From: Bacteroidales bacterium
GTDB taxonomy: Bacteria > Bacteroidota > Bacteroidia > Bacteroidales > UBA932
Direction of reading: 5' to 3'
Length of the DNA stretch: 54,481 nucleotides
Assembly (NCBI GenBank): GCA_017962025.1
Contig: JAGCWD010000072.1
Span: 1-54,481, forward strand
In this document: positions 1-54,481 of the stretch, one piece after another
Position numbering within the stretch: the first letter of the stretch is position 1
Layout: each line of letters begins with the position of its first letter
Notes under the pieces: model-generated
Told to the model about the DNA's origin: nothing
The model's database searches: none
Seen by the model: the letters and a program-made list of their open reading frames with translations, nothing else
Position numbers and translations under genes: made by a program

Positions 1-150
1 CTCTTCTTTGTATATACACTTATTATATCACTAAGTCCAATCCCGACATCTACAAAAGAAATTAACGCTCTCGAATTCTCGTTACAATTTCTCGGTACTT
101 GCTTGTACTAATCTTTCAATATTGTCAATGAACTGTGCTTCATTTCGAAG
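1..150 (-). other. rRNA operon leader; 16S rRNA expected just beyond the left edge
   Basis: Read on the minus strand, this non-coding stretch lies between a strong promoter and the window edge, where it ends in ACAAAGAAGAG. Bacteroidales 16S genes begin ...GAAGAGTTTGATCCTGGCTCAG, so the 16S 5' end should fall within the last few bases or just outside. It contains GTTCATTGACAATATTG, which resembles the conserved leader region upstream of 16S in this group. That is recognition from memory, not a search. No protein-coding gene is seen here. Confidence 0.75.
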
Positions 151-157
151 CGGGCTG

Positions 158-188
158 CAAAGGTAACAACTTTTTCTTTCTCCACAAA
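158..188 (-). promoter_or_regulatory. Strong Bacteroidota-type promoter of an rRNA operon
   Basis: On the minus strand a -33 TTTG (185-188) is followed after 19 bases by TACCTTTG (158-165), a perfect match to the Bacteroidota housekeeping promoter TTTG-N19/21-TAnnTTTG. Transcription would start near 150 and run out of the left edge. The -33 box lies in a perfect hairpin, TCCACAAA/TTTGTGGA (181-199, 3-base loop). The downstream sequence has the look of an rRNA leader (next entry). Confidence 0.85.
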
Positions 189-218
189 TTTTTTGTGGAT
201 TTTTTTTACCCTGCCCGA

Positions 219-2438
219 TCAATACCAAACCGCCGGCTCCGGACCCATCTTGAAGACGAGGTCTCCTCCGGCCATGATTTCGGAGTACTCGATGTAGCCC
301 CTGCCGAGTTTCTGCCCATTCAGGGTAACTTCCTGGATGTATTTGTTCTCAGGAGTAAGGCCATCAGCCTTGATCTTGAAGATTCCGCCAGGGACATTCA
401 CATCAGCTTCCTCAAACACAGGGGCACCGAACCAGAAACGGGTTGAAGCCGGTTCCGGCTCATAGAATCCAAGGGCGGAAAGAACATACCAGGCACTCAT
501 CTGGCCTGCATCCTCATTTCCGGCCAGGCCCTCAGGATTGTTCCAATAGAAATCGTGATAAACCTGGCGGACAAGATCTGCGGTCTTGGAAGGGACGCCT
601 GCCATCGAATAGAAATAGATGATATGATGGCTGGGTTCATTGCCGTGGACATACTGCCCGATCAGACCGGTTATGTCACTGGAAACGTTTTCTCCTTCAA
701 GATGTGAATCGGCCAGGAAGAGGGAGTCAAGCCTTTCCAGGAAGAAATCCTTTGAGCCGTAGAATTCTACAAGGCCCTCATAGTCCTGGGGAGCAAGCCA
801 GGTGTACTGCCAGGCCGTGCCCTCACAATAGTCTGTTACCTGGTGAGCGGAATGATAAGGACTGAAAGGAGTCCTCCAACTGCCATCAGAAAGCCTTCCA
901 CGGGCCTGCAGGGTCTCCTTGTCCATGTAATTCCTGTAGGAATGACTCCTCTCGCGGAAAAACTCCGCATCTTCTGTCTTGCCAAGGAACTCCGCAGCTG
1001 AGGCCATCGCACCATCCGCTATGGCATATTCCATATCACAAGCCACAGACTGGTTGTACAAGTCGGAAGGTATGTAACCAAAACGCTTTCTCAAATCCTG
1101 TCCCCTGTCATCACACATAGCAGTGGTTTTCAAGGCATTCCAAGCCTTTTCCTTGTCAATGCCGGGGATACCCTTGACAATGGCGTCAGCGACGGCTATG
1201 ATTCCGGGATTACCGACCATGCAGTCTGTCTCATTGCCCATCAGGTGCCAAACCGGTAGGCGGCCCTGCTCCTCACAGATACGGATCATGGTGTTGACCA
1301 TATCCGACTCCTTCTCAGGATGCACAATCGTCATCAAAGGCATCTGGGCACGGTAGGTGTCCCAAAGCGAGAAAGTGGTATAGTTCACGAAACCACCATC
1401 CAGATGGACCTCTCCATCGGCACCGCGATACTCTCCATTGACATCGCAGAATGTGGCAGGAATGATCATGGTGTGGTACAATGCGGTGTAGAAAATCGTC
1501 CTGGAGTCAAGATCCTTTCCCTTAACCTTGATCTTAGACAATTCGCTGTTCCAGGCATCCTTTGCTGCATCGGCCACAGCCTCGAAATCCCATCCTTCAA
1601 GTTCAGTCTCCATGTTGAGCCTGGCATTCTCCTCGCTTACAGGAGAAATCGCAACTTTCACGAGAACCTGGTCACCATCAGAAGTCTTGAAGTTTGCCCT
1701 TCCGTAATTGATCGTGAATGTCTCGTCCTGGAATGTCCTTTCCCTTACTGGAATCACCTCGAATGAATCGAAAGGCTTTGAGAATTCAGCATAGAAGAAC
1801 ACCTTCTGATTCTTCGCCCAGCCTGCCGAGAATCGGAATCCTTTGATAGTGTGGTCATCAACGACCTCAACCTTGGTACCATAAGCCCTGTCCCAGCAAC
1901 CTCCGTTCTCAAGGTCAATCACAATCGCGGATTCGTCGGAAGCCGGGAATGTGTAGCGGCTGAGTCCGACACGGTTGGTAGCTGTCATCTCGGCGGTGAT
2001 GCCATAACGGATCAGGGGCACACTATAATAACCAGGCCTGGCTATTTCCTTGGTACGGTCAGCATAGGACCAGAGTCCTGAAACGGGATCCGCCTCAACT
2101 CCCCGGGCATATTTTACCTCCCCTACAACAGGCATGAGAGTTATGTCGAAGAGGTCACCTATGCCAGTACCGCTGAGATGGGTGTGGGAGAAGCCTATCA
2201 CCGTCGAATCACTTTCATGATAGCCGGAGCACCAGTCCCAGGATTGGGGAATGCTGGTGGGGCCTAGTTGCACTGCTCCGAATGGAACGTTGGCTCCCAC
2301 GAACACATGACCGTGGCCGCCAGATCCAATCTTCACATTCACATAATCTGTCAAGTCGTTTTTCGGTGTGGAACCGCCGGCACAACCGGAAATCATCACG
2401 GCTATCGCCGCCATGACCGATATTCCTACATGTTTCAT
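219..2438 (-). CDS. GH92 family alpha-mannosidase lipoprotein
   Basis: A 739-residue exported lipoprotein with a signal peptide and lipobox (MISGC, Cys19). The family is calcium-dependent, inverting exo-alpha-mannosidases that act on yeast mannan or N-glycans at the cell surface or in the periplasm. Family signatures seen: an N-terminal region rich in G/H (FSHTHLSGTGIGD), GNETDCMVGNPG in the middle, and a C-terminal GLAGNEDAGQMSAWYVLSALGFY block typical of GH92. The length (about 740) is normal for the family. It ends in TGA about 30 bases from the rRNA promoter region and is divergent from the mutL operon. The linkage specificity cannot be read from sequence. Confidence 0.93.
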   Translation of the reverse strand: MKHVGISVMAAIAVMISGCAGGSTPKNDLTDYVNVKIGSGGHGHVFVGANVPFGAVQLGPTSIPQSWDWCSGYHESDSTVIGFSHTHLSGTGIGDLFDITLMPVVGEVKYARGVEADPVSGLWSYADRTKEIARPGYYSVPLIRYGITAEMTATNRVGLSRYTFPASDESAIVIDLENGGCWDRAYGTKVEVVDDHTIKGFRFSAGWAKNQKVFFYAEFSKPFDSFEVIPVRERTFQDETFTINYGRANFKTSDGDQVLVKVAISPVSEENARLNMETELEGWDFEAVADAAKDAWNSELSKIKVKGKDLDSRTIFYTALYHTMIIPATFCDVNGEYRGADGEVHLDGGFVNYTTFSLWDTYRAQMPLMTIVHPEKESDMVNTMIRICEEQGRLPVWHLMGNETDCMVGNPGIIAVADAIVKGIPGIDKEKAWNALKTTAMCDDRGQDLRKRFGYIPSDLYNQSVACDMEYAIADGAMASAAEFLGKTEDAEFFRERSHSYRNYMDKETLQARGRLSDGSWRTPFSPYHSAHQVTDYCEGTAWQYTWLAPQDYEGLVEFYGSKDFFLERLDSLFLADSHLEGENVSSDITGLIGQYVHGNEPSHHIIYFYSMAGVPSKTADLVRQVYHDFYWNNPEGLAGNEDAGQMSAWYVLSALGFYEPEPASTRFWFGAPVFEEADVNVPGGIFKIKADGLTPENKYIQEVTLNGQKLGRGYIEYSEIMAGGDLVFKMGPEPAVWY

Positions 2439-2478
2439 CTGTAAAAAGTATTGATACCACTAATTTAACATTTTTATT

Positions 2479-2486
2479 TATATTTG
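2479..2486 (+). promoter_or_regulatory. Candidate -7 promoter element of the mutL operon
   Basis: TATATTTG matches TAnnTTTG exactly and lies 23 bases before the ATG of the small membrane protein gene. No TTTG is found at the usual -33 distance, so the match rests on the -7 box alone. Confidence 0.4.
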
Positions 2487-2509
2487 TTTTTACGAAACAA
2501 TAACTTGCC

Positions 2510-2824
2510 ATGGGTTTTTTTACATTTCCAGGCCAGCAGGAACATAGGAAGTTCAACTACAGGCCGATCTATTACGACAAGGACGAAGAAGAGCGCCGTC
2601 AGGTGTTCGGAAAGGTAGATGGCAGGCTGGATGCCGAGAAAGAGAAGGAAAAGGCAGCCGGTGAATACAAGGCCGGCGCCTACATCCGTGGATCATGGCG
2701 CGATGGCAATTATGCCAAACGTGACAGCGGAGCAACCACAGCCCAGAAGATCATAGGCATTATCGGCCTTATCCTTCTTGCTGTGGTCCTGATCTATCTC
2801 TGCAAATTCTATCTTTTACTGTAG
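2510..2824 (+). CDS. Small C-terminally anchored membrane protein of unknown function
   Basis: A 104-residue protein not recognised by function. The N-terminal 75 residues are highly charged and predicted soluble (FNYRPIYYDKDEEERRQVFG, then a Lys/Glu-rich stretch). Residues about 80-102 form one hydrophobic helix (IIGIIGLILLAVVLIYLCKF), so the protein is probably tail-anchored in the inner membrane. Its TAG stop lies one base before the mutL ATG, so the two are almost certainly co-transcribed. The link to mismatch repair is positional only. It resembles short conserved Bacteroidales hypothetical proteins found next to mutL. Confidence 0.8.
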   Translation: MGFFTFPGQQEHRKFNYRPIYYDKDEEERRQVFGKVDGRLDAEKEKEKAAGEYKAGAYIRGSWRDGNYAKRDSGATTAQKIIGIIGLILLAVVLIYLCKFYLLL

Positions 2825-2825
2825 G

Positions 2826-4616
2826 ATGGATCTCAGGATACTGCCTGGCAACATAGCCAACATGATAGCCGCCGGAGAGGTCGTGGGAAGGCCCTCATCG
2901 GTGGTCAAGGAACTTATGGAGAATTCCGTGGATGCAGGAGCCGACCAGGTCACCGTCGTCGTCACCGATTCGGGAAGGACCTTGATCCAGGTTATCGACA
3001 ACGGCTGCGGAATGTCTCCTGACGATGCAGTACTCTGCTTTGAAAGGCATGCCACCTCCAAAATAGCCACCGCGGAAGACTTGCAGCAAATCTCCACCTT
3101 CGGTTTCCGCGGTGAGGCACTGGCTTCTATTGCAGCTGTTGCGGAAGTCACCCTCAGGACCCGGGTTGAAGGCAGCGAGACCGGTTGTCAGGTCGAATTC
3201 GCCGGATCTGAACATCTTTCCACAACCGAGGTTTCAGCTCCCAAGGGTACCAACATCGCTGTCCGGAACCTCTTTTACAATATTCCCGCAAGAAGGAAAT
3301 TCCTTAAATCGGACAACGTCGAATTCAGGCACATCGTAGAGGAATTCGACAGGGTTGCCCTCACCTGTCCGGAAACAGGCTTCTCCCTGAGCCACAACGG
3401 CAAGGACATTTATGTCCTTAAACCGGCCAAGTCCTTGAAGTACCGTATTATGGACCTTATGGGTCCATCGGTTGCCTCAGACCTGGTGGACATCTCTGCC
3501 GACACTTCAGTACTCTCCCTTCGCGGATTCGTCGGACGCCCCGACACAGCCAAGAAGACTCTCGGCAACCAGTATTTCTTTGTCAACGGCCGTTACTTCC
3601 GAAGTCCATACCTGCACAAAGCCGTGATGAAAGCCTATGAAGGCCTTATCCCCGAGGGAGTCACCCCGGCTTATTTCATCTACCTTGAGACTGATCCCAA
3701 ATCGATAGATGTCAACATCAGTCCCACCAAGACCGAGGTAAAATTCGAAGACGAGTCTTTCGTTTTCCAGGTCGTCTATGCCGCTGTCAAGGAGACCCTG
3801 GGCAAGAATTCCTTCGCGGGTACGATTGATTTCTCCAATCCGGAAGCGAATGAAATGCCGGTCCTTGGCAGGCACTATTCTGAATATAAGCCTGACACCG
3901 CACCACAGGTGCCTCTGGATCCAGATTACAATCCTTTCGAGAGTGTATTTACACGGGAAGGTGATTCCGCAGAAAAAGGAAGTTACCAGCCTTCAAGATA
4001 TGTCGACCGAAGTGAAGACTACGGAAGGCTATTCGAGGAAAAGACCGTACATGTCAGCCAGACTCTTATCCTGGACGGGAAGTACATAGTGTCTCCAGTC
4101 AAGGAAGGCCTGATGGTGGTAAATGTAAAGAGGGCTCGGGAAAGGATCCTCTACGACAGGGCCCTGTCAGCCCTCAACAAGAACGGTCATGTCACCCAGG
4201 CCAACATGTTCCCGGTTAAGGTTCAGGTAGGAGTGGGCGACAGGCTTCTCCTGGAGGAAAAATCCGAGTTGCTTTCTTCCCTGGGATTTGACATATCTTC
4301 TCTCGGAAATGACACTGTGGTTGTAGGAGGAGTTCCGGAAGGTTATTCCGGAGAAGCCGGGAAGGTTCAGACCATGGTACAAAACCTGATCCTGATACTT
4401 TCCGACGACAGTGCTTCCCTTCCGGGAGTAATGGAATCGGCAATGGCTGAGAAGATTGCCCTTCTGGGTGCCTCTTCTGCTGATCCTCTGACCTCCCCCA
4501 CCGAAGCCAGGTTGCTCCTGGACACCCTTCTTTCCAGCGGCAATCCCGAACTCACAAGCAACGGAAAGAAAATCATGGCAATCTTGAATCTCTCCCAGGT
4601 GGAGAAACTATTCTAG
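2826..4616 (+). CDS. mutL: DNA mismatch repair protein MutL
   Basis: A 596-residue GHKL-ATPase that couples MutS mismatch recognition to strand incision and removal. The N-terminal ATPase motifs are intact: ENSVDAGA near residue 35, DNGCGM near 60, and FGFRGEAL near 92. The C-terminal dimerisation domain starts around residue 410. Where endonuclease-type MutL proteins have DQHA(X)2E(X)4E, this one reads NVKRARERILYD (residues 433-444), keeping only the central Glu. This suggests altered or lost nicking activity. The gene sits second in an operon with a rhomboid protease and an EEP hydrolase, an arrangement seen in other Bacteroidales. Confidence 0.96.
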   Translation: MDLRILPGNIANMIAAGEVVGRPSSVVKELMENSVDAGADQVTVVVTDSGRTLIQVIDNGCGMSPDDAVLCFERHATSKIATAEDLQQISTFGFRGEALASIAAVAEVTLRTRVEGSETGCQVEFAGSEHLSTTEVSAPKGTNIAVRNLFYNIPARRKFLKSDNVEFRHIVEEFDRVALTCPETGFSLSHNGKDIYVLKPAKSLKYRIMDLMGPSVASDLVDISADTSVLSLRGFVGRPDTAKKTLGNQYFFVNGRYFRSPYLHKAVMKAYEGLIPEGVTPAYFIYLETDPKSIDVNISPTKTEVKFEDESFVFQVVYAAVKETLGKNSFAGTIDFSNPEANEMPVLGRHYSEYKPDTAPQVPLDPDYNPFESVFTREGDSAEKGSYQPSRYVDRSEDYGRLFEEKTVHVSQTLILDGKYIVSPVKEGLMVVNVKRARERILYDRALSALNKNGHVTQANMFPVKVQVGVGDRLLLEEKSELLSSLGFDISSLGNDTVVVGGVPEGYSGEAGKVQTMVQNLILILSDDSASLPGVMESAMAEKIALLGASSADPLTSPTEARLLLDTLLSSGNPELTSNGKKIMAILNLSQVEKLF

Positions 4617-4618
4617 AC

Positions 4619-5320
4619 ATGGCACAATACTACGGCTACGATAATAACCCTTCCGGTGGACTTATGGCAAGGCTTTTCGGAAACATTCCGGAGGCAACCA
4701 GGAATATCTTCCTGGTCAATGCCCTAATGTTCATCGCCACCCTAATCAACAAGAACTTCATGATCGAGACCTTCGCGGTTTTCTACCCGAAGTCTCCCTT
4801 CTTCCACTGGTGGCAGCCGGTGACCTACATGTTCATGCATGGAAACTTCATGCACATATTCGTCAACATGTGGTGCCTACTCATGTTCGGTTCGGCGCTT
4901 GAAAGGACAATTGGTTCCAAGAAATTTGTGCTCTTCTATTTCGTAACTGGTCTGGGAGCTCTTCTGATACATTTCCTCGTACAGGACATCCAGGCGCAGG
5001 CGGCCCTCACTGACAGCACTCAGTTGACCCAGGCCTACATCGACATCCTCAGGACCCCTACCCTCGGTGCTTCAGGAGCGATTTATGGAATCCAGATAGG
5101 TTACGCGATGCTCTATCCCAATGACCTATGGACTCTTGTCTTCCCTCCCGTCACCTTGAAGGCCAAATGGTTCGTACTGATCTTCATGGGAATCGAACTA
5201 TTCACAGGAATCACCGGAACCATGGACGGAGTTGCCCACTTCGCACATCTCGGTGGTGCACTGTTCGGATTCCTCATGATCTTCTATTGGAAGAAATCCG
5301 GCAAACTCTGGAGGAAATAG
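4619..5320 (+). CDS. Rhomboid family intramembrane serine protease
   Basis: A 233-residue polytopic membrane protein with about six transmembrane segments. Rhomboids cleave transmembrane substrates within the membrane with a Ser-His dyad. The catalytic Ser152 lies in LGASGAIYG (the GxSG motif) and the partner His210 in VAHFAHLGG. The helix with HIFVNMW carries the conserved His/Asn of the oxyanion region. The start ATG is two bases after the mutL stop, so translation is coupled within the operon. The substrate is unknown. Confidence 0.93.
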   Translation: MAQYYGYDNNPSGGLMARLFGNIPEATRNIFLVNALMFIATLINKNFMIETFAVFYPKSPFFHWWQPVTYMFMHGNFMHIFVNMWCLLMFGSALERTIGSKKFVLFYFVTGLGALLIHFLVQDIQAQAALTDSTQLTQAYIDILRTPTLGASGAIYGIQIGYAMLYPNDLWTLVFPPVTLKAKWFVLIFMGIELFTGITGTMDGVAHFAHLGGALFGFLMIFYWKKSGKLWRK

Positions 5321-5332
5321 GATAACCTGACT

Positions 5333-6415
5333 ATGGGAAGGAGAAGGCATGACAGGAGCGTAGGCATCACCACAAGGGTGCTGATGCTTCTTGCAGCATT
5401 TCTCCTATTCCTGACATATGCCTCTATGCTGGTCAATCCAGCAAAGGCATGGTACATGACTGTTGTCGGGCTCCTTTTCATTCCGGTAGCCGTCTTGAAC
5501 CTGTTCCTCCTTTTCCATGCCCTTGGAAGGAAATCGAAGGCATTCCTGATTCCCCTGCTGGCACTCATGCCTTCCATCATATTCATAGGAAGGTATTTCC
5601 AGTTCTCTTCCGGGGCGGACGGAAAGGGGGAAAACACAGTGAAGATAATATCCTACAACGTAGGACGCTTCATGCTTGGAAGCAGGAAGGACTTCAAGGG
5701 AGATAATGGCAGGAAAGCCTGCCTGGACTCGATAATGAGATTCATCAGCAAGACTGACGCTGACGTGGTCTGCCTTCAGGAAGTCGATCTGGATGGGGAA
5801 TATGATGTCAGGAATTTCATTAATGAGCATTTCCCGGACTACCAGTCAGGCTATTTCATGTTCATCAACAAGGAGGGTGCTTACGGAAACGTAACTCTCA
5901 GCCGCTTCCCTATCACGGACAAGGGCCGGCTGCAGTTTGACAAAAGTGCAAATCTTGCGATTTACACAGATCTGGAAATCGGCGACAGCAAACTGAGGGT
6001 TTACAACTGCCATTTCGAGAGCTATAACATATCGATGGCCAAATTGATAAAATCCTGGCAGAAGGACAGTACCTTCGTCAGGAACACAGAGGCGAAACTG
6101 AAGAGGTCTATAACCAGGCGTCCGGTACAGGTGGACCAGGTCATGTCGGACATTGAAGAGTGTCCGGTCGAGTCGATTGTAGTCGGCGACTTCAACGACA
6201 ATCCGATGTCATATACCTATTTCAGGTTGATGAAAGGGAGGAAGGACACTTTCGTCGAGGCCGGAAAGGGATTCGGAGCTACACACACTACCTTGTGGCC
6301 CTTTATCAGGATTGACTACATACTGTATCCAAAGCATTTCAAAGCCGTTTCCAACCAGATTCCCCGCCTTAAGTACTCGGACCATTACCCGGTTGTGGCA
6401 GAGATCAACCTTTAA
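5333..6415 (+). CDS. Membrane-anchored endonuclease/exonuclease/phosphatase family protein
   Basis: A 360-residue protein with about three hydrophobic segments in the first 95 residues, followed by an EEP (DNase I-like) domain. Motifs of the fold: SYNVGRF at its start, DVVCLQEV with the metal-binding Glu, GDFND, and the C-terminal SDHYPV His. The domain would hydrolyse phosphodiester bonds, either in nucleic acid or lipid/inositol phosphates; the anchor places it at the membrane. It is the last gene of the mutL-rhomboid run, 12 bases after the rhomboid stop. The substrate is not deducible. Confidence 0.9.
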   Translation: MGRRRHDRSVGITTRVLMLLAAFLLFLTYASMLVNPAKAWYMTVVGLLFIPVAVLNLFLLFHALGRKSKAFLIPLLALMPSIIFIGRYFQFSSGADGKGENTVKIISYNVGRFMLGSRKDFKGDNGRKACLDSIMRFISKTDADVVCLQEVDLDGEYDVRNFINEHFPDYQSGYFMFINKEGAYGNVTLSRFPITDKGRLQFDKSANLAIYTDLEIGDSKLRVYNCHFESYNISMAKLIKSWQKDSTFVRNTEAKLKRSITRRPVQVDQVMSDIEECPVESIVVGDFNDNPMSYTYFRLMKGRKDTFVEAGKGFGATHTTLWPFIRIDYILYPKHFKAVSNQIPRLKYSDHYPVVAEINL

Positions 6416-6419
6416 ATGC

Positions 6420-7022
6420 CTATTGAACCGAAGCGAGATCGATGAGGTTGTTAAGCAGGGCATAGACAGTTAGACCTGCTACCGTCTTGATGCCTGTCTT
6501 GCGGGTGATGTTCTTCCGGTGGGTTATGACTGTGTAGATCGAGAGGTTCAGTTTGTCGGCAATCTCCTTGTTAAGCATGCCCTTCGCAACGCAAACGAGG
6601 ATCTCTTTCTCCCTGGCAGACAGTTCCCCACCATCGGAGACTGCATCGGGCTGCCTGGTTTCCAAGGCATTGCGGAGCTTTCGCACAAGTTCGTCCTGAC
6701 GGTCATACAGCGACACGGATCCGTCATACAGTTTCAAGACATCCTCTGTGACCGCGGGTCCGTCCAAGGCTATGACTATCGAATCACAAACGTCCGAAAG
6801 CATGTTACGGCCTTCCTTCCTGCTCTTGAAATCCAGGATCACCGGATCGATTATCACCACATCCGGATCAATCCCCCTCAACCTGGATTCGGCAGCCTTG
6901 GAAAAATCGTGGAAAACCTCCTCCACACTGAACTCTCCTGATTCTTCCAAGATGCTTCCCAATCCCCTGGCCACTATGTCAGAAGGAACTATCAATGAAA
7001 CGGTCTTCCTACTCTCCATCAC
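6420..7022 (-). CDS. LuxR-type response regulator with degenerate receiver domain
   Basis: A 200-residue protein: residues 1-125 have the alternating pattern of a receiver domain, and residues 135-195 form a LuxR/NarL helix-turn-helix (LSAREKEILVCVAKGMLNKEIADKLNLS...TVITHRKNI). The receiver keeps one plausible acceptor Asp (DVVIID) but lacks the usual N-terminal acidic pair and a clear Lys. It may therefore respond to a ligand or to protein contacts rather than a kinase, and no kinase lies nearby. Its start overlaps the end of the hemerythrin gene by 14 bases, tying its function to iron and oxygen or nitric-oxide stress. Confidence 0.88.
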   Translation of the reverse strand: MMESRKTVSLIVPSDIVARGLGSILEESGEFSVEEVFHDFSKAAESRLRGIDPDVVIIDPVILDFKSRKEGRNMLSDVCDSIVIALDGPAVTEDVLKLYDGSVSLYDRQDELVRKLRNALETRQPDAVSDGGELSAREKEILVCVAKGMLNKEIADKLNLSIYTVITHRKNITRKTGIKTVAGLTVYALLNNLIDLASVQ

Positions 7023-7698
7023 GTTCGAGGTTTCTTACTGCAGGTACAAGGACATTGTCTTCGACATAGGTATGACGCCTGAGGTCATCCCTAAGACCGT
7101 AAATCGAGACCAGCACCCACATTTTCAATTCCGGGTCACATTCTTCAGGAAGGTACTTCATCACGATATTCTTCATGTCTTCAAGTTTCTCATCCACGCT
7201 CTCGTGATGCTCCTCGAACTGGTCGATTGAATAGCCTTCCGGTCTTGTGCCTTTCTGGAGTGCCTCTATGTAGGGAAAAACTTCATCTTCTTCCCTGGCA
7301 AAATGTTTTTCCAGTTCGGATTTATACTCCACGAAGAATTTCAGTATTGCGCCCTTCCTGGTCTCGTCGCAAGGCTCCAGGAGACGGTCAAAAGAGGTTT
7401 CCAGATTGTTCAGGGCACGACCGGTGTAATAGGAATGAGACCCTCGGAGATACCTGACTATGTCCGGAATATTCAATGAGTCGATTTCCTCCGGAGAAGG
7501 AACATACTCCGGGAAGGAATAGACGTTGCAGATGAGCATGAAGGTCGAGACGTCCAAACCACACTGACGGCAGGCCTCATCCGCTTTTAAACCGGAATTG
7601 GAAAGCCCGACGCCCATCCTGGACATAACCTGCATAAGGGTATAGTTCATGTCAATCATGTCCGACAGTCTCATGTCGGGAGTGAAGATGTCTTTCAT
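7009..7698 (-). CDS. Hemerythrin-domain protein (RIC/ScdA-like di-iron protein)
   Basis: A 229-residue protein. Residues 1-70 resemble the ScdA_N/DUF542-like region. Residues 80-220 are a hemerythrin four-helix domain with the expected di-iron ligands: HSYYTGRAL, HFAREEDEVFPYIE, EEHHE and HTYVEDNVLVP. Relatives repair iron-sulfur clusters after nitric oxide or oxidative damage, or sense oxygen. The ATG at 7698 was preferred over upstream starts because upstream extension runs into the 3' end of feoAB and adds no recognisable sequence. It is 17 bases after feoAB and overlaps the LuxR gene, indicating one iron/redox operon. Confidence 0.9.
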   Translation of the reverse strand: MKDIFTPDMRLSDMIDMNYTLMQVMSRMGVGLSNSGLKADEACRQCGLDVSTFMLICNVYSFPEYVPSPEEIDSLNIPDIVRYLRGSHSYYTGRALNNLETSFDRLLEPCDETRKGAILKFFVEYKSELEKHFAREEDEVFPYIEALQKGTRPEGYSIDQFEEHHESVDEKLEDMKNIVMKYLPEECDPELKMWVLVSIYGLRDDLRRHTYVEDNVLVPAVRNLERDGE

Positions 7699-7715
7699 GT
7701 CAGTAAAGATACAAA

Positions 7716-9788
7716 TTAAATCATCAAAGCGGTCAGGTGGAAGCCGATGAAAGCGCAGACCCAGGCTACTGCCATGGTGTAGGCGCAGACCGCAATTGCC
7801 CACTTCCATCTACCCGTCTCATTCTTGATGGCCACGAAGGTAGCTATGCAGGGGAAGTAGAGGAGAATGAACAGCATGAAGGCTACTGCTGTGGGCAAAG
7901 TCACTGAAGATGAGAGAGCGGCCTGTAACTGGGTATTGTCTTCCTCAACGGTCGAATCAGATGCATACATTACACCCAGGGTACTGACTACCAGTTCCTT
8001 GGCAACGACTCCTGAAAGAAGGCTTATGTCCATTTTCCAATTGAAGCCCAGTGGATCAAGGGCGGGGGCAACCGCCTTTCCGATCTGCCCGATGTAGGAA
8101 TGCTCCTGCTGGTATTCTGCGTCGCGGCCCGAACGCGGAAAATAGCCCAGGCTCCATATTACAACCGAACCGATGAGGATGGTGGTAGCCATCTTCTCGA
8201 GGTACTGCTTTCCTTTTTCCCAGGTGTGTCTCCAGATCGCTTTCCCGGTCGGTACACGGTAAGGAGGAAGTTCCATGACGAAGGGAAGATCATCTTCCTT
8301 TATGAACTTGCTTAACACCATGGCGGAAAGGATAGCAAGCAGGACGCCGAGGAAATATATTCCCAGAAGGGCAAGGGCGGAATGGTGCGGGAAGAAAGCT
8401 CCTGCAAGGAGCACGAAAATCGGGAGCCGGCCGGCACACGACATGAAAGGAATTATGGCTATTGTTATCAGCCGGCTCTTGCGACTTTCAATTGCTCTTG
8501 TGGCCATTATTGCCGGCACGTTGCATCCAAATCCCATGACCATGGGAATGAATGACTTGCCGTGAAGGCCGATCCTATGCATAAGCTTGTCCATAATGAA
8601 TGCGGCCCGGGCCATGTAACCCGTGTCCTCCATGATGGAAAGGAAAAAATACAGGATAAGTATATTCGGGAGGAAGACCAGGACGCTTCCGACACCAGCT
8701 ATCACTCCATCGACGAGGACATCTTTCAGCCATCCGTCCTTCATGAAGGTCGCCACAAATTCCCCGAACTCGCCAACGAGCCAGTCAATCCAGTTCATGG
8801 GATAGTTACCGAGGGAGAAGGTAGCCTGGAAGATAAGATAGAGAATGACAAGGAATATCGGGAAAGCAGCCCATTTGTTGGTAACCACCGAGTCTATCTT
8901 TTCTGTCCATGATTTTTCTCCGACCGGTTCGATATGGCGTACATAAGTCCTTGAAAGGACATCGTGGATGAACTGATACCTCTTCTCAATCTCTTCCGAA
9001 TCGTCACCTGCTGTTATCTTGTCAGCCGAAACAGGGTCGGCAGGACCGTCATTATCAGCGATTTCTATAACCGTGTCCAACAGCTGTAGAATTCCCTCCC
9101 CTGTCCTGCACACAGTCGGACAGACGGGCATCCCAAGCAGACGGCCAAGCAATTTGGTATCCAACCTGTCTCCCCTTTTCTTGAGTTCGTCGTACATGTT
9201 CAAGGCCATCACTACCTTGAGGTTCATGTCCTTCACCTGTGTGGTGAGATAGAGGTTACGCTCAATATTGGAAGCATCAACTACGTTAATGACCACATCA
9301 GGGACATGCTCGACAAGATTCTCCCTGACATACTTTTCCTCCGGAGAGAAGGCAGATAGGGAATATGTGCCAGGCAGGTCCACGAAAATCAGTTTCCTGC
9401 CCTTATAGTTGAAGTGGCCCTCCTTTGCATCCACTGTCACGCCGCTGTAGTTGCCGACATGCTCATGGCTGCCGGAAGCAAGGTTGAACAGGGATGTCTT
9501 GCCGCAATTGGGATTTCCGACCAGGGCGACCCTTATGGTCCCGCTGTTTTCAGAGTTGTAGTCTTCTTCGGAACAGATCTCAATCAGGGAGGCCTCGTCA
9601 CGCCTTAAAGACACCTTGTACCCCATGATTTCGTACTCGATCGGGTCTTTCAAGGGAGCATTGAGGATGGCATTGACCTTTTTCCCGGGGATGAAACCCA
9701 TTTCAATGAGCCTCTTCCTGAAATTACCCTGGCCGCCAACCTTGACGATTACAGCGGATCCTCCTGTATTAAGGTCTGACAGTTTCAT
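7716..9788 (-). CDS. feoB: Fused FeoA-FeoB ferrous iron transporter
   Basis: A 690-residue inner-membrane Fe(II) importer. Residues 1-75 are a FeoA SH3-like domain (LIEMGFIPGKKV). Residues about 85-250 are the G-protein domain with GNPNCGKTS (G1), DLPG (G3) and LNMYDE (G4). The rest is the membrane core with two Gate-type repeats (GFGCNVPAIMATR; VVAKELVVSTLG). It is compact compared with E. coli FeoB (773 residues) plus a separate FeoA, mainly through short linkers; no key motif is missing. The -7 element and two copies of a 21-22-base repeat lie directly upstream, suggesting metal- or redox-responsive control. It leads the hemerythrin and LuxR genes. Confidence 0.96.
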   Translation of the reverse strand: MKLSDLNTGGSAVIVKVGGQGNFRKRLIEMGFIPGKKVNAILNAPLKDPIEYEIMGYKVSLRRDEASLIEICSEEDYNSENSGTIRVALVGNPNCGKTSLFNLASGSHEHVGNYSGVTVDAKEGHFNYKGRKLIFVDLPGTYSLSAFSPEEKYVRENLVEHVPDVVINVVDASNIERNLYLTTQVKDMNLKVVMALNMYDELKKRGDRLDTKLLGRLLGMPVCPTVCRTGEGILQLLDTVIEIADNDGPADPVSADKITAGDDSEEIEKRYQFIHDVLSRTYVRHIEPVGEKSWTEKIDSVVTNKWAAFPIFLVILYLIFQATFSLGNYPMNWIDWLVGEFGEFVATFMKDGWLKDVLVDGVIAGVGSVLVFLPNILILYFFLSIMEDTGYMARAAFIMDKLMHRIGLHGKSFIPMVMGFGCNVPAIMATRAIESRKSRLITIAIIPFMSCAGRLPIFVLLAGAFFPHHSALALLGIYFLGVLLAILSAMVLSKFIKEDDLPFVMELPPYRVPTGKAIWRHTWEKGKQYLEKMATTILIGSVVIWSLGYFPRSGRDAEYQQEHSYIGQIGKAVAPALDPLGFNWKMDISLLSGVVAKELVVSTLGVMYASDSTVEEDNTQLQAALSSSVTLPTAVAFMLFILLYFPCIATFVAIKNETGRWKWAIAVCAYTMAVAWVCAFIGFHLTALMI

Positions 9789-9793
9789 CTCGA

Positions 9794-9801
9794 CAAAATT
9801 A
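9794..9801 (-). promoter_or_regulatory. -7 promoter element of feoAB
   Basis: On the minus strand TAATTTTG matches TAnnTTTG and lies only five bases before the feoAB ATG. The message would be almost leaderless. The element overlaps the proximal copy of the direct repeat described next, so a protein bound there would block initiation. Confidence 0.5.
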
Positions 9802-9855
9802 GGTATTTATTCGAATAGAGGCAATCACTATTAATAGGTATTTTCAGAATAGAGG
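9800..9855. repeat. Two direct repeats upstream of feoAB, candidate operator
   Basis: TAGGTATTTATTCGAATAGA+GG (9800-9821) and TAGGTATTTTCAGAATAGAGG in two parts (9835-9855) are near-identical, 35 bases apart start to start. The first contains the palindrome TATTCGAATA. The spacing is close to a multiple of the helical repeat, as expected for tandem binding sites. They lie between feoAB and the divergent CutC-fusion gene and could serve both. The regulator is unknown; a DtxR- or Fur-type iron repressor is a guess. Confidence 0.5.
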
Positions 9856-9896
9856 AATTTTAGCGAAATTTGTAAGATTTATTGAAAACCAGTTGC

Positions 9897-11636
9897 ATGA
9901 CTAAAGATAAATACCTGAAGATAATCAGCACAGGCATCCAGGGAAGCTTATCATCCCGATGTCGGGACATACTGGAAAAGGTAGACAAGGGGCAGATGGT
10001 ACTTGGGATAGTATTCTTCTTCGAGGCCTCATGCCTGGATGATTACCTCGAAAGTGAAGCTGCCATCGATGAAGCTTGCCGGGAGCACTTCGGCAAGGCG
10101 GCCCCTGTGGTCACCTGTGTCGCCCAGAAGCCCATCGACGCCACCCTTACTGCTGAAGTTCTCTTCCTCAGGGAAGATGCAACTGTAGAGTACTCCGAGG
10201 ACTACATCGTCATCCGCGGAGAAAAAGGGGCCGAGCTGATTACTAAAGGTATCCACTTTCCCCACGAGGGAGACACCGGAGCCCAGGCGAGAAGGATCTT
10301 CGGAAGGATCCAGGAGATACTGGATGACGAGGGATTCAAGGTCAACGAAATCGTACGTCAGTGGAATTACATAGAAGGGATCACCCACACTGACGGAAAG
10401 ATACAGAACTATCAGTTGTTCAACGATGCCAGGTCTGCCTTTTACGGAAGCGTGGACTGGCCTGAAGGCTACCCTGCCGCAACCGGTATCGGATGCTCTG
10501 AAGGAGGGGTGACAGTTTCCGTCTATGCCGTCAAGGATTGTGCAACGGTAAGCAAGCCGATCGACAACCCGATCCAGGTTCCTGCACACAAGTATTCCAA
10601 CAAAGTCCTCAAAGAAGGTAAGGAAACCGTCAAGACCACTCCGAAGTTCGAAAGGGCAAGGCTTCTGGACGATACGGTCCTGGTCTCCGGCACTGCAGCC
10701 ATAAAGGGCGAGAACAGTGAGATCTCGACGGACCCGTTCCTCCAAAGTGAGGCGGCTATAGATGTTTTGGAACATCTTGTGGCACCTGGGAATATATTCC
10801 CCGGCTGCCTCAGGTTCCGTTTCGAGGCCATCAGGGTCTATATCAAGAACGAGAAGGACATCCCTGCAATAGTGTCATCACTGAAAGCGCACTGGAAAGG
10901 GATTCCTATGCATTTCCTCATGGCAGACATCTGCCGGCCGGAACTCCTTCTCGAACTGGAAGGTATCGGATCCACAAGAAGATTCCTCGAATGCTGTTGC
11001 ACTGATGCAGGAGAAGCCATGGAAGCACAGGTCGGTGGAGCCGGAAGGATAGAGCTCTGTGAAGATCTCCCTTGCGGAGGGGTTACGCCCTCCAGGGAAA
11101 ACCTCGGACAGGTCCTTTCCAGCGTAGCAATCCCTGTCAACGTACTGGTCAGGCCAAGGGGCGGGGATTTCGTGTACGATGAATCTGAAATCCAGCAGAT
11201 GGTTGAATCCATTGGCATGTCCAAGGCACTTGGAGCAAACGGGGTCGTAATCGGCGCCCTCAACAAGGACGGTTCGGTCGATTTACACGCAATGAAACGC
11301 ATGATAGAGGCTGCAAGTGGAATGAGCATTACCTTCCACAGGGCTTTTGACGAATGCTCAGATCCTTTCCACACCCTTGAAGACATCATTTCTCTTGGTT
11401 GCGACCGGCTTCTTACTGCAGGACATGCAGCAAAAGTCGGAGAGGGTATGGGGATGCTCAAGGAACTCTCTGTCAAGGCCAAGGACAGGATAGTCATTAT
11501 GGCCGGCTCTGGAGTCAGGCCTGGAAATATCCAGGAACTGGAGACTTTTACAGGACTTCACGAATTCCATTCTTCCTCCCATGGACCGGACGGGAGGACT
11601 TCCCGCGAGACAGTGAAAGAGATGGTTCAAGGTTAG
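9897..11636 (+). CDS. Chorismatase/RidA-like domain fused to CutC
   Basis: A 579-residue two-part protein in one uninterrupted frame. Residues 1 to about 350 resemble the chorismatase/RidA-like (FkbO/Hyg5) fold: RQWNYIEGI, then YQLFNDARSAFY, then YPAATGIG, and later ARLLDDTVLVSGTAAIKGE. Residues about 360-579 are CutC, a TIM-barrel family historically linked to copper tolerance: GAGRIELCEDLPCGGVTPS, VRPRGGDFVYDE, TFHRAFDE and EFHSSSH. ATG at 9897 was chosen; a TTG five codons upstream is less likely. The gene is divergent from feoAB, and the chromate transporter follows two bases later. The enzyme activity of the N-terminal half is inferred from motifs only; CutC function is itself debated. 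Confidence 0.82.
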   Translation: MTKDKYLKIISTGIQGSLSSRCRDILEKVDKGQMVLGIVFFFEASCLDDYLESEAAIDEACREHFGKAAPVVTCVAQKPIDATLTAEVLFLREDATVEYSEDYIVIRGEKGAELITKGIHFPHEGDTGAQARRIFGRIQEILDDEGFKVNEIVRQWNYIEGITHTDGKIQNYQLFNDARSAFYGSVDWPEGYPAATGIGCSEGGVTVSVYAVKDCATVSKPIDNPIQVPAHKYSNKVLKEGKETVKTTPKFERARLLDDTVLVSGTAAIKGENSEISTDPFLQSEAAIDVLEHLVAPGNIFPGCLRFRFEAIRVYIKNEKDIPAIVSSLKAHWKGIPMHFLMADICRPELLLELEGIGSTRRFLECCCTDAGEAMEAQVGGAGRIELCEDLPCGGVTPSRENLGQVLSSVAIPVNVLVRPRGGDFVYDESEIQQMVESIGMSKALGANGVVIGALNKDGSVDLHAMKRMIEAASGMSITFHRAFDECSDPFHTLEDIISLGCDRLLTAGHAAKVGEGMGMLKELSVKAKDRIVIMAGSGVRPGNIQELETFTGLHEFHSSSHGPDGRTSRETVKEMVQG

Positions 11637-11638
11637 CC

Positions 11639-12187
11639 ATGGTCCCTCTTTGGAATATATTCCTGGTGTTCGCCAAGATCGGATCCTTTACGATCGGAGG
11701 TGGTTATGCCATGATCCCCCTGATAAGGGATGAACTGGTCAAAAGGGGGTGGCTCTCAGAAGAAGAGCTTCCTGACATAGTAGCCCTTGCCCAAAGCGCC
11801 CCCGGAGTGCTTGCAGTGAATATGTCAATCTTCGCAGGGTACAAGATGAGAGGTCTCAAAGGCAGCATCGCTGCAACCCTCGGCTCTGCACTCCCCTCTT
11901 TCCTGATCATTCTCCTGATCGCAATGCTCTTCACAGGCTATCAGGACAACCCGGTAGTCATCAGGATATTCAAAGGCATACGTCCGGTGGTGGTCTCGTT
12001 GATTGCAGTTCCCATGATCAACATGGCCAGGAAGGGCAACAAGACCTGGTGGGCCTGGATGATCAGTTTCCTGGTCCTCTTCCTGGTTGCCTTCATGAAT
12101 ATCTCCCCGATCTATATCCTTCTGGTGCTGATCGTGATGGCCCTGAGTTTTACCCTTATCAAGGAAAGGAGGTCCCGCAATGTCTGA
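11639..12187 (+). CDS. Chromate transporter, short-chain subunit 1
   Basis: A 182-residue CHR-family membrane protein with five to six predicted helices. The N-terminal signature FAKIGSFTIGGGYAMIPLI and the following LPDIVALAQSAPGVLAVN loop are typical of the CHR domain. Short-chain CHR proteins work as pairs with antiparallel topology, the partner being the next gene, which overlaps by eight bases. The substrate may be chromate/sulfate exchange, but many homologues are untested. The start at 11639 was chosen because it lies right after the CutC-fusion stop and begins the family signature. Confidence 0.88.
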   Translation: MVPLWNIFLVFAKIGSFTIGGGYAMIPLIRDELVKRGWLSEEELPDIVALAQSAPGVLAVNMSIFAGYKMRGLKGSIAATLGSALPSFLIILLIAMLFTGYQDNPVVIRIFKGIRPVVVSLIAVPMINMARKGNKTWWAWMISFLVLFLVAFMNISPIYILLVLIVMALSFTLIKERRSRNV

Positions 12188-12782
12188 TCCAATCCTCTTC
12201 CTTCAGTTGTTCTGGGTGTTTTTCCTCATCGGTCTTTTCACCTTTGGTGGAGGCTATGCTATGCTTTCACTTATTCAGGCACAGGTTGTGGTCAGCCATC
12301 CATGGCTCACTGAAAGTGCTTTCACAGACATCGTAGCTATCTCCCAGATGACCCCGGGACCCGTTGGGATCAACTGTGCCACATACGTAGGGTATGAAGT
12401 CATACACCAGGCAGGTGCAAGCCATCTGGTAGGCATCATGGGTTCACTCACGGCAACACTAGCGGTAATGCTTCCCTCTTTCCTGATCGTACTTACGATA
12501 GTCAGGTTCTACACAAAATTCAAGGACAACAAGATATTCGAAGGAGTCATGAGCTGGCTGCGGCCGGCAGTGGTTGGCCTCATCGGAGCCGCCGCCCTGA
12601 TCCTTATGTTCAAGGTGGACTGGAACTTACAGGCCGTGGATATCAGTATCGTAAGGGATAATTTCTCCGACTGGATCAGTTGGATACTGTTCGCCGCAGC
12701 GGTCATAGCCTCCCTATTCTTCAAGATCGGGCCTATACCCATTCTAATAGCAGGGGGCATTTTGGGGTTGCTCATCTATTAG
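12180..12782 (+). CDS. Chromate transporter, short-chain subunit 2
   Basis: A 200-residue CHR-family protein, paralogous to the preceding gene. It has LFTFGGGYAMLSLIQ near the N-terminus and FTDIVAISQMTPGPVGIN, the second CHR signature (TPGP loop). Five to six transmembrane segments are predicted. Its ATG overlaps the upstream gene by eight bases, giving translational coupling expected of a heteromeric pair. The pair corresponds to the two halves of long-chain ChrA. It ends in TAG. Confidence 0.88.
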   Translation: MSDPILFLQLFWVFFLIGLFTFGGGYAMLSLIQAQVVVSHPWLTESAFTDIVAISQMTPGPVGINCATYVGYEVIHQAGASHLVGIMGSLTATLAVMLPSFLIVLTIVRFYTKFKDNKIFEGVMSWLRPAVVGLIGAAALILMFKVDWNLQAVDISIVRDNFSDWISWILFAAAVIASLFFKIGPIPILIAGGILGLLIY

Positions 12783-12834
12783 GAATTTTGTAAATTGCCT
12801 CGGATAATCCGAATCAAAAGATAATTAGGAATAT

Positions 12835-14490
12835 ATGAAAAAGTATTTCAGAATCCTGGCTCTGGTGAGCCTTCTTGTCCCCATGGCCCTTCAGGCTAAG
12901 AAAACGGAAACAGTTATCAATGTCATCCCCTATCCCCAGAGCGTAGAGATAGGAAAAGGCACATTCAAGGGTGCCGGAGCGAACTTCAACTGCGATCTTG
13001 AAATCGACTCCAAGAGCGCAGCCCTTATCCGTCAGCTGGCTGACAAGATCACTTTCGTCAGCGGCAGGACCAACTCTTTCGCCACTCCGGTAGGACTCAG
13101 GAGGTCTCTCGACACAAAGAAGGCGAAAGGATTCTTCTTCCTCAATGATTCATCCCTTGGCGCAGAAGAATATTCAATAGAAATCACTCCCAAGAATTGC
13201 GTGGTCAAGGCCTCTGCCTACAACGGTTTCCTCTATGCTATCCAGACCCTGAAGCAGCTGACCGATCCCGCCGTCTTCAGCGACAGGATCAATCCAAACC
13301 AGAAATTCCTCTTCCCCTGTGTCTCAATCAAGGACAAGCCCAGGTTTGCCTACAGGGGTATGCACCTTGACTGCGCAAGGCATTTCTTCAGTGTCGAGGA
13401 GGTCAAGAAATACCTTGACATAATGGCTGTCTATAAGCTCAATCAGTTCCACTGGCACCTCACGGAGGACCAGGGCTGGAGAATTGAGATAAAAAAGTAT
13501 CCAAAGCTCACCGAGATCGGAGCCTTCAGGAACGGCACCATGATAGGTAAGGACTTCCGTTCCAATGACGGAATACGTTATGGCGGCTATTACACCCAGG
13601 AACAGCTCAAGGAAGTCGTAGCCTACGCAGCCTCCCTTGGAATCACTGTTATCCCTGAGATAGACCTTCCCGGTCACATGCTCGGAGCCCTTGCCGCGTA
13701 TCCCGAACTGGGCTGCACCGGCGGTCCCTATGAAGTCTGGACCAGGTGGGGAATCTCCGACCAGGTTCTCTGCCCCGGAAAGGAAGTCATGTTCACCTTC
13801 CTCGAGGATGTGTTCACCGAGTTGATGGAAATCTTCCCTTCTGAATATATCCACATCGGAGGCGACGAGTGCCCCAAGACAGAGTGGGAGAAGTGCCCTG
13901 ACTGCCAGGCCAGGATCAAGGCTCTCGGAATCAAGGCGGATGAAAATCACACTGCAGAACAATACCTTCAGAGTTATGTCACAGCACGCGTCCAGAAGTT
14001 CCTCAACGACCATGGCCGCAAGATAATCGGTTGGGATGAGATCCTCGAAGGAGAACTTGCTCCCGGAGCGACAGTCATGTCCTGGAGGGGTGTCAAGGGC
14101 GGTGTCCAGGCTTCAGCAATGGGTTTCGACGTCATCATGACCCCCAACACCTACTGCTATTTCGATTACTACCAGAGCGAAGATAAAGAAAAGGAGCCTC
14201 TCGCCATCGGTGGCAACCTCCCTATAGAGAAAGTCTATGGCTACGAGCCTTTTGACGGGCTTGACGCTTCCCAGCAGAAGCACATCCTCGGAGTCCAGGC
14301 CAATCTCTGGACCGAGTACATCGCCACCCCTGAATACCTCGAGTACATGCTCCTCCCAAGAATGGCCGCCCTTTCAGAAATCCAGTGGTGCAAGTCCTCC
14401 GACAAGGATTTCGACAGGTTTGCCTCCTCGATGAAAGCCGAATCTTTCAAGATCTACGACATCCTCGGCTACAACTACCGTAAATTCTAA
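12835..14490 (+). CDS. GH20 beta-N-acetylhexosaminidase, exported
   Basis: A 551-residue periplasmic or surface enzyme with a cleavable signal peptide (LVPMALQAKK, about residue 22). GH20 enzymes remove terminal beta-GlcNAc or GalNAc by substrate-assisted catalysis. Domains: GH20b-type N-domain (30-150), then the catalytic barrel starting at FAYRGMHLDCARHFF. Catalytic pair Asp344-Glu345 is in HIGGDECPKTEWEKC; HWHLTEDQGWRIEI and PEIDLPGHMLGAL are further signatures. It fits with the two NagB-type genes at 48.6-51.3 kb in GlcNAc use. The length and motifs are normal for the family. Confidence 0.95.
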   Translation: MKKYFRILALVSLLVPMALQAKKTETVINVIPYPQSVEIGKGTFKGAGANFNCDLEIDSKSAALIRQLADKITFVSGRTNSFATPVGLRRSLDTKKAKGFFFLNDSSLGAEEYSIEITPKNCVVKASAYNGFLYAIQTLKQLTDPAVFSDRINPNQKFLFPCVSIKDKPRFAYRGMHLDCARHFFSVEEVKKYLDIMAVYKLNQFHWHLTEDQGWRIEIKKYPKLTEIGAFRNGTMIGKDFRSNDGIRYGGYYTQEQLKEVVAYAASLGITVIPEIDLPGHMLGALAAYPELGCTGGPYEVWTRWGISDQVLCPGKEVMFTFLEDVFTELMEIFPSEYIHIGGDECPKTEWEKCPDCQARIKALGIKADENHTAEQYLQSYVTARVQKFLNDHGRKIIGWDEILEGELAPGATVMSWRGVKGGVQASAMGFDVIMTPNTYCYFDYYQSEDKEKEPLAIGGNLPIEKVYGYEPFDGLDASQQKHILGVQANLWTEYIATPEYLEYMLLPRMAALSEIQWCKSSDKDFDRFASSMKAESFKIYDILGYNYRKF

Positions 14491-14501
14491 ATTCCATCAA
14501 T

Positions 14502-15200
14502 ATGAAAAATCTGATTTTCGGAATTATTCTCGCAGCGGCGGCCATGGTGGTTTTCAGCTGCGGCAATTCATCCAAGAAGGCCGAGGCTGCAGCCCAGGCC
14601 GAGCAGGCAAGGCTTGACTCGATCGCTGCTGCGGAACAAGCCCCTAAAGAAAAGACAGCAATGGAAAAGATGGCAAGTCTCCCGGAAGAACCGGTGTTCG
14701 ACATCGTGACCAACCTCGGTACGATCTCAGTCAAACTCTACAGCAAGACTCCCAAGCACAGGGATAACTTTGAGAAACTGGCCCTTACCGGCTACTACGA
14801 CGGACTCCTGTTCCACAGGGTCATCAACGGGTTCATGATCCAGGGAGGAGACCCCTTCACCCGCGACACTTCTGCAACCGCAGTTGCCAAGTACGGCCAG
14901 GGCGGACCCGGTTACACTATCCCCGCGGAATTCGTCCCTGAGTACAGGCACAAGAAAGGCGCCCTTGCAGCTGCAAGACGCGGAGACGTGGCCAATCCGA
15001 TGAAAGAATCCTCAGGATCCCAGTTCTACATCGTCCAGGATGAAAAGGCCTGTGCCCAACTTGACGGAGCCTATACCGTCTATGGCGAGACTGTAAAGGG
15101 TTTCGACATCATCGACAGGATCGCCCAGGTTGCGACCGACAACAGGGACAAGCCAGTCATGCCGGTCCGCATCATAAAGGTGAGATTGCAGGAAAACTAA
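14502..15200 (+). CDS. Cyclophilin-type peptidyl-prolyl isomerase lipoprotein
   Basis: A 232-residue lipoprotein: signal peptide with lipobox VFSC (Cys20), an Ala/Glu/Lys-rich linker (25-60), then a cyclophilin domain (65-230). Signatures: LLFHRVINGFMIQGGDP (catalytic Arg in FHRV), GALAAARRG and SGSQFYIVQDE. It would assist folding of exported or outer-membrane proteins in the periplasm. It starts 11 bases after the GH20 stop and is probably co-transcribed. Two hairpins follow the stop, the second with a U-tract. Confidence 0.93.
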   Translation: MKNLIFGIILAAAAMVVFSCGNSSKKAEAAAQAEQARLDSIAAAEQAPKEKTAMEKMASLPEEPVFDIVTNLGTISVKLYSKTPKHRDNFEKLALTGYYDGLLFHRVINGFMIQGGDPFTRDTSATAVAKYGQGGPGYTIPAEFVPEYRHKKGALAAARRGDVANPMKESSGSQFYIVQDEKACAQLDGAYTVYGETVKGFDIIDRIAQVATDNRDKPVMPVRIIKVRLQEN

Positions 15201-15239
15201 AACTGCAAAACGGGCTCACATGGCACTCATTTTGCAGTT
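15201..15239 (+). repeat. 10-bp inverted repeat after the cyclophilin gene
   Basis: AACTGCAAAA (15201-15210) and TTTTGCAGTT (15230-15239) pair perfectly around a 19-base loop, directly after the stop codon. No U-tract follows, so it is probably an mRNA 3'-end structure or binding site rather than a terminator. Confidence 0.45.
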
Positions 15240-15291
15240 AATTTACCTTGAATAGTTTTTTCATAGGTTAAGTTTTAGGTGAGAAGTGAGT

Positions 15292-15329
15292 ACGCCGCTT
15301 GCAGTGATGCACGCGGCGTTCATTTTTTT
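15292..15329 (+). terminator. Rho-independent terminator of the GH20-cyclophilin unit
   Basis: ACGCCGCTTGCA (15292-15303) and TGCACGCGGCGT (15308-15319) form a 12-bp stem with one mismatch and a GTGA loop, followed by TCATTTTTTTG. This is a strong intrinsic terminator on the plus strand, 20 bases from the convergent tsf stop. Confidence 0.85.
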
Positions 15330-15349
15330 GCTTATGTCCAGAGCGACTC

Positions 15350-16342
15350 CTAGTCGTTCAGGGAATAGCGGCGGAAAGCAACCACCTTGGCGTCCTTGTC
15401 AACTGACTTGATGTAGTCGGCGACAGAGATCTTCTCGTCAGACTGGACGAAATCCTGGTTGTTGAGAGTGTTCTCCTTAAGGAACTTCTGGACACGGCCG
15501 TTGGCTATGTTCTGGACCATCTGCTCAGGGAGGTTGGCAGCCTTCTCGGCACCGACCTTGGCGATGATCTCACGAGCCTGGGCAGCCTCGGCAGGAGTGA
15601 TCCAACCCTTGTCAGTGTTGGACTAGATGTGGTCCTCGCTGTCAACATGGGCAGGATTGATGCCAACCTTCTTGAGGGCAGCGTCAATAGCCTTCTGGAC
15701 CTGCTCGTCCTTGGTCTTTTGGATCGCGACAGCACGCTCGTTGTCAATGACCTCCTTAGGGCAGTCATCCTCAGAGACTGCGACAGGATTCATGGCAGTG
15801 ATCTGCTGGGCAATAGCCCTTCCGAGATCCTCGGGAACAACCTTGTTGAAGGAAACGATGGCACCAAGCTTACCGTTGAAGTGGACATACTGTCCAACGA
15901 ACGGAGCCTCGAGAGCTGCATAGTAAGCAAGGACATGCTTCTCACCGGTCTTACCTGTCTGGGCGGAAATCTCCTCCTCGACGGTGTGGCCGTTGGAGCA
16001 CTTGCAAGCCTTGAGAGCCTCAGCATCAGCCGGGAAAGCGGCGATGGCTGCATCGGCGATTTCGGCGGCAAGAGCCTTGAAATCAGGAGTAGCGGAGACG
16101 AAGTCAGTCTCGCAACCAAGGCATACGATGATGGCCTTGTCACCATTGGTGCGTACGAGGACGGCACCTTCGGAAGTCTCACGGTCAGCCCTCTTGGCGG
16201 CCACGAGCTTACCCTTCTCGCGGATGATCTTGACGGCCTCTTCGAAATTACCATTAGCCTCATTGAGGGCGTTCTTGCAATCCATCATGCCGGCGGAGGT
16301 CATCTTCCGCAGTTTCATTACATCTTGTGCTGTAATTGCCAT
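15350..16342 (-). CDS. tsf: Elongation factor Ts, interrupted by an in-frame TAG
   Basis: EF-Ts recycles EF-Tu by GDP/GTP exchange and is normally essential. The reading frame from ATG (16342) runs 239 residues (MAITAQDVMKLRKMTSAGMM; CETDFVS) to an in-frame TAG at codon 240 (15623-15625). It then continues in the same frame for 90 residues of typical EF-Ts (GWITPAEAAQAREIIAKVGA...VQKFLKE...FRRYSLND) to a TAG at 15350. The total of 330 codons is the usual Bacteroidales EF-Ts length. A Glu is expected at codon 240 (DHI-E-SN), one G-to-T change from TAG. It is last in the rplM-rpsI-rpsB-tsf operon. A sequencing error, a true nonsense mutation or amber read-through are the options. Confidence 0.9.
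15623..15625 (-). other. In-frame amber codon inside tsf
   Basis: The frame reads ...GAG GAC CAC ATC TAG TCC AAC ACT... on the minus strand; coding potential and EF-Ts similarity continue without frameshift on both sides. Stopping here would remove 90 of 330 residues. Because many genes here end in TAG, TAG is a real stop in this genome. Confidence 0.9.
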
Positions 16343-16361
16343 AAGTCGTTCTCCTTTAAAA

Positions 16362-17249
16362 TTATTCAGCCTTGGGTTCTTCGACGGGTGCCTCGACGGG
16401 CTCGGCAACCGGAGCGGGCTCAGCTGCCTCGACAGGCTCAGCAACAGGCTCCTCAACTGCGACGGGCTTGGCGCTCTTGCGGGCGCGGAGCTTCTTGCCG
16501 GTAGGGTTGGAAAGGGCCTCGCCTTCGGCGGTCTCTTCTGCAACCTCCTTGTCCTTCTCGAGTTTCCTCTCATTGAGGCCTTCTTCGATAGCCTGGCAGA
16601 GGATGTTCAGTACGAGTTCGATGGACTTGGTGGCGTCATCATTGGCCGGTATCACGTAATCGATCGGGGTGGGATCGCAACAAGTGTCAACCATTGCGAA
16701 TACCGGGATGTTGAGACGGTTGGCCTCCTTGACGGCGTTGGCTTCCTTCTGGATATCGATGACGAAAAGGGCGGAGGGAAGACGGCTCATGTCCCTGATG
16801 GAACCGAGGTTCTTCTCAAGCTTCTCCCTCTGACGGGTAATCTGGAGACGCTCTCTCTTGGCGAGCTTCTCGAAAGTACCGTCTTCCTTCATCTTGTCGA
16901 TGGTGTTCATCTTCTTGACAGCCTTGCGGATGGTCGGGAAGTTGGTAAGCATACCTCCAGCCCAGCGCTCGGTAATAGATGGCATGTTGACTGCCGTTGC
17001 CTTCTCAGCAACGATCTCCTTCGCCTGTTTCTTGGTGGCGACGAAGAGGATCTTGCGGCCGGAGCGCGCAAGTTCTTTCATTGCATCGGCAGCCTCGTCT
17101 ATCTTGACGATGGTCTTGTGCAGGTCGATAATGTGGATCCCGTTCTTCTGGTCGAAGATGTAAGGGGCCATCTTGGGATTCCATTTCCTGGCCAGGTGGC
17201 CGAAATGTACGCCTGCATCAAGAAGTTCTTGGAAATTTGTGCGTGGCAT
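16362..17249 (-). CDS. rpsB: 30S ribosomal protein S2
   Basis: A 295-residue S2. The conserved body (FQELLDAGVHFGHLARKWNPKM at the start, KQAKEIVAEKA, RWAGGMLTNF, DTCCDPTPIDYVIPANDDA) spans residues 5-230. The last 60 residues are a low-complexity, Glu/Pro/Val/Ala-rich tail with EPVAEPVEA repeats encoded by a 19-base direct repeat. S2 is normally about 240-280 residues, so the tail is an extension. It is 19 bases upstream of tsf, and a 169-base leader separates it from rpsI. Confidence 0.96.
   Translation of the reverse strand: MPRTNFQELLDAGVHFGHLARKWNPKMAPYIFDQKNGIHIIDLHKTIVKIDEAADAMKELARSGRKILFVATKKQAKEIVAEKATAVNMPSITERWAGGMLTNFPTIRKAVKKMNTIDKMKEDGTFEKLAKRERLQITRQREKLEKNLGSIRDMSRLPSALFVIDIQKEANAVKEANRLNIPVFAMVDTCCDPTPIDYVIPANDDATKSIELVLNILCQAIEEGLNERKLEKDKEVAEETAEGEALSNPTGKKLRARKSAKPVAVEEPVAEPVEAAEPAPVAEPVEAPVEEPKAE
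16391..16445 (-). repeat. Imperfect 19-base direct repeat encoding AEPVEA in the S2 tail
   Basis: CCTCGACGGGCTCGGCAAC (16391-16409) and CCTCGACAGGCTCAGCAAC (16427-16445) differ at two bases and are 36 bases apart. The core CGACAGGCTCAG resembles a short sequence often found dispersed in bacterial genomes, where it yields AEPVEA-like peptides. That resemblance is from memory. Confidence 0.55.
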
Positions 17250-17391
17250 TTTGTTTAACTTTTTTCTGTTTGATAACTCTTTTCTTCAATCCCAGCAGTA
17301 ATGGTTCTGCCAGTCTCTGGGATTTTCCGCAGTCTCGGCATCCTGCCATGTCTTGGGCCGGATTGATTGCACCGGACTGTGCTTTTAACGT
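17250..17391 (-). ncRNA. Structured rpsB leader candidate
   Basis: There are 169 non-coding bases between the rpsI stop and the rpsB start, unusually long inside a ribosomal operon. On the minus strand AATCCCAG/CTGGGATT (17317-17324 with 17288-17295) forms a perfect 8-bp outer stem around 21 bases, with a possible inner GCAG/CTGC stem. A further GCAC/GTGC hairpin lies nearer to rpsI. Autoregulatory leaders for S2 are known in other bacteria; this one was not matched to a described family. Confidence 0.35.
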
Positions 17392-17410
17392 AAAAACAGC
17401 TAAGCAGCTG
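17392..17410 (-). terminator. Weak hairpin and U-tract after rpsI
   Basis: On the minus strand CAGCT-GCTT-AGCTG is followed by TTTTT, eight bases after the rpsI stop. The stem is only 5 bp, so it would act as an attenuator at most, partly separating rplM-rpsI from rpsB-tsf. Confidence 0.35.
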
Positions 17411-17418
17411 CAGCAAGA

Positions 17419-17808
17419 CTAACGCTTGCTGAACTGGACGCGTGCACGTGCGCTCGGCTGACCGGGCTTCTTCCTTTCAACCTCGCGGGAATCACGGGTG
17501 AGGAATCCTTCAGCCTTGAGAGCGGGACGGTAAGCCTCCCTGTCGAGGTCACTGAGGGCACGGGAGATTCCGAGCCTGATGGCTTCGGCCTGGCCTTTGG
17601 TACCACCTCCAACAACATTCACCTTTACATCGAACTGACCTTCAGTCTTGGTGACTGCGAAGGGCTGGTTCACGATGTACTGGAGAGAGCCGCTCTTGAA
17701 GTAGTCTTCGAGGGCGCGGTCATTGATAGTGATGTTGCCTGCTCCGGGCGAAAGGTAAACACGAGCGACGGCTGATTTACGTCTTCCATGGGCGTTTTTC
17801 TGTTCCAT
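17419..17808 (-). CDS. rpsI: 30S ribosomal protein S9
   Basis: A 129-residue S9, normal length. Signatures: [15 protein letters not shown] near the N-terminus, [19 protein letters not shown] in the middle, and the conserved basic C-terminus [17 protein letters not shown] that reaches into the ribosomal P site. It starts eight bases after the rplM stop, the widely conserved L13-S9 pairing. Confidence 0.97.
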
Positions 17809-17816
17809 TTGCTCTG

Positions 17817-18269
17817 TTAGATTTCGTTCAACTTAATTTCTCTGGGATTCTGCGCCTGATGAGGATGCTCGGGACCTGCATAGACATACAGGTTGCCAAG
17901 GAGCTTATCACCAAGACGGGTCTTCGGGAGCATTCCTTTTACGGACCTCCTTACAAGTTCAGCAGGCCTCTTCGAGAGGATTACCCTAGGCGTGTAGAAA
18001 CGCTGTCCACCGGGATAGCCGGTGTAGCGAACGTACACGCGATTGTCCATCTTGTCACCCTTGAGGGCCACCTTCTCAGCGTTGATGACGATGACATTGT
18101 CACCACAATCCACGTGGGGAGTGAAGCCGGGCTTGGTCTTGCCGCGAAGGACAAGAGCAACCCTGGAAGCAAGACGGCCAAGCGGAAGATCCGTGGCATC
18201 GATGACGACCCACTCTTTCTTTACAGTAGCCTTGTTAAGGGAGACTGTTTTGTAGCTAAGTGTGTCCAC
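17817..18269 (-). CDS. rplM: 50S ribosomal protein L13
   Basis: A 150-residue L13, normal length. Signatures: [43 protein letters not shown] and [21 protein letters not shown]. It is the first gene of the rplM-rpsI-rpsB-tsf operon, with a consensus promoter and a short leader upstream. L13 binds 23S rRNA early in 50S assembly. Confidence 0.97.
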
Positions 18270-18330
18270 TGTCTTGATCTTTAATGGTTTAACATAAAAT
18301 AATTGCGATCCCTACACATTATAGGGGTCG

Positions 18331-18362
18331 CAAAGGTAGCAATAATTTTTGATTAAATCAAA
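18331..18362 (-). promoter_or_regulatory. Consensus promoter of the rplM-rpsI-rpsB-tsf operon
   Basis: On the minus strand TTTG (18359-18362) is followed after 20 bases by TACCTTTG (18331-18338), a full consensus Bacteroidota promoter. The predicted start near 18323 gives a leader of about 54 bases. This leader opens with a hairpin (CCCTA/TAGGG, about 18309-18326) that could take part in ribosomal-protein feedback. Confidence 0.85.
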
Positions 18363-18372
18363 CGAAATTATT

Positions 18373-19353
18373 CTAGATCGAAAGAACGGCAAGCACGTCA
18401 ATGAGTTCCTTGTCAATCGGCTTGTTCTTCTTGACCGCCTTGTTGATCGGAACATAGACGATCTTGTCATCGGAAATGCCCACCATGATGTTCCTCTGGC
18501 CCTCCTGAAGGGCTTCTATTGAAGCATAGCCGAGGCGGCTGGCAAGGATCCTGTCATAGGCAGAAGGACTGCCTCCGCGCTGCAGGTGACCAAGGATCGT
18601 CACTCTGACATCGTATCCGGGATACTCCTTCTTCACCCTTTCGGCATAATGCATGGCTCCCCCGTCTTTCTTGCTCTCGGAGACTATGACTATCGAACTG
18701 TTCTTGCTCTTCCTGCATCCGTGGGCGATAAACTGCTCGAGCTGGTCGATGTCAGTCTGGTCTTCAGGGATGATGGCAGCTTCCGCACCCGCAGCAATGG
18801 CTGAATTCTGCGCAAGGAATCCGGCGTCACGTCCCATTACCTCTATAAAGAATATCCTGTCGTGGGAATTGGCCGTGTCCCTGATCTTGTCCACGCACTC
18901 GACTATGGTGTTAAGGGCTGTATCGTAACCGATCGTCGAATCGGTACCATAAAGATCATTGTCAATCGTACCAGGCAGCCCTATCACGGGGACATCATGT
19001 TCCTTTGCAAAATCCTGGGCTCCGGAGAGAGATCCGTTGCCTCCGATGACTATCAAAGCGTCAACCCCGAATTTCTGGATGTTGGCATAAGCCTTCTCCC
19101 TCCCTTCCGGAGTCATGAATTCCTTACTCCTGGCTGTCTTAAGGATAGTTCCTCCCTTCTGGATGGTATTACTTACACTCTCAGTCGTAAGTTCCTTGAA
19201 ATCACCACCTATCAATCCTTCATAGCCCCGGTATATCCCGAAGACCCTCCATCCGTTGAAGATGGCTGAGCGGGTAATAGCCCTGATCGCTGCATTCATT
19301 CCGGGAGCATCTCCTCCCGATGTCAGGATTCCTATGGTCTTTATCTCTTTCAT
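18373..19353 (-). CDS. pfkA: 6-phosphofructokinase
   Basis: A 326-residue PfkA that phosphorylates fructose-6-phosphate in glycolysis. Motifs: [15 protein letters not shown] (10-25), [12 protein letters not shown] with the catalytic Asp pair, MGRDAGFLA and GHLQRGGSP. One difference: the nucleotide/Mg-binding GGDGS motif reads GGNGS (Asn106 in place of Asp). The ATG at 19353 starts the family sequence; upstream in-frame starts (to 19407) would overlap the promoter. It is divergent from dusB, with back-to-back -7 boxes between them. Confidence 0.95.
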
Positions 19354-19372
19354 GAATTCCAGATTTATCATA

Positions 19373-19389
19373 CAAAAATAGTAATTTTG
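19373..19389. promoter_or_regulatory. Back-to-back -7 elements for pfkA and dusB
   Basis: TATTTTTG on the minus strand (19373-19380) faces pfkA, and TAATTTTG on the plus strand (19382-19389) faces dusB. Both match TAnnTTTG and are separated by one base, so the two polymerases would compete. No clear TTTG -33 box is seen for either. Confidence 0.45.
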
Positions 19390-19439
19390 CAACAGATTCT
19401 TCAGCACTTCATGCCTCAGAATGACAGAACGGACGTAAA

Positions 19440-20474
19440 ATGAGAATAGGAGAACTGGAACTGGGCGAAAGGCCCGTGCTGCTCGCTCCCATGGAGGATG
19501 TTACCGATGCGTCTTTCAGGGGCATATGCCGTGAGCAGGGGGCCGACATGGTCTATACTGAGTTCATTCCCGCTGAAGGCCTGATACGTGATGCCAAAAA
19601 GGCGTATGCCAAGCTCCTTACCTCAGACGAAGAGGCTCCTATCGGAATACAGATCTACGGTAGCGATCCCGACGCAATGGTCGAGGCGGCCAGAATGGCC
19701 GACCATGCCGACCAGATTGTCGGAGGACATGGATGTGACCTGATAGATATCAATTTCGGCTGTCCGGTCAGCAAGATAGCCGCGAGAGGTGCCGGATCGG
19801 GAATGATGAGAGAGCCCGACAAGATGGTCATGATCACGAAGCGGATCGTGGAAGCTGTCGGAAAGCCGGTTACCGTGAAGACACGCCTGGGATGGGACGA
19901 CAAAAGCAAGATCATCGTTGACCTTGCCGAAAGGCTTCAGGACTGCGGCATCAAGGCCCTGACGATCCACGGTCGCACCCGCTGCCAGATGTACAATGGA
20001 GAGGCAGACTGGACCCTGACTGGGGAAGTCAAGAACAACCCACGGATGAATATACCTATTATAGGTAACGGAGACATCAATTCCGCAGCAAAGGCCAAAG
20101 ATGCTTTCGACCGCTACGGTGTGGATGGAATCATGGTAGCCAGGGCATCTTTCGGACGGCCCTGGATATTCAGGGAAATCAAGCATCTCCTTCAGACCGG
20201 AGAAGAACTCCCTCCTTTAGGAATAAGGGAACGAGTGGAACTTGCAAAGAGGCATTTCCGCCTTTCGGTTGAGTTGAAGGGTCTTCCCGTAGGAGTTTAC
20301 GAGATGCGGCGCCACCTCAGCTGCTATTTCAAGGGGCTCCCTGACTTCAAGGAGACCCGTATGAAACTCGTCACGGAAAACGATCCTGAGGAAGTTCTCC
20401 GCCTCCTGGACCATATCTCTTTCCGCTGGGGCGATTTCAACCCCATCGACACTTCAGGCGTTTACGGCATTTGA
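19440..20474 (+). CDS. dusB: tRNA-dihydrouridine synthase (DusB-like)
   Basis: A 344-residue flavoenzyme that reduces uridine to dihydrouridine in tRNA. The FMN-binding TIM barrel starts at [15 protein letters not shown]. The catalytic Cys lies in [43 protein letters not shown] and [11 protein letters not shown] are family signatures. The C-terminal helical domain (about 250-344) binds tRNA. The length is normal. It ends in TGA and is followed by a repeat-containing spacer. Confidence 0.93.
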
Positions 20475-20499
20475 TTCCTGTCGTGACTCCTTTTTCCTC

Positions 20500-20689
20500 T
20501 TTCCCAGTTTTCCCCCACACATCCCATCGTCCACTTTTATTCATATAATTCTACTTAATATCTCCGGTTCCCTTTTTCCCAGTCCCCCAAAAACGGAGCT
20601 CTGGTGCTTGAGAGGCAAGGGAATTGACCATTTTCTTACCCTGTAGGCACCAGAGGTGAACCTAAGGGAAGGATTTACGAGATATCCTT
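20500..20689. repeat. Hairpins and short repeats beside the Y1 transposase gene
   Basis: In the non-coding gap 20475-20726, CTCTGGTGC (20599-20607) pairs perfectly with GCACCAGAG (20647-20655) around 39 bases. AAGGAT (20669-20674) pairs with ATCCTT (20684-20689). TTTCCCAGT occurs directly repeated at 20500 and 20575. The position beside an HUH transposase suggests REP-like or transposon-end structures, but no second genomic copy can be seen here. Confidence 0.4.
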
Positions 20690-20726
20690 GCCAAATGACA
20701 ACTTGTCATAATATAAGGGAATCAAT

Positions 20727-21677
20727 CTAAAATGGTTTCTTGTTCTTCTTTGAATATGAATACAAGAGTTTGGACACCAAGGATGAAGAAAGATGGAGCT
20801 TCGAGGCGATCTCCTCGACAGTCAAACCATAACCATTTCCAAGGGTCACTGCCAGGTCACATTTCTTCCCGGCATCTAGGTCCCTTAAATCCCTTACCCC
20901 ATAATTGACATTCAATATATTCTCAATAAACGAATCCACATCGCTTCCAGAAGGAGACCAAGCTTCTCCAAGGTCGGAGGCAGTTCTCTTGTAGGTATCA
21001 AAATCACGGAAGATACGGTAGGTATAGTCCTTTGAATCCTTGTACAGGCTACTGGCTTTCGTCATCACCCCGTCATCAGTCATTAATAAATAGCTTTCGG
21101 GGAGGATGAACCCAAGCTTGCAAACCTTGTAGTCTTCCGGCAGCCTTACCTTCGAGCCAAGAAGTCGAATCATACCGCAAGTTCCGATCTCACCCGCTGC
21201 CTTGTACTCGAACACTTCTTTCACATCACTGAACATGAGATAATTGCTGCTCCAAAGATAGCCTCCGGGCAAGATATCCCTGCGTGCATCATATGAGTTT
21301 CTGGCAGAATAAGACACCGCATTGACCAGTTCGTTTAAAGACCCGAGACGAAGCAGTTTGAAAAACCATTTATCCGGAAGAGGAGGAAAGCCGTCTTTGA
21401 TCAGACGGGCATTTAGGCGAAAACGGATATAGTCGAAGAATCTGCAGCATTCCTGCCCTGTTGCAAGCAAGATGAAATGCCCGTGATTCCTCATCCAGTC
21501 AAATTGAATCACTCCTATCTTATTGATGAACTGGCCGATTGCCACGACATTCATCCCATTGACATATTCATCCCTGTCATTGAATAAGTTCCTGTCTCCG
21601 AGACTGTCCAGAGCAAGATGATAATACCATCTTCCCCAGGACTGATATTCCCTACGTTGTTTTTCAAGTTTAGTCAT
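20727..21677 (-). CDS. Y1/HUH transposase-like protein (REP-associated type)
   Basis: A 316-residue protein resembling the Y1_Tnp family of single-strand transposases (REP-associated tyrosine transposases). The HUH metal site is RNHGHFILL near residue 70; a candidate nucleophilic Tyr follows in the helix VSYSARNSYDARRD near residue 130. SSNYLMFSDVKE matches the downstream conserved block. The C-terminal 60 residues add a helix-turn-helix-like region (LTVEEIASKLHLSSSLVSKLLY). Single-copy relatives are often domesticated and act on REP hairpins. The ATG at 21677 starts the family sequence. It may be immobile; flanking terminal repeats are not clear. Confidence 0.75.
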   Translation of the reverse strand: MTKLEKQRREYQSWGRWYYHLALDSLGDRNLFNDRDEYVNGMNVVAIGQFINKIGVIQFDWMRNHGHFILLATGQECCRFFDYIRFRLNARLIKDGFPPLPDKWFFKLLRLGSLNELVNAVSYSARNSYDARRDILPGGYLWSSNYLMFSDVKEVFEYKAAGEIGTCGMIRLLGSKVRLPEDYKVCKLGFILPESYLLMTDDGVMTKASSLYKDSKDYTYRIFRDFDTYKRTASDLGEAWSPSGSDVDSFIENILNVNYGVRDLRDLDAGKKCDLAVTLGNGYGLTVEEIASKLHLSSSLVSKLLYSYSKKNKKPF

Positions 21678-22007
21678 ATAGGTTTCACAATTGTATTTCC
21701 TTAATAATATTACGAACCGGTTACAATAGCTCCAGCCATAAAGGTACAGCAATAATAGGCAAAAGAATCGTCATGAGTAACGGACGATAAAAAACAATGG
21801 CGACATATTTACGATTCTTATCTTATGACCAAATAATAACAAGAAAACATATGGCTGTCAAAAGGAAAGGAAACTGGGTTTTATCTACCTTCATGGGCAC
21901 CTCGAGTGGTCGTGAGGGAAGGAATAAGGCGAAATACTTGCCTGAGAAGAGCCTGAGAGGCATGGCAGAAAAAGAGGATGGATAATCAAGAAATTACTCG
22001 TTTTTTG
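21678..22007. other. Intergenic spacer between the transposase-like gene and lpxK
   Basis: No convincing gene is seen in this divergent spacer. A near-consensus -7 box for the transposase gene (TACCTTTA on minus, 21739-21746) is present. A 62-codon frame at 21797-21985 has no recognisable features. Confidence 0.4.
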
Positions 22008-22015
22008 TATCTTTG
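22008..22015 (+). promoter_or_regulatory. -7 promoter element of lpxK
   Basis: TATCTTTG matches TAnnTTTG and ends six bases before the lpxK ATG, so the message would be nearly leaderless. No TTTG is seen at the -33 distance. Confidence 0.45.
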
Positions 22016-22021
22016 TGACCT

Positions 22022-23170
22022 ATGCTTGACAGGATCATCCTAGCCCCATATTATCTCACACTCAAACTGAGGCATTTTTGCTACGATCACGGAATCCGTA
22101 AGGTGAGCACCTGTGAGGTTCCGACCATTTGTGTCGGAAACATCACAGCCGGAGGTACCGGCAAGACTCCTCATACCGAGATGATCCTGCGCACCCTTCT
22201 AAAGAGCGATGACTGGGCCTACGAGGATCTTGCGGTACTGTCAAGGGGTCACAGGCGCGCCAGCGGCGGATTTCAAATCGTCACCAGGGACGGATCTGTC
22301 AAGGAATATGGTGATGAGCCTCTCCAAATAAAGAAGAAATTCCCGGGAGTGACAGTCGCTGTCGACCGTCACAGGGTAAAGGGATGCGACCTTCTGTGCC
22401 ACCCTGAAAAGCTGAAGACAGACAAGAGGGCACGTAAGTGTTCAGATGCTGAAATAGCCCCTGCGGACCTGATAGTCCTTGATGACGCATTCCAGTACAG
22501 GGCCCTGAGGGCCTATTTCAATATCATACTGGTTGACTACAACCGTCCGACCCACAAGGACAAACTACTTCCATTCGGCCGACTTCGCGACCTTCCCGAG
22601 AGACTCGGTGCGGCAGACATAATCATTGTCTCGAAGTGTCCTGCCTTCCTGGAAGACGAGAAAAAGACCGAATGGGCCAAGGTTTTCGGCCTCGAGGACT
22701 TCGATCCCCGCACCTGCAAGGGAACCGACCGTAAAGGAAATGAGAAAATCCTGTTGTTCTCAACGATTTGGTACAGTGCCTTGTCACCCATATTCGAGGA
22801 GGCTGATCCGAGATACGCATATTCACAGAAACTCATCCTTTTCTCAGGAATCGCGAAGGACACTCCCCTGCGTATGTACCTCTGCGATGAGCACAAGATC
22901 GTCAAGCGCTTCTGCTTTGAAGACCACCACAAGTACACCAAATACGATATCCGCAGGATAATGAATGCTGTACGAGAGAATCCAACAGCCGTGGTGGCCA
23001 CAACAGAAAAAGACTGCCAGAGAATCCTGGATCTTGGTAACATCCCCCAGGAACTGAAAGTTCGCCTCTTTCAGGTTCCGATCGAAGTCGGCTTCCTTTC
23101 CGAGCATGAGAAAGAGGTCTTCGAGACTTCTCTCCTCGATGCACTTCGATGTTTCAAGAAAGATTATTAA
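22022..23170 (+). CDS. lpxK: Tetraacyldisaccharide 4'-kinase
   Basis: A 382-residue inner-membrane-associated kinase that phosphorylates the 4' position of lipid A disaccharide. The P-loop is GNITAGGTGKTPHTEMILR (about residues 40-56). The conserved blocks LSRGHRR, YGDEPLQIKKKFP, VAVDRHRVKGC, LIVLDDAFQYRAL and FEDHHKYTKYDI follow. The length is somewhat above the E. coli enzyme (328 residues), as usual in Bacteroidales. It shares a bidirectional terminator with the convergent susD. Confidence 0.95.
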   Translation: MLDRIILAPYYLTLKLRHFCYDHGIRKVSTCEVPTICVGNITAGGTGKTPHTEMILRTLLKSDDWAYEDLAVLSRGHRRASGGFQIVTRDGSVKEYGDEPLQIKKKFPGVTVAVDRHRVKGCDLLCHPEKLKTDKRARKCSDAEIAPADLIVLDDAFQYRALRAYFNIILVDYNRPTHKDKLLPFGRLRDLPERLGAADIIIVSKCPAFLEDEKKTEWAKVFGLEDFDPRTCKGTDRKGNEKILLFSTIWYSALSPIFEEADPRYAYSQKLILFSGIAKDTPLRMYLCDEHKIVKRFCFEDHHKYTKYDIRRIMNAVRENPTAVVATTEKDCQRILDLGNIPQELKVRLFQVPIEVGFLSEHEKEVFETSLLDALRCFKKDY

Positions 23171-23185
23171 TACCTATTAAATAAA

Positions 23186-23219
23186 AAAGAAGGGGCCGTT
23201 TCTTCACGGTCCCTTCTTT
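23186..23219. terminator. Bidirectional terminator between lpxK and susD
   Basis: AAAGAAGGGGCCGT (23186-23199) and ACGGTCCCTTCTTT (23206-23219) form a 14-bp stem with one G-T wobble and a six-base loop. An A-rich left flank and T-rich right flank let it work on both strands. Confidence 0.85.
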
Positions 23220-23244
23220 AATAGCTTTGTCTATCTTAAGCCTG

Positions 23245-24786
23245 TTATTCGTTAGGAGTGACATCCCACCATACACGTGCCCAACGATCATCATTGCCGC
23301 CTAAGAACTTGTCAACAGCAATCTTATACTGCTCAGGGTTGCGTTCCTTGTCAGTATCGGAATAGATGAAACGTGAAGGCATAGTGGTATGCCCGGCATG
23401 CTGAAGTTTCTGGAAATCAGTAAGAGGTAACTCAGGAACATTTGTCCTTCTCCAGTCTGAATAAACTTCGACGCAGTCGGTCATGAAACCAGCCAACCAC
23501 CTCTGCATGCGGATCTCGTGCAATGCACCTGCATTGTCAGAAGGAAGAGGATGAGCAGCAATGTACTCGTCAACACCATCGGCTTCTTCAAATGCGAAGG
23601 AGGAACGGATCGCCTTCTCATAAAGATCAGAAGCATCGCCAGAGATAAGTCCGAGCTGTACTGCCTCAGCAATGTTGAAGAGGCTTCTTGCAGCAGTGAA
23701 CAAACCATAAGTGGCAGCCTGGACGCAGTACTTCTGGGTGACTGAACATGCGTGCTGAGCCTCATCAGTCACATCATCATTTCCGGAATGACCATGTGTT
23801 ACACCAAAATATGCATCGAAATCTGTAGGATCTCCAGGTCTCCCTCCAAGGTATGCTTGGCCATCTTCGATAGTGAACCTCTCGAACAAACGGGGATCCT
23901 TGTATTCCTTGAGAGCCTCGACAATAGTCTTATTGGGTCCCCAAGAACCATTCATAGCACTGTAAGTAAGGCAACCAACAGAATACAAAGGTGAGCTGGT
24001 AGCACGGGTGTCATACCTATAGAGGAGCTGATCGGCGTTATCGATGATTCCACCCTGGTTGTAAGCGGTGCTGAACCTAGCCTTTGCCGTAGCATTGTCC
24101 ACATCGGAAATCCTGAGGGCCATATCCATACGAATGGTGGCATTGAACTTCTTCCAGCGGGCAATGTTACCGCTGAAGAGAATATCAGCAGATGAAAGGT
24201 TTGTGCCTTCCTTGAACAAACCATAAGCTTCCTCAAGATCATTGAACAGGGCATTGTAAATGTCCTGCTGGGAATCAAAAGCAGGCTGCCAGATGTCATC
24301 ACTCTCACCCCTCCAGGCCTCTGACCAAGGAAGTGCACCGACCAGGTCGGTAAGATGCATCATGTAGAATGCCCTGAGAGTCAAGGCGGCAGCAATCTGA
24401 TTCTCATTACTGGAGCAGAAAGTCTTGACATTCACTTCGTCTTTCTGTTCCTCGTCTTTGTTCAACTCAATGATTGTATTGAGAACCTTCATGGAACCAT
24501 AGTAATAGCCCCTGGTGTCGAACTCGTAGGTCGTAGCCAAAGAACCGAACTGATTGTTCTTGGTCTCAGCCAGATAACCGACAAAAGCCGGCTGCCAGTA
24601 GTCATAACCCGAGGCAGAGATGAAATTCTGGGCGCTATAGCATGCCTGTGTAAAGAGCAGGTTGGTGTAAGGCGTACCCGGAGAGTTGGGGGATATGTTG
24701 ATGTCCCCGAAATCGCTGAAATTGCAGCTCGTAAGCGATGCGGCGAGAGCAAGGGCCGCGATTATGGATTTTTTCATTATTTTCAT
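23245..24786 (-). CDS. SusD/RagB-like nutrient-binding lipoprotein (pair A)
   Basis: A 513-residue surface lipoprotein, lipobox LTSC (Cys21), of the SusD-like family (SusD-like_2 type). It forms the lid over its SusC partner and binds a glycan or peptide ligand. Features: SPNSPGTPYTNLLFTQACYS near the N-terminus, alpha-helical TPR-like body, RWLAGFMTDCVEVYSDWRR and a C-terminal NPEQYKIAVD...WWDVTPNE. GGAGG sits eight bases before the chosen ATG (24786). It follows its susC by 20 bases. It is clearly paralogous to the SusD at 32642-34177 along its whole length. Confidence 0.92.
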   Translation of the reverse strand: MKIMKKSIIAALALAASLTSCNFSDFGDINISPNSPGTPYTNLLFTQACYSAQNFISASGYDYWQPAFVGYLAETKNNQFGSLATTYEFDTRGYYYGSMKVLNTIIELNKDEEQKDEVNVKTFCSSNENQIAAALTLRAFYMMHLTDLVGALPWSEAWRGESDDIWQPAFDSQQDIYNALFNDLEEAYGLFKEGTNLSSADILFSGNIARWKKFNATIRMDMALRISDVDNATAKARFSTAYNQGGIIDNADQLLYRYDTRATSSPLYSVGCLTYSAMNGSWGPNKTIVEALKEYKDPRLFERFTIEDGQAYLGGRPGDPTDFDAYFGVTHGHSGNDDVTDEAQHACSVTQKYCVQAATYGLFTAARSLFNIAEAVQLGLISGDASDLYEKAIRSSFAFEEADGVDEYIAAHPLPSDNAGALHEIRMQRWLAGFMTDCVEVYSDWRRTNVPELPLTDFQKLQHAGHTTMPSRFIYSDTDKERNPEQYKIAVDKFLGGNDDRWARVWWDVTPNE

Positions 24787-24806
24787 AATTGTTACCTCCA
24801 TATTAA

Positions 24807-27800
24807 TTAGAACATGCACCTGAAGGTGAGACCGAAGGTTCTCGAGGACGGGCTCTGGCCAGCCTCAAGATAGTTGCTACTAGATTCTGAAGGGTCGAAG
24901 TTCGGGCAGGCAGAATAAATCAGCCAAGGGTTGCTCGCTACGAAGGAGACGCTAGCAGAATTGAGACCAATGCCGAGTTTGTTGACGAAAGTCCTGGGCA
25001 GGGCATAGGTAAGGGAAAGCTCACGGAGTTTCAGGTAAGTTCTCTTGTAGAGAACACCATCATTGTCATAGTTGGACTTGTTGTAGTAGTAGTACCAGGA
25101 CTGGATGTGCGTGTCCACAGGATTGCCGCTTTCGTCAACACCGACAACATGGACACCGCCACCCTTGTCCGTAGGCTCACGGACGTTGATTCCATTGTCA
25201 TTGAGTTCCGCGGTGTAGGAGGAAAGACCGGAACCTTCCATCCAAAGGTTAGTCCATGAGAAAATGTCACCTCCGATGGTGTAGTCGAATTGAAGGCCAA
25301 GGGTCAAGGTCTTGTAACGGAAACTAGTGGAGAAACCACCGGTGAAGTCAGGCTGGAAGTTACCGACTGTCTTCTCCTCAACCTCTACGATAGGCATGTA
25401 ATCGCCGTAATACTGGTGATAAGCGGCGCCGGAAGTAGGCGCCAGGACAAGCTTGCCTTCGTCATTCCTCTTGAAGCGGGAACCGGTGTAAAGAACACCG
25501 ACAGGCTCACCCTCGATCGAATACATTCCGAACTCGTAGTTGAACTTGTTGTATTGGAGGAAGTATTGGGTCTGGTCAGGATGAAGCTTCACAAGGGTAT
25601 TGACGTTCTTAGCGATGTTGAAATCAGCATTCCATGTAAAATCCCTGGTGCGGACAAGGTCGCCACCGATCTCGAACTCGACACCGCGGTTACGGACAAG
25701 ACCAGCATTAACCTGCCTCATGTTCCAACCGGTCTGACCGGCGACAGGAAGGGAAATGATCTGATTCTTGGTGTCGCGGTTGTAGAAGTTGATGTCACCG
25801 TGAAGTCTGTTCTTAAACATCCTGAACTCGGTACCAACCTCGTAAGATGTGGAGATAGTAGGCTGGATGTCAGGATCGATCTGTGTTGTAGGTACACTCA
25901 TCGAAGAGATGGAGTTGTTGTACCTGGAACCGATACCATAGGTGTAAGTGGTAGCATAGGCACCCATCGTAGATCCGACCTGTGCTGCACTTGCACGCAG
26001 CTTCCAGAAGTCAAGCCAACTGGCCTTGACAAACCTGTTCAGCATGATGGAGAGTGATGCTCCTCCGTAGAGATAGTGATTATGAGAGACAGGAAGCCTG
26101 GAATCCCAGTCATTACGTGCAGAAAGATCGATGAAATAGGTGTCATCGAATCCCATAGTCAGGTTACCGAAGACCGAACGGGTTATGTATTGGGTAACGG
26201 AGTTGCTAGTAGAGTAGGTGTTAACCGAGTTCGAAAGATTGAAAAGCTTCGGGATAATGAGACCTGCATTTGTGTTGGAACTCAATGAGCCGTAGTCGTA
26301 AGTCTTCTGCTCAACGAAAGCGGCAGCATTGATACCGAGACGGTCATTGAAGAGACCCTTGTCCCAGGTAATACGACCTTGGTAGGTCATGTCAACTACA
26401 TGGTCCTGACTCTGGCTGTAACCGGATGTGTATGAATAGAAGTTAGGAGCCGCATGGTTCGTGGTCTCAGCATGGTAGTTGCGGATGTTGCCCATGATCC
26501 TGGCGCCAAGCTTGATATTCCAAGGAAGACTGAACTCAGCGTCACCGGTAATAACGTTCCAGATATATGTACTGTAAGCGTTATGCACTTCTGCATAAGC
26601 AAACGGGTTGTTGTGGTAGTTTGCGTCGAAATTGGTCTTGGATTTGATATTCCATGTCCTTGCACTTCCATCCGGACGCTCCCAATCCCTAAGTTCCTTG
26701 AAATCAACATTCATCTGACCCCACTGGATGAAGTCAGCGAGAGGGCTGGCCATTGAACTGTAACCATCACCGGCGGCGTTGTGGTTCTGCCTGTAGGTGA
26801 ACTTGTAGTCAAGGGAAAGGTTGAGCCAGGATGTAGGCATGATGTTGGTTTTCATCGTGAGGTAACGCCTGGTAGCCCTAGAGTTGTAAACAATACCAGT
26901 TCGGTCAGAGTTGGTGAATGAGACACGGGTATTGTGGTTGGGACCACCGTTGGAAACCGCTATATTGGTAGTGTTGTTCCAACCGGTGCGGAACATGTCA
27001 GCGGGATTAAACCTGGAGATCCAGGGATCGGCCTGCATGTACTTTGAGCTGGTGGGATCCCAATAGAGGGCTGAAGCAACCTTTACGTTAGGATCGAAGC
27101 GAGGACCCCAGTTCTCATCGTGCAGCCAGTCAAGGTTATAGGAGCCGTCAGGGTTCTGGAGATTGTTCCTTTCTCCGAGCAAGTACTGAGGTGACATTGT
27201 GTCTATGTCCTTGTAAGCTTCGGAGTTTCCAAGCCTCTGACCTACTTCACCATAAGAACCGCCACCGTATTCATGCTGGAGTTCGAGATGGTTGTAGTAG
27301 CGCTCCATAGTGGTGGTGTGGCTGAACTCGACATGGGTCTCACCATTCTTGGCACCACGGGTGGTGATGATAACGGCACCGTTACCTCCCTGGGAGCCGT
27401 AAAGTGCGGTTGCTGCAGGGCCCTTCAGGACGTTGAGGCTCTCAATGTCGTCCATGTTGACAGCATTCTTGTTGGTGATAGTACCGTCAACGACGTAGAT
27501 AGGCTCGCTACCACCCCAGGAATTATAACCCTGGGTACCGCGGAGAACTATAGAACCGGAGTCGAAGGTAGAACCGGAGCTGGAATAGAAACGTGCTCCA
27601 GCGACCTTTCCGGCCAGTGACTGTCCGAGATCGGTCTGACGGGCAATGGTAAGGTTCTCACCATCAATCTTGACGGTCGAGTAACCGATGGCCTTGTCCT
27701 TCCTCTTGAGGCCCTGGGCCGTAACGACGACCTGCTCGAGCATCTCAGTGTCGGGAGAAAGCACCACGTTGACCACCTGAGCTGCAGTCTGGGTCTGGTT

Positions 27801-28040
27801 GACCATACCGATGCAGGAGAAAACGAGGGTGCTGCCCGCAGGGACGTTGCGCAGGGTGTACTTTCCGGAAGCGTCAGTAATCGCTCCGTTGGTAGTCCCC
27901 TGGACAAAAACGGACGCTCCGATTACCGGAAGGCCGTCTTCTGCAGAGGTGACTGTACCAGTGACAGTCATGTTCTGCGCGAACACCGTGCCTATACTCA
28001 CGCAGAGGCACAGTAAAAAAACAACAAATTTTTTACTCAT
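24807..28040 (-). CDS. SusC/RagA TonB-dependent outer-membrane transporter (pair A)
   Basis: A 1077-residue transporter. Signal peptide ends at VFAQ (about 22); a carboxypeptidase-regulatory-like domain (24-105: VTGTVTSAEDGLPVIGASVFVQG) follows; then the SusC signature EQVVVTAQGLKRKDKAIGY and the plug (to about 230, VLKGPAATALYGSQGGNGAVIITT), then a 22-stranded barrel ending in ...FGLTFRCMF. It imports an unknown oligosaccharide or peptide with its SusD. Its first ~115 codons are almost identical at DNA level to the opposing susC, forming one arm of an inverted repeat around a recombinase gene. It has the longer upstream region and may be the expressed copy. Confidence 0.95.
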   Translation of the reverse strand: MSKKFVVFLLCLCVSIGTVFAQNMTVTGTVTSAEDGLPVIGASVFVQGTTNGAITDASGKYTLRNVPAGSTLVFSCIGMVNQTQTAAQVVNVVLSPDTEMLEQVVVTAQGLKRKDKAIGYSTVKIDGENLTIARQTDLGQSLAGKVAGARFYSSSGSTFDSGSIVLRGTQGYNSWGGSEPIYVVDGTITNKNAVNMDDIESLNVLKGPAATALYGSQGGNGAVIITTRGAKNGETHVEFSHTTTMERYYNHLELQHEYGGGSYGEVGQRLGNSEAYKDIDTMSPQYLLGERNNLQNPDGSYNLDWLHDENWGPRFDPNVKVASALYWDPTSSKYMQADPWISRFNPADMFRTGWNNTTNIAVSNGGPNHNTRVSFTNSDRTGIVYNSRATRRYLTMKTNIMPTSWLNLSLDYKFTYRQNHNAAGDGYSSMASPLADFIQWGQMNVDFKELRDWERPDGSARTWNIKSKTNFDANYHNNPFAYAEVHNAYSTYIWNVITGDAEFSLPWNIKLGARIMGNIRNYHAETTNHAAPNFYSYTSGYSQSQDHVVDMTYQGRITWDKGLFNDRLGINAAAFVEQKTYDYGSLSSNTNAGLIIPKLFNLSNSVNTYSTSNSVTQYITRSVFGNLTMGFDDTYFIDLSARNDWDSRLPVSHNHYLYGGASLSIMLNRFVKASWLDFWKLRASAAQVGSTMGAYATTYTYGIGSRYNNSISSMSVPTTQIDPDIQPTISTSYEVGTEFRMFKNRLHGDINFYNRDTKNQIISLPVAGQTGWNMRQVNAGLVRNRGVEFEIGGDLVRTRDFTWNADFNIAKNVNTLVKLHPDQTQYFLQYNKFNYEFGMYSIEGEPVGVLYTGSRFKRNDEGKLVLAPTSGAAYHQYYGDYMPIVEVEEKTVGNFQPDFTGGFSTSFRYKTLTLGLQFDYTIGGDIFSWTNLWMEGSGLSSYTAELNDNGINVREPTDKGGGVHVVGVDESGNPVDTHIQSWYYYYNKSNYDNDGVLYKRTYLKLRELSLTYALPRTFVNKLGIGLNSASVSFVASNPWLIYSACPNFDPSESSSNYLEAGQSPSSRTFGLTFRCMF

Positions 28041-28068
28041 AAGCTTAAATTTTTTATTAAACTTAATA
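27727..28068 (-). repeat. Left arm of the susC inverted repeat
   Basis: This arm (upstream leader and first 314 bases of susC A) matches 29366-29706 in inverted orientation. Perfect blocks are 53 bases (27727-27779), 39 (27840-27878), 38 (27801-27838) and about 23 around the start codon. Offsets from the ATG are equal in both genes (261 bases to the 53-base block), so recombination keeps the frame. Confidence 0.9.
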
Positions 28069-28402
28069 TTTAGTGATGAAATAGTGATTTTCTCAACTAT
28101 TTACGGCCGGCAAAACAGAAGTGTAAAAAGGGGATAATCCGCCCGTAAACGAACACAAACTGCAAAAACCGACCTGCAATTTTAGTAATAAAAAAGGAAT
28201 TATGCAACTTATTCAAAAAGGCCAAATCGTGAAAAACAATTGATTTTTATCGTTTTAACTCGTTAGGCTTGACCAAACTAGGGAGCCACGCCTTAAGAAT
28301 TTTTATTCAAAACCCGTTTTTGCTAACAAATCGGAACATGGTGTTTTTTATGGAATTATTAGCGTGGTGAATTGTAATGAATTAATAATCAAATCAATAA
28401 TA
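28069..28402. promoter_or_regulatory. Invertible-core upstream region with candidate susC promoter
   Basis: About 330 AT-rich bases between susC A and the recombinase hold no gene. On the minus strand GTTG (28205-28208) is 20 bases from TAAAATTG (28177-28184), close to the Bacteroidota consensus. It would give a susC A leader of about 130 bases. A plus-strand promoter for the recombinase is also expected here but is not clear. Confidence 0.4.
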
Positions 28403-29326
28403 ATGACTCATATACCTTTTGATGTTATTTGCCAGCTTTGGGAAGCTGACAAACAACGCTACGTAAAAGCCAGTTCGATGGCGGCTTATGTAATGACTAT
28501 CGAAAAGCACCTGAAACCCAACTTCGGCTACATCGACGAAATCACTTCAGACAGTATGCAGGAACTCGTCGACAGATGTGTCGAACAGGGTATGGCGCTT
28601 GCTTCCATTAAAAGCATCTTGGTTGTCCTCAAGATGATTGTACGCTACAGCGAGAGGCGAGGATGGATCGATCCTTTCCCGATGGATATGAGGTTCCCCA
28701 AGAACATTCGGAAAAAGACCGTACCTTCCGCCCTTCCTGTCAGGGAGGAAAAGATGATCATAGATTATCTGATCACCAATCCCACCAGCATGAACACCGG
28801 CCTCCTCATCTGTCTTTGCTGCGGATTAAGGATCGGCGAGGTTTGTGCCTTGAGATGGGTCGATGTGGATTTCTTCAACCAAGTGATCCACATCTCAAGG
28901 ACTATTTACCGGATTTATCATGCCGATGGACCGATCCGGGGATCTGAATTGGTGATAGGGTCTCCCAAGACAGCCACCTCTTTCCGTGATGTTCCCGTAA
29001 CCGGAATACTCTGCAAGATCCTTGTCAAGCTCCGGAAAGGGCGCAACAATGCTACATACATAGCTTCCGGGGAATCCACCCCTGTCGATCCCCAGACCTT
29101 CAGGAACAATTTCAAAAGGGTTACCGAGGTCCTGGGGCTTCCGCGCAGGAGAGTCCATATCCTAAGGCATACTTTTGCCACCAGATGTGTAGAGGCTGAT
29201 TGTGACTACAAGACCCTGAGCTCCTTGCTCGGCCACTCAAATGTAAGCACAACCCTGAATCTCTATGTCCATCCTGATATGGAAAGGAAACGACAGTGCG
29301 TTGAAAAGATGATGAAGATACTGTAA
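28403..29326 (+). CDS. Tyrosine recombinase between two susC genes
   Basis: A 307-residue site-specific recombinase. The N-terminal SAM-like DNA-binding domain covers residues 1-100. The catalytic domain has Arg in CCGLRIGEVCALRW, the Lys beta-hairpin region around GSPKTATSFRD, HILRHTFATR (His-x-x-Arg), LLGHSNVSTT (His) and the nucleophile Tyr in LNLYVHPD. All six catalytic positions appear present. ATG at 28403 was chosen; an in-frame GTG start at 28364 is possible. Lying inside inverted repeats made by the susC 5' ends, it most likely flips this segment. It reads towards susC B, which starts 66 bases after its stop. Confidence 0.93.
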   Translation: MTHIPFDVICQLWEADKQRYVKASSMAAYVMTIEKHLKPNFGYIDEITSDSMQELVDRCVEQGMALASIKSILVVLKMIVRYSERRGWIDPFPMDMRFPKNIRKKTVPSALPVREEKMIIDYLITNPTSMNTGLLICLCCGLRIGEVCALRWVDVDFFNQVIHISRTIYRIYHADGPIRGSELVIGSPKTATSFRDVPVTGILCKILVKLRKGRNNATYIASGESTPVDPQTFRNNFKRVTEVLGLPRRRVHILRHTFATRCVEADCDYKTLSSLLGHSNVSTTLNLYVHPDMERKRQCVEKMMKIL

Positions 29327-29365
29327 ACGCCCCCTTCTACTCTAGGCTTTCCTTTTTTAACTAAT

Positions 29366-29706
29366 TATTAAGTTTAATTAAGGTTTAAGCTTATGAGTAA
29401 AAAATTATTCTCTTTGCTGCTGTGCCTTTGCGTAAGCATGGGTACGGTGTTCGCGCAGAACATGACCGTCACTGGTACGGTCACATCTGCGGAGGACGGC
29501 CTTCCGGTGATCGGAGCGTCCGTCTTTGTCCAGGGAACTACCAACGGAGCGATCACTGACGCTTCCGGAAAGTACACCCTGCGCAACGTCCCTACGGGCA
29601 GCACCCTCGTTTTCTCCTGCATCGGTATGGTCGACCAGACCATGACTGCTGCCCAGGTGGTCAACGTGGTGCTTTCTCCCGACACTGAGATGCTCGAGCA
29701 GGTCGT
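29366..29706 (+). repeat. Right arm of the susC inverted repeat
   Basis: Inverted partner of 27727-28068. Perfect blocks are 29654-29706 (53 bases), 29555-29593 (39) and 29595-29632 (38), plus the segment around the start codon including an AAGCTT site just before ATG. The one-base length difference lies in the leader. Confidence 0.9.
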
Positions 29707-32620
29707 AGTTACGGCCCAGGGCATCAAGAGAAAGGACAAGGCCATCGGTTACTCAAACGTCAAGATCGACGCTGAGAACCTGACCATTGCACGTCAGACC
29801 GACCTCGGCCAGTCTCTCGCCGGTAAGGTCTCCGGAGCACGTTTCTACTCACGTGCAGGAACCAACCTCGACGCCGGTTCCATCGTTCTCCGTGGTACCT
29901 CCGTGTTCAACAACCTTTCCGGTTCGTCACCTATTTATGTAATTGACGGAACCATCGCAAGCCAGGGCGCCCTCAACATGGACGATGTCGAGAGCCTCAA
30001 CATCCTCAAGGGACCTGCTGCTACGGCACTGTATGGTTACCAGGGAGCAAACGGAGCCGTGATCATCACCACCCGCTCCGCCAAGAACGGCGAGACCCAT
30101 GTAGAGTTCAGCCACACCACAACGATGGAGAAGTACTACAACCACCTGAAGATCCAGGATAAGTTCGGTGGTGGATCATACGGTCGTTATGGCCAGTATT
30201 ACGGTCAGAATGAGAAGTATGCCAATGAGGATACCAACTCTCCCGAGTGGTTGCTCGGTAATTTCGAGAGCCAGAACCCGGACGGATCGTACAACTACGA
30301 CTGGGGTGATGACGAGAACTGGGGTCCCCGTTTCGACCCGAATGTGAAAGTCGCTGACGCCCTCTACTGGGATCCTACCAGCAGCAAGTACATGAAGGCA
30401 GATCCTTGGACATTCCAGTTCAATCCCGCCGACATGTTCCGTACCGGTTGGACCAACACGACCAACATCGCCGTCTCTACTTCAGGCAAGAACTACAACA
30501 CCCGTATTTCCTTCACCAACACCGATCGTACCACCATCAAGGACAACACCGATGCACAGAGGCGTTACCTCACGATGAAGACCATGATCGATCCCACTTC
30601 CTGGATGAAGATAACCCTTGACTACAAGATGACCTACAGGAAGAACCACAACGGATCATCCGACGGTTATGGTGAAATCACCAGCCCCCTCATGGACTTC
30701 ACACAGTGGGGTCACATGAACCTCAACATGAAGGACTACCGCGACTGGGAGCGTCCGGACGGAAGTGTCAGGACATGGAACATCACCTCGAACGAGAACT
30801 TCAATCCGACTTTCCACGACAACCCCTGGGCCACCATGTACCTTCACAACAGCTATGGTGCAACCCTCTACAATGTCGCAACCGGTGACGTGGAGTTCAG
30901 TCTCCCCTGGAACATCAAGGTTGGCGGCCGAGTGATGGCCAACATCAGCAACTATCACGGTGAAAGCAGGTACCATCAGGCTCCAAACGTCAGGAACTTC
31001 AGCTCCTACTACGGAGAGAGCCAGAACCATGCTATGACACTCACCTATCAGGGCCGCATCACCTGGGACAAGAGCCTCATCAACGACCGCCTCGGCATCA
31101 ACGCCGCCGCCTTCGTCGAGGAACTCGATTATGATTACGGTACCCTCGGTGCCAACACCACTGACGGCCTTACCATCCCCAGGTACTTTAACCTGGCTGC
31201 ATCCAACGGTATCAAGTCCGCTTCCAACAGCGAGACACACTACAAGACCCGTTCGGTCTTCGGTAACCTCACCATGGGATTCGATGACACCTATTTCATC
31301 GACCTTTCCGTACGTAATGACTGGGATTCCAGATTGCCTAGCGCCAACAACCATTATCTCTATGGTGGTGCATCAGTCTCCATCATGCTGAACAAGTTCT
31401 TCAAGGCCAACTGGCTCGACTTCTGGAAACTGCGCGCAAGCGCCGCCCAGGTAGGATCTACCCTCGGCGCCTATGCTACGACCTATGTCTATGGTTCCGG
31501 CACCAAGTACAACGGTACCATTGCTGCACAGTCCCAGTCCTCTACACAGCTCAACCCGGCAATCAAGCCTACTATCTCCACTTCCTACGAAGTTGGTACT
31601 GAGTTCAGGATGTTCAAGAACAGGCTACATGGTGACATCAACCTCTACAACCGTGACACCAAGAACCAGATCCTCAACCTCCCTGTCGCCGGTCAGACCG
31701 GTTACAACACCCGCCAGATCAACACTGGTCTCGTGAGGAACAGGGGTATCGAGTTCGAGATAGGTGGCGACATCATCCGCACCCGTGATTTCACCTGGAC
31801 AGGTGACTTCAACATCGCAAAGAATGTCAACACCCTCGTGAACCTCTATCCTGGTTATGAAGAGTACTTCCTCGCCTACAACAGGTTCTACTATGACTTC
31901 GGTATCTACGCCAACGAAGGCAGCCCTATCGGTGTAATGTACACCCTCGGCCGCTGGAAGCGTAACGATGAAGGAAAGATCGTCGTCAAGAAGAGCACCA
32001 GTGCATGGTGGGGCGGTGGCTACCAGCCAGTCTATGACCTCGGAGGAGATCCTCATTACATCGGTAACTTCCAGCCCGACTGGACCGGTGGTTTCTCCAC
32101 CAACTTCCGTTACAAGAACTGGAATCTCGGCATGAGCTTCGACTACACCATCGGTGGACAGATCTTCTCATATTCCAACCTGTGGATGACCGGTTCCGGT
32201 ATTGCGTCCTGGACTGCCGATGTCAATGACAAGGGTATCAACGTCCGTGAACCTGTCGCCAAGGGTGGTGGTGTCCATGTCAACGGTGTCGATGAGGATG
32301 GAAACCCTGTCGACTGCTACATGAACGCAGCCTATTACTTCCAGTATCAGGCAATGTATGACAACGACCACTGGATGTACGACCGTACTTACCTGAAGAT
32401 GCGTGAGGTCTCCCTGACCTACAACTTCCCCAGGAGGTTCGTTGACAACCTCGGAATCGGCCTCAACAGCGCGAGCCTCTCGTTCGTCGCTTCCAACCCC
32501 TGGCTGATCTACTCTGCAGTTCCTAACTTCGACCCTTCAGAGTCAAGTACTGACTGGCTCGAAGGTGGACAGAACCCTTCGTCAAGGACATTCGGTTTCA
32601 CTTTCAGATGCAGTTTCTAA
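29393..32620 (+). CDS. SusC/RagA TonB-dependent outer-membrane transporter (pair B)
   Basis: A 1075-residue paralogue of the SusC at 24807-28040, with the same plan: signal peptide (VFAQ), regulatory-like domain, EQVVVTAQGIKRKDKAIGY, plug (ILKGPAATALYGYQGANGAVIITT) and barrel ending FGFTFRCSF. The first ~115 residues are nearly identical to copy A; plug and barrel diverge, especially in predicted loops (e.g. residues 165-185 and 270-300), implying a different ligand. Only 66 bases separate it from the recombinase stop, with no clear promoter. In this orientation it may be silent or depend on read-through. Confidence 0.95.
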   Translation: MSKKLFSLLLCLCVSMGTVFAQNMTVTGTVTSAEDGLPVIGASVFVQGTTNGAITDASGKYTLRNVPTGSTLVFSCIGMVDQTMTAAQVVNVVLSPDTEMLEQVVVTAQGIKRKDKAIGYSNVKIDAENLTIARQTDLGQSLAGKVSGARFYSRAGTNLDAGSIVLRGTSVFNNLSGSSPIYVIDGTIASQGALNMDDVESLNILKGPAATALYGYQGANGAVIITTRSAKNGETHVEFSHTTTMEKYYNHLKIQDKFGGGSYGRYGQYYGQNEKYANEDTNSPEWLLGNFESQNPDGSYNYDWGDDENWGPRFDPNVKVADALYWDPTSSKYMKADPWTFQFNPADMFRTGWTNTTNIAVSTSGKNYNTRISFTNTDRTTIKDNTDAQRRYLTMKTMIDPTSWMKITLDYKMTYRKNHNGSSDGYGEITSPLMDFTQWGHMNLNMKDYRDWERPDGSVRTWNITSNENFNPTFHDNPWATMYLHNSYGATLYNVATGDVEFSLPWNIKVGGRVMANISNYHGESRYHQAPNVRNFSSYYGESQNHAMTLTYQGRITWDKSLINDRLGINAAAFVEELDYDYGTLGANTTDGLTIPRYFNLAASNGIKSASNSETHYKTRSVFGNLTMGFDDTYFIDLSVRNDWDSRLPSANNHYLYGGASVSIMLNKFFKANWLDFWKLRASAAQVGSTLGAYATTYVYGSGTKYNGTIAAQSQSSTQLNPAIKPTISTSYEVGTEFRMFKNRLHGDINLYNRDTKNQILNLPVAGQTGYNTRQINTGLVRNRGIEFEIGGDIIRTRDFTWTGDFNIAKNVNTLVNLYPGYEEYFLAYNRFYYDFGIYANEGSPIGVMYTLGRWKRNDEGKIVVKKSTSAWWGGGYQPVYDLGGDPHYIGNFQPDWTGGFSTNFRYKNWNLGMSFDYTIGGQIFSYSNLWMTGSGIASWTADVNDKGINVREPVAKGGGVHVNGVDEDGNPVDCYMNAAYYFQYQAMYDNDHWMYDRTYLKMREVSLTYNFPRRFVDNLGIGLNSASLSFVASNPWLIYSAVPNFDPSESSTDWLEGGQNPSSRTFGFTFRCSF

Positions 32621-32641
32621 TATTAAATGGAGATTACTACT

Positions 32642-34177
32642 ATGAGAATATTTAGAAAATCAATGCTTGCGGCACTTGCCGTAGCCGCAACCCTTACAAG
32701 CTGCAAGCCCGGTGACTTCGGAGACATCAACCTTTCCCCGAACAGCCCGTCCACTCCTTACACGGACATGCTCTTTACCTTTGCCTGCTTCTCCCAGAGA
32801 GGGTTCATCACCTCCACAAGCTATGACCTCTGGCAGGTCAGCTGGGCAGGTTACATGGCCGAGGCGGTGAACAACCAGTTCGGCGACCTCAAGACGACCT
32901 TCTACTTCGCTACGAGGGACTACTACTACACCCCGATGAAGAACCTCACCACAATCATCAATATGAACACTGATGAGGAAACTAAGGATGAGGTGAATGT
33001 CCGCCAGTTCGGAACAAACAACAACCAGATAGCCGCTGCTCTGACCCTCAGGGCATGGTACATGATGCACCTTACCGACATGCTCGGCCCTCTTCCTTGG
33101 TCCGAGGCTTGGAAGGCAGATTCAGACGACATCTGGTTCCCGAAGTTCGATTCCCAGCAGGAGATCTACACAGCCCTGTTCAACGATCTCGAGCAGGCCT
33201 ACGGTCTCTTCGACGAGAGCAGCTCCCTGACCAAGAACGATATCATGTACAACGGTAACATCGCCCGTTGGAAGAAGTTCAACGCTTCCCTCCGTATGGA
33301 CATGGCCCTCAGAATCTCCGACGTCGATCCTTCGACCGCGAAGACCCGCTTCGGTACAGCCTACGGCCAGGGTGGTATTACCGCCGCTGCTGATGGTTAT
33401 CACTACAAGCATGACAACACTGCGACCTACGCCTACCTGTACTACATCGGTAACCTCAACTATGGTTCAAGGGATCTCCAGTGGGGCCCCAACAAGTACA
33501 TAGTTGACGCCCTCAAGGAGTACAAGGATCCCCGTATGTTCGTACGCTTCACAATTGGCGACGATGCTTACCTCGGCAAGAGGCCTGGCGATCCGACTGA
33601 CTATGAGGCCTATTTCGGAATCGAGTACGGCCAGAGGACCAATGATATGGTCCACCAGTGGGCCGACAAGTCCTGCTCCATCAGCCAGAAGTACTGTGCA
33701 CAGACTGCTACCTACGGAATCTTCACCGCGGCAAGGAGCCTCTTCAACATGGCAGAGGCTGCACTGCTCGGAATCATCTCCGCAGATGCAAGCTCTCTGT
33801 ATGAGCAGGGAATCCGTGCTTCCTTCGAATTTGAGGAGGCTGAGGGAGTTGACGAATACATCGCCGCTCACCCGCTGCCCGCCGACAAGGAGCAGGCCCT
33901 CTATGAGGTCCGCATGCAGAGGTGGATTGCAGGCTTCCTGACAGACTCCATCGAGGCCTGGTCTGACTGGAGGAGGACCAATACTCCTGCCATGAAACTC
34001 ACTGAGTATCAGACAGAGAGCAATGGTGGACACACTGTCCTTCCTTACCGTCACACCTATGAGTCAACCGACATCGACCGTAACCCTGATGAGTACAAGA
34101 AGGCTATCGACGCCTACTGCGGTGGCAGGGACGAGCGTTGGGACAGAGTCTGGTGGGATGTCGCTCCTAACGAGTAA
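32642..34177 (+). CDS. SusD/RagB-like nutrient-binding lipoprotein (pair B)
   Basis: A 511-residue surface lipoprotein, lipobox LTSC (Cys21), partner of the SusC 21 bases upstream. It shares with SusD A the start SPNSPSTPYTDMLFTFACFS, the middle block RWKKFNASLRMDMALRISDVD and the end NPDEYKKAIDAYCGGRDERWDRVWWDVAPNE. The ATG at 32642 was chosen by analogy with pair A. A terminator follows. Divergence from SusD A is spread through the ligand-binding part. Confidence 0.92.
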   Translation: MRIFRKSMLAALAVAATLTSCKPGDFGDINLSPNSPSTPYTDMLFTFACFSQRGFITSTSYDLWQVSWAGYMAEAVNNQFGDLKTTFYFATRDYYYTPMKNLTTIINMNTDEETKDEVNVRQFGTNNNQIAAALTLRAWYMMHLTDMLGPLPWSEAWKADSDDIWFPKFDSQQEIYTALFNDLEQAYGLFDESSSLTKNDIMYNGNIARWKKFNASLRMDMALRISDVDPSTAKTRFGTAYGQGGITAAADGYHYKHDNTATYAYLYYIGNLNYGSRDLQWGPNKYIVDALKEYKDPRMFVRFTIGDDAYLGKRPGDPTDYEAYFGIEYGQRTNDMVHQWADKSCSISQKYCAQTATYGIFTAARSLFNMAEAALLGIISADASSLYEQGIRASFEFEEAEGVDEYIAAHPLPADKEQALYEVRMQRWIAGFLTDSIEAWSDWRRTNTPAMKLTEYQTESNGGHTVLPYRHTYESTDIDRNPDEYKKAIDAYCGGRDERWDRVWWDVAPNE

Positions 34178-34206
34178 TCTGCATTTCACATAGATTGCAA
34201 CATCAA

Positions 34207-34239
34207 GAACCCCGAAAGTGAATGTCTCTTTCGGGGTTC
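34207..34239 (+). terminator. Terminator after susD B
   Basis: GAACCCCGAAAG (34207-34218) and CTTTCGGGGTTC (34228-34239) form a perfect 12-bp stem with a nine-base loop, followed by ATTATATATTCTT. It ends the susC-susD B unit. Confidence 0.8.
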
Positions 34240-34460
34240 ATTATATATTCTTAATCAAAAGCACAGGGTAACCCTGGAAAAAGGCGACGATAAAAAAGAT
34301 GCTCAGTTCGCCGTGAACCGGAATAATGGGGACCGGTACACGATATATACATAAATTTCCATGTGCCGCTACTTCATGCAAGGCACCCTTCAGCAAAGAA
34401 AGAATATCGCGTCAACAGTATTGTCAAAGACCAATACTATATATGGAGGTATTAGTAGTG
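34240..34460. other. Intergenic region between susD B and the aromatic operon
   Basis: No gene is supported. It has an interrupted palindrome CAGGGT-A-ACCCTG near 34265 and a perfect 7-bp inverted repeat AGTATTG/CAATACT (34417-34438, eight-base loop). The latter could end the minus-strand aromatic operon, but no U-tract follows. Confidence 0.4.
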
Positions 34461-35558
34461 TTATTCTTCCAAAATACGGTTTTGCTCGGCAACGGAAGCC
34501 TCATGGATGGCATTGAAAACATCCGTGATGAACTTTTCGGAAAGGCCGTAGGTCTTGCCCTTCGAGATCATGTCTGAAAGGACTTTATCCCAACGTTCAG
34601 CCTGGATAATGGCAATGTTGTGAGCTTTCTTGAACTGTCCCATCTTTCTGGACACCTCCATCCTGGAACCAAGGGAAATCAGAAGGTTCTCGTCGATGAC
34701 ATCGATCCTGGCACGAAGCTGCTCGATGTTCTCATTGTATTCCCTGTCGTTGGTACGTTTCTGCCTGACAATCAAGCTCTCCAACAAGGTCTTTAAGTCT
34801 GATGGAACCAGTTGCTGGGAAGCATCGCTCAAGGCACAGGATGGATCACAATGGGATTCTACCATCAGGCCGTCAAGGCCAAGGTCCATAGCCCTCTGGG
34901 ACAGTTCCTTAAGATATTGGCGTGATCCACCCATGTGGCTTGGATCTGCGAAGAAAGGAATCTGGGGATAGCGGGTACGGAGTTCCACCGCGATCTGCCA
35001 ACCGGGGAGGTTGCGGTAAGGAATCTTCTGGGTTGTGGAAAACCCTCTGTGGATGACACCTAGCTTCCTGACACCTGCCCTATTGAGCCTTTCGAGCGCA
35101 CCGACCCAGAGATCCAGGTCAGGATTGACAGGATTCTTGACAAGCACCGGTATGTCAGTGTCATGGAGCGCATCGGCAATCTCCTGGACCATGAAAGGAT
35201 TCGCGGTTGTACGGGCACCGATCCAGACCATGTCTATTCCATACTTCATGCACTCATAGACATGCTTCTCGTTGGCCACTTCAGTGCAAACCTTCATTCC
35301 GAACTCCCTTTGTACCTTCTGCAACCATTTGAGGCCGGGCACTCCGGCTCCTTCAAAAGAGCCCGGATGGGTACGGGGTTTCCATATTCCGGCACGGAAT
35401 ACATGGATCCCGAATTCATGCAACCCTTTCGCTGTCATCATCACCTGCAGCTCTGACTCGGCGCTGCACGGACCGGCGATGACGATAGGCGGTATGCTCT
35501 CGTCGAAAAATCCCCACTCGGAGACTGGTATGGTGTCAAGGGTTCTGTCCATTGTCAT
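34461..35558 (-). CDS. DAHP synthase fused to chorismate mutase
   Basis: A 365-residue bifunctional enzyme: type I-beta 3-deoxy-7-phosphoheptulonate synthase (residues 20-270; IVIAGPCSAES, RAGIWKPRTHPGSFEG, VIHRGFST, FADPSHMGG, MVESHCDP) followed by an AroQ chorismate mutase (275-365; LRARIDVIDENLLISLGSRMEVSRKMGQFK). It makes the first step of the shikimate pathway and converts chorismate to prephenate. The C-terminal mutase order is as known for Porphyromonas, and such fusions allow feedback control by prephenate. Its ATG overlaps the tyrA stop by four bases. Confidence 0.95.
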   Translation of the reverse strand: MTMDRTLDTIPVSEWGFFDESIPPIVIAGPCSAESELQVMMTAKGLHEFGIHVFRAGIWKPRTHPGSFEGAGVPGLKWLQKVQREFGMKVCTEVANEKHVYECMKYGIDMVWIGARTTANPFMVQEIADALHDTDIPVLVKNPVNPDLDLWVGALERLNRAGVRKLGVIHRGFSTTQKIPYRNLPGWQIAVELRTRYPQIPFFADPSHMGGSRQYLKELSQRAMDLGLDGLMVESHCDPSCALSDASQQLVPSDLKTLLESLIVRQKRTNDREYNENIEQLRARIDVIDENLLISLGSRMEVSRKMGQFKKAHNIAIIQAERWDKVLSDMISKGKTYGLSEKFITDVFNAIHEASVAEQNRILEE

Positions 35559-36409
35559 CTAAGTATCTTCTTTATCTTGTTTGCTTCATGAATGAGACCT
35601 TCAATGCGTTCATCGTCATATGAGTCAATGGCATCGCGGAACTCCTTCATCTTCTCCAGATAGGTATCTATCACCTTGAGGACATTCTCCCTGTTCTGGG
35701 TAAGGATCGGAACCCACATGTCCGATGAACTCTTAGCCAGACGTACGGTCGAGGAAAAACCTCCGGAGGCAAGGTCGAAAATGTGCTTTTCATCCTGCTC
35801 CTTATCAAGGACCGTCAGAGCCAGGGCAAATGATGTCACATGGGAAATGTGGGAGACATAGGCGGTGTGGACGTCGTGGTTGTCAGCATTCATGTAGATG
35901 GGGCGCATGTTAAGCACTCCATACAAATCCTCAACTATTTTGAGGGCCTGAGGGTCGGAATCTTCGGAATTGGCGAATATGCATGCTCTCCCGTCGAACA
36001 GATTGGGCATAGCAGCCCATGGACCAGAGTACTCTGTACCTGCCATGGGGTGGGTGGCCACGAACCTGCCGCGAAGAGGATGGTAATGCACCGAACGGGT
36101 TATCTGGCTCTTGGTGGAACAGGTGTCAATCACTATCTTGCCACCAAAACCATCTTCCATGAATATGTCAAGTACCCTGGGAAGCATCTTGACAGCAGCC
36201 CCTACAGGAACTGCTACCACTACGATGTCACTTCCCCTGACACACTCCTCGAAGGAGACGATTTCGTCTGCAAGTCCCATTCTGAGGGCAGCCTCTGAAG
36301 CGACCGGATCATTTTCGACACCGATCACCCTTTCAGCAAAGCCACGTCTCTTGAGGTCTATTGCCATCGAGCCTCCTATGAGGCCAAGTCCTATTATTCC
36401 GACAACCAT
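35555..36409 (-). CDS. tyrA: Prephenate dehydrogenase
   Basis: A 284-residue NAD(P)-dependent enzyme that turns prephenate into 4-hydroxyphenylpyruvate for tyrosine. The Rossmann motif GIIGLGLIGGSMAIDLKRRG is at the N-terminus; CSTKSQI, THPMAGTEYSGPWAA and SHISHVTSFALAL are family signatures. There is no ACT domain, consistent with the length. It overlaps the genes on both sides (one base and four bases), so it is translated as part of a tight operon. Confidence 0.94.
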   Translation of the reverse strand: MVVGIIGLGLIGGSMAIDLKRRGFAERVIGVENDPVASEAALRMGLADEIVSFEECVRGSDIVVVAVPVGAAVKMLPRVLDIFMEDGFGGKIVIDTCSTKSQITRSVHYHPLRGRFVATHPMAGTEYSGPWAAMPNLFDGRACIFANSEDSDPQALKIVEDLYGVLNMRPIYMNADNHDVHTAYVSHISHVTSFALALTVLDKEQDEKHIFDLASGGFSSTVRLAKSSSDMWVPILTQNRENVLKVIDTYLEKMKEFRDAIDSYDDERIEGLIHEANKIKKILR

Positions 36410-37617
36410 TATTGATTACGTTTGAATTCCTCGATACGCTCGAGGGCATCTTCAAGGATGGGGACGGGCGCACACAGTGAGATGCGCACATAATTTACCC
36501 CATTCTTACCGAACACGAATCCGGGAGTAATGAAGACTCCTGTCGCATGGAGGATCTTCTCGGAAAGTGCTTCTCCTGGGGTCATCCCTTCGGGTCTTTC
36601 GATGGATTCAGGGTCCGGGATTCGTCCCCAGAGGAACAGTCCGGCTGAATCAGGATTGTACTTGACTCCTAGCGCATCGAAGATCCGGCCAGCGGCCAGA
36701 CGGCGACGCCTGTACTCCGCATTCAGGGTTTCAAACCAATCAGGACCCTGTGCAAGTGCCTCAACGGCAGCGATCTGCATCGCCTTGAACATACCGGAAT
36801 CCATCTGGCTCTTCACCTTCAGGATCTCATTCACCATGACCGGATCACCGGCAACCATTCCAACCCTCCAGCCACTCATGTTGTGAGCCTTGCTGAGGGA
36901 ATTCAGTTCGAGGCAGCACTCCCAAGAACCTTCGGCAGAAAAGATCGAGATCGGGTTCTCCGTCAGGATGAAAGAATATGGATTATCATTGACCAGCAGG
37001 ATATTATGCTTGAGCGCGAAATCCACAAGACGCTGATAAAGCTCAGGCGTGGCTTTGGCTCCCGTGGGCATATTGGGATAATTGACCCACATCAACTTAG
37101 CCCTGGAGAGATCCATCTTTTCAAGTTCATCGAAATCGGGCAAGAACCCGTTTTCTTCCTTCAGGTCGTACTTCTGGACCTGTCCGCCGACAAGGTTTAC
37201 TGTGGAAGAATAGGTAGGATAGCCCGGATCGGGGACGAGAACCACATCACCTGGATTGACAAAGGCGAGGCTGATCAAAAGTATGCCCTCCTTGGAGCCG
37301 ACGAGGGGCTGGATACCTCCGTTGGGATTGAGGGTTACACCGTAATAACGTGAGTACCAGTCTGCAAAAGCCTGGCGAAGGACAGGCAGACCCTTGTAGT
37401 TCTGATACTTATGGCTGTCAGTAGCCTGGGCTACCTTCTTCAGCGTGTCGATAGCTGCCTGAGGAGGCATTCCGTCAGGAGCACCTATTCCAAGATTGAC
37501 GAGAGGGCCTAGCCCTTTGGCTGCCCTTTCTGCAGAAACTGCATCAAGGTCTTTCTGTTTGCGTGAGAAATAATACTCCTGGACACCCTTTGTCCTTTCA
37601 GCCGGTTGTATGCGCAT
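36409..37617 (-). CDS. PLP-dependent class I/II aminotransferase (probably aromatic)
   Basis: A 402-residue fold-type I aminotransferase. The PLP lysine is in LNSLSKAHNMSGWRVG; YPNMPTGAKAT, VNDNPYSFI and YVRISLCAP are conserved around the cofactor. In this operon, between prephenate dehydratase and dehydrogenase, it most likely transaminates phenylpyruvate and 4-hydroxyphenylpyruvate to Phe and Tyr. Some relatives use other keto acids, including LL-diaminopimelate. It starts nine bases after pheA. Confidence 0.9.
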   Translation of the reverse strand: MRIQPAERTKGVQEYYFSRKQKDLDAVSAERAAKGLGPLVNLGIGAPDGMPPQAAIDTLKKVAQATDSHKYQNYKGLPVLRQAFADWYSRYYGVTLNPNGGIQPLVGSKEGILLISLAFVNPGDVVLVPDPGYPTYSSTVNLVGGQVQKYDLKEENGFLPDFDELEKMDLSRAKLMWVNYPNMPTGAKATPELYQRLVDFALKHNILLVNDNPYSFILTENPISIFSAEGSWECCLELNSLSKAHNMSGWRVGMVAGDPVMVNEILKVKSQMDSGMFKAMQIAAVEALAQGPDWFETLNAEYRRRRLAAGRIFDALGVKYNPDSAGLFLWGRIPDPESIERPEGMTPGEALSEKILHATGVFITPGFVFGKNGVNYVRISLCAPVPILEDALERIEEFKRNQ

Positions 37618-37626
37618 AGTTCGTGT

Positions 37627-38460
37627 TTATATATTAAAAGATTTATATTCACCTAAAATGAAAAGATCCGCCATCAAAGGCCTGGCAGCCTTCAGGGCCT
37701 GCCGGTAACGGTTGTAGCCCGAAAACTTGATGTCGGCATAGAAGAAATACTGCCATTCCTTCCCCGGGATAGGCAACGACTGGATCCTCGTGAGATTCAT
37801 GTCATAGAATGAAAGCACTGTCAGGACCTGGGCCAGTGAACCAGGCTTATGAGGAAGAGTGAAGCAGAGGGATGCCTTGTCGGTTAAACTCCTCGGAATG
37901 CTGATAGAATCGTCGAGGATAAGGAACCTCGTGAAATTCTGTTTGTAGGTCTCGATTCCTCGCGCAAGTATCTCAAGTCCATTCTCCTCAGCAGCAAGCT
38001 CAGAAGCGACTGCACCTACTCCCATGAGACCTTCGGAGGCGATATCTATGGCACTCTTGGCAGTGTCTTCCGACTCCACCATAGTAATCCATGGGCAATT
38101 CTTCTCGAAGAACCGGCGTGTCTGGTTGATGGCCATGTAATGGGTCCGGACTTCATGTATGTCCTCGATCTTCTGCCCTGGAATGGCCATGAGGTTCTGG
38201 TGGATGGGGATATAGATCTCTCCCTTTATCTTGTATGGATTTGATCTCAGCAATTCAAAATTGGGAAGGAGACCTCCGGAAATGGTGTTCTCAATAGCCA
38301 TTATAGCACCCTCCGCACGTCCATCCCCAAGAGCCTCGAACAAGCTCTCGAACGTCGGGCACTCGACTATCGAGACCTCCTCTCCCCTTTGGGAGTAGAA
38401 GGCTCTCGCAGCCTGCTCGTGGAAACACCCACGATATCCTTGGATTGCTATTTCCGGCAT
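37627..38460 (-). CDS. pheA: Prephenate dehydratase
   Basis: A 277-residue enzyme making phenylpyruvate from prephenate. The PDT domain (1-185) starts IAIQGYRGCFHEQAARAFY and includes AIENTISGGLLPNFELL and the TRF-type motif (NFTRFLIL). An ACT regulatory domain (195-277; HKPGSLAQVLTVLSFYDMNLTRIQSLP) binds Phe for feedback inhibition. It lacks the chorismate mutase domain of E. coli PheA, which here is on the DAHP synthase. It is third in the pyrH-frr-pheA run. Confidence 0.95.
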   Translation of the reverse strand: MPEIAIQGYRGCFHEQAARAFYSQRGEEVSIVECPTFESLFEALGDGRAEGAIMAIENTISGGLLPNFELLRSNPYKIKGEIYIPIHQNLMAIPGQKIEDIHEVRTHYMAINQTRRFFEKNCPWITMVESEDTAKSAIDIASEGLMGVGAVASELAAEENGLEILARGIETYKQNFTRFLILDDSISIPRSLTDKASLCFTLPHKPGSLAQVLTVLSFYDMNLTRIQSLPIPGKEWQYFFYADIKFSGYNRYRQALKAARPLMADLFILGEYKSFNI

Positions 38461-38499
38461 ATAAATTGGGGAAGGAAGGAGCCGTGACAGCCCAAAAAT

Positions 38500-39069
38500 C
38501 TAGACAGTCAGAATCTCCTTTTCCTTTGCCGAGACGAGGACATCTATAGCCTTGACCTTTGCGTCAGTTACCTTCTGGATCTCATCCTCTCCCTCTTTCT
38601 GGACGTCCTCTGAGAACTCTCCCGCCTTCTGAGCTTTCTTCAAAGCCTCAACTCCTTCGCGGCGGACATTCCTGACAGCCACCTTTGCATTCTCACCAGC
38701 AGCTTTGGCCTTCTTGATCAGGTCCTTGCGTCTCTCCTCTGTAAGCGGAGGTATGGGACAACGGATGATCTCACCATTGTTCTGGGGAGTGAAACCGAGG
38801 TTGGCGGCCATGATGGCCTTCTCGATAGCAGAGATCAGACTCCTTTCCCAAGGCTGGATGGTAATGGTCCTGGCATCGGGAACACTGATGGAAGCCACCT
38901 GGGAAACCGGTGTATCGGTCCCATAGTAGTTGACAGTCACATTATTGAGGATGGAAGGATTGGCCTTGCCCACCCTGTAAGTCTTGAGGTCTTCCTCAAG
39001 GAAACTGACGGTGTCACCCATCTTGTTTTCGACACCCTTCAGAATCTCTTTGGCTTTCTCTGTTAACAT
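38500..39069 (-). CDS. frr: Ribosome recycling factor
   Basis: A 189-residue RRF, close to the family's 185. It splits post-termination ribosomes together with EF-G. Features: LKTYRVGKANPSILNNVTVNYYG, ISVPDARTITIQPWE, NDGEIIRC-like NNGEIIRCPIPPLTEERRKDLIKKAK and a C-terminal helix. It is 11 bases after pyrH, the usual pyrH-frr pairing. It ends in TAG. Confidence 0.96.
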   Translation of the reverse strand: MLTEKAKEILKGVENKMGDTVSFLEEDLKTYRVGKANPSILNNVTVNYYGTDTPVSQVASISVPDARTITIQPWERSLISAIEKAIMAANLGFTPQNNGEIIRCPIPPLTEERRKDLIKKAKAAGENAKVAVRNVRREGVEALKKAQKAGEFSEDVQKEGEDEIQKVTDAKVKAIDVLVSAKEKEILTV

Positions 39070-39080
39070 ATCTCAAAAAA

Positions 39081-39785
39081 TTACTTATGAACCAATGTAC
39101 CGACTTTTTCTCCGTCAAGGATCTTCTTCAGGGCACCGGGAGCATCGATATCGAATACAATAATCGGCATGTTCCCGTCATTGCACAGGGCGTAGGCCGT
39201 CTGGTCAAGTACCCTGAGTTCTTTTGCCATCGCTTCGGAGAACGTAATGTCCTCATATTTCACGGCATCGGGGACCTTTTTGGGGTCGGCGGTGTAGACG
39301 CCGTCAACTTTCGTGCCTTTCAGCATGACGTCAGCCCGAATCTCGAGAGCCCTGAGCGCTGCACCTGAATCCGTAGTAAAGAACGGATTGCCAGTGCCAC
39401 CGGCGATAAGGGCGACTCCACCATTCTCAAGGACCTTCACAGCATTGTCGCGGTTGTAATAACGGACAAAAGGTTCCATGGGAGTTGCTGTAAAGACCTC
39501 TGCATGGACTCCTTCATCTTCTATAAACTGGCTGAGAGCCAACGAGTTGATTACTGTTGCAAGCATACCCATACGGTCTCCTCCGACACGGTCGAAACCC
39601 TTATCGAGTCCCTGAAGGCCACGGAATATGTTACCACCTCCGTTTACTACACCGATCTGGAGACCGGCCTTTGCGGCCTGGGCGATTTCCCTTGCATATT
39701 TTCTCAGATATTCCGGCTCCAACCCCTTTCCTTCGGGACCGCCGAGAATCTCGCCGCTGAGTTTAAGCAGAACTCTCTTGTACAT
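39081..39785 (-). CDS. pyrH: UMP kinase
   Basis: A 234-residue hexameric uridylate kinase making UDP from UMP. Motifs: RVLLKLSGEILGG at the start, GVVNGGGNIFRG, RMGMLATVINSLALSQFIE, and DGVYTADPKKVPDA. The ATG at 39785 was chosen; an upstream frame extension to 39839 overlaps the preceding gene's end and the promoter. It begins the long minus-strand operon. The -7 box TATTTTTG is 15 bases upstream. Confidence 0.96.
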   Translation of the reverse strand: MYKRVLLKLSGEILGGPEGKGLEPEYLRKYAREIAQAAKAGLQIGVVNGGGNIFRGLQGLDKGFDRVGGDRMGMLATVINSLALSQFIEDEGVHAEVFTATPMEPFVRYYNRDNAVKVLENGGVALIAGGTGNPFFTTDSGAALRALEIRADVMLKGTKVDGVYTADPKKVPDAVKYEDITFSEAMAKELRVLDQTAYALCNDGNMPIIVFDIDAPGALKKILDGEKVGTLVHK

Positions 39786-39800
39786 TTGAACGAATTTTGC

Positions 39801-39808
39801 CAAAAATA
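39801..39808 (-). promoter_or_regulatory. -7 promoter element of pyrH operon
   Basis: On the minus strand TATTTTTG matches TAnnTTTG and lies 15 bases before the pyrH ATG. No -33 TTTG at the standard distance is seen. Confidence 0.4.
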
Positions 39809-39835
39809 GTGATTTTTGATCTAAACTGGAAGAAT

Positions 39836-41302
39836 TCAATAGGTAAACGAACAGTCAAAGTCCTTCCCGCCTGCTCCGATCCTGAAAGTGTGGACTTCAC
39901 GTTTGCCTGGCTTCACCGCCATCACATCCACACAGAGGTTAGTCTTATAGTCATAGAACGCATGTGTGGTGCCCGGAAGCATCAGATCCGGGACGACCCA
40001 GCCGTAGCCTTGTGAAATGAAATAGTTGACACCCTGTTCCTTAACGTACATGTTGACATGGGCGTCGCCGGTGAACATACCTACCAGCGTACCTTTCTCA
40101 GCAAAGGCAGCAAGGATGTCCATCACATGCTGGTTGCCGGCCAGGGTCTCCTCCGTAGGTGTCGAATTCGTCCACCTTCCGAGGGGGTGGGGCATGTAAT
40201 GCGCCATCACTATTACTGGGAGGTCCACCGGAGTGCTGTCTAGCAGTCCCTGGAGCCAGGCCATCTGTCCGTCGTCAAAGAGGTAATAGGAACCGTCCTG
40301 CGTCCCGGTACCCTGGCTGTTCAGGAATATGACCCTGACGCCCTTGCCGGGCACATCGTACCAACCATAAGTCTTGCCTGGGATGAGGTGCAGGTTCTCC
40401 CCTGCCCTTTCCTGCCAAGGTTTCTGGAAAAAGCCTGCCAAGTCATCATCAGTGAAATACTTACCTTCTCCAGCATCCCAGTCATGGTTTCCGGGTGTGT
40501 AGAGCCAGATCCCATCGTATTTGTCCATCTCGGCCCTGGTGTTGTTAACGATCTCCATGGCATAGGCGGAATTCTCAGTTGCAGGGTACGCGTTGAGCCC
40601 GATGTCTCCGAAATTGACCATGAAATCGGCACCGAAAGCCTCAGCAGCAGTGACAGCATGTCCTATGTGCTTGTAGGAGAAGCGGCCTGAAGTATGGACG
40701 TCGGTTATAATGGGGAAACAAAGAACCGTGTCGTCCCCCTTCCATTCAGCAAACCTCGCATAAGCTTCGTTTATCTGAGGCAGGACGAAGTCGGTCTTGT
40801 CCGTAGCAAGGTCCTCATCCCTGAGCAGATGGTCATTGATTTCCCTCCACGGTATGGTAGGGGTCATATACAGGAAGTTGATCGACTGACCCTTGTCGCA
40901 GTCAAAATATTCAAGTCTAAGGTTATGCTTGCCCTTGGAAAGCCTCTTGGTGGCTATCTTGGTGATCGGGCCGTGGGCCCCATCGTTGTCATACAAGAGC
41001 TCACCGTCAACGTACAACTTGGAGCCATCGTCAGTCGAAGCCTTGAAGGTATAGTCCTCTTCTTTCCTGACTTTCAAGGTGGTTTCCATCAGGAGTGCAT
41101 AGTGGTTCAAGGTCTCATCGATGTCCACCAGGTCGAAGTTGTTCTTGACTCCCACGATGTCCGGATCTCCCAACTTGGAGAAATCTGGCAACTGCCTCTC
41201 CGGCCAGTCAAGATAGAGCTTGTAATTAACCACCGGATCCTTCTCTGTGGTACAGGCGGCGAGGATAAGGAAGGCCGCAAATAAAAAAAACCTGGTTTTC
41301 AT
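39836..41302 (-). CDS. PA14-domain metallophosphoesterase lipoprotein
   Basis: A 488-residue lipoprotein (lipobox LAAC, Cys17). Residues 25-160 resemble a PA14 carbohydrate-binding domain (YTFKASTDDGSKLYVDGELLYDNDG). Residues 185-430 are a calcineurin-like phosphoesterase: ITDVHTSGRFS, NFGDIGLNA, TPGNHDWD, MAHYMPHP and GDAHVN supply metal ligands, though the usual second GDxxD Asp is less clear. It probably dephosphorylates an exported sugar phosphate or nucleotide, the PA14 part tethering it to glycan. ATG at 41302 begins the signal peptide; an upstream ATG at 41320 is possible. Confidence 0.88.
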   Translation of the reverse strand: MKTRFFLFAAFLILAACTTEKDPVVNYKLYLDWPERQLPDFSKLGDPDIVGVKNNFDLVDIDETLNHYALLMETTLKVRKEEDYTFKASTDDGSKLYVDGELLYDNDGAHGPITKIATKRLSKGKHNLRLEYFDCDKGQSINFLYMTPTIPWREINDHLLRDEDLATDKTDFVLPQINEAYARFAEWKGDDTVLCFPIITDVHTSGRFSYKHIGHAVTAAEAFGADFMVNFGDIGLNAYPATENSAYAMEIVNNTRAEMDKYDGIWLYTPGNHDWDAGEGKYFTDDDLAGFFQKPWQERAGENLHLIPGKTYGWYDVPGKGVRVIFLNSQGTGTQDGSYYLFDDGQMAWLQGLLDSTPVDLPVIVMAHYMPHPLGRWTNSTPTEETLAGNQHVMDILAAFAEKGTLVGMFTGDAHVNMYVKEQGVNYFISQGYGWVVPDLMLPGTTHAFYDYKTNLCVDVMAVKPGKREVHTFRIGAGGKDFDCSFTY

Positions 41303-41374
41303 ATTCCTTGATTGATTCAATAAATATAGTGAGAAATCCCAGAAATCAGTGAAAAATCTCCGTATATTAGTAGC

Positions 41375-42694
41375 ATGAAGAGAATCTTAATCGGAGCTTC
41401 GATCCTCCTTTCATTTTCCGCGGCCATTGCGGCACAGAATCCGATTTTCCTTTCCAGGGCTTACAATTCAGATCCGCAGGCTCGCGTATGGGTCATTCCC
41501 GGAGAGGCCTCTCCGAGACTATTCATCTATGGTTCCAGCGACGATGATCCTTCTTACTATTGCTCCAAGCACTATGATGTCTTCTCCACTGAAGACATGG
41601 TACACTGGACAGGGGTCAGGTCTTTCAGTTCATCAGAAATTCCCTACAACGACGAGTTGCTCTATGCACCTGACTGCATCGAAAAGGATGGGAAGTACTA
41701 CCTTTTCTATTCGCAGGGCGGAAACGGGAGCGTGGAAGGCACGGCCGTAAGCGATAGTCCTTACGGCCCTTTCAGGGACGGAAGGCCGCTTGAGGGTGCC
41801 GGACAGATCGATCCCTCGGTGTTCATCGACGATGACGGCCAGGCCTGGCTTTTCTGGGGGCAGTTTAGTGCGAAGTGTGCCAGGCTCAACCCGGACATGA
41901 GGAGTATCGACCGCTCTACGATACAAGACGGGATCATTACTGAGAAGGAGCATCATTTCCATGAGGGGATCCAGGCTTTCAAACACAACGGGACATATTA
42001 CCTGGTCTTTGCCGACATCAGCAGGCGGGGAATGCCAACCTGCCTTGGATATGCTACCTCGGACAAGGTTACCGGGCCATACAAGTACCGTGGAGTGATC
42101 ATAGACAATTACGGTTGTGACCCTGCCGTTTGGAACAATCATGGTTCGGTCGTATGCTTCAAGGACAGATGGTACGTCTTCTACCACCGATCCACCTGTG
42201 GGACAGTGACGATGAGGAACAGTTGTGCGGAGCCCATAGAGATCCTTCCTGATGGATCCATTCAGGAAGTGACAATGACGTCTACCGGAGCCGGACTGCC
42301 CCTTGATCCTTACCTCCAACTTGGGAAAGATCCTGTCGCCGGAAGGGCATGCCTTCTCCACGGACATGTGAGAATCGACAGGAAAAGCCACCTTGACGGG
42401 ATACGTGACAACGACATGGCGGCATGGAAGGATTTTGACTTCAAGCAGGCACCTGGAAAGATGCTTGTCTCTGTCTGCCCCAAAGCCGGAGGAACGATAT
42501 CTGTGTACTCTGAGTATCTCTACGGCCACGTCCTGGCGTCATTCGATGTCCCTCCGGGAGATGGGAAATCATTCATAATCCTCGAGGCAAAGGTCGAGGA
42601 AGTTCTCAAAGGAGTCCTGCCGATAAGGATGCGCTTCCGTGGCGAAGCTGACAAGGACCTCTTCGTCCTCGGAGGATTCAGTTTTTCGAAATAA
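41375..42694 (+). CDS. GH43 family glycoside hydrolase, exported
   Basis: A 439-residue exported enzyme (signal peptide to about AAIAAQ, 20). The five-bladed propeller (25-310) carries the expected acids: Asp33 (NSDPQARVW), Asp146 (QIDPSVFIDDDG) and Glu197 (HFHEGIQAF). GH43 members are arabinofuranosidases or xylosidases acting on arabinoxylan. The C-terminal 120 residues resemble a carbohydrate-binding beta-sandwich (CBM6-like). It is six bases before the CE15 esterase, a pairing that suggests glucuronoarabinoxylan breakdown. Confidence 0.9.
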   Translation: MKRILIGASILLSFSAAIAAQNPIFLSRAYNSDPQARVWVIPGEASPRLFIYGSSDDDPSYYCSKHYDVFSTEDMVHWTGVRSFSSSEIPYNDELLYAPDCIEKDGKYYLFYSQGGNGSVEGTAVSDSPYGPFRDGRPLEGAGQIDPSVFIDDDGQAWLFWGQFSAKCARLNPDMRSIDRSTIQDGIITEKEHHFHEGIQAFKHNGTYYLVFADISRRGMPTCLGYATSDKVTGPYKYRGVIIDNYGCDPAVWNNHGSVVCFKDRWYVFYHRSTCGTVTMRNSCAEPIEILPDGSIQEVTMTSTGAGLPLDPYLQLGKDPVAGRACLLHGHVRIDRKSHLDGIRDNDMAAWKDFDFKQAPGKMLVSVCPKAGGTISVYSEYLYGHVLASFDVPPGDGKSFIILEAKVEEVLKGVLPIRMRFRGEADKDLFVLGGFSFSK

Positions 42695-42700
42695 TAGTCC

Positions 42701-44014
42701 ATGAATATGAAAAGGATAGCACTAATTCTTTTAGCAGCCGCATGGGTGGCCTCTTTCCCTTCCGAAGCACAGGAAGTAAATTACGACGAAAGCAAGGTCG
42801 AACCTTACGTGCTCGAAGACCCGCTTGTTTTCGCTAACGGCAAAAAGGTCAAGTCCAAGGCAGACTGGCAGCTCAGGCGTTCAGAAATCCTTGACATTTT
42901 CCAGAGCGAAATGTACGGACGCATGCCCGGAAACCCGGAAGCCCTTGTCCTCGAGACTATCGAAGAAGGAAAGACCATGGCTGGGACCGCCCTGCGTCGT
43001 CAGGTGAGGATGTGGTTCAAGGCGGACAAGAGCGGCCCGTCAGTGGATTGGCTTATCATCACTCCGGCACGTGCGAAAGGGCCGGTTCCCACTGTAATCC
43101 TGCTCAATTACGAAGGGAACCACACGGTCCTGCCAGATCCTGAGATTATCGTTCCTGACGTCTGGATGAGGGCTAAATATGGTTTCAAGGCCGACCCGGA
43201 TGCACGTGGAATACTCTCTGATCCAAGTTCTATAACAAGACTCCCTGCCGACCTGCTTGTAGCCAGGGGTTATGCCCTTGTGACCGCATGTTATGCAGAG
43301 CTCTCCCCGGACCCTGAGTCGGGAGACAAAGGACCGGATGGGAAACCCCTCCAGGAGGAATTCGCATATACACGCCTTTTCTCACTCTGGGGAGATAGGG
43401 ATCCTTCCAGGACAGACAATACCACAGCCCTCGCGGCATGGGGCTGGGGCCTGATGAGGGGAATGGACATGATCGAAAGGGACCCTGCCCTTGACGAAGG
43501 GAAGGTGCTTCTGACAGGATATTCAAGACTGGGCAAGGCAGCTCTCGTAGCCGGAGCGTTCGATGAGAGATTCCCCGTTGTGGTGCCGAATCAGACCGGA
43601 GGCGGGGGTGTCCCACTTGCAAAACGGAACTTCGGGGAAACCATCACTACCGAAATGAGGAGTTTCACCCACTGGTACTGCAAGGCATATTCTCGCTATG
43701 CCGGTCACGAGGACATTATGCCCTTCGACCAGCATCTATTCCTGACCTGTATTGCACCCAGGGCACTCCTGGTGGAAGGTTTCGACCAACCATGGTTCGA
43801 CACTAAGGGTGAATTCCTCTCGGTCCAGGCCGCCAGTCCGGTCTGGGAGTTCCTGGGGAAACCTGGCCTGCCGAAGGTTTCATGGCCCGATGACTATGAT
43901 ACAAAAGCCATAGGTCCGGTCCTCGGATACGTCCGAAGGGACCTGGACCATGGCATTTCAATGATAGACTGGGTCTGGATGCTCGATTTTGCCGACAGGC
44001 AGTTCGGGCTATAA
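42701..44014 (+). CDS. CE15-like glucuronoyl esterase, exported
   Basis: A 437-residue exported alpha/beta-hydrolase (signal peptide to about SEAQ). The nucleophile is Ser275 in TGYSRLGKAAL, and the catalytic His is His417 in DHGISMIDW. DQHLFLTCIAPRALLVEGFD is a CE15 hallmark. CE15 enzymes cut the ester between glucuronoxylan and lignin alcohols. Two starts, 42701 and 42707, are possible. It overlaps the convergent Gfo/Idh gene by six bases. CE15 rather than a generic acetyl esterase is favoured by the Ser motif and the GH43 neighbour. Confidence 0.86.
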   Translation: MNMKRIALILLAAAWVASFPSEAQEVNYDESKVEPYVLEDPLVFANGKKVKSKADWQLRRSEILDIFQSEMYGRMPGNPEALVLETIEEGKTMAGTALRRQVRMWFKADKSGPSVDWLIITPARAKGPVPTVILLNYEGNHTVLPDPEIIVPDVWMRAKYGFKADPDARGILSDPSSITRLPADLLVARGYALVTACYAELSPDPESGDKGPDGKPLQEEFAYTRLFSLWGDRDPSRTDNTTALAAWGWGLMRGMDMIERDPALDEGKVLLTGYSRLGKAALVAGAFDERFPVVVPNQTGGGGVPLAKRNFGETITTEMRSFTHWYCKAYSRYAGHEDIMPFDQHLFLTCIAPRALLVEGFDQPWFDTKGEFLSVQAASPVWEFLGKPGLPKVSWPDDYDTKAIGPVLGYVRRDLDHGISMIDWVWMLDFADRQFGL

Positions 44015-45367
44015 GCCTTTGAACGGGCGGAAAGGTTTCCCTCCCGCTATTATTTCCTGCTTACTCTCGTCGAAAGTAACCTTTTCGCCGGTCCTTGCAG
44101 CAGCGTTGGCCATCATCGTGGCAATCGAATGGTTGTAACCGGCCTGGACAGGAGCATTGGTCTCCTTGCGGCTCAGGACACATTCCATCCAGTTACGCAT
44201 GTGGAGGCTGGTCATTGGATCGCCTCCCATATTTGCTGCCGTGTCAACCTTTACCGAAGGAAGCTTGAAGGTCTCGAGAAGATTGGCCTCCATGCCCATG
44301 TCGGCAGCATCGTTTGCGGAGAGTCCGCCTGCTGAGGTTACCTCATTGGTGTCGAGATTCAGGGTACCTCCGTTGGAGAAATAGAGTTCCTTTACTCCGC
44401 CCGCAGAGTTGGTGAAACGGGAGGTATAAAGGACCTGGAAGCCCTCGTCACTCCCCTCCGGACCATAATCCATGACCGCGGTCATGGTGTCGAAATTGCG
44501 CCTTCCGTCCCTCCAGAGATAGATGCCTCCATTGGCAGCTACGCTACGTGGATGGTTGAGCCCGGTGAACCAGTGGACAGTGTCGATCTGATGGGACATC
44601 CACTGCCCGGGAATACCTGATGAGTAAGGCCAGAAGAGCCTGTATTCCAGATACTTCCTGGGATCCCACGGTTCATAGGGACGGTTGCAGAGAAAGCGCT
44701 TCCAGTCAGTGTCCTCTTCGCGGCATTCAGCCACGAGGGCAGGACGGCGCCAGCGTCCGGGCTGGTTGACATTCCAGGTCATCTCCACCATCGTGATCGG
44801 ACCGAACTTACCGGAACGGATATATTCATAAGCCGCCTGGTAATTGGGAGCCGAACGACGCTGGGAACCGATCTGGATGATCCTGTTGGACGCCTTCGCG
44901 ATCTTGAGTGCACGGCGGGCGTCTTCCATCGTTTCCGCGAAGGGCTTCTCACAATAGGCGTCGCAACCGGCCTCCACTGCCTCAACCAGATGGGTGGCAT
45001 GCTGGAAGTCTGCGGTAGAGATGATGACAGCGTCACATATTCCAGCAGCATAGAGTTCCTCATTGTTGCGGAAGAGTTTCACATCCATGCCATACTTGCT
45101 CTTGAAGAACTGTGCAGCTTCCTCGCGACGGCGTTTCCAGATGTCGGATACGGCGACGATCTCGAAGCCGAGCTCCTTTGCATGGTTCATGAACGAAGGG
45201 ATGAGCGAACCGCGGCAACGGTCCGAGAATCCCACGATTCCGACCTTTACGATGTCATTGGCATTCTTCGCCCTTGCATAAATCTTGGAATCAAGGGCCA
45301 GGCCACCCAGCATCAGGCCTCCGGTGCCGATCAGGCTGGTCTTGATGAATTCCCTCCTTGTCTGCAT
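44009..45367 (-). CDS. Tat-exported Gfo/Idh/MocA oxidoreductase
   Basis: A 452-residue NAD(P)-binding oxidoreductase with a twin-arginine signal (MQTRREFIKTSLIGTGGLML). The Rossmann domain starts KVGIVGFSDRCRGS; the EKPFAETMEDARRA motif (catalytic Lys) and QIGSQRRSAP follow. Tat export means it folds in the cytoplasm with its cofactor bound. Relatives in Bacteroidota oxidise sugars, including C3 oxidation of glycosides, in the periplasm. It follows the exported TIM-barrel gene by 21 bases, suggesting they share a pathway. Confidence 0.9.
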   Translation of the reverse strand: MQTRREFIKTSLIGTGGLMLGGLALDSKIYARAKNANDIVKVGIVGFSDRCRGSLIPSFMNHAKELGFEIVAVSDIWKRRREEAAQFFKSKYGMDVKLFRNNEELYAAGICDAVIISTADFQHATHLVEAVEAGCDAYCEKPFAETMEDARRALKIAKASNRIIQIGSQRRSAPNYQAAYEYIRSGKFGPITMVEMTWNVNQPGRWRRPALVAECREEDTDWKRFLCNRPYEPWDPRKYLEYRLFWPYSSGIPGQWMSHQIDTVHWFTGLNHPRSVAANGGIYLWRDGRRNFDTMTAVMDYGPEGSDEGFQVLYTSRFTNSAGGVKELYFSNGGTLNLDTNEVTSAGGLSANDAADMGMEANLLETFKLPSVKVDTAANMGGDPMTSLHMRNWMECVLSRKETNAPVQAGYNHSIATMMANAAARTGEKVTFDESKQEIIAGGKPFRPFKGL

Positions 45368-45388
45368 AAGTAATTGGTTTTTTAGTGT

Positions 45389-46249
45389 TTATTTTACTGA
45401 ATTAATCTGTTCTTTCATTGTCTTCACTGCTACCGGAAGTTGTGACTCGATATCTTTCCAACCGCACTCGATTGAAATACGTCCGGTGTAATGTATCTCC
45501 TTCAGGGCCTTGTAGTAAGGAGTGAAATCATCTCCTTTCACTCCGGGTGGCGTCCTTTCCTCCTTTTCGGCGATATGGCAGTGGACAAGTTTGTCGGCAT
45601 TCTCTATAATCGATTCAGGAGCCTCTCCGACCCTGGCCATGTGGAAGAAGTCGGCGATGACACAGATGTTGGGGCTACCTGCCTGTCTGGCAATGGCGGC
45701 ACCCTCACTAACAGTATTGATGAAATTGGTTTCAGAATGCTGGAGAGGTTCAATCGCCACGACAACCCCATATTTCTCCGCGGTGGGAGCTATTCCTTTC
45801 AACAGAGCAAGAAACTGTTTTTCAGCGTCTTCCCTAGAGAAACCTTCAGGGATTGAACGAGAACCGCTGCTCCCGAGGACTAGAACCTTTATCCCAATCT
45901 CGGCGGCCCTCCTTATTGCCGTCCCTGAATATTTGATAGCACGTCCGGTCTCCGCCTGAGGCCCTACCACCTTGATGGAGCCAGGGAAATAACCATTGGC
46001 AGAATAGATAGGAAGGTCTCCGGCCAGAGCTTCACGATTAGCAGTGAAAACCGAATCATCGCTCTCAGGACAGAGGAAAGAACTGACGTTTGCCTCGAGA
46101 TAGTCAAGGCCGCATTTCTGGGCGGCTTCAGCCCAACCGGTTCCACATATGCCGATGTGTTCGTCAAGGCTGAAAACATATTTTTCTCCGCAAGCCTGAA
46201 CAAGGCATAATGCCGCGGCCAAGAAAAAGAAGGCAAAAGTATTTCGCAT
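45389..46249 (-). CDS. Exported sugar isomerase/epimerase-like TIM-barrel lipoprotein
   Basis: A 286-residue lipoprotein (lipobox VQAC, Cys20) of the xylose isomerase-like/AP endonuclease 2 TIM-barrel family. Metal-ligand type residues: AIEPLQHSETNF (Glu), CVIADFFHMAR (Asp/His), HCHIAEKEER (His) and SIECGWKD (Glu). Family members isomerise, epimerise or hydrolyse (keto)sugars. Export and position upstream of a Tat-exported Gfo/Idh/MocA enzyme suggest a periplasmic sugar-modifying pair. No specific substrate can be assigned. Confidence 0.88.
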   Translation of the reverse strand: MRNTFAFFFLAAALCLVQACGEKYVFSLDEHIGICGTGWAEAAQKCGLDYLEANVSSFLCPESDDSVFTANREALAGDLPIYSANGYFPGSIKVVGPQAETGRAIKYSGTAIRRAAEIGIKVLVLGSSGSRSIPEGFSREDAEKQFLALLKGIAPTAEKYGVVVAIEPLQHSETNFINTVSEGAAIARQAGSPNICVIADFFHMARVGEAPESIIENADKLVHCHIAEKEERTPPGVKGDDFTPYYKALKEIHYTGRISIECGWKDIESQLPVAVKTMKEQINSVK

Positions 46250-46274
46250 GGGTCAGAACAACTTTGGAATATTA

Positions 46275-46310
46275 CAAATATAACACAAAAAACAAAAATT
46301 CGTACCTTTG
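46275..46310. promoter_or_regulatory. Divergent -7 elements between the TIM-barrel and DUF3667 genes
   Basis: TATATTTG on minus (46275-46282) faces the TIM-barrel gene, and TACCTTTG on plus (46303-46310) lies five bases before the DUF3667 ATG. Both match TAnnTTTG; neither has a clear -33 TTTG at 19-21 bases. The DUF3667 message would be leaderless or nearly so. Confidence 0.45.
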
Positions 46311-46314
46311 GTCT

Positions 46315-47226
46315 ATGATGTCCAAAAAGAGACTCCTCGCCCGATTGAGGGCTTTCACTATCTGGCAGAAGCTCGGCTTCATGCCTTGGTCGAGACGTAA
46401 ATCAAAATCCCGTAAAGGGGACTTCTATAAAGGAGCTTTCGACAATATCCCCTTCCTTAACGATGATGCCAAGCGTACATTCGTCCATCTGCTGTTACGC
46501 CCGGGCTACATGATAAGGGACTACATCAAAGGCCAGCATGAACGATATCTTGCTCCTTTGACCTCACTGATTATATTCTATGCCTTCTTCGCCCTTGTCT
46601 CATCAATAGTCAATCCGGATTTCTCAAAAGACAATAAAACTTCCAGGGACCTCGGCAATGAAACCACGATTGAAAGGACAATTGAAGACTCGGATGAAGA
46701 ATCCGAACCGGTTGATCCTTCCGACTCGCTGGGGACCAGCAAGAATGAAGTGGTAGTGAGAAAGGTAATAAAAGTGGTTGATTTCTATAATCTGCTGATA
46801 TTGGACAAGCACCCGGAACTGGTGGACAGTCCCGCCAAAGCCTCGCTGGCTGCATTCGAGAGTTCCATGAGAAGCCAGGGAGTCCACTTGTTCCTGACCA
46901 ATTTCCTGTTCCTGTGGTTCGCGATGTGCCTCGCCTTGAGAAAAAAGGGAATGGGGATATCCGCCTGTGCTGCCGCTGCGGCCTATGTCCTTTGCCAGTT
47001 CTGCTTCTTCATGTTTTTCTCCCTGTTCCTTTCGGGAGATAAAGGAGAAATAGGTGTCGGGCTGATGGGACTATTGCTGATGCTGGACTACTGCCAGTTG
47101 TTCGACCTGAACTGGAAAAAGAGTCTGAAGCTCACGATAAAGACCGGACTCTGCTACCTCCTCGCAGCGGCAGTCCTGCTGATCCTTTCAGCTGGCATCA
47201 TCTATCTTTCCGTCTCGGCGGCCTGA
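46315..47226 (+). CDS. DUF3667 family membrane protein
   Basis: A 303-residue protein of a Bacteroidota-restricted family of unknown function. The N-terminal family block is KGDFYKGAFDNIPFLNDDAKRTFVHLLLRPGYMIRDYIKGQ in two parts (about 35-75), followed by about five membrane helices and an acidic soluble insert (TIEDSDEESEPVDPSDS). ATG at 46315 was chosen because it follows a consensus -7 box; the next ATG (46318) is equally possible. Function is unknown; it stands alone between two opposite-strand units. Confidence 0.85.
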   Translation: MMSKKRLLARLRAFTIWQKLGFMPWSRRKSKSRKGDFYKGAFDNIPFLNDDAKRTFVHLLLRPGYMIRDYIKGQHERYLAPLTSLIIFYAFFALVSSIVNPDFSKDNKTSRDLGNETTIERTIEDSDEESEPVDPSDSLGTSKNEVVVRKVIKVVDFYNLLILDKHPELVDSPAKASLAAFESSMRSQGVHLFLTNFLFLWFAMCLALRKKGMGISACAAAAAYVLCQFCFFMFFSLFLSGDKGEIGVGLMGLLLMLDYCQLFDLNWKKSLKLTIKTGLCYLLAAAVLLILSAGIIYLSVSAA

Positions 47227-47272
47227 TTTCCATTCCGGGTACTAACATAACTATAAAGCATCCAGGTGGGTA

Positions 47273-47367
47273 AAAAGGAAGGATTAAGGCGTTATTCTTC
47301 CCTTTGAAGAACCTGTGGAGGGCCAAAAGGAAGGTTTTAGGAATTTTCCTTTCCTTTGGGGAACCTC
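47273..47367. repeat. Two imperfect tandem 43-base repeats
   Basis: 47273-47315 and 47325-47367 both begin AAAAGGAAGG and end GAACCT(G/C), agreeing at 33 of 43 positions by eye. Each can fold (AAGGAAGG with CCTTTCCTTT-type segments). They lie in the non-coding region after the DUF3667 gene, with no other feature recognised there. Confidence 0.45.
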
Positions 47368-47432
47368 CCCATAAAAAAAGCATAGGGGCCGAGCAGAAAA
47401 AGGAGCCCATGCCGTATCATGCGGCCGAAAAA

Positions 47433-47474
47433 GGCACAAAAGAGGCCAGGCGAAAAACCTGGCCTCTTTGTGCC
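47433..47474 (-). terminator. Terminator of tRNA-Leu
   Basis: On the minus strand GGCACAAAGAGGCCAGG and CCTGGCCTCTTTTGTGCC pair in a 17-bp stem with one bulge and a seven-base loop, followed by TTTTT. The stem uses the last four bases of the tRNA, so processing must compete with hairpin formation. Confidence 0.85.
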
Positions 47475-47555
47475 CAAAGCCGGGCTCGAACCGGCACGTC
47501 TTTGAAGGACATTGGATTTTGAGTCCAACGCGTCTACCAATTCCGCCATTCGGGC
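47471..47555 (-). tRNA. tRNA-Leu(CAA)
   Basis: An 85-base class II tRNA on the minus strand. The acceptor stem is GCCCGAA/TTTGGGC with one G-T pair, D-loop TGGCGGAATTGGTAGACGC, and anticodon stem-loop TTGGA-CTCAAAA-TCCAA with anticodon CAA. A long variable arm (TGTCCTTCAAAGACG) and GGTTCGAGCC T-loop follow; discriminator A73. The 3' CCA is not encoded. The long variable arm confirms Leu. It reads UUG codons. Confidence 0.93.
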
Positions 47556-47573
47556 ATGGAAAACGTGGGATTG

Positions 47574-47604
47574 CAAAGATATTTACTTTCATCGAAAATC
47601 CAAA
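47574..47604 (-). promoter_or_regulatory. Consensus promoter of tRNA-Leu
   Basis: On the minus strand TTTG (47601-47604) is followed after 19 bases by TATCTTTG (47574-47581), a full Bacteroidota consensus. Transcription would start about 10 bases before the tRNA 5' end. Confidence 0.85.
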
Positions 47605-47649
47605 ATGAATAAGGCGTTAAATGGTATACTTATTGACAGAAATTCTGCT

Positions 47650-47657
47650 TATCTTTG
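47650..47657 (+). promoter_or_regulatory. -7 promoter element of the metallopeptidase-nagB run
   Basis: TATCTTTG matches TAnnTTTG and lies 49 bases before the metallopeptidase ATG. A -33 TTTG at the normal distance is not seen. Confidence 0.4.
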
Positions 47658-47706
47658 TAAGATAGAAGGCATACATAAAAAGATTAATCCATAAAAAACG
47701 AATAAC

Positions 47707-48561
47707 ATGAGACTAGAAGGAAGACGCGAAAGCACCAATGTCGAAGACCGCAGAGGAATGAGCGGTGGAGCCATAGCCGGTGGTATCGGCGGTGGCGCTC
47801 TGATCATCGCACTGATTGTCATGCTCCTTGGAGGAGACCCCACAGCGGTACTCCAGAATGCCGGAACACAGACAATCCCGCAGAACTCTGAAGTCACATT
47901 CAGCCCTGAGGAACAGGAACTGGCATCCTTCGCCAAGAAAATCCTTGCCGGAACAGAAGACGTCTGGACCGCCCAGTTCGCCAAGTACGGCTACCAGTAC
48001 CAGCCACCCAAGATGGTTCTCTACACCGGAGTGACTTCCTCGGGTTGCGGAACCGCCAATTCCCAGGTAGGTCCTTTCTACTGCTCGGCAGACCAGACCG
48101 TTTACATCGACCTCAGCTTCTTCACCAACATGAAGCAGCAGATCGGCGCTGACGGTGACCTTGCTTACGCGTATGTTATCGCACATGAGGTCGGTCACCA
48201 TGTCCAGCACCTTCTCGGAACCCTGGACAAGGCCCATCAGATCATGAACAGGTCCAGCAAGACCATTGCCAACCAGTATAGCGTAAGGCTTGAACTCCAG
48301 GCTGACTATTACGCCGGGGTCTGGGCCAACAACGACAATGCCAGGTATCGTTCACTGGAGGCCGGAGACATCGAAAAGGCCCTCAACTGCGCCGCCAAGA
48401 TCGGTGACGACTATCTCCAGAAGAAATCACAGGGTTATGTCGTTTCGGATTCCTTCACACACGGCACGGCACAGCAGCGCTACAACTGGCTGAAGAAGGG
48501 AATGACCTACGGTGACATCGAACACGGAGACTCCTTCTCCCCCGACTACAACAGGCTCTAG
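47707..48561 (+). CDS. Neutral zinc metallopeptidase, membrane-anchored (YpfJ-like)
   Basis: A 284-residue predicted zinc metalloprotease (family of YpfJ, neutral zinc metallopeptidase). The N-terminus is RLEGRRESTNVEDRRG followed by a Gly-rich single membrane helix (about 20-45). The catalytic site is HEVGHHVQH (His160, Glu161, His164), with the third ligand probably in LELQADYYAGVW. SGCGTANSQVGPFYCSADQTVYIDLSFF is the family signature. The physiological substrate is unknown. It is four bases upstream of the NagB-like/PIG-L gene and may lead this operon. Confidence 0.93.
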   Translation: MRLEGRRESTNVEDRRGMSGGAIAGGIGGGALIIALIVMLLGGDPTAVLQNAGTQTIPQNSEVTFSPEEQELASFAKKILAGTEDVWTAQFAKYGYQYQPPKMVLYTGVTSSGCGTANSQVGPFYCSADQTVYIDLSFFTNMKQQIGADGDLAYAYVIAHEVGHHVQHLLGTLDKAHQIMNRSSKTIANQYSVRLELQADYYAGVWANNDNARYRSLEAGDIEKALNCAAKIGDDYLQKKSQGYVVSDSFTHGTAQQRYNWLKKGMTYGDIEHGDSFSPDYNRL

Positions 48562-48564
48562 GAA

Positions 48565-50499
48565 ATGAGGCATTTCTCTTTACCGAAGGACGGTGGCCTG
48601 ATCGAGGAAAAACTCCCGAGAGGCATCCTCCATTCCCACGAAAGGATCACTACCGAAATCTTTGATGACGCATTGACCGGCAGCGAAAAAGTTGGGGAAA
48701 TCGTCATCAAAGCTATCCAGGAACATCAAAAGGCCTCCCCTTCCAGACCGTTCAAACTTGGACTTACTACCGGTGTCACACCCGTATCACTTTACAGGTG
48801 GCTGGCTTCAAAGTACCAGGAGGGGGCTGTTTCTTTCTCCAACGTGGAAGTGTTCTCCATCGATGAATATTATCCCTGCAGCAAGGACTCGGCTCAAAGC
48901 CGCAACAACAGGCTTCACAGGGAATTCCTCGACCTTGTGGACATCCGTCCTGATAATATCCACATTCCTGATGGCACAGTCCCCCAGGAAAAGGTGTCCG
49001 ACTACTGTATAGAGTTCGACAAGATCGCACGTGGATTAGACCTTCTGGTGATTGGTGTCGGAGAAGGCGGACAGGTCGGATTCAACGATGCAGGAGCCTC
49101 GGAGAAGAGTTCCACCCGTACCGTTCCCCTTTCTTACCAGTCCAGGAAGATCCAGGCCAGGAATTTCAATGGCGACATCTCAGTGACACCCAAGTCCGCG
49201 ATCACAGTGGGCATCGGTACCATAATGAGTGCCAAGAGAATAATCCTCATGGCGTGGGGTGAAGACAAGGCTGGGATAGTAAGCAGGATAGTTGAAAAAG
49301 AAATAGATCCTTCCTGCCCTGCATCTTTCCTCCAAAAGCATGACAACATCTCCTTCTATACAGATGAGATGTCCGCCTCAATGCTGACCAGGAAGGTTGC
49401 TCCCTGGCTCGTAGGCCCCTGCCAGTGGACTCCGAAACTTGTCCGGAAAGCAGTGGCCTGGCTGTGCGAAACAGTCGGGAAGCCAATCCTGAAGTTAACC
49501 CAGAAAGATTACCTGGAGAATTCCCTCGGAGAACTCCTGGATCTTTACGGACCTTATGACAAGGTCAACATAGACGTTTTCAACGAGTTCCAGCACACCA
49601 TCACTGGCTGGCCCGGTGGAAAACCCAATGCAGACGACACCACAAGGCCGGTAAAGTCCGTCCCGTTCCCCAAAAAGGTGTTGATCTTCTCTCCCCACCC
49701 GGACGATGATGTCATCTCTATGGGAGGTACATTCATCCGCCTTGTCCATCAGGGACATGACGTACATGTGGCCTACGAGACTTCAGGTGACCTTGCCGTC
49801 CACGACGACGTTGTCCTCCAGCACATGGATGCAGCCAGCCAACTCGGATTCGGCGAAAGGTTTGACGAGGTGAAATACATAATCAACACTAAGAAACCAG
49901 GTGAACCGGAGCCCAAGGAACTGCTCGCCCTTAAGGCTGCAATCCGCAGAAGCGAGGCTCGCGGGGCAGTGAGGAGTTTCGGGCTGGATGCCGAAACGAA
50001 CGTCCATTTCCTCAACCTGCCCTTCTATGAATCCGGAGGAGTGACCAAGCTTCCCGCCACGCAGACTGATCTCAACATAATAAAGGATCTCATCCTCAAG
50101 CTGAGACCTGACCAGATATACATGGCAGGCGACCTTGCGGATCCTCACGGAACCCACAGGGTTTGTACGGAAGCCGCCCTCGAGGCCATCGAGCAGCTTA
50201 AAGAAGAAGGGAACGACTGGCTTGACAGCACTACCATCTGGCTCTACAGGGGCGCATGGATGGAGTGGGAGCTCTGGAGAGTTGACATGGCGGTGCCGCT
50301 CAGTCCCGATGAATTGATTGAGAAGCGTCATGCCATATTCCGCCACCTATCCCAGAAAGACATCGTTCCTTTCCCCGGTGACGATCCTAGGGAATTCTGG
50401 CAGCGGGCAGAAGAGAGGACACAGAACACAGCCAAATTGTACGATAACCTTGGAATGGCTGAATATCAGGCCATCGAAGTATTTTTAAGACTAAAATAA
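48565..50499 (+). CDS. NagB-like domain fused to PIG-L deacetylase
   Basis: A 644-residue cytoplasmic fusion. Residues 20-270 resemble glucosamine-6-phosphate deaminase (FSIDEYY retained), but the catalytic loop GVGNDGHIAFNE reads GVGEGGQVGFND (163-175). The residues matching Asp141, His143 and Glu148 of NagB are Gly168, Gln170 and Asp175. Residues 365-600 are a PIG-L/LmbE zinc deacetylase with intact HPDDD (His378, Asp380, Asp381) and the later DPHGTHRVC His. The C-terminus may deacetylate a GlcNAc derivative while the NagB-like part binds amino-sugar phosphate. A standard nagB follows. Such fusions are known in Bacteroidales. Confidence 0.88.
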   Translation: MRHFSLPKDGGLIEEKLPRGILHSHERITTEIFDDALTGSEKVGEIVIKAIQEHQKASPSRPFKLGLTTGVTPVSLYRWLASKYQEGAVSFSNVEVFSIDEYYPCSKDSAQSRNNRLHREFLDLVDIRPDNIHIPDGTVPQEKVSDYCIEFDKIARGLDLLVIGVGEGGQVGFNDAGASEKSSTRTVPLSYQSRKIQARNFNGDISVTPKSAITVGIGTIMSAKRIILMAWGEDKAGIVSRIVEKEIDPSCPASFLQKHDNISFYTDEMSASMLTRKVAPWLVGPCQWTPKLVRKAVAWLCETVGKPILKLTQKDYLENSLGELLDLYGPYDKVNIDVFNEFQHTITGWPGGKPNADDTTRPVKSVPFPKKVLIFSPHPDDDVISMGGTFIRLVHQGHDVHVAYETSGDLAVHDDVVLQHMDAASQLGFGERFDEVKYIINTKKPGEPEPKELLALKAAIRRSEARGAVRSFGLDAETNVHFLNLPFYESGGVTKLPATQTDLNIIKDLILKLRPDQIYMAGDLADPHGTHRVCTEAALEAIEQLKEEGNDWLDSTTIWLYRGAWMEWELWRVDMAVPLSPDELIEKRHAIFRHLSQKDIVPFPGDDPREFWQRAEERTQNTAKLYDNLGMAEYQAIEVFLRLK

Positions 50500-50508
50500 A
50501 CGGAGATC

Positions 50509-51303
50509 ATGAGAGTTATTATCAGAGATTCGAAGAAGGAGGCCTCCATCTGGGCGGCCCATTATATCGCTAATGCAATCAAGGCCAAGGCAGAAGTCAC
50601 CGATGCCCCTTTCGTCCTGGGACTTCCGACCGGATCTACACCTATGGACACCTATGCTGAACTGGCCAGGATGTGCGAGGCGGGAGAAGTCTCGTTCAAG
50701 AATGTGATTACCTTCAATATGGATGAATATGTCGGAATCCCGGAGAAGCATCCTGAAAGCTATCACAGCTTCATGTACAGGAACCTGTTCGACAAGATAG
50801 ACATCCCTGCCGGCAATATTCACATCCTCAACGGCAACGCCCCCGACCTAGACAAAGAGTGCGAGGACTATGAAATGGCCATTCTAGATGCCGGCGGAAT
50901 CGACCTTTTCCTCGGGGGAGTCGGTGAAGACGGCCACCTCGCCTTCAACGAACCCTTCTCATCCCTCAATTCCAGGACAAGGGTGGTCACCCTGACACAG
51001 GACACCATCGAAGTCAACTCCCGATTCTTCGGAGGCGACACCAGCCAGGTCCCAAAGAGAGCCATGACTGTGGGAGTGGAAACAGTCTGCAGTGCAAACG
51101 AAGTCCTGATCCTTGCATTCGGAAGCAAGAAGGCAAGGGTTGTAGCCCAGGCAGTGGAAGGACCGGTATCACACTACGTGACCCTCTCCGCCCTTCAGCT
51201 CCATGAAAACGGGATCGTAGTGCTTGACGAACCCGCTGCTGGAGAATTGAAAGTCAATTCCTACCGCTATTTCAAAGCAGTTGAAAAAACAGAAAACGAA
51301 TAA
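50509..51303 (+). CDS. nagB: Glucosamine-6-phosphate deaminase
   Basis: A 264-residue enzyme converting glucosamine-6-phosphate to fructose-6-phosphate and ammonia. All catalytic residues are present: FNMDEYVGIPEKHPESYHSFM and the loop GGVGEDGHLAFNE with Asp141, His143 and Glu148 numbered as in E. coli. SRFFGGDTSQVPKRAMTVGV follows. It starts ten bases after the NagB-like/PIG-L fusion. With the GH20 enzyme at 12.8 kb, it completes a route for GlcNAc use. Confidence 0.96.
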   Translation: MRVIIRDSKKEASIWAAHYIANAIKAKAEVTDAPFVLGLPTGSTPMDTYAELARMCEAGEVSFKNVITFNMDEYVGIPEKHPESYHSFMYRNLFDKIDIPAGNIHILNGNAPDLDKECEDYEMAILDAGGIDLFLGGVGEDGHLAFNEPFSSLNSRTRVVTLTQDTIEVNSRFFGGDTSQVPKRAMTVGVETVCSANEVLILAFGSKKARVVAQAVEGPVSHYVTLSALQLHENGIVVLDEPAAGELKVNSYRYFKAVEKTENE

Positions 51304-51318
51304 CAAATTAATCCCATC

Positions 51319-51888
51319 ATGAAAACCAAACTTATTTTCACAAGCCTGCTGCTTCTGGCAACAGTCAGCCTCTTCGCCCAGGAAGGCAGCAAGAGATATG
51401 GATTCAAGTCAGCTACTGTAAAGTACAATACTTCCGTTATGGGACAGAATGTCGAATCCACTACCTACATTGACAACTCCGGAGCCCTTGAATGCCAGAA
51501 GACCAAGATGAGTGTCCCTGGAATGGGTGATGTCGAATCCGCAGTTATCACCAAGGAAGGCAAGATCTGGTCCGTCAACTATGCCCTCAAGTCTGTCCAG
51601 GAAGTAAACACTGAGCAGCCCAACTTCAACGACCTTTCCGAAGATGCCATAAAGAAGTACAACATCAAGGAAGTCGGAAAAGAGAAATTCCTGGATAAAG
51701 ACTGCACAGTCTACACCATGGAGAATGAAGCCCAGGGAATGAAGGCACAGGTCAAGGTCTGGGTCTACAAGGGACTCGGACTCAAGCAGGAGACCGACAT
51801 CGCCGGAATGAAGATATTGGCTACGGCCAAGGAAATCAATGAAGGAGCAACCATCCTGCCACAGGTCTTTGAAGTTCCCAATTTTTAA
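51319..51888 (+). CDS. Secreted protein of unknown function
   Basis: A 189-residue protein with a cleavable signal peptide (MKTKLIFTSLLLLATVSLFAQ). The mature part is beta-strand rich, with repeated Lys/Glu-rich hairpins (SATVKYNTSVMGQNVESTTYIDNSG; KDCTVYTMENEAQGMKAQVKVWVYKGLGLKQETDIAG). It resembles DUF4412-like or lipoprotein-sorting-type periplasmic beta-clam proteins, but that is a shape resemblance only. It lies 15 bases after nagB and ten before another secreted protein. Confidence 0.8.
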   Translation: MKTKLIFTSLLLLATVSLFAQEGSKRYGFKSATVKYNTSVMGQNVESTTYIDNSGALECQKTKMSVPGMGDVESAVITKEGKIWSVNYALKSVQEVNTEQPNFNDLSEDAIKKYNIKEVGKEKFLDKDCTVYTMENEAQGMKAQVKVWVYKGLGLKQETDIAGMKILATAKEINEGATILPQVFEVPNF

Positions 51889-51897
51889 TCCAGGGAC

Positions 51898-52425
51898 ATG
51901 AACAGACTGCTGCTCTGCATCGCACTCCTGTCAGTTTCTTTAACCGGAACCCTTGCCCAGAACAAGGGTTCCGTGGATTATCAGGACCTGTACTCTCCGA
52001 AGATCGCCACTGTCTCTCCGGAAAATGACGGACCGCTTGAGCGGTTCCACGGAAGACTGATGTTCACCGAAAGCAACAGATTCCTGTCTTCCGGCGATGT
52101 GTCCAACTCTTTCTGGAAGAAATACTATGGCGCCCAGAGTCTTCAGACCTGGGGACGATACATGTGGACGCTAGGCCTTTCCTATGTTGCCAGCGACCTT
52201 GTCTTCAACCTGATATATTACCGTTCCGACTACATTATCAAAGATCCTTCTTTTCTGATAGGAGGAGCCTTCGCCCTTATTGGAGGGGCGATGGATTTCG
52301 GCGGATGGGTAAAGCTCGGAAACCTGGCGAAGACCTATAATTCCGATCCCTCAGTCAGGAGGGACTATTCCTTAAACCTCGGGCCTACAAGGTCCGGTGG
52401 CTTCGGACTGACAATGGACTTCTAG
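51898..52425 (+). CDS. Secreted or outer-membrane protein of unknown function
   Basis: A 175-residue protein with signal peptide (MNRLLLCIALLSVSLTGTLAQ). Two moderately hydrophobic stretches (about 95-110 and 125-145, FLIGGAFALIGGAMDFGGWV) could be membrane-embedded; the C-terminus ends in Phe (GGFGLTMDF) as in outer-membrane proteins. It is not recognised. It is co-oriented with the gene before it and with purL after it. Confidence 0.75.
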   Translation: MNRLLLCIALLSVSLTGTLAQNKGSVDYQDLYSPKIATVSPENDGPLERFHGRLMFTESNRFLSSGDVSNSFWKKYYGAQSLQTWGRYMWTLGLSYVASDLVFNLIYYRSDYIIKDPSFLIGGAFALIGGAMDFGGWVKLGNLAKTYNSDPSVRRDYSLNLGPTRSGGFGLTMDF

Positions 52426-52447
52426 AACAATCATCCATATTCAAGAA

Positions 52448-54481
52448 ATGAAGAACTACCGCATCTTTGTTGAAAAGTACCCTGAGTTCCAGGTGGAAGC
52501 CAACAGCCTTCTTCAGGAACTAAATGAGAATCTTCAACTCAATCTCAAGACCCTGCGTCTGGTCAATGCCTACGATCTGTTCGGATTTACCCCAGAACTC
52601 CTGGAAAAGAGCCGCTACAGCGTGTTCGGCGAGATAGTGACCGACAAGGTGACTGACGAGATCGGTTTGGAGGGGGCAAAATACATCGCTGTCGAATACC
52701 TCCCCGGTCAGTTTGACCAAAGGGCTGCTTCGGCTGTTGACTGTGTCCACCTGATCGATCCGAAGGCCGAAATCAGCATTAAGAGTTCAAAGTTGCTCAT
52801 AATCGACAATGATGCAAGTGAAGATGTCCTGGACAAGATCCGCCATTACGTCATCAATCCCGTGGAATCCAGGGAAAAAGACCTTGGAAAACTCTCGGAC
52901 ACAGAGCATGCCGCAGTGAAACCGGTACCTGTACTGGAAGGATTCAGGGACATGGAGGGTGGAGCCTTGAAGGATTTCTGCAAGAAAATGGGGCTCGCCA
53001 TGAACGAGGACGACCTTGCAGAAGTTGTGAGGTATTTCACCGGAGAAGGACGTGATCCCAACGAAACGGAACTCAGGATACTGGACACCTACTGGAGCGA
53101 CCACTGCCGGCATACAACCTTCACCACAGAACTCGAGGACATCTCAATCGAAGACTCTTTCATAAAGGAAGACATCGAGGGTACGATGAACCTGTACCTG
53201 AAGATGCGGAAGGATCTTGGGCGCGAACACAAGGGACTCAACCTCATGGACATGGCCACTATCGGTGCAAGGTATCTCAGGAATGCAGGCAAGTTGGACG
53301 ACATGGAGGTCAGCGAGGAAAACAACGCCTGCAGCATATTCATTGATGTGGATGTAGAGTACCCTTCGGAGCTTTGCGACTCAGGGAGTCTGAGGGGAAC
53401 GCCCCTCAGTCCCCCCGGGGGGTGCAGGGGGGTGGATGAACATCAGGAGACAACGGAACGTTGGCTTCTGATGTTCAAAAACGAGACTCACAACCATCCC
53501 ACAGAGATCGAACCGTTTGGAGGTGCGGCCACCTGTCTGGGCGGAGCCATCAGGGATCCACTGTCAGGACGGTCATACGTTTATCAGGCCATGCGTGTCA
53601 CAGGTGCAGGAGACATCTACAAGAAAGTCTCCGAGACCATTCCCGGAAAACTTCCTCAGAAGGTAATCACAAGGAAAGCCGCGGCAGGATATTCAAGTTA
53701 CGGCAACCAGATCGGTCTCGCCACCACCCATGTCAGGGAGATATTCCATGACGGGTACACCGCCAAGAGGATGGAGGTTGGAGCTGTCGTCGGTGCCGTA
53801 AAGGCCTCTAACGTAAGAAGGGAAAGCCCGAAGCCAGGGGATGTGGTCCTGATGCTCGGAGGACGTACCGGACGGGACGGAATCGGAGGAGCAACCGGTT
53901 CCTCGAAAGAGCACACGGAAGAATCCCTCGAGACCTGCGGAAGCGAGGTCCAGAAAGGAAATCCACCGGAGGAAAGGAAACTCGAGAGACTTTTCCGCAG
54001 ACCTGAAGTCACCCGTCTCATAAAGAAATCGAACGATTTCGGAGCAGGCGGAGTGAGTGTTGCCATCGGAGAACTTACTGCCGGTCTTGACATCTATCTG
54101 GACAGGGTCCCGGTGAAATACAGCGGCATGAACTCCACCGAACTGGCAATCAGCGAGTCCCAGGAAAGGATGGCAGTGGTGATCGAGGCTAAGGATGAAG
54201 AGAAGTTCAAAGAATACTGCCACTCTGAAAACATAGAGGTGACCCATGTGGCAGAAGTGACCGACACCGAGAGGATGAGGATGTACAACGGAGGAAAGCT
54301 TGTAGTCGATCTCAGGAGGGACTTTATCGACAGCGCCGGCGCGAAACATTATTCAAAGGCTATAATAGGTGTCGTGGACGGAACCGATCCCTTCTACCGT
54401 GACATTCCCGGGAAGAACCTTAAGGAGAAGATGTTTGCAAAGCTCCAGGATCCCTATGTCACCAGCCAGACGGGCCTTATC
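52448..54481 (+). CDS. purL: Phosphoribosylformylglycinamidine synthase, 3'-truncated by window
   Basis: The first 678 codons of a large PurL (normally about 1230 residues), which makes FGAM in purine synthesis. The frame is open from ATG to the window end. N-terminal PurS-like part (KNYRIFVEKYPEFQ), the linker and first synthetase domain are present: RILDTYWSDHCRHTTF, NETHNHPTEIEPFGGAATCLGG, GGRTGRDGIGGATGSS and KSNDFGAGGVSV. Within the domain, 53377-53434 is a GC-rich palindromic segment coding LRGTPLSPPGGCRGV, where homologues have none; it keeps the frame. The glutaminase domain would lie beyond the right edge. Confidence 0.95.
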   Translation, partial: MKNYRIFVEKYPEFQVEANSLLQELNENLQLNLKTLRLVNAYDLFGFTPELLEKSRYSVFGEIVTDKVTDEIGLEGAKYIAVEYLPGQFDQRAASAVDCVHLIDPKAEISIKSSKLLIIDNDASEDVLDKIRHYVINPVESREKDLGKLSDTEHAAVKPVPVLEGFRDMEGGALKDFCKKMGLAMNEDDLAEVVRYFTGEGRDPNETELRILDTYWSDHCRHTTFTTELEDISIEDSFIKEDIEGTMNLYLKMRKDLGREHKGLNLMDMATIGARYLRNAGKLDDMEVSEENNACSIFIDVDVEYPSELCDSGSLRGTPLSPPGGCRGVDEHQETTERWLLMFKNETHNHPTEIEPFGGAATCLGGAIRDPLSGRSYVYQAMRVTGAGDIYKKVSETIPGKLPQKVITRKAAAGYSSYGNQIGLATTHVREIFHDGYTAKRMEVGAVVGAVKASNVRRESPKPGDVVLMLGGRTGRDGIGGATGSSKEHTEESLETCGSEVQKGNPPEERKLERLFRRPEVTRLIKKSNDFGAGGVSVAIGELTAGLDIYLDRVPVKYSGMNSTELAISESQERMAVVIEAKDEEKFKEYCHSENIEVTHVAEVTDTERMRMYNGGKLVVDLRRDFIDSAGAKHYSKAIIGVVDGTDPFYRDIPGKNLKEKMFAKLQDPYVTSQTGLI
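53377..53434. repeat. GC-rich palindromic element inserted in purL
   Basis: CTGAGGGG (53390-53397) and CCCCTCAG (53402-53409) form a perfect hairpin with a four-base loop. The adjoining CCCCCCGGGGGG (53411-53422) is a perfect 12-base palindrome. The composition is unlike the rest of purL, and it falls between conserved blocks, adding about 20 residues in frame. It looks like a small repeat element landed in the gene. Confidence 0.6.

Follow-up and report, generated by a model that had tools for sequence, protein, structure and literature searches.

The two susC-susD units that flank a tyrosine recombinase gene between lpxK and aroG probably form an alternator of two receptors, in which the recombinase would invert a segment of ~1.4 kb, holding a promoter and the recombinase gene itself, and so choose between susCD A and susCD B. 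The evidence for inversion comes from a comparison between species, each represented by one genome. The window analyzed here is a contig of 54,481 nucleotides from a Bacteroidales MAG that is 81% complete. The initial annotation of this contig proposed a phase-variable susC switch; comparison with relatives favors such a switch, in the form of a recombinase-linked inversion, and suggests that the switch point lies elsewhere than in the sequence blocks first proposed.

The anatomy of the locus is as that annotation described it: susD A and susC A lie on the reverse strand and the recombinase, susC B, and susD B on the forward strand, with the two units pointing away from the recombinase between them (Table 1). 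Both receptors pass the curated cut-off of TIGR04056 (SusC/RagA receptor), the frame of susC B is intact, and susC B lies 66 nt past the recombinase stop. The recombinase is likewise intact, with all the residues of the R-K-H-R-H-Y catalytic motif of tyrosine recombinases; a longer frame opens at a GTG (28364), and the start common to relatives is the ATG given in the table. Between dus and lpxK, genes that nearly abut in a related locus (L072), the window has a 341-aa ORF (20727-21752, reverse strand); it matches nothing in Pfam or NCBIfam at E 0.001 and may resemble a REP-associated transposase.

Table 1 Features of the receptor slot between lpxK and aroG, in window positions (P, promoter side; S, side of the recombinase stop).
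Feature	Position	Strand	Basis
lpxK, left flank of the slot	22022..23170	+	TIGR00682 above cut-off; related loci with the same flank
susD A	23245..24819	-	PF12771, PF12741
susC A, promoter-side (P) receptor	24807..28040	-	TIGR04056, 524 bits (cut-off 368)
Exchange tract, A copy (+60 to +360), contains the perfect blocks	27681..27980	-	
P-side leader/start-codon element	about 28027..28068	-	box TATTAAGTTTAAT, then TTTAAGCTTATGAGTAAAAAATT
Promoter-like element directed at susC A	28162..28207	-	alignment; kept on the same side in relatives
Tyrosine recombinase, 307 aa	28403..29326	+	PF00589, E 6e-24; catalytic residues; tree
S-side leader/start-codon element	about 29366..29406	+	
susC B, receptor adjoining the recombinase stop (S side)	29393..32620	+	TIGR04056, 537 bits (cut-off 368)
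Exchange tract, B copy	29453..29752	+	
susD B	32627..34177	+	PF12771, PF12741
DAHP synthase/chorismate mutase ("aroG"), right flank of the slot	34461..35558	-	both domains below NCBIfam cut-offs; related loci with the same flank

We searched for the recombinase in two overlapping draws from the genus (151 and 400 genomes), in 299 genomes of the family, and in 298 genomes of relatives, all collections with one genome per species. It was found in 5 of the 299 family genomes and one of 25 genera (E <= 1e-90), and in 6 of the 298 relatives and one of 119 genera (1e-95); a further contig collection yielded two loci with the recombinase, and the viral contigs searched held no relative of it. We mapped recombinase, susC types, and flanks at 92 loci; the loci compared below are those among them that have a leader motif, described further on, or a recombinase match of 46% identity or more. 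For 71 recombinases, the number of aligned residues exceeded 200. A quick maximum-likelihood tree of these 71 places the window recombinase in a clade of 21 members (SH-aLRT 100): ten from the slot between lpxK and aroG (F1), nine from a second slot (F2) between X (L037 8180-9910) and Y (L040 7811-8911 and 4912-7827), and two, L110 and L064, without a label. Twenty of the 21 adjoin a susC, namely the 19 labelled members and L110, whose contig begins with 25 susC codons. The last, L064, is cut by a contig end; it starts within the recombinase, beside aroG, and L160, on another contig of that genome, has a recombinase start and a promoter-side susC. Three loci (L061, L122, and L159) were labelled F1 through a nearby susC, yet their recombinases lie outside the clade. 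Those of L061 and L159 (genomes G116 and G261) form a separate clade (40-41% identity) that has the same leader motif, with a promoter-like stretch seemingly on the 3' side of the recombinase, as read by eye; in G116, one contig starts exactly at the leader motif.

Alignment of the two susC 5' ends bears out the inverted arms of the initial annotation. The arms match at 88% across 516 nt (27534-28049 and 29384-29899), are extended by a 29-nt stretch at 83% (28053-28081 and 29353-29381), and contain perfect blocks of 53, 39, and 38 nt at equal offsets from both ATGs (+261, +162, and +202, respectively), as well as a fourth, of 23 nt, that includes the start codon (-9 to +13). Identity between A and B is 90-97% from +60 to +360, a stretch in which A and its orthologue at L034 reach 81-88%; past +480, A and B fall to 63-72%, with A and the orthologue at 76-88%. 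We counted informative sites as exchange-type (A and B agree, both unlike the orthologues of A) or orthology-type (A equals its orthologues and B differs). There are 14 exchange-type and 3 orthology-type sites in +60 to +360, compared to 55 and 202 in +360 to +2200 (Fisher p 5e-7). Since the order is reversed outside the tract, exchange between the arms postdates the split from L034; by this count, the likeness of the arms is greater than ancestry or constraint would explain. The perfect blocks resemble a tract that the arms have exchanged, and such exchange (+60 to +360) is, on the same comparison, all that the window itself records.

The initial annotation put the crossover in these coding blocks (+162 to +314), where inversion would make the receptors trade signal peptide, regulatory domain, and upstream region. 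The window's longest perfect blocks and the A-B exchange tract do lie there, and L037 carries a 43-nt perfect inverted repeat within the same domain. A plateau with scattered differences, however, suits conversion better than a single site, and the related loci direct attention to the start codon. L034, the orthologous locus of RUG14710, which agrees with genome G639 at each of the 18338 bases compared, has the same flanks as the window and an A-type susC that is 84% identical to window susC A past residue 150. The second susC of L034 belongs to a different type, with 27% identity to the L034 A-type gene past the same residue. Despite this low identity, the pair shares an 89-nt perfect inverted repeat over the start codon (-33 to +55). 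Perfect repeats also cross the start codon in L109 (51 nt) and L072 (29 nt), and the longest shared block ends at about +55, +40, and +20 in L034, L109, and L072, respectively. Moreover, the window has the A-type leader (AAAAAA, then TTTGTT) on its P side, but L156, where the recombinase end was read by eye, has it on the S side; this places the boundary before the ATG. We therefore regard a crossover in the coding blocks as improbable. With the repeat of relatives located at the start codon and its leader, the main effect of inversion would be to relocate the promoter, and the receptors would keep their coding sequences whole rather than exchange signal peptides and regulatory domains. As a separate observation, the promoter-side susC A of RUG14710 is found in two overlapping frames (L034 6437-9632), owing either to an assembly error or to real inactivation.

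The leaders of a locus resemble each other beyond what the leaders of different loci do. At the six loci with two arms, identity between P and S leaders (0 to 60) is 0.84 within loci and 0.72 between them (1 of 720 permutations), although both units are of one broad type at three of the six (the window, L108, and L109), so that paralogy adds to the effect. The letters from -9 to 0 are alike across all loci and hold no within-locus signal (permutation p 1.0). With at most two mismatches, the leader motif occurs in 29 of 400 genus genomes, and its reversed control in 2 of 400. Of the 43 motif places listed, 40 are on contigs of known length, and eight of these 40 lie less than 300 bp from a contig end, against 1.25 expected; some of the places counted have no recombinase in view. 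This excess fits repeats or mixed orientations.

We had considered whether the motif strictly marks the presence of the recombinase, a reading that we partly reject, as several places examined show no recombinase nearby. At susC genes of L154, L158, L162, L164, L165, and others, the motif, in part together with the box, is present where no recombinase was found nearby, and it may serve another function of the leader. A core site of 9-nt arms, TAAGTTTAA and TTAAGCTTA, around a 7-nt spacer was rejected because the spacer lengths are unequal between partners in the window, L072, L108, and L109. An alternative core, TAAATATTAA-GTTTAA-TTAAGGTTTA, was considered by eye; the crossover would be placed to within about 45 nt.

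The promoter-like element that had been noticed on one side of the core is conserved in relatives, on the 5' side of the recombinase only, and precedes the susC found there whatever its type. The conserved core near TTTATTTG..GTCGGTTTTTGC starts 127-148 nt upstream of the ATG. It matches at 18-24 of 25 letters in the 14 P leaders scored and at 12-14 in six S leaders; in the window the match is 19 of 25. L108 was scored for its S leader, and its P leader is part of the alignment. Each segment has one such element, standing ahead of differing susC types among relatives. At F2 loci there is another upstream element common to the promoter side (by eye only). L107 (9892-18499) contains two tandem susCD units, each of which has its own promoter element and a leader motif in direct orientation; a reading of these units as excisable promoterless SusCD cassettes found no support, as the second unit has its own promoter copy.

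Both orientations of the module occur among species. Because the loci share ancestry, the following counts of orientation and loss are not independent and correspond to fewer independent events. In F1, nine recombinases point toward aroG or away from lpxK (the window, L034, L036, L038, L064, L080, L105, L107, and L108) and three toward lpxK (L072, L106, and L109), with both flanks in view save at L064 (aroG only) and at L108, L072, and L106 (lpxK only). In F2, six point toward X (L037, L041, L104, L110, L111, and L117) and four toward Y or away from X (L039, L040, L112, and L113). L040 and L041 have a module identical in kind but reversed, with both flanks in view. At one-sided loci, the retained unit is on the 5' (promoter) side of the recombinase in 15 of 15 cases, six in F1 (L036, L038, L080, L105, L106, and L107) and nine in F2 (L037, L040, L041, L104, L110, L111, L112, L113, and L117); the susC runs off the contig in L110, L111, and L113, and L064 was set aside, its 5' side being out of view. 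Remnants persist on the S side as susC stubs in L037, L040, L110, L111, and L112 and as a susD tail in L080. In L036, L105, L106, and L064, we found neither such a remnant nor an S-side site ahead of the flank gene. F2, with its own recombinase subclade and another susC type (L037, L039-L041, L104, L110-L113, and L117), in five cases has a short piece of a second susC left beyond the recombinase, and L039 retains two long arms, 83% alike over 1.6 kb to the contig end.

The receptor types themselves also change sides. Type 995 is on the P side in L038, L080, L107, and L108 and on the S side in L034, L072, and L108; type A is on the P side in the window, L034, L106, and L109 and on the S side in L156; and types A, C3, and 995 are all found on both flanks in different species. 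Whole units therefore also move or get replaced, which, as far as the sequences tell, is more than inversion of the core alone does. A more far-reaching reading, possible though less likely than not, is that one resident recombinase, one promoter, and interchangeable SusCD units (A, A', C3, and 995) make up a platform for receptor exchange in a fixed slot, where sides and types would swap at the shared leader and loss of the silent unit or the recombinase would fix one receptor; the second slot, with its own subclade, would work alike.

The two paralogous units could also exchange sequence by ordinary homologous recombination or gene conversion, with the module reversed now and then over evolution and the recombinase a passenger or otherwise employed. 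The homology of the arms over hundreds of nucleotides, the exchange tract between them, the leader motif at recombinase-free loci, and the presence of receptor types on either flank all agree with such an account. It sits poorly with a recombinase clade of which 20 of 21 members adjoin a susC, with repeats confined to the leader at loci whose genes are dissimilar (L034 and L072), and with the constant position of the recombinase between the P element and the S unit, and we consider it quite unlikely that there is no site-specific switch.

In the alternator that we favor, the inverted leader/start-codon elements would bound a segment in which one promoter is directed at susC A and the recombinase at susC B. 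Inversion of this segment by the recombinase, with a crossover within or close to the leader element, would turn the promoter to one pair or the other (susC A-susD A or susC B-susD B) and leave both coding sequences unbroken; that the recombinase lies within the flipped segment, as had been proposed, is supported by the relatives. In the sequenced state, A is predicted to be on, and B to be off or weakly read from the recombinase transcript. In the longer term, the arms would exchange coding sequence as well, in +60 to +360 here, and species would drop the silent unit or the recombinase and be left with a fixed receptor.

Whether the copy in this organism still switches is a narrower matter. 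The window leaders (-60 to +60) are only 71-78% alike, below the coding tract, and differ between the conserved boxes (AAAAAA vs TAAGG); since they differ, this copy may be slow or locked. A former switch, its leaders drifted and susC A permanently on, would be in keeping with these differences and with the broken or lost recombinases common in relatives (broken in L072, truncated in L080, and L157). However, the recombinase frame and catalytic residues are intact, as is the frame of susC B, and partner leaders differ in L072, L108, and L109 as well. We hold a locked state here to be possible but rather doubtful; it overlaps with the alternator, which concerns the general working of the locus. 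L157 itself, upstream of 10012, has an apparently internally deleted recombinase by an intact susC and leader, and is a possible locked relative (by eye).

Unlike Hin of Salmonella, a serine recombinase, the enzyme here is a tyrosine recombinase, with a receptor unit on each side. The Hin gene is inside its invertible segment (PMC5903667), as proposed here, and one promoter gives one of two states. Inversions of susC genes in Bacteroides, to which the initial annotation had referred, are known from the B. fragilis SusC/SusD shufflons (PMC5729914, PMC4747536), and by analogy our locus is of the same kind, in a compact variant. The tyrosine-type invertase Tsr0667 is reported to carry out inversions of the shufflon type at three SusC/SusD clusters as well as at nine other regions (PMC4747536), and susC homologues to have inverted repeats over their start codons (PMC5729914). 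Likewise, the window has two susC/susD pairs beside a tyrosine recombinase, and repeats overlap the susC start codon (23 nt in the window, 89 nt in L034). Shufflon region EE, reported in three strains (PMC3090145), has several gene pairs downstream of an invertible promoter; here, a two-unit segment encloses one recombinase and the promoter-like element. Compared by description with Tsr0667, a master invertase of many regions, the leader motif here is exact at only two places in an 81% complete genome, both of them the arms, and a third has 3 mismatches. Other accounts report invertible regions near or within SusC/SusD genes (PMC10939037, PMC11892184, PMC12632263), with SusCD orthologues among the inverting regions in a review (PMC12632263); such promoter invertons of gut Bacteroidales were found there from reads or strains, whereas our case is built on comparison between species. 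Among the open-licence papers listed in our searches, none was seen to describe the lpxK-aroG locus.

SusC receptors decide the nutrient uptake of a Bacteroidota cell and are exposed to phages and immunity. The locus would represent a compact, self-contained form of a known type of switch, in a large genus known mostly from MAGs. Its orthologous loci preserve both orientations as well as the loss of silent units, and may thus be a readable record of phase-variable pairs becoming fixed genes.
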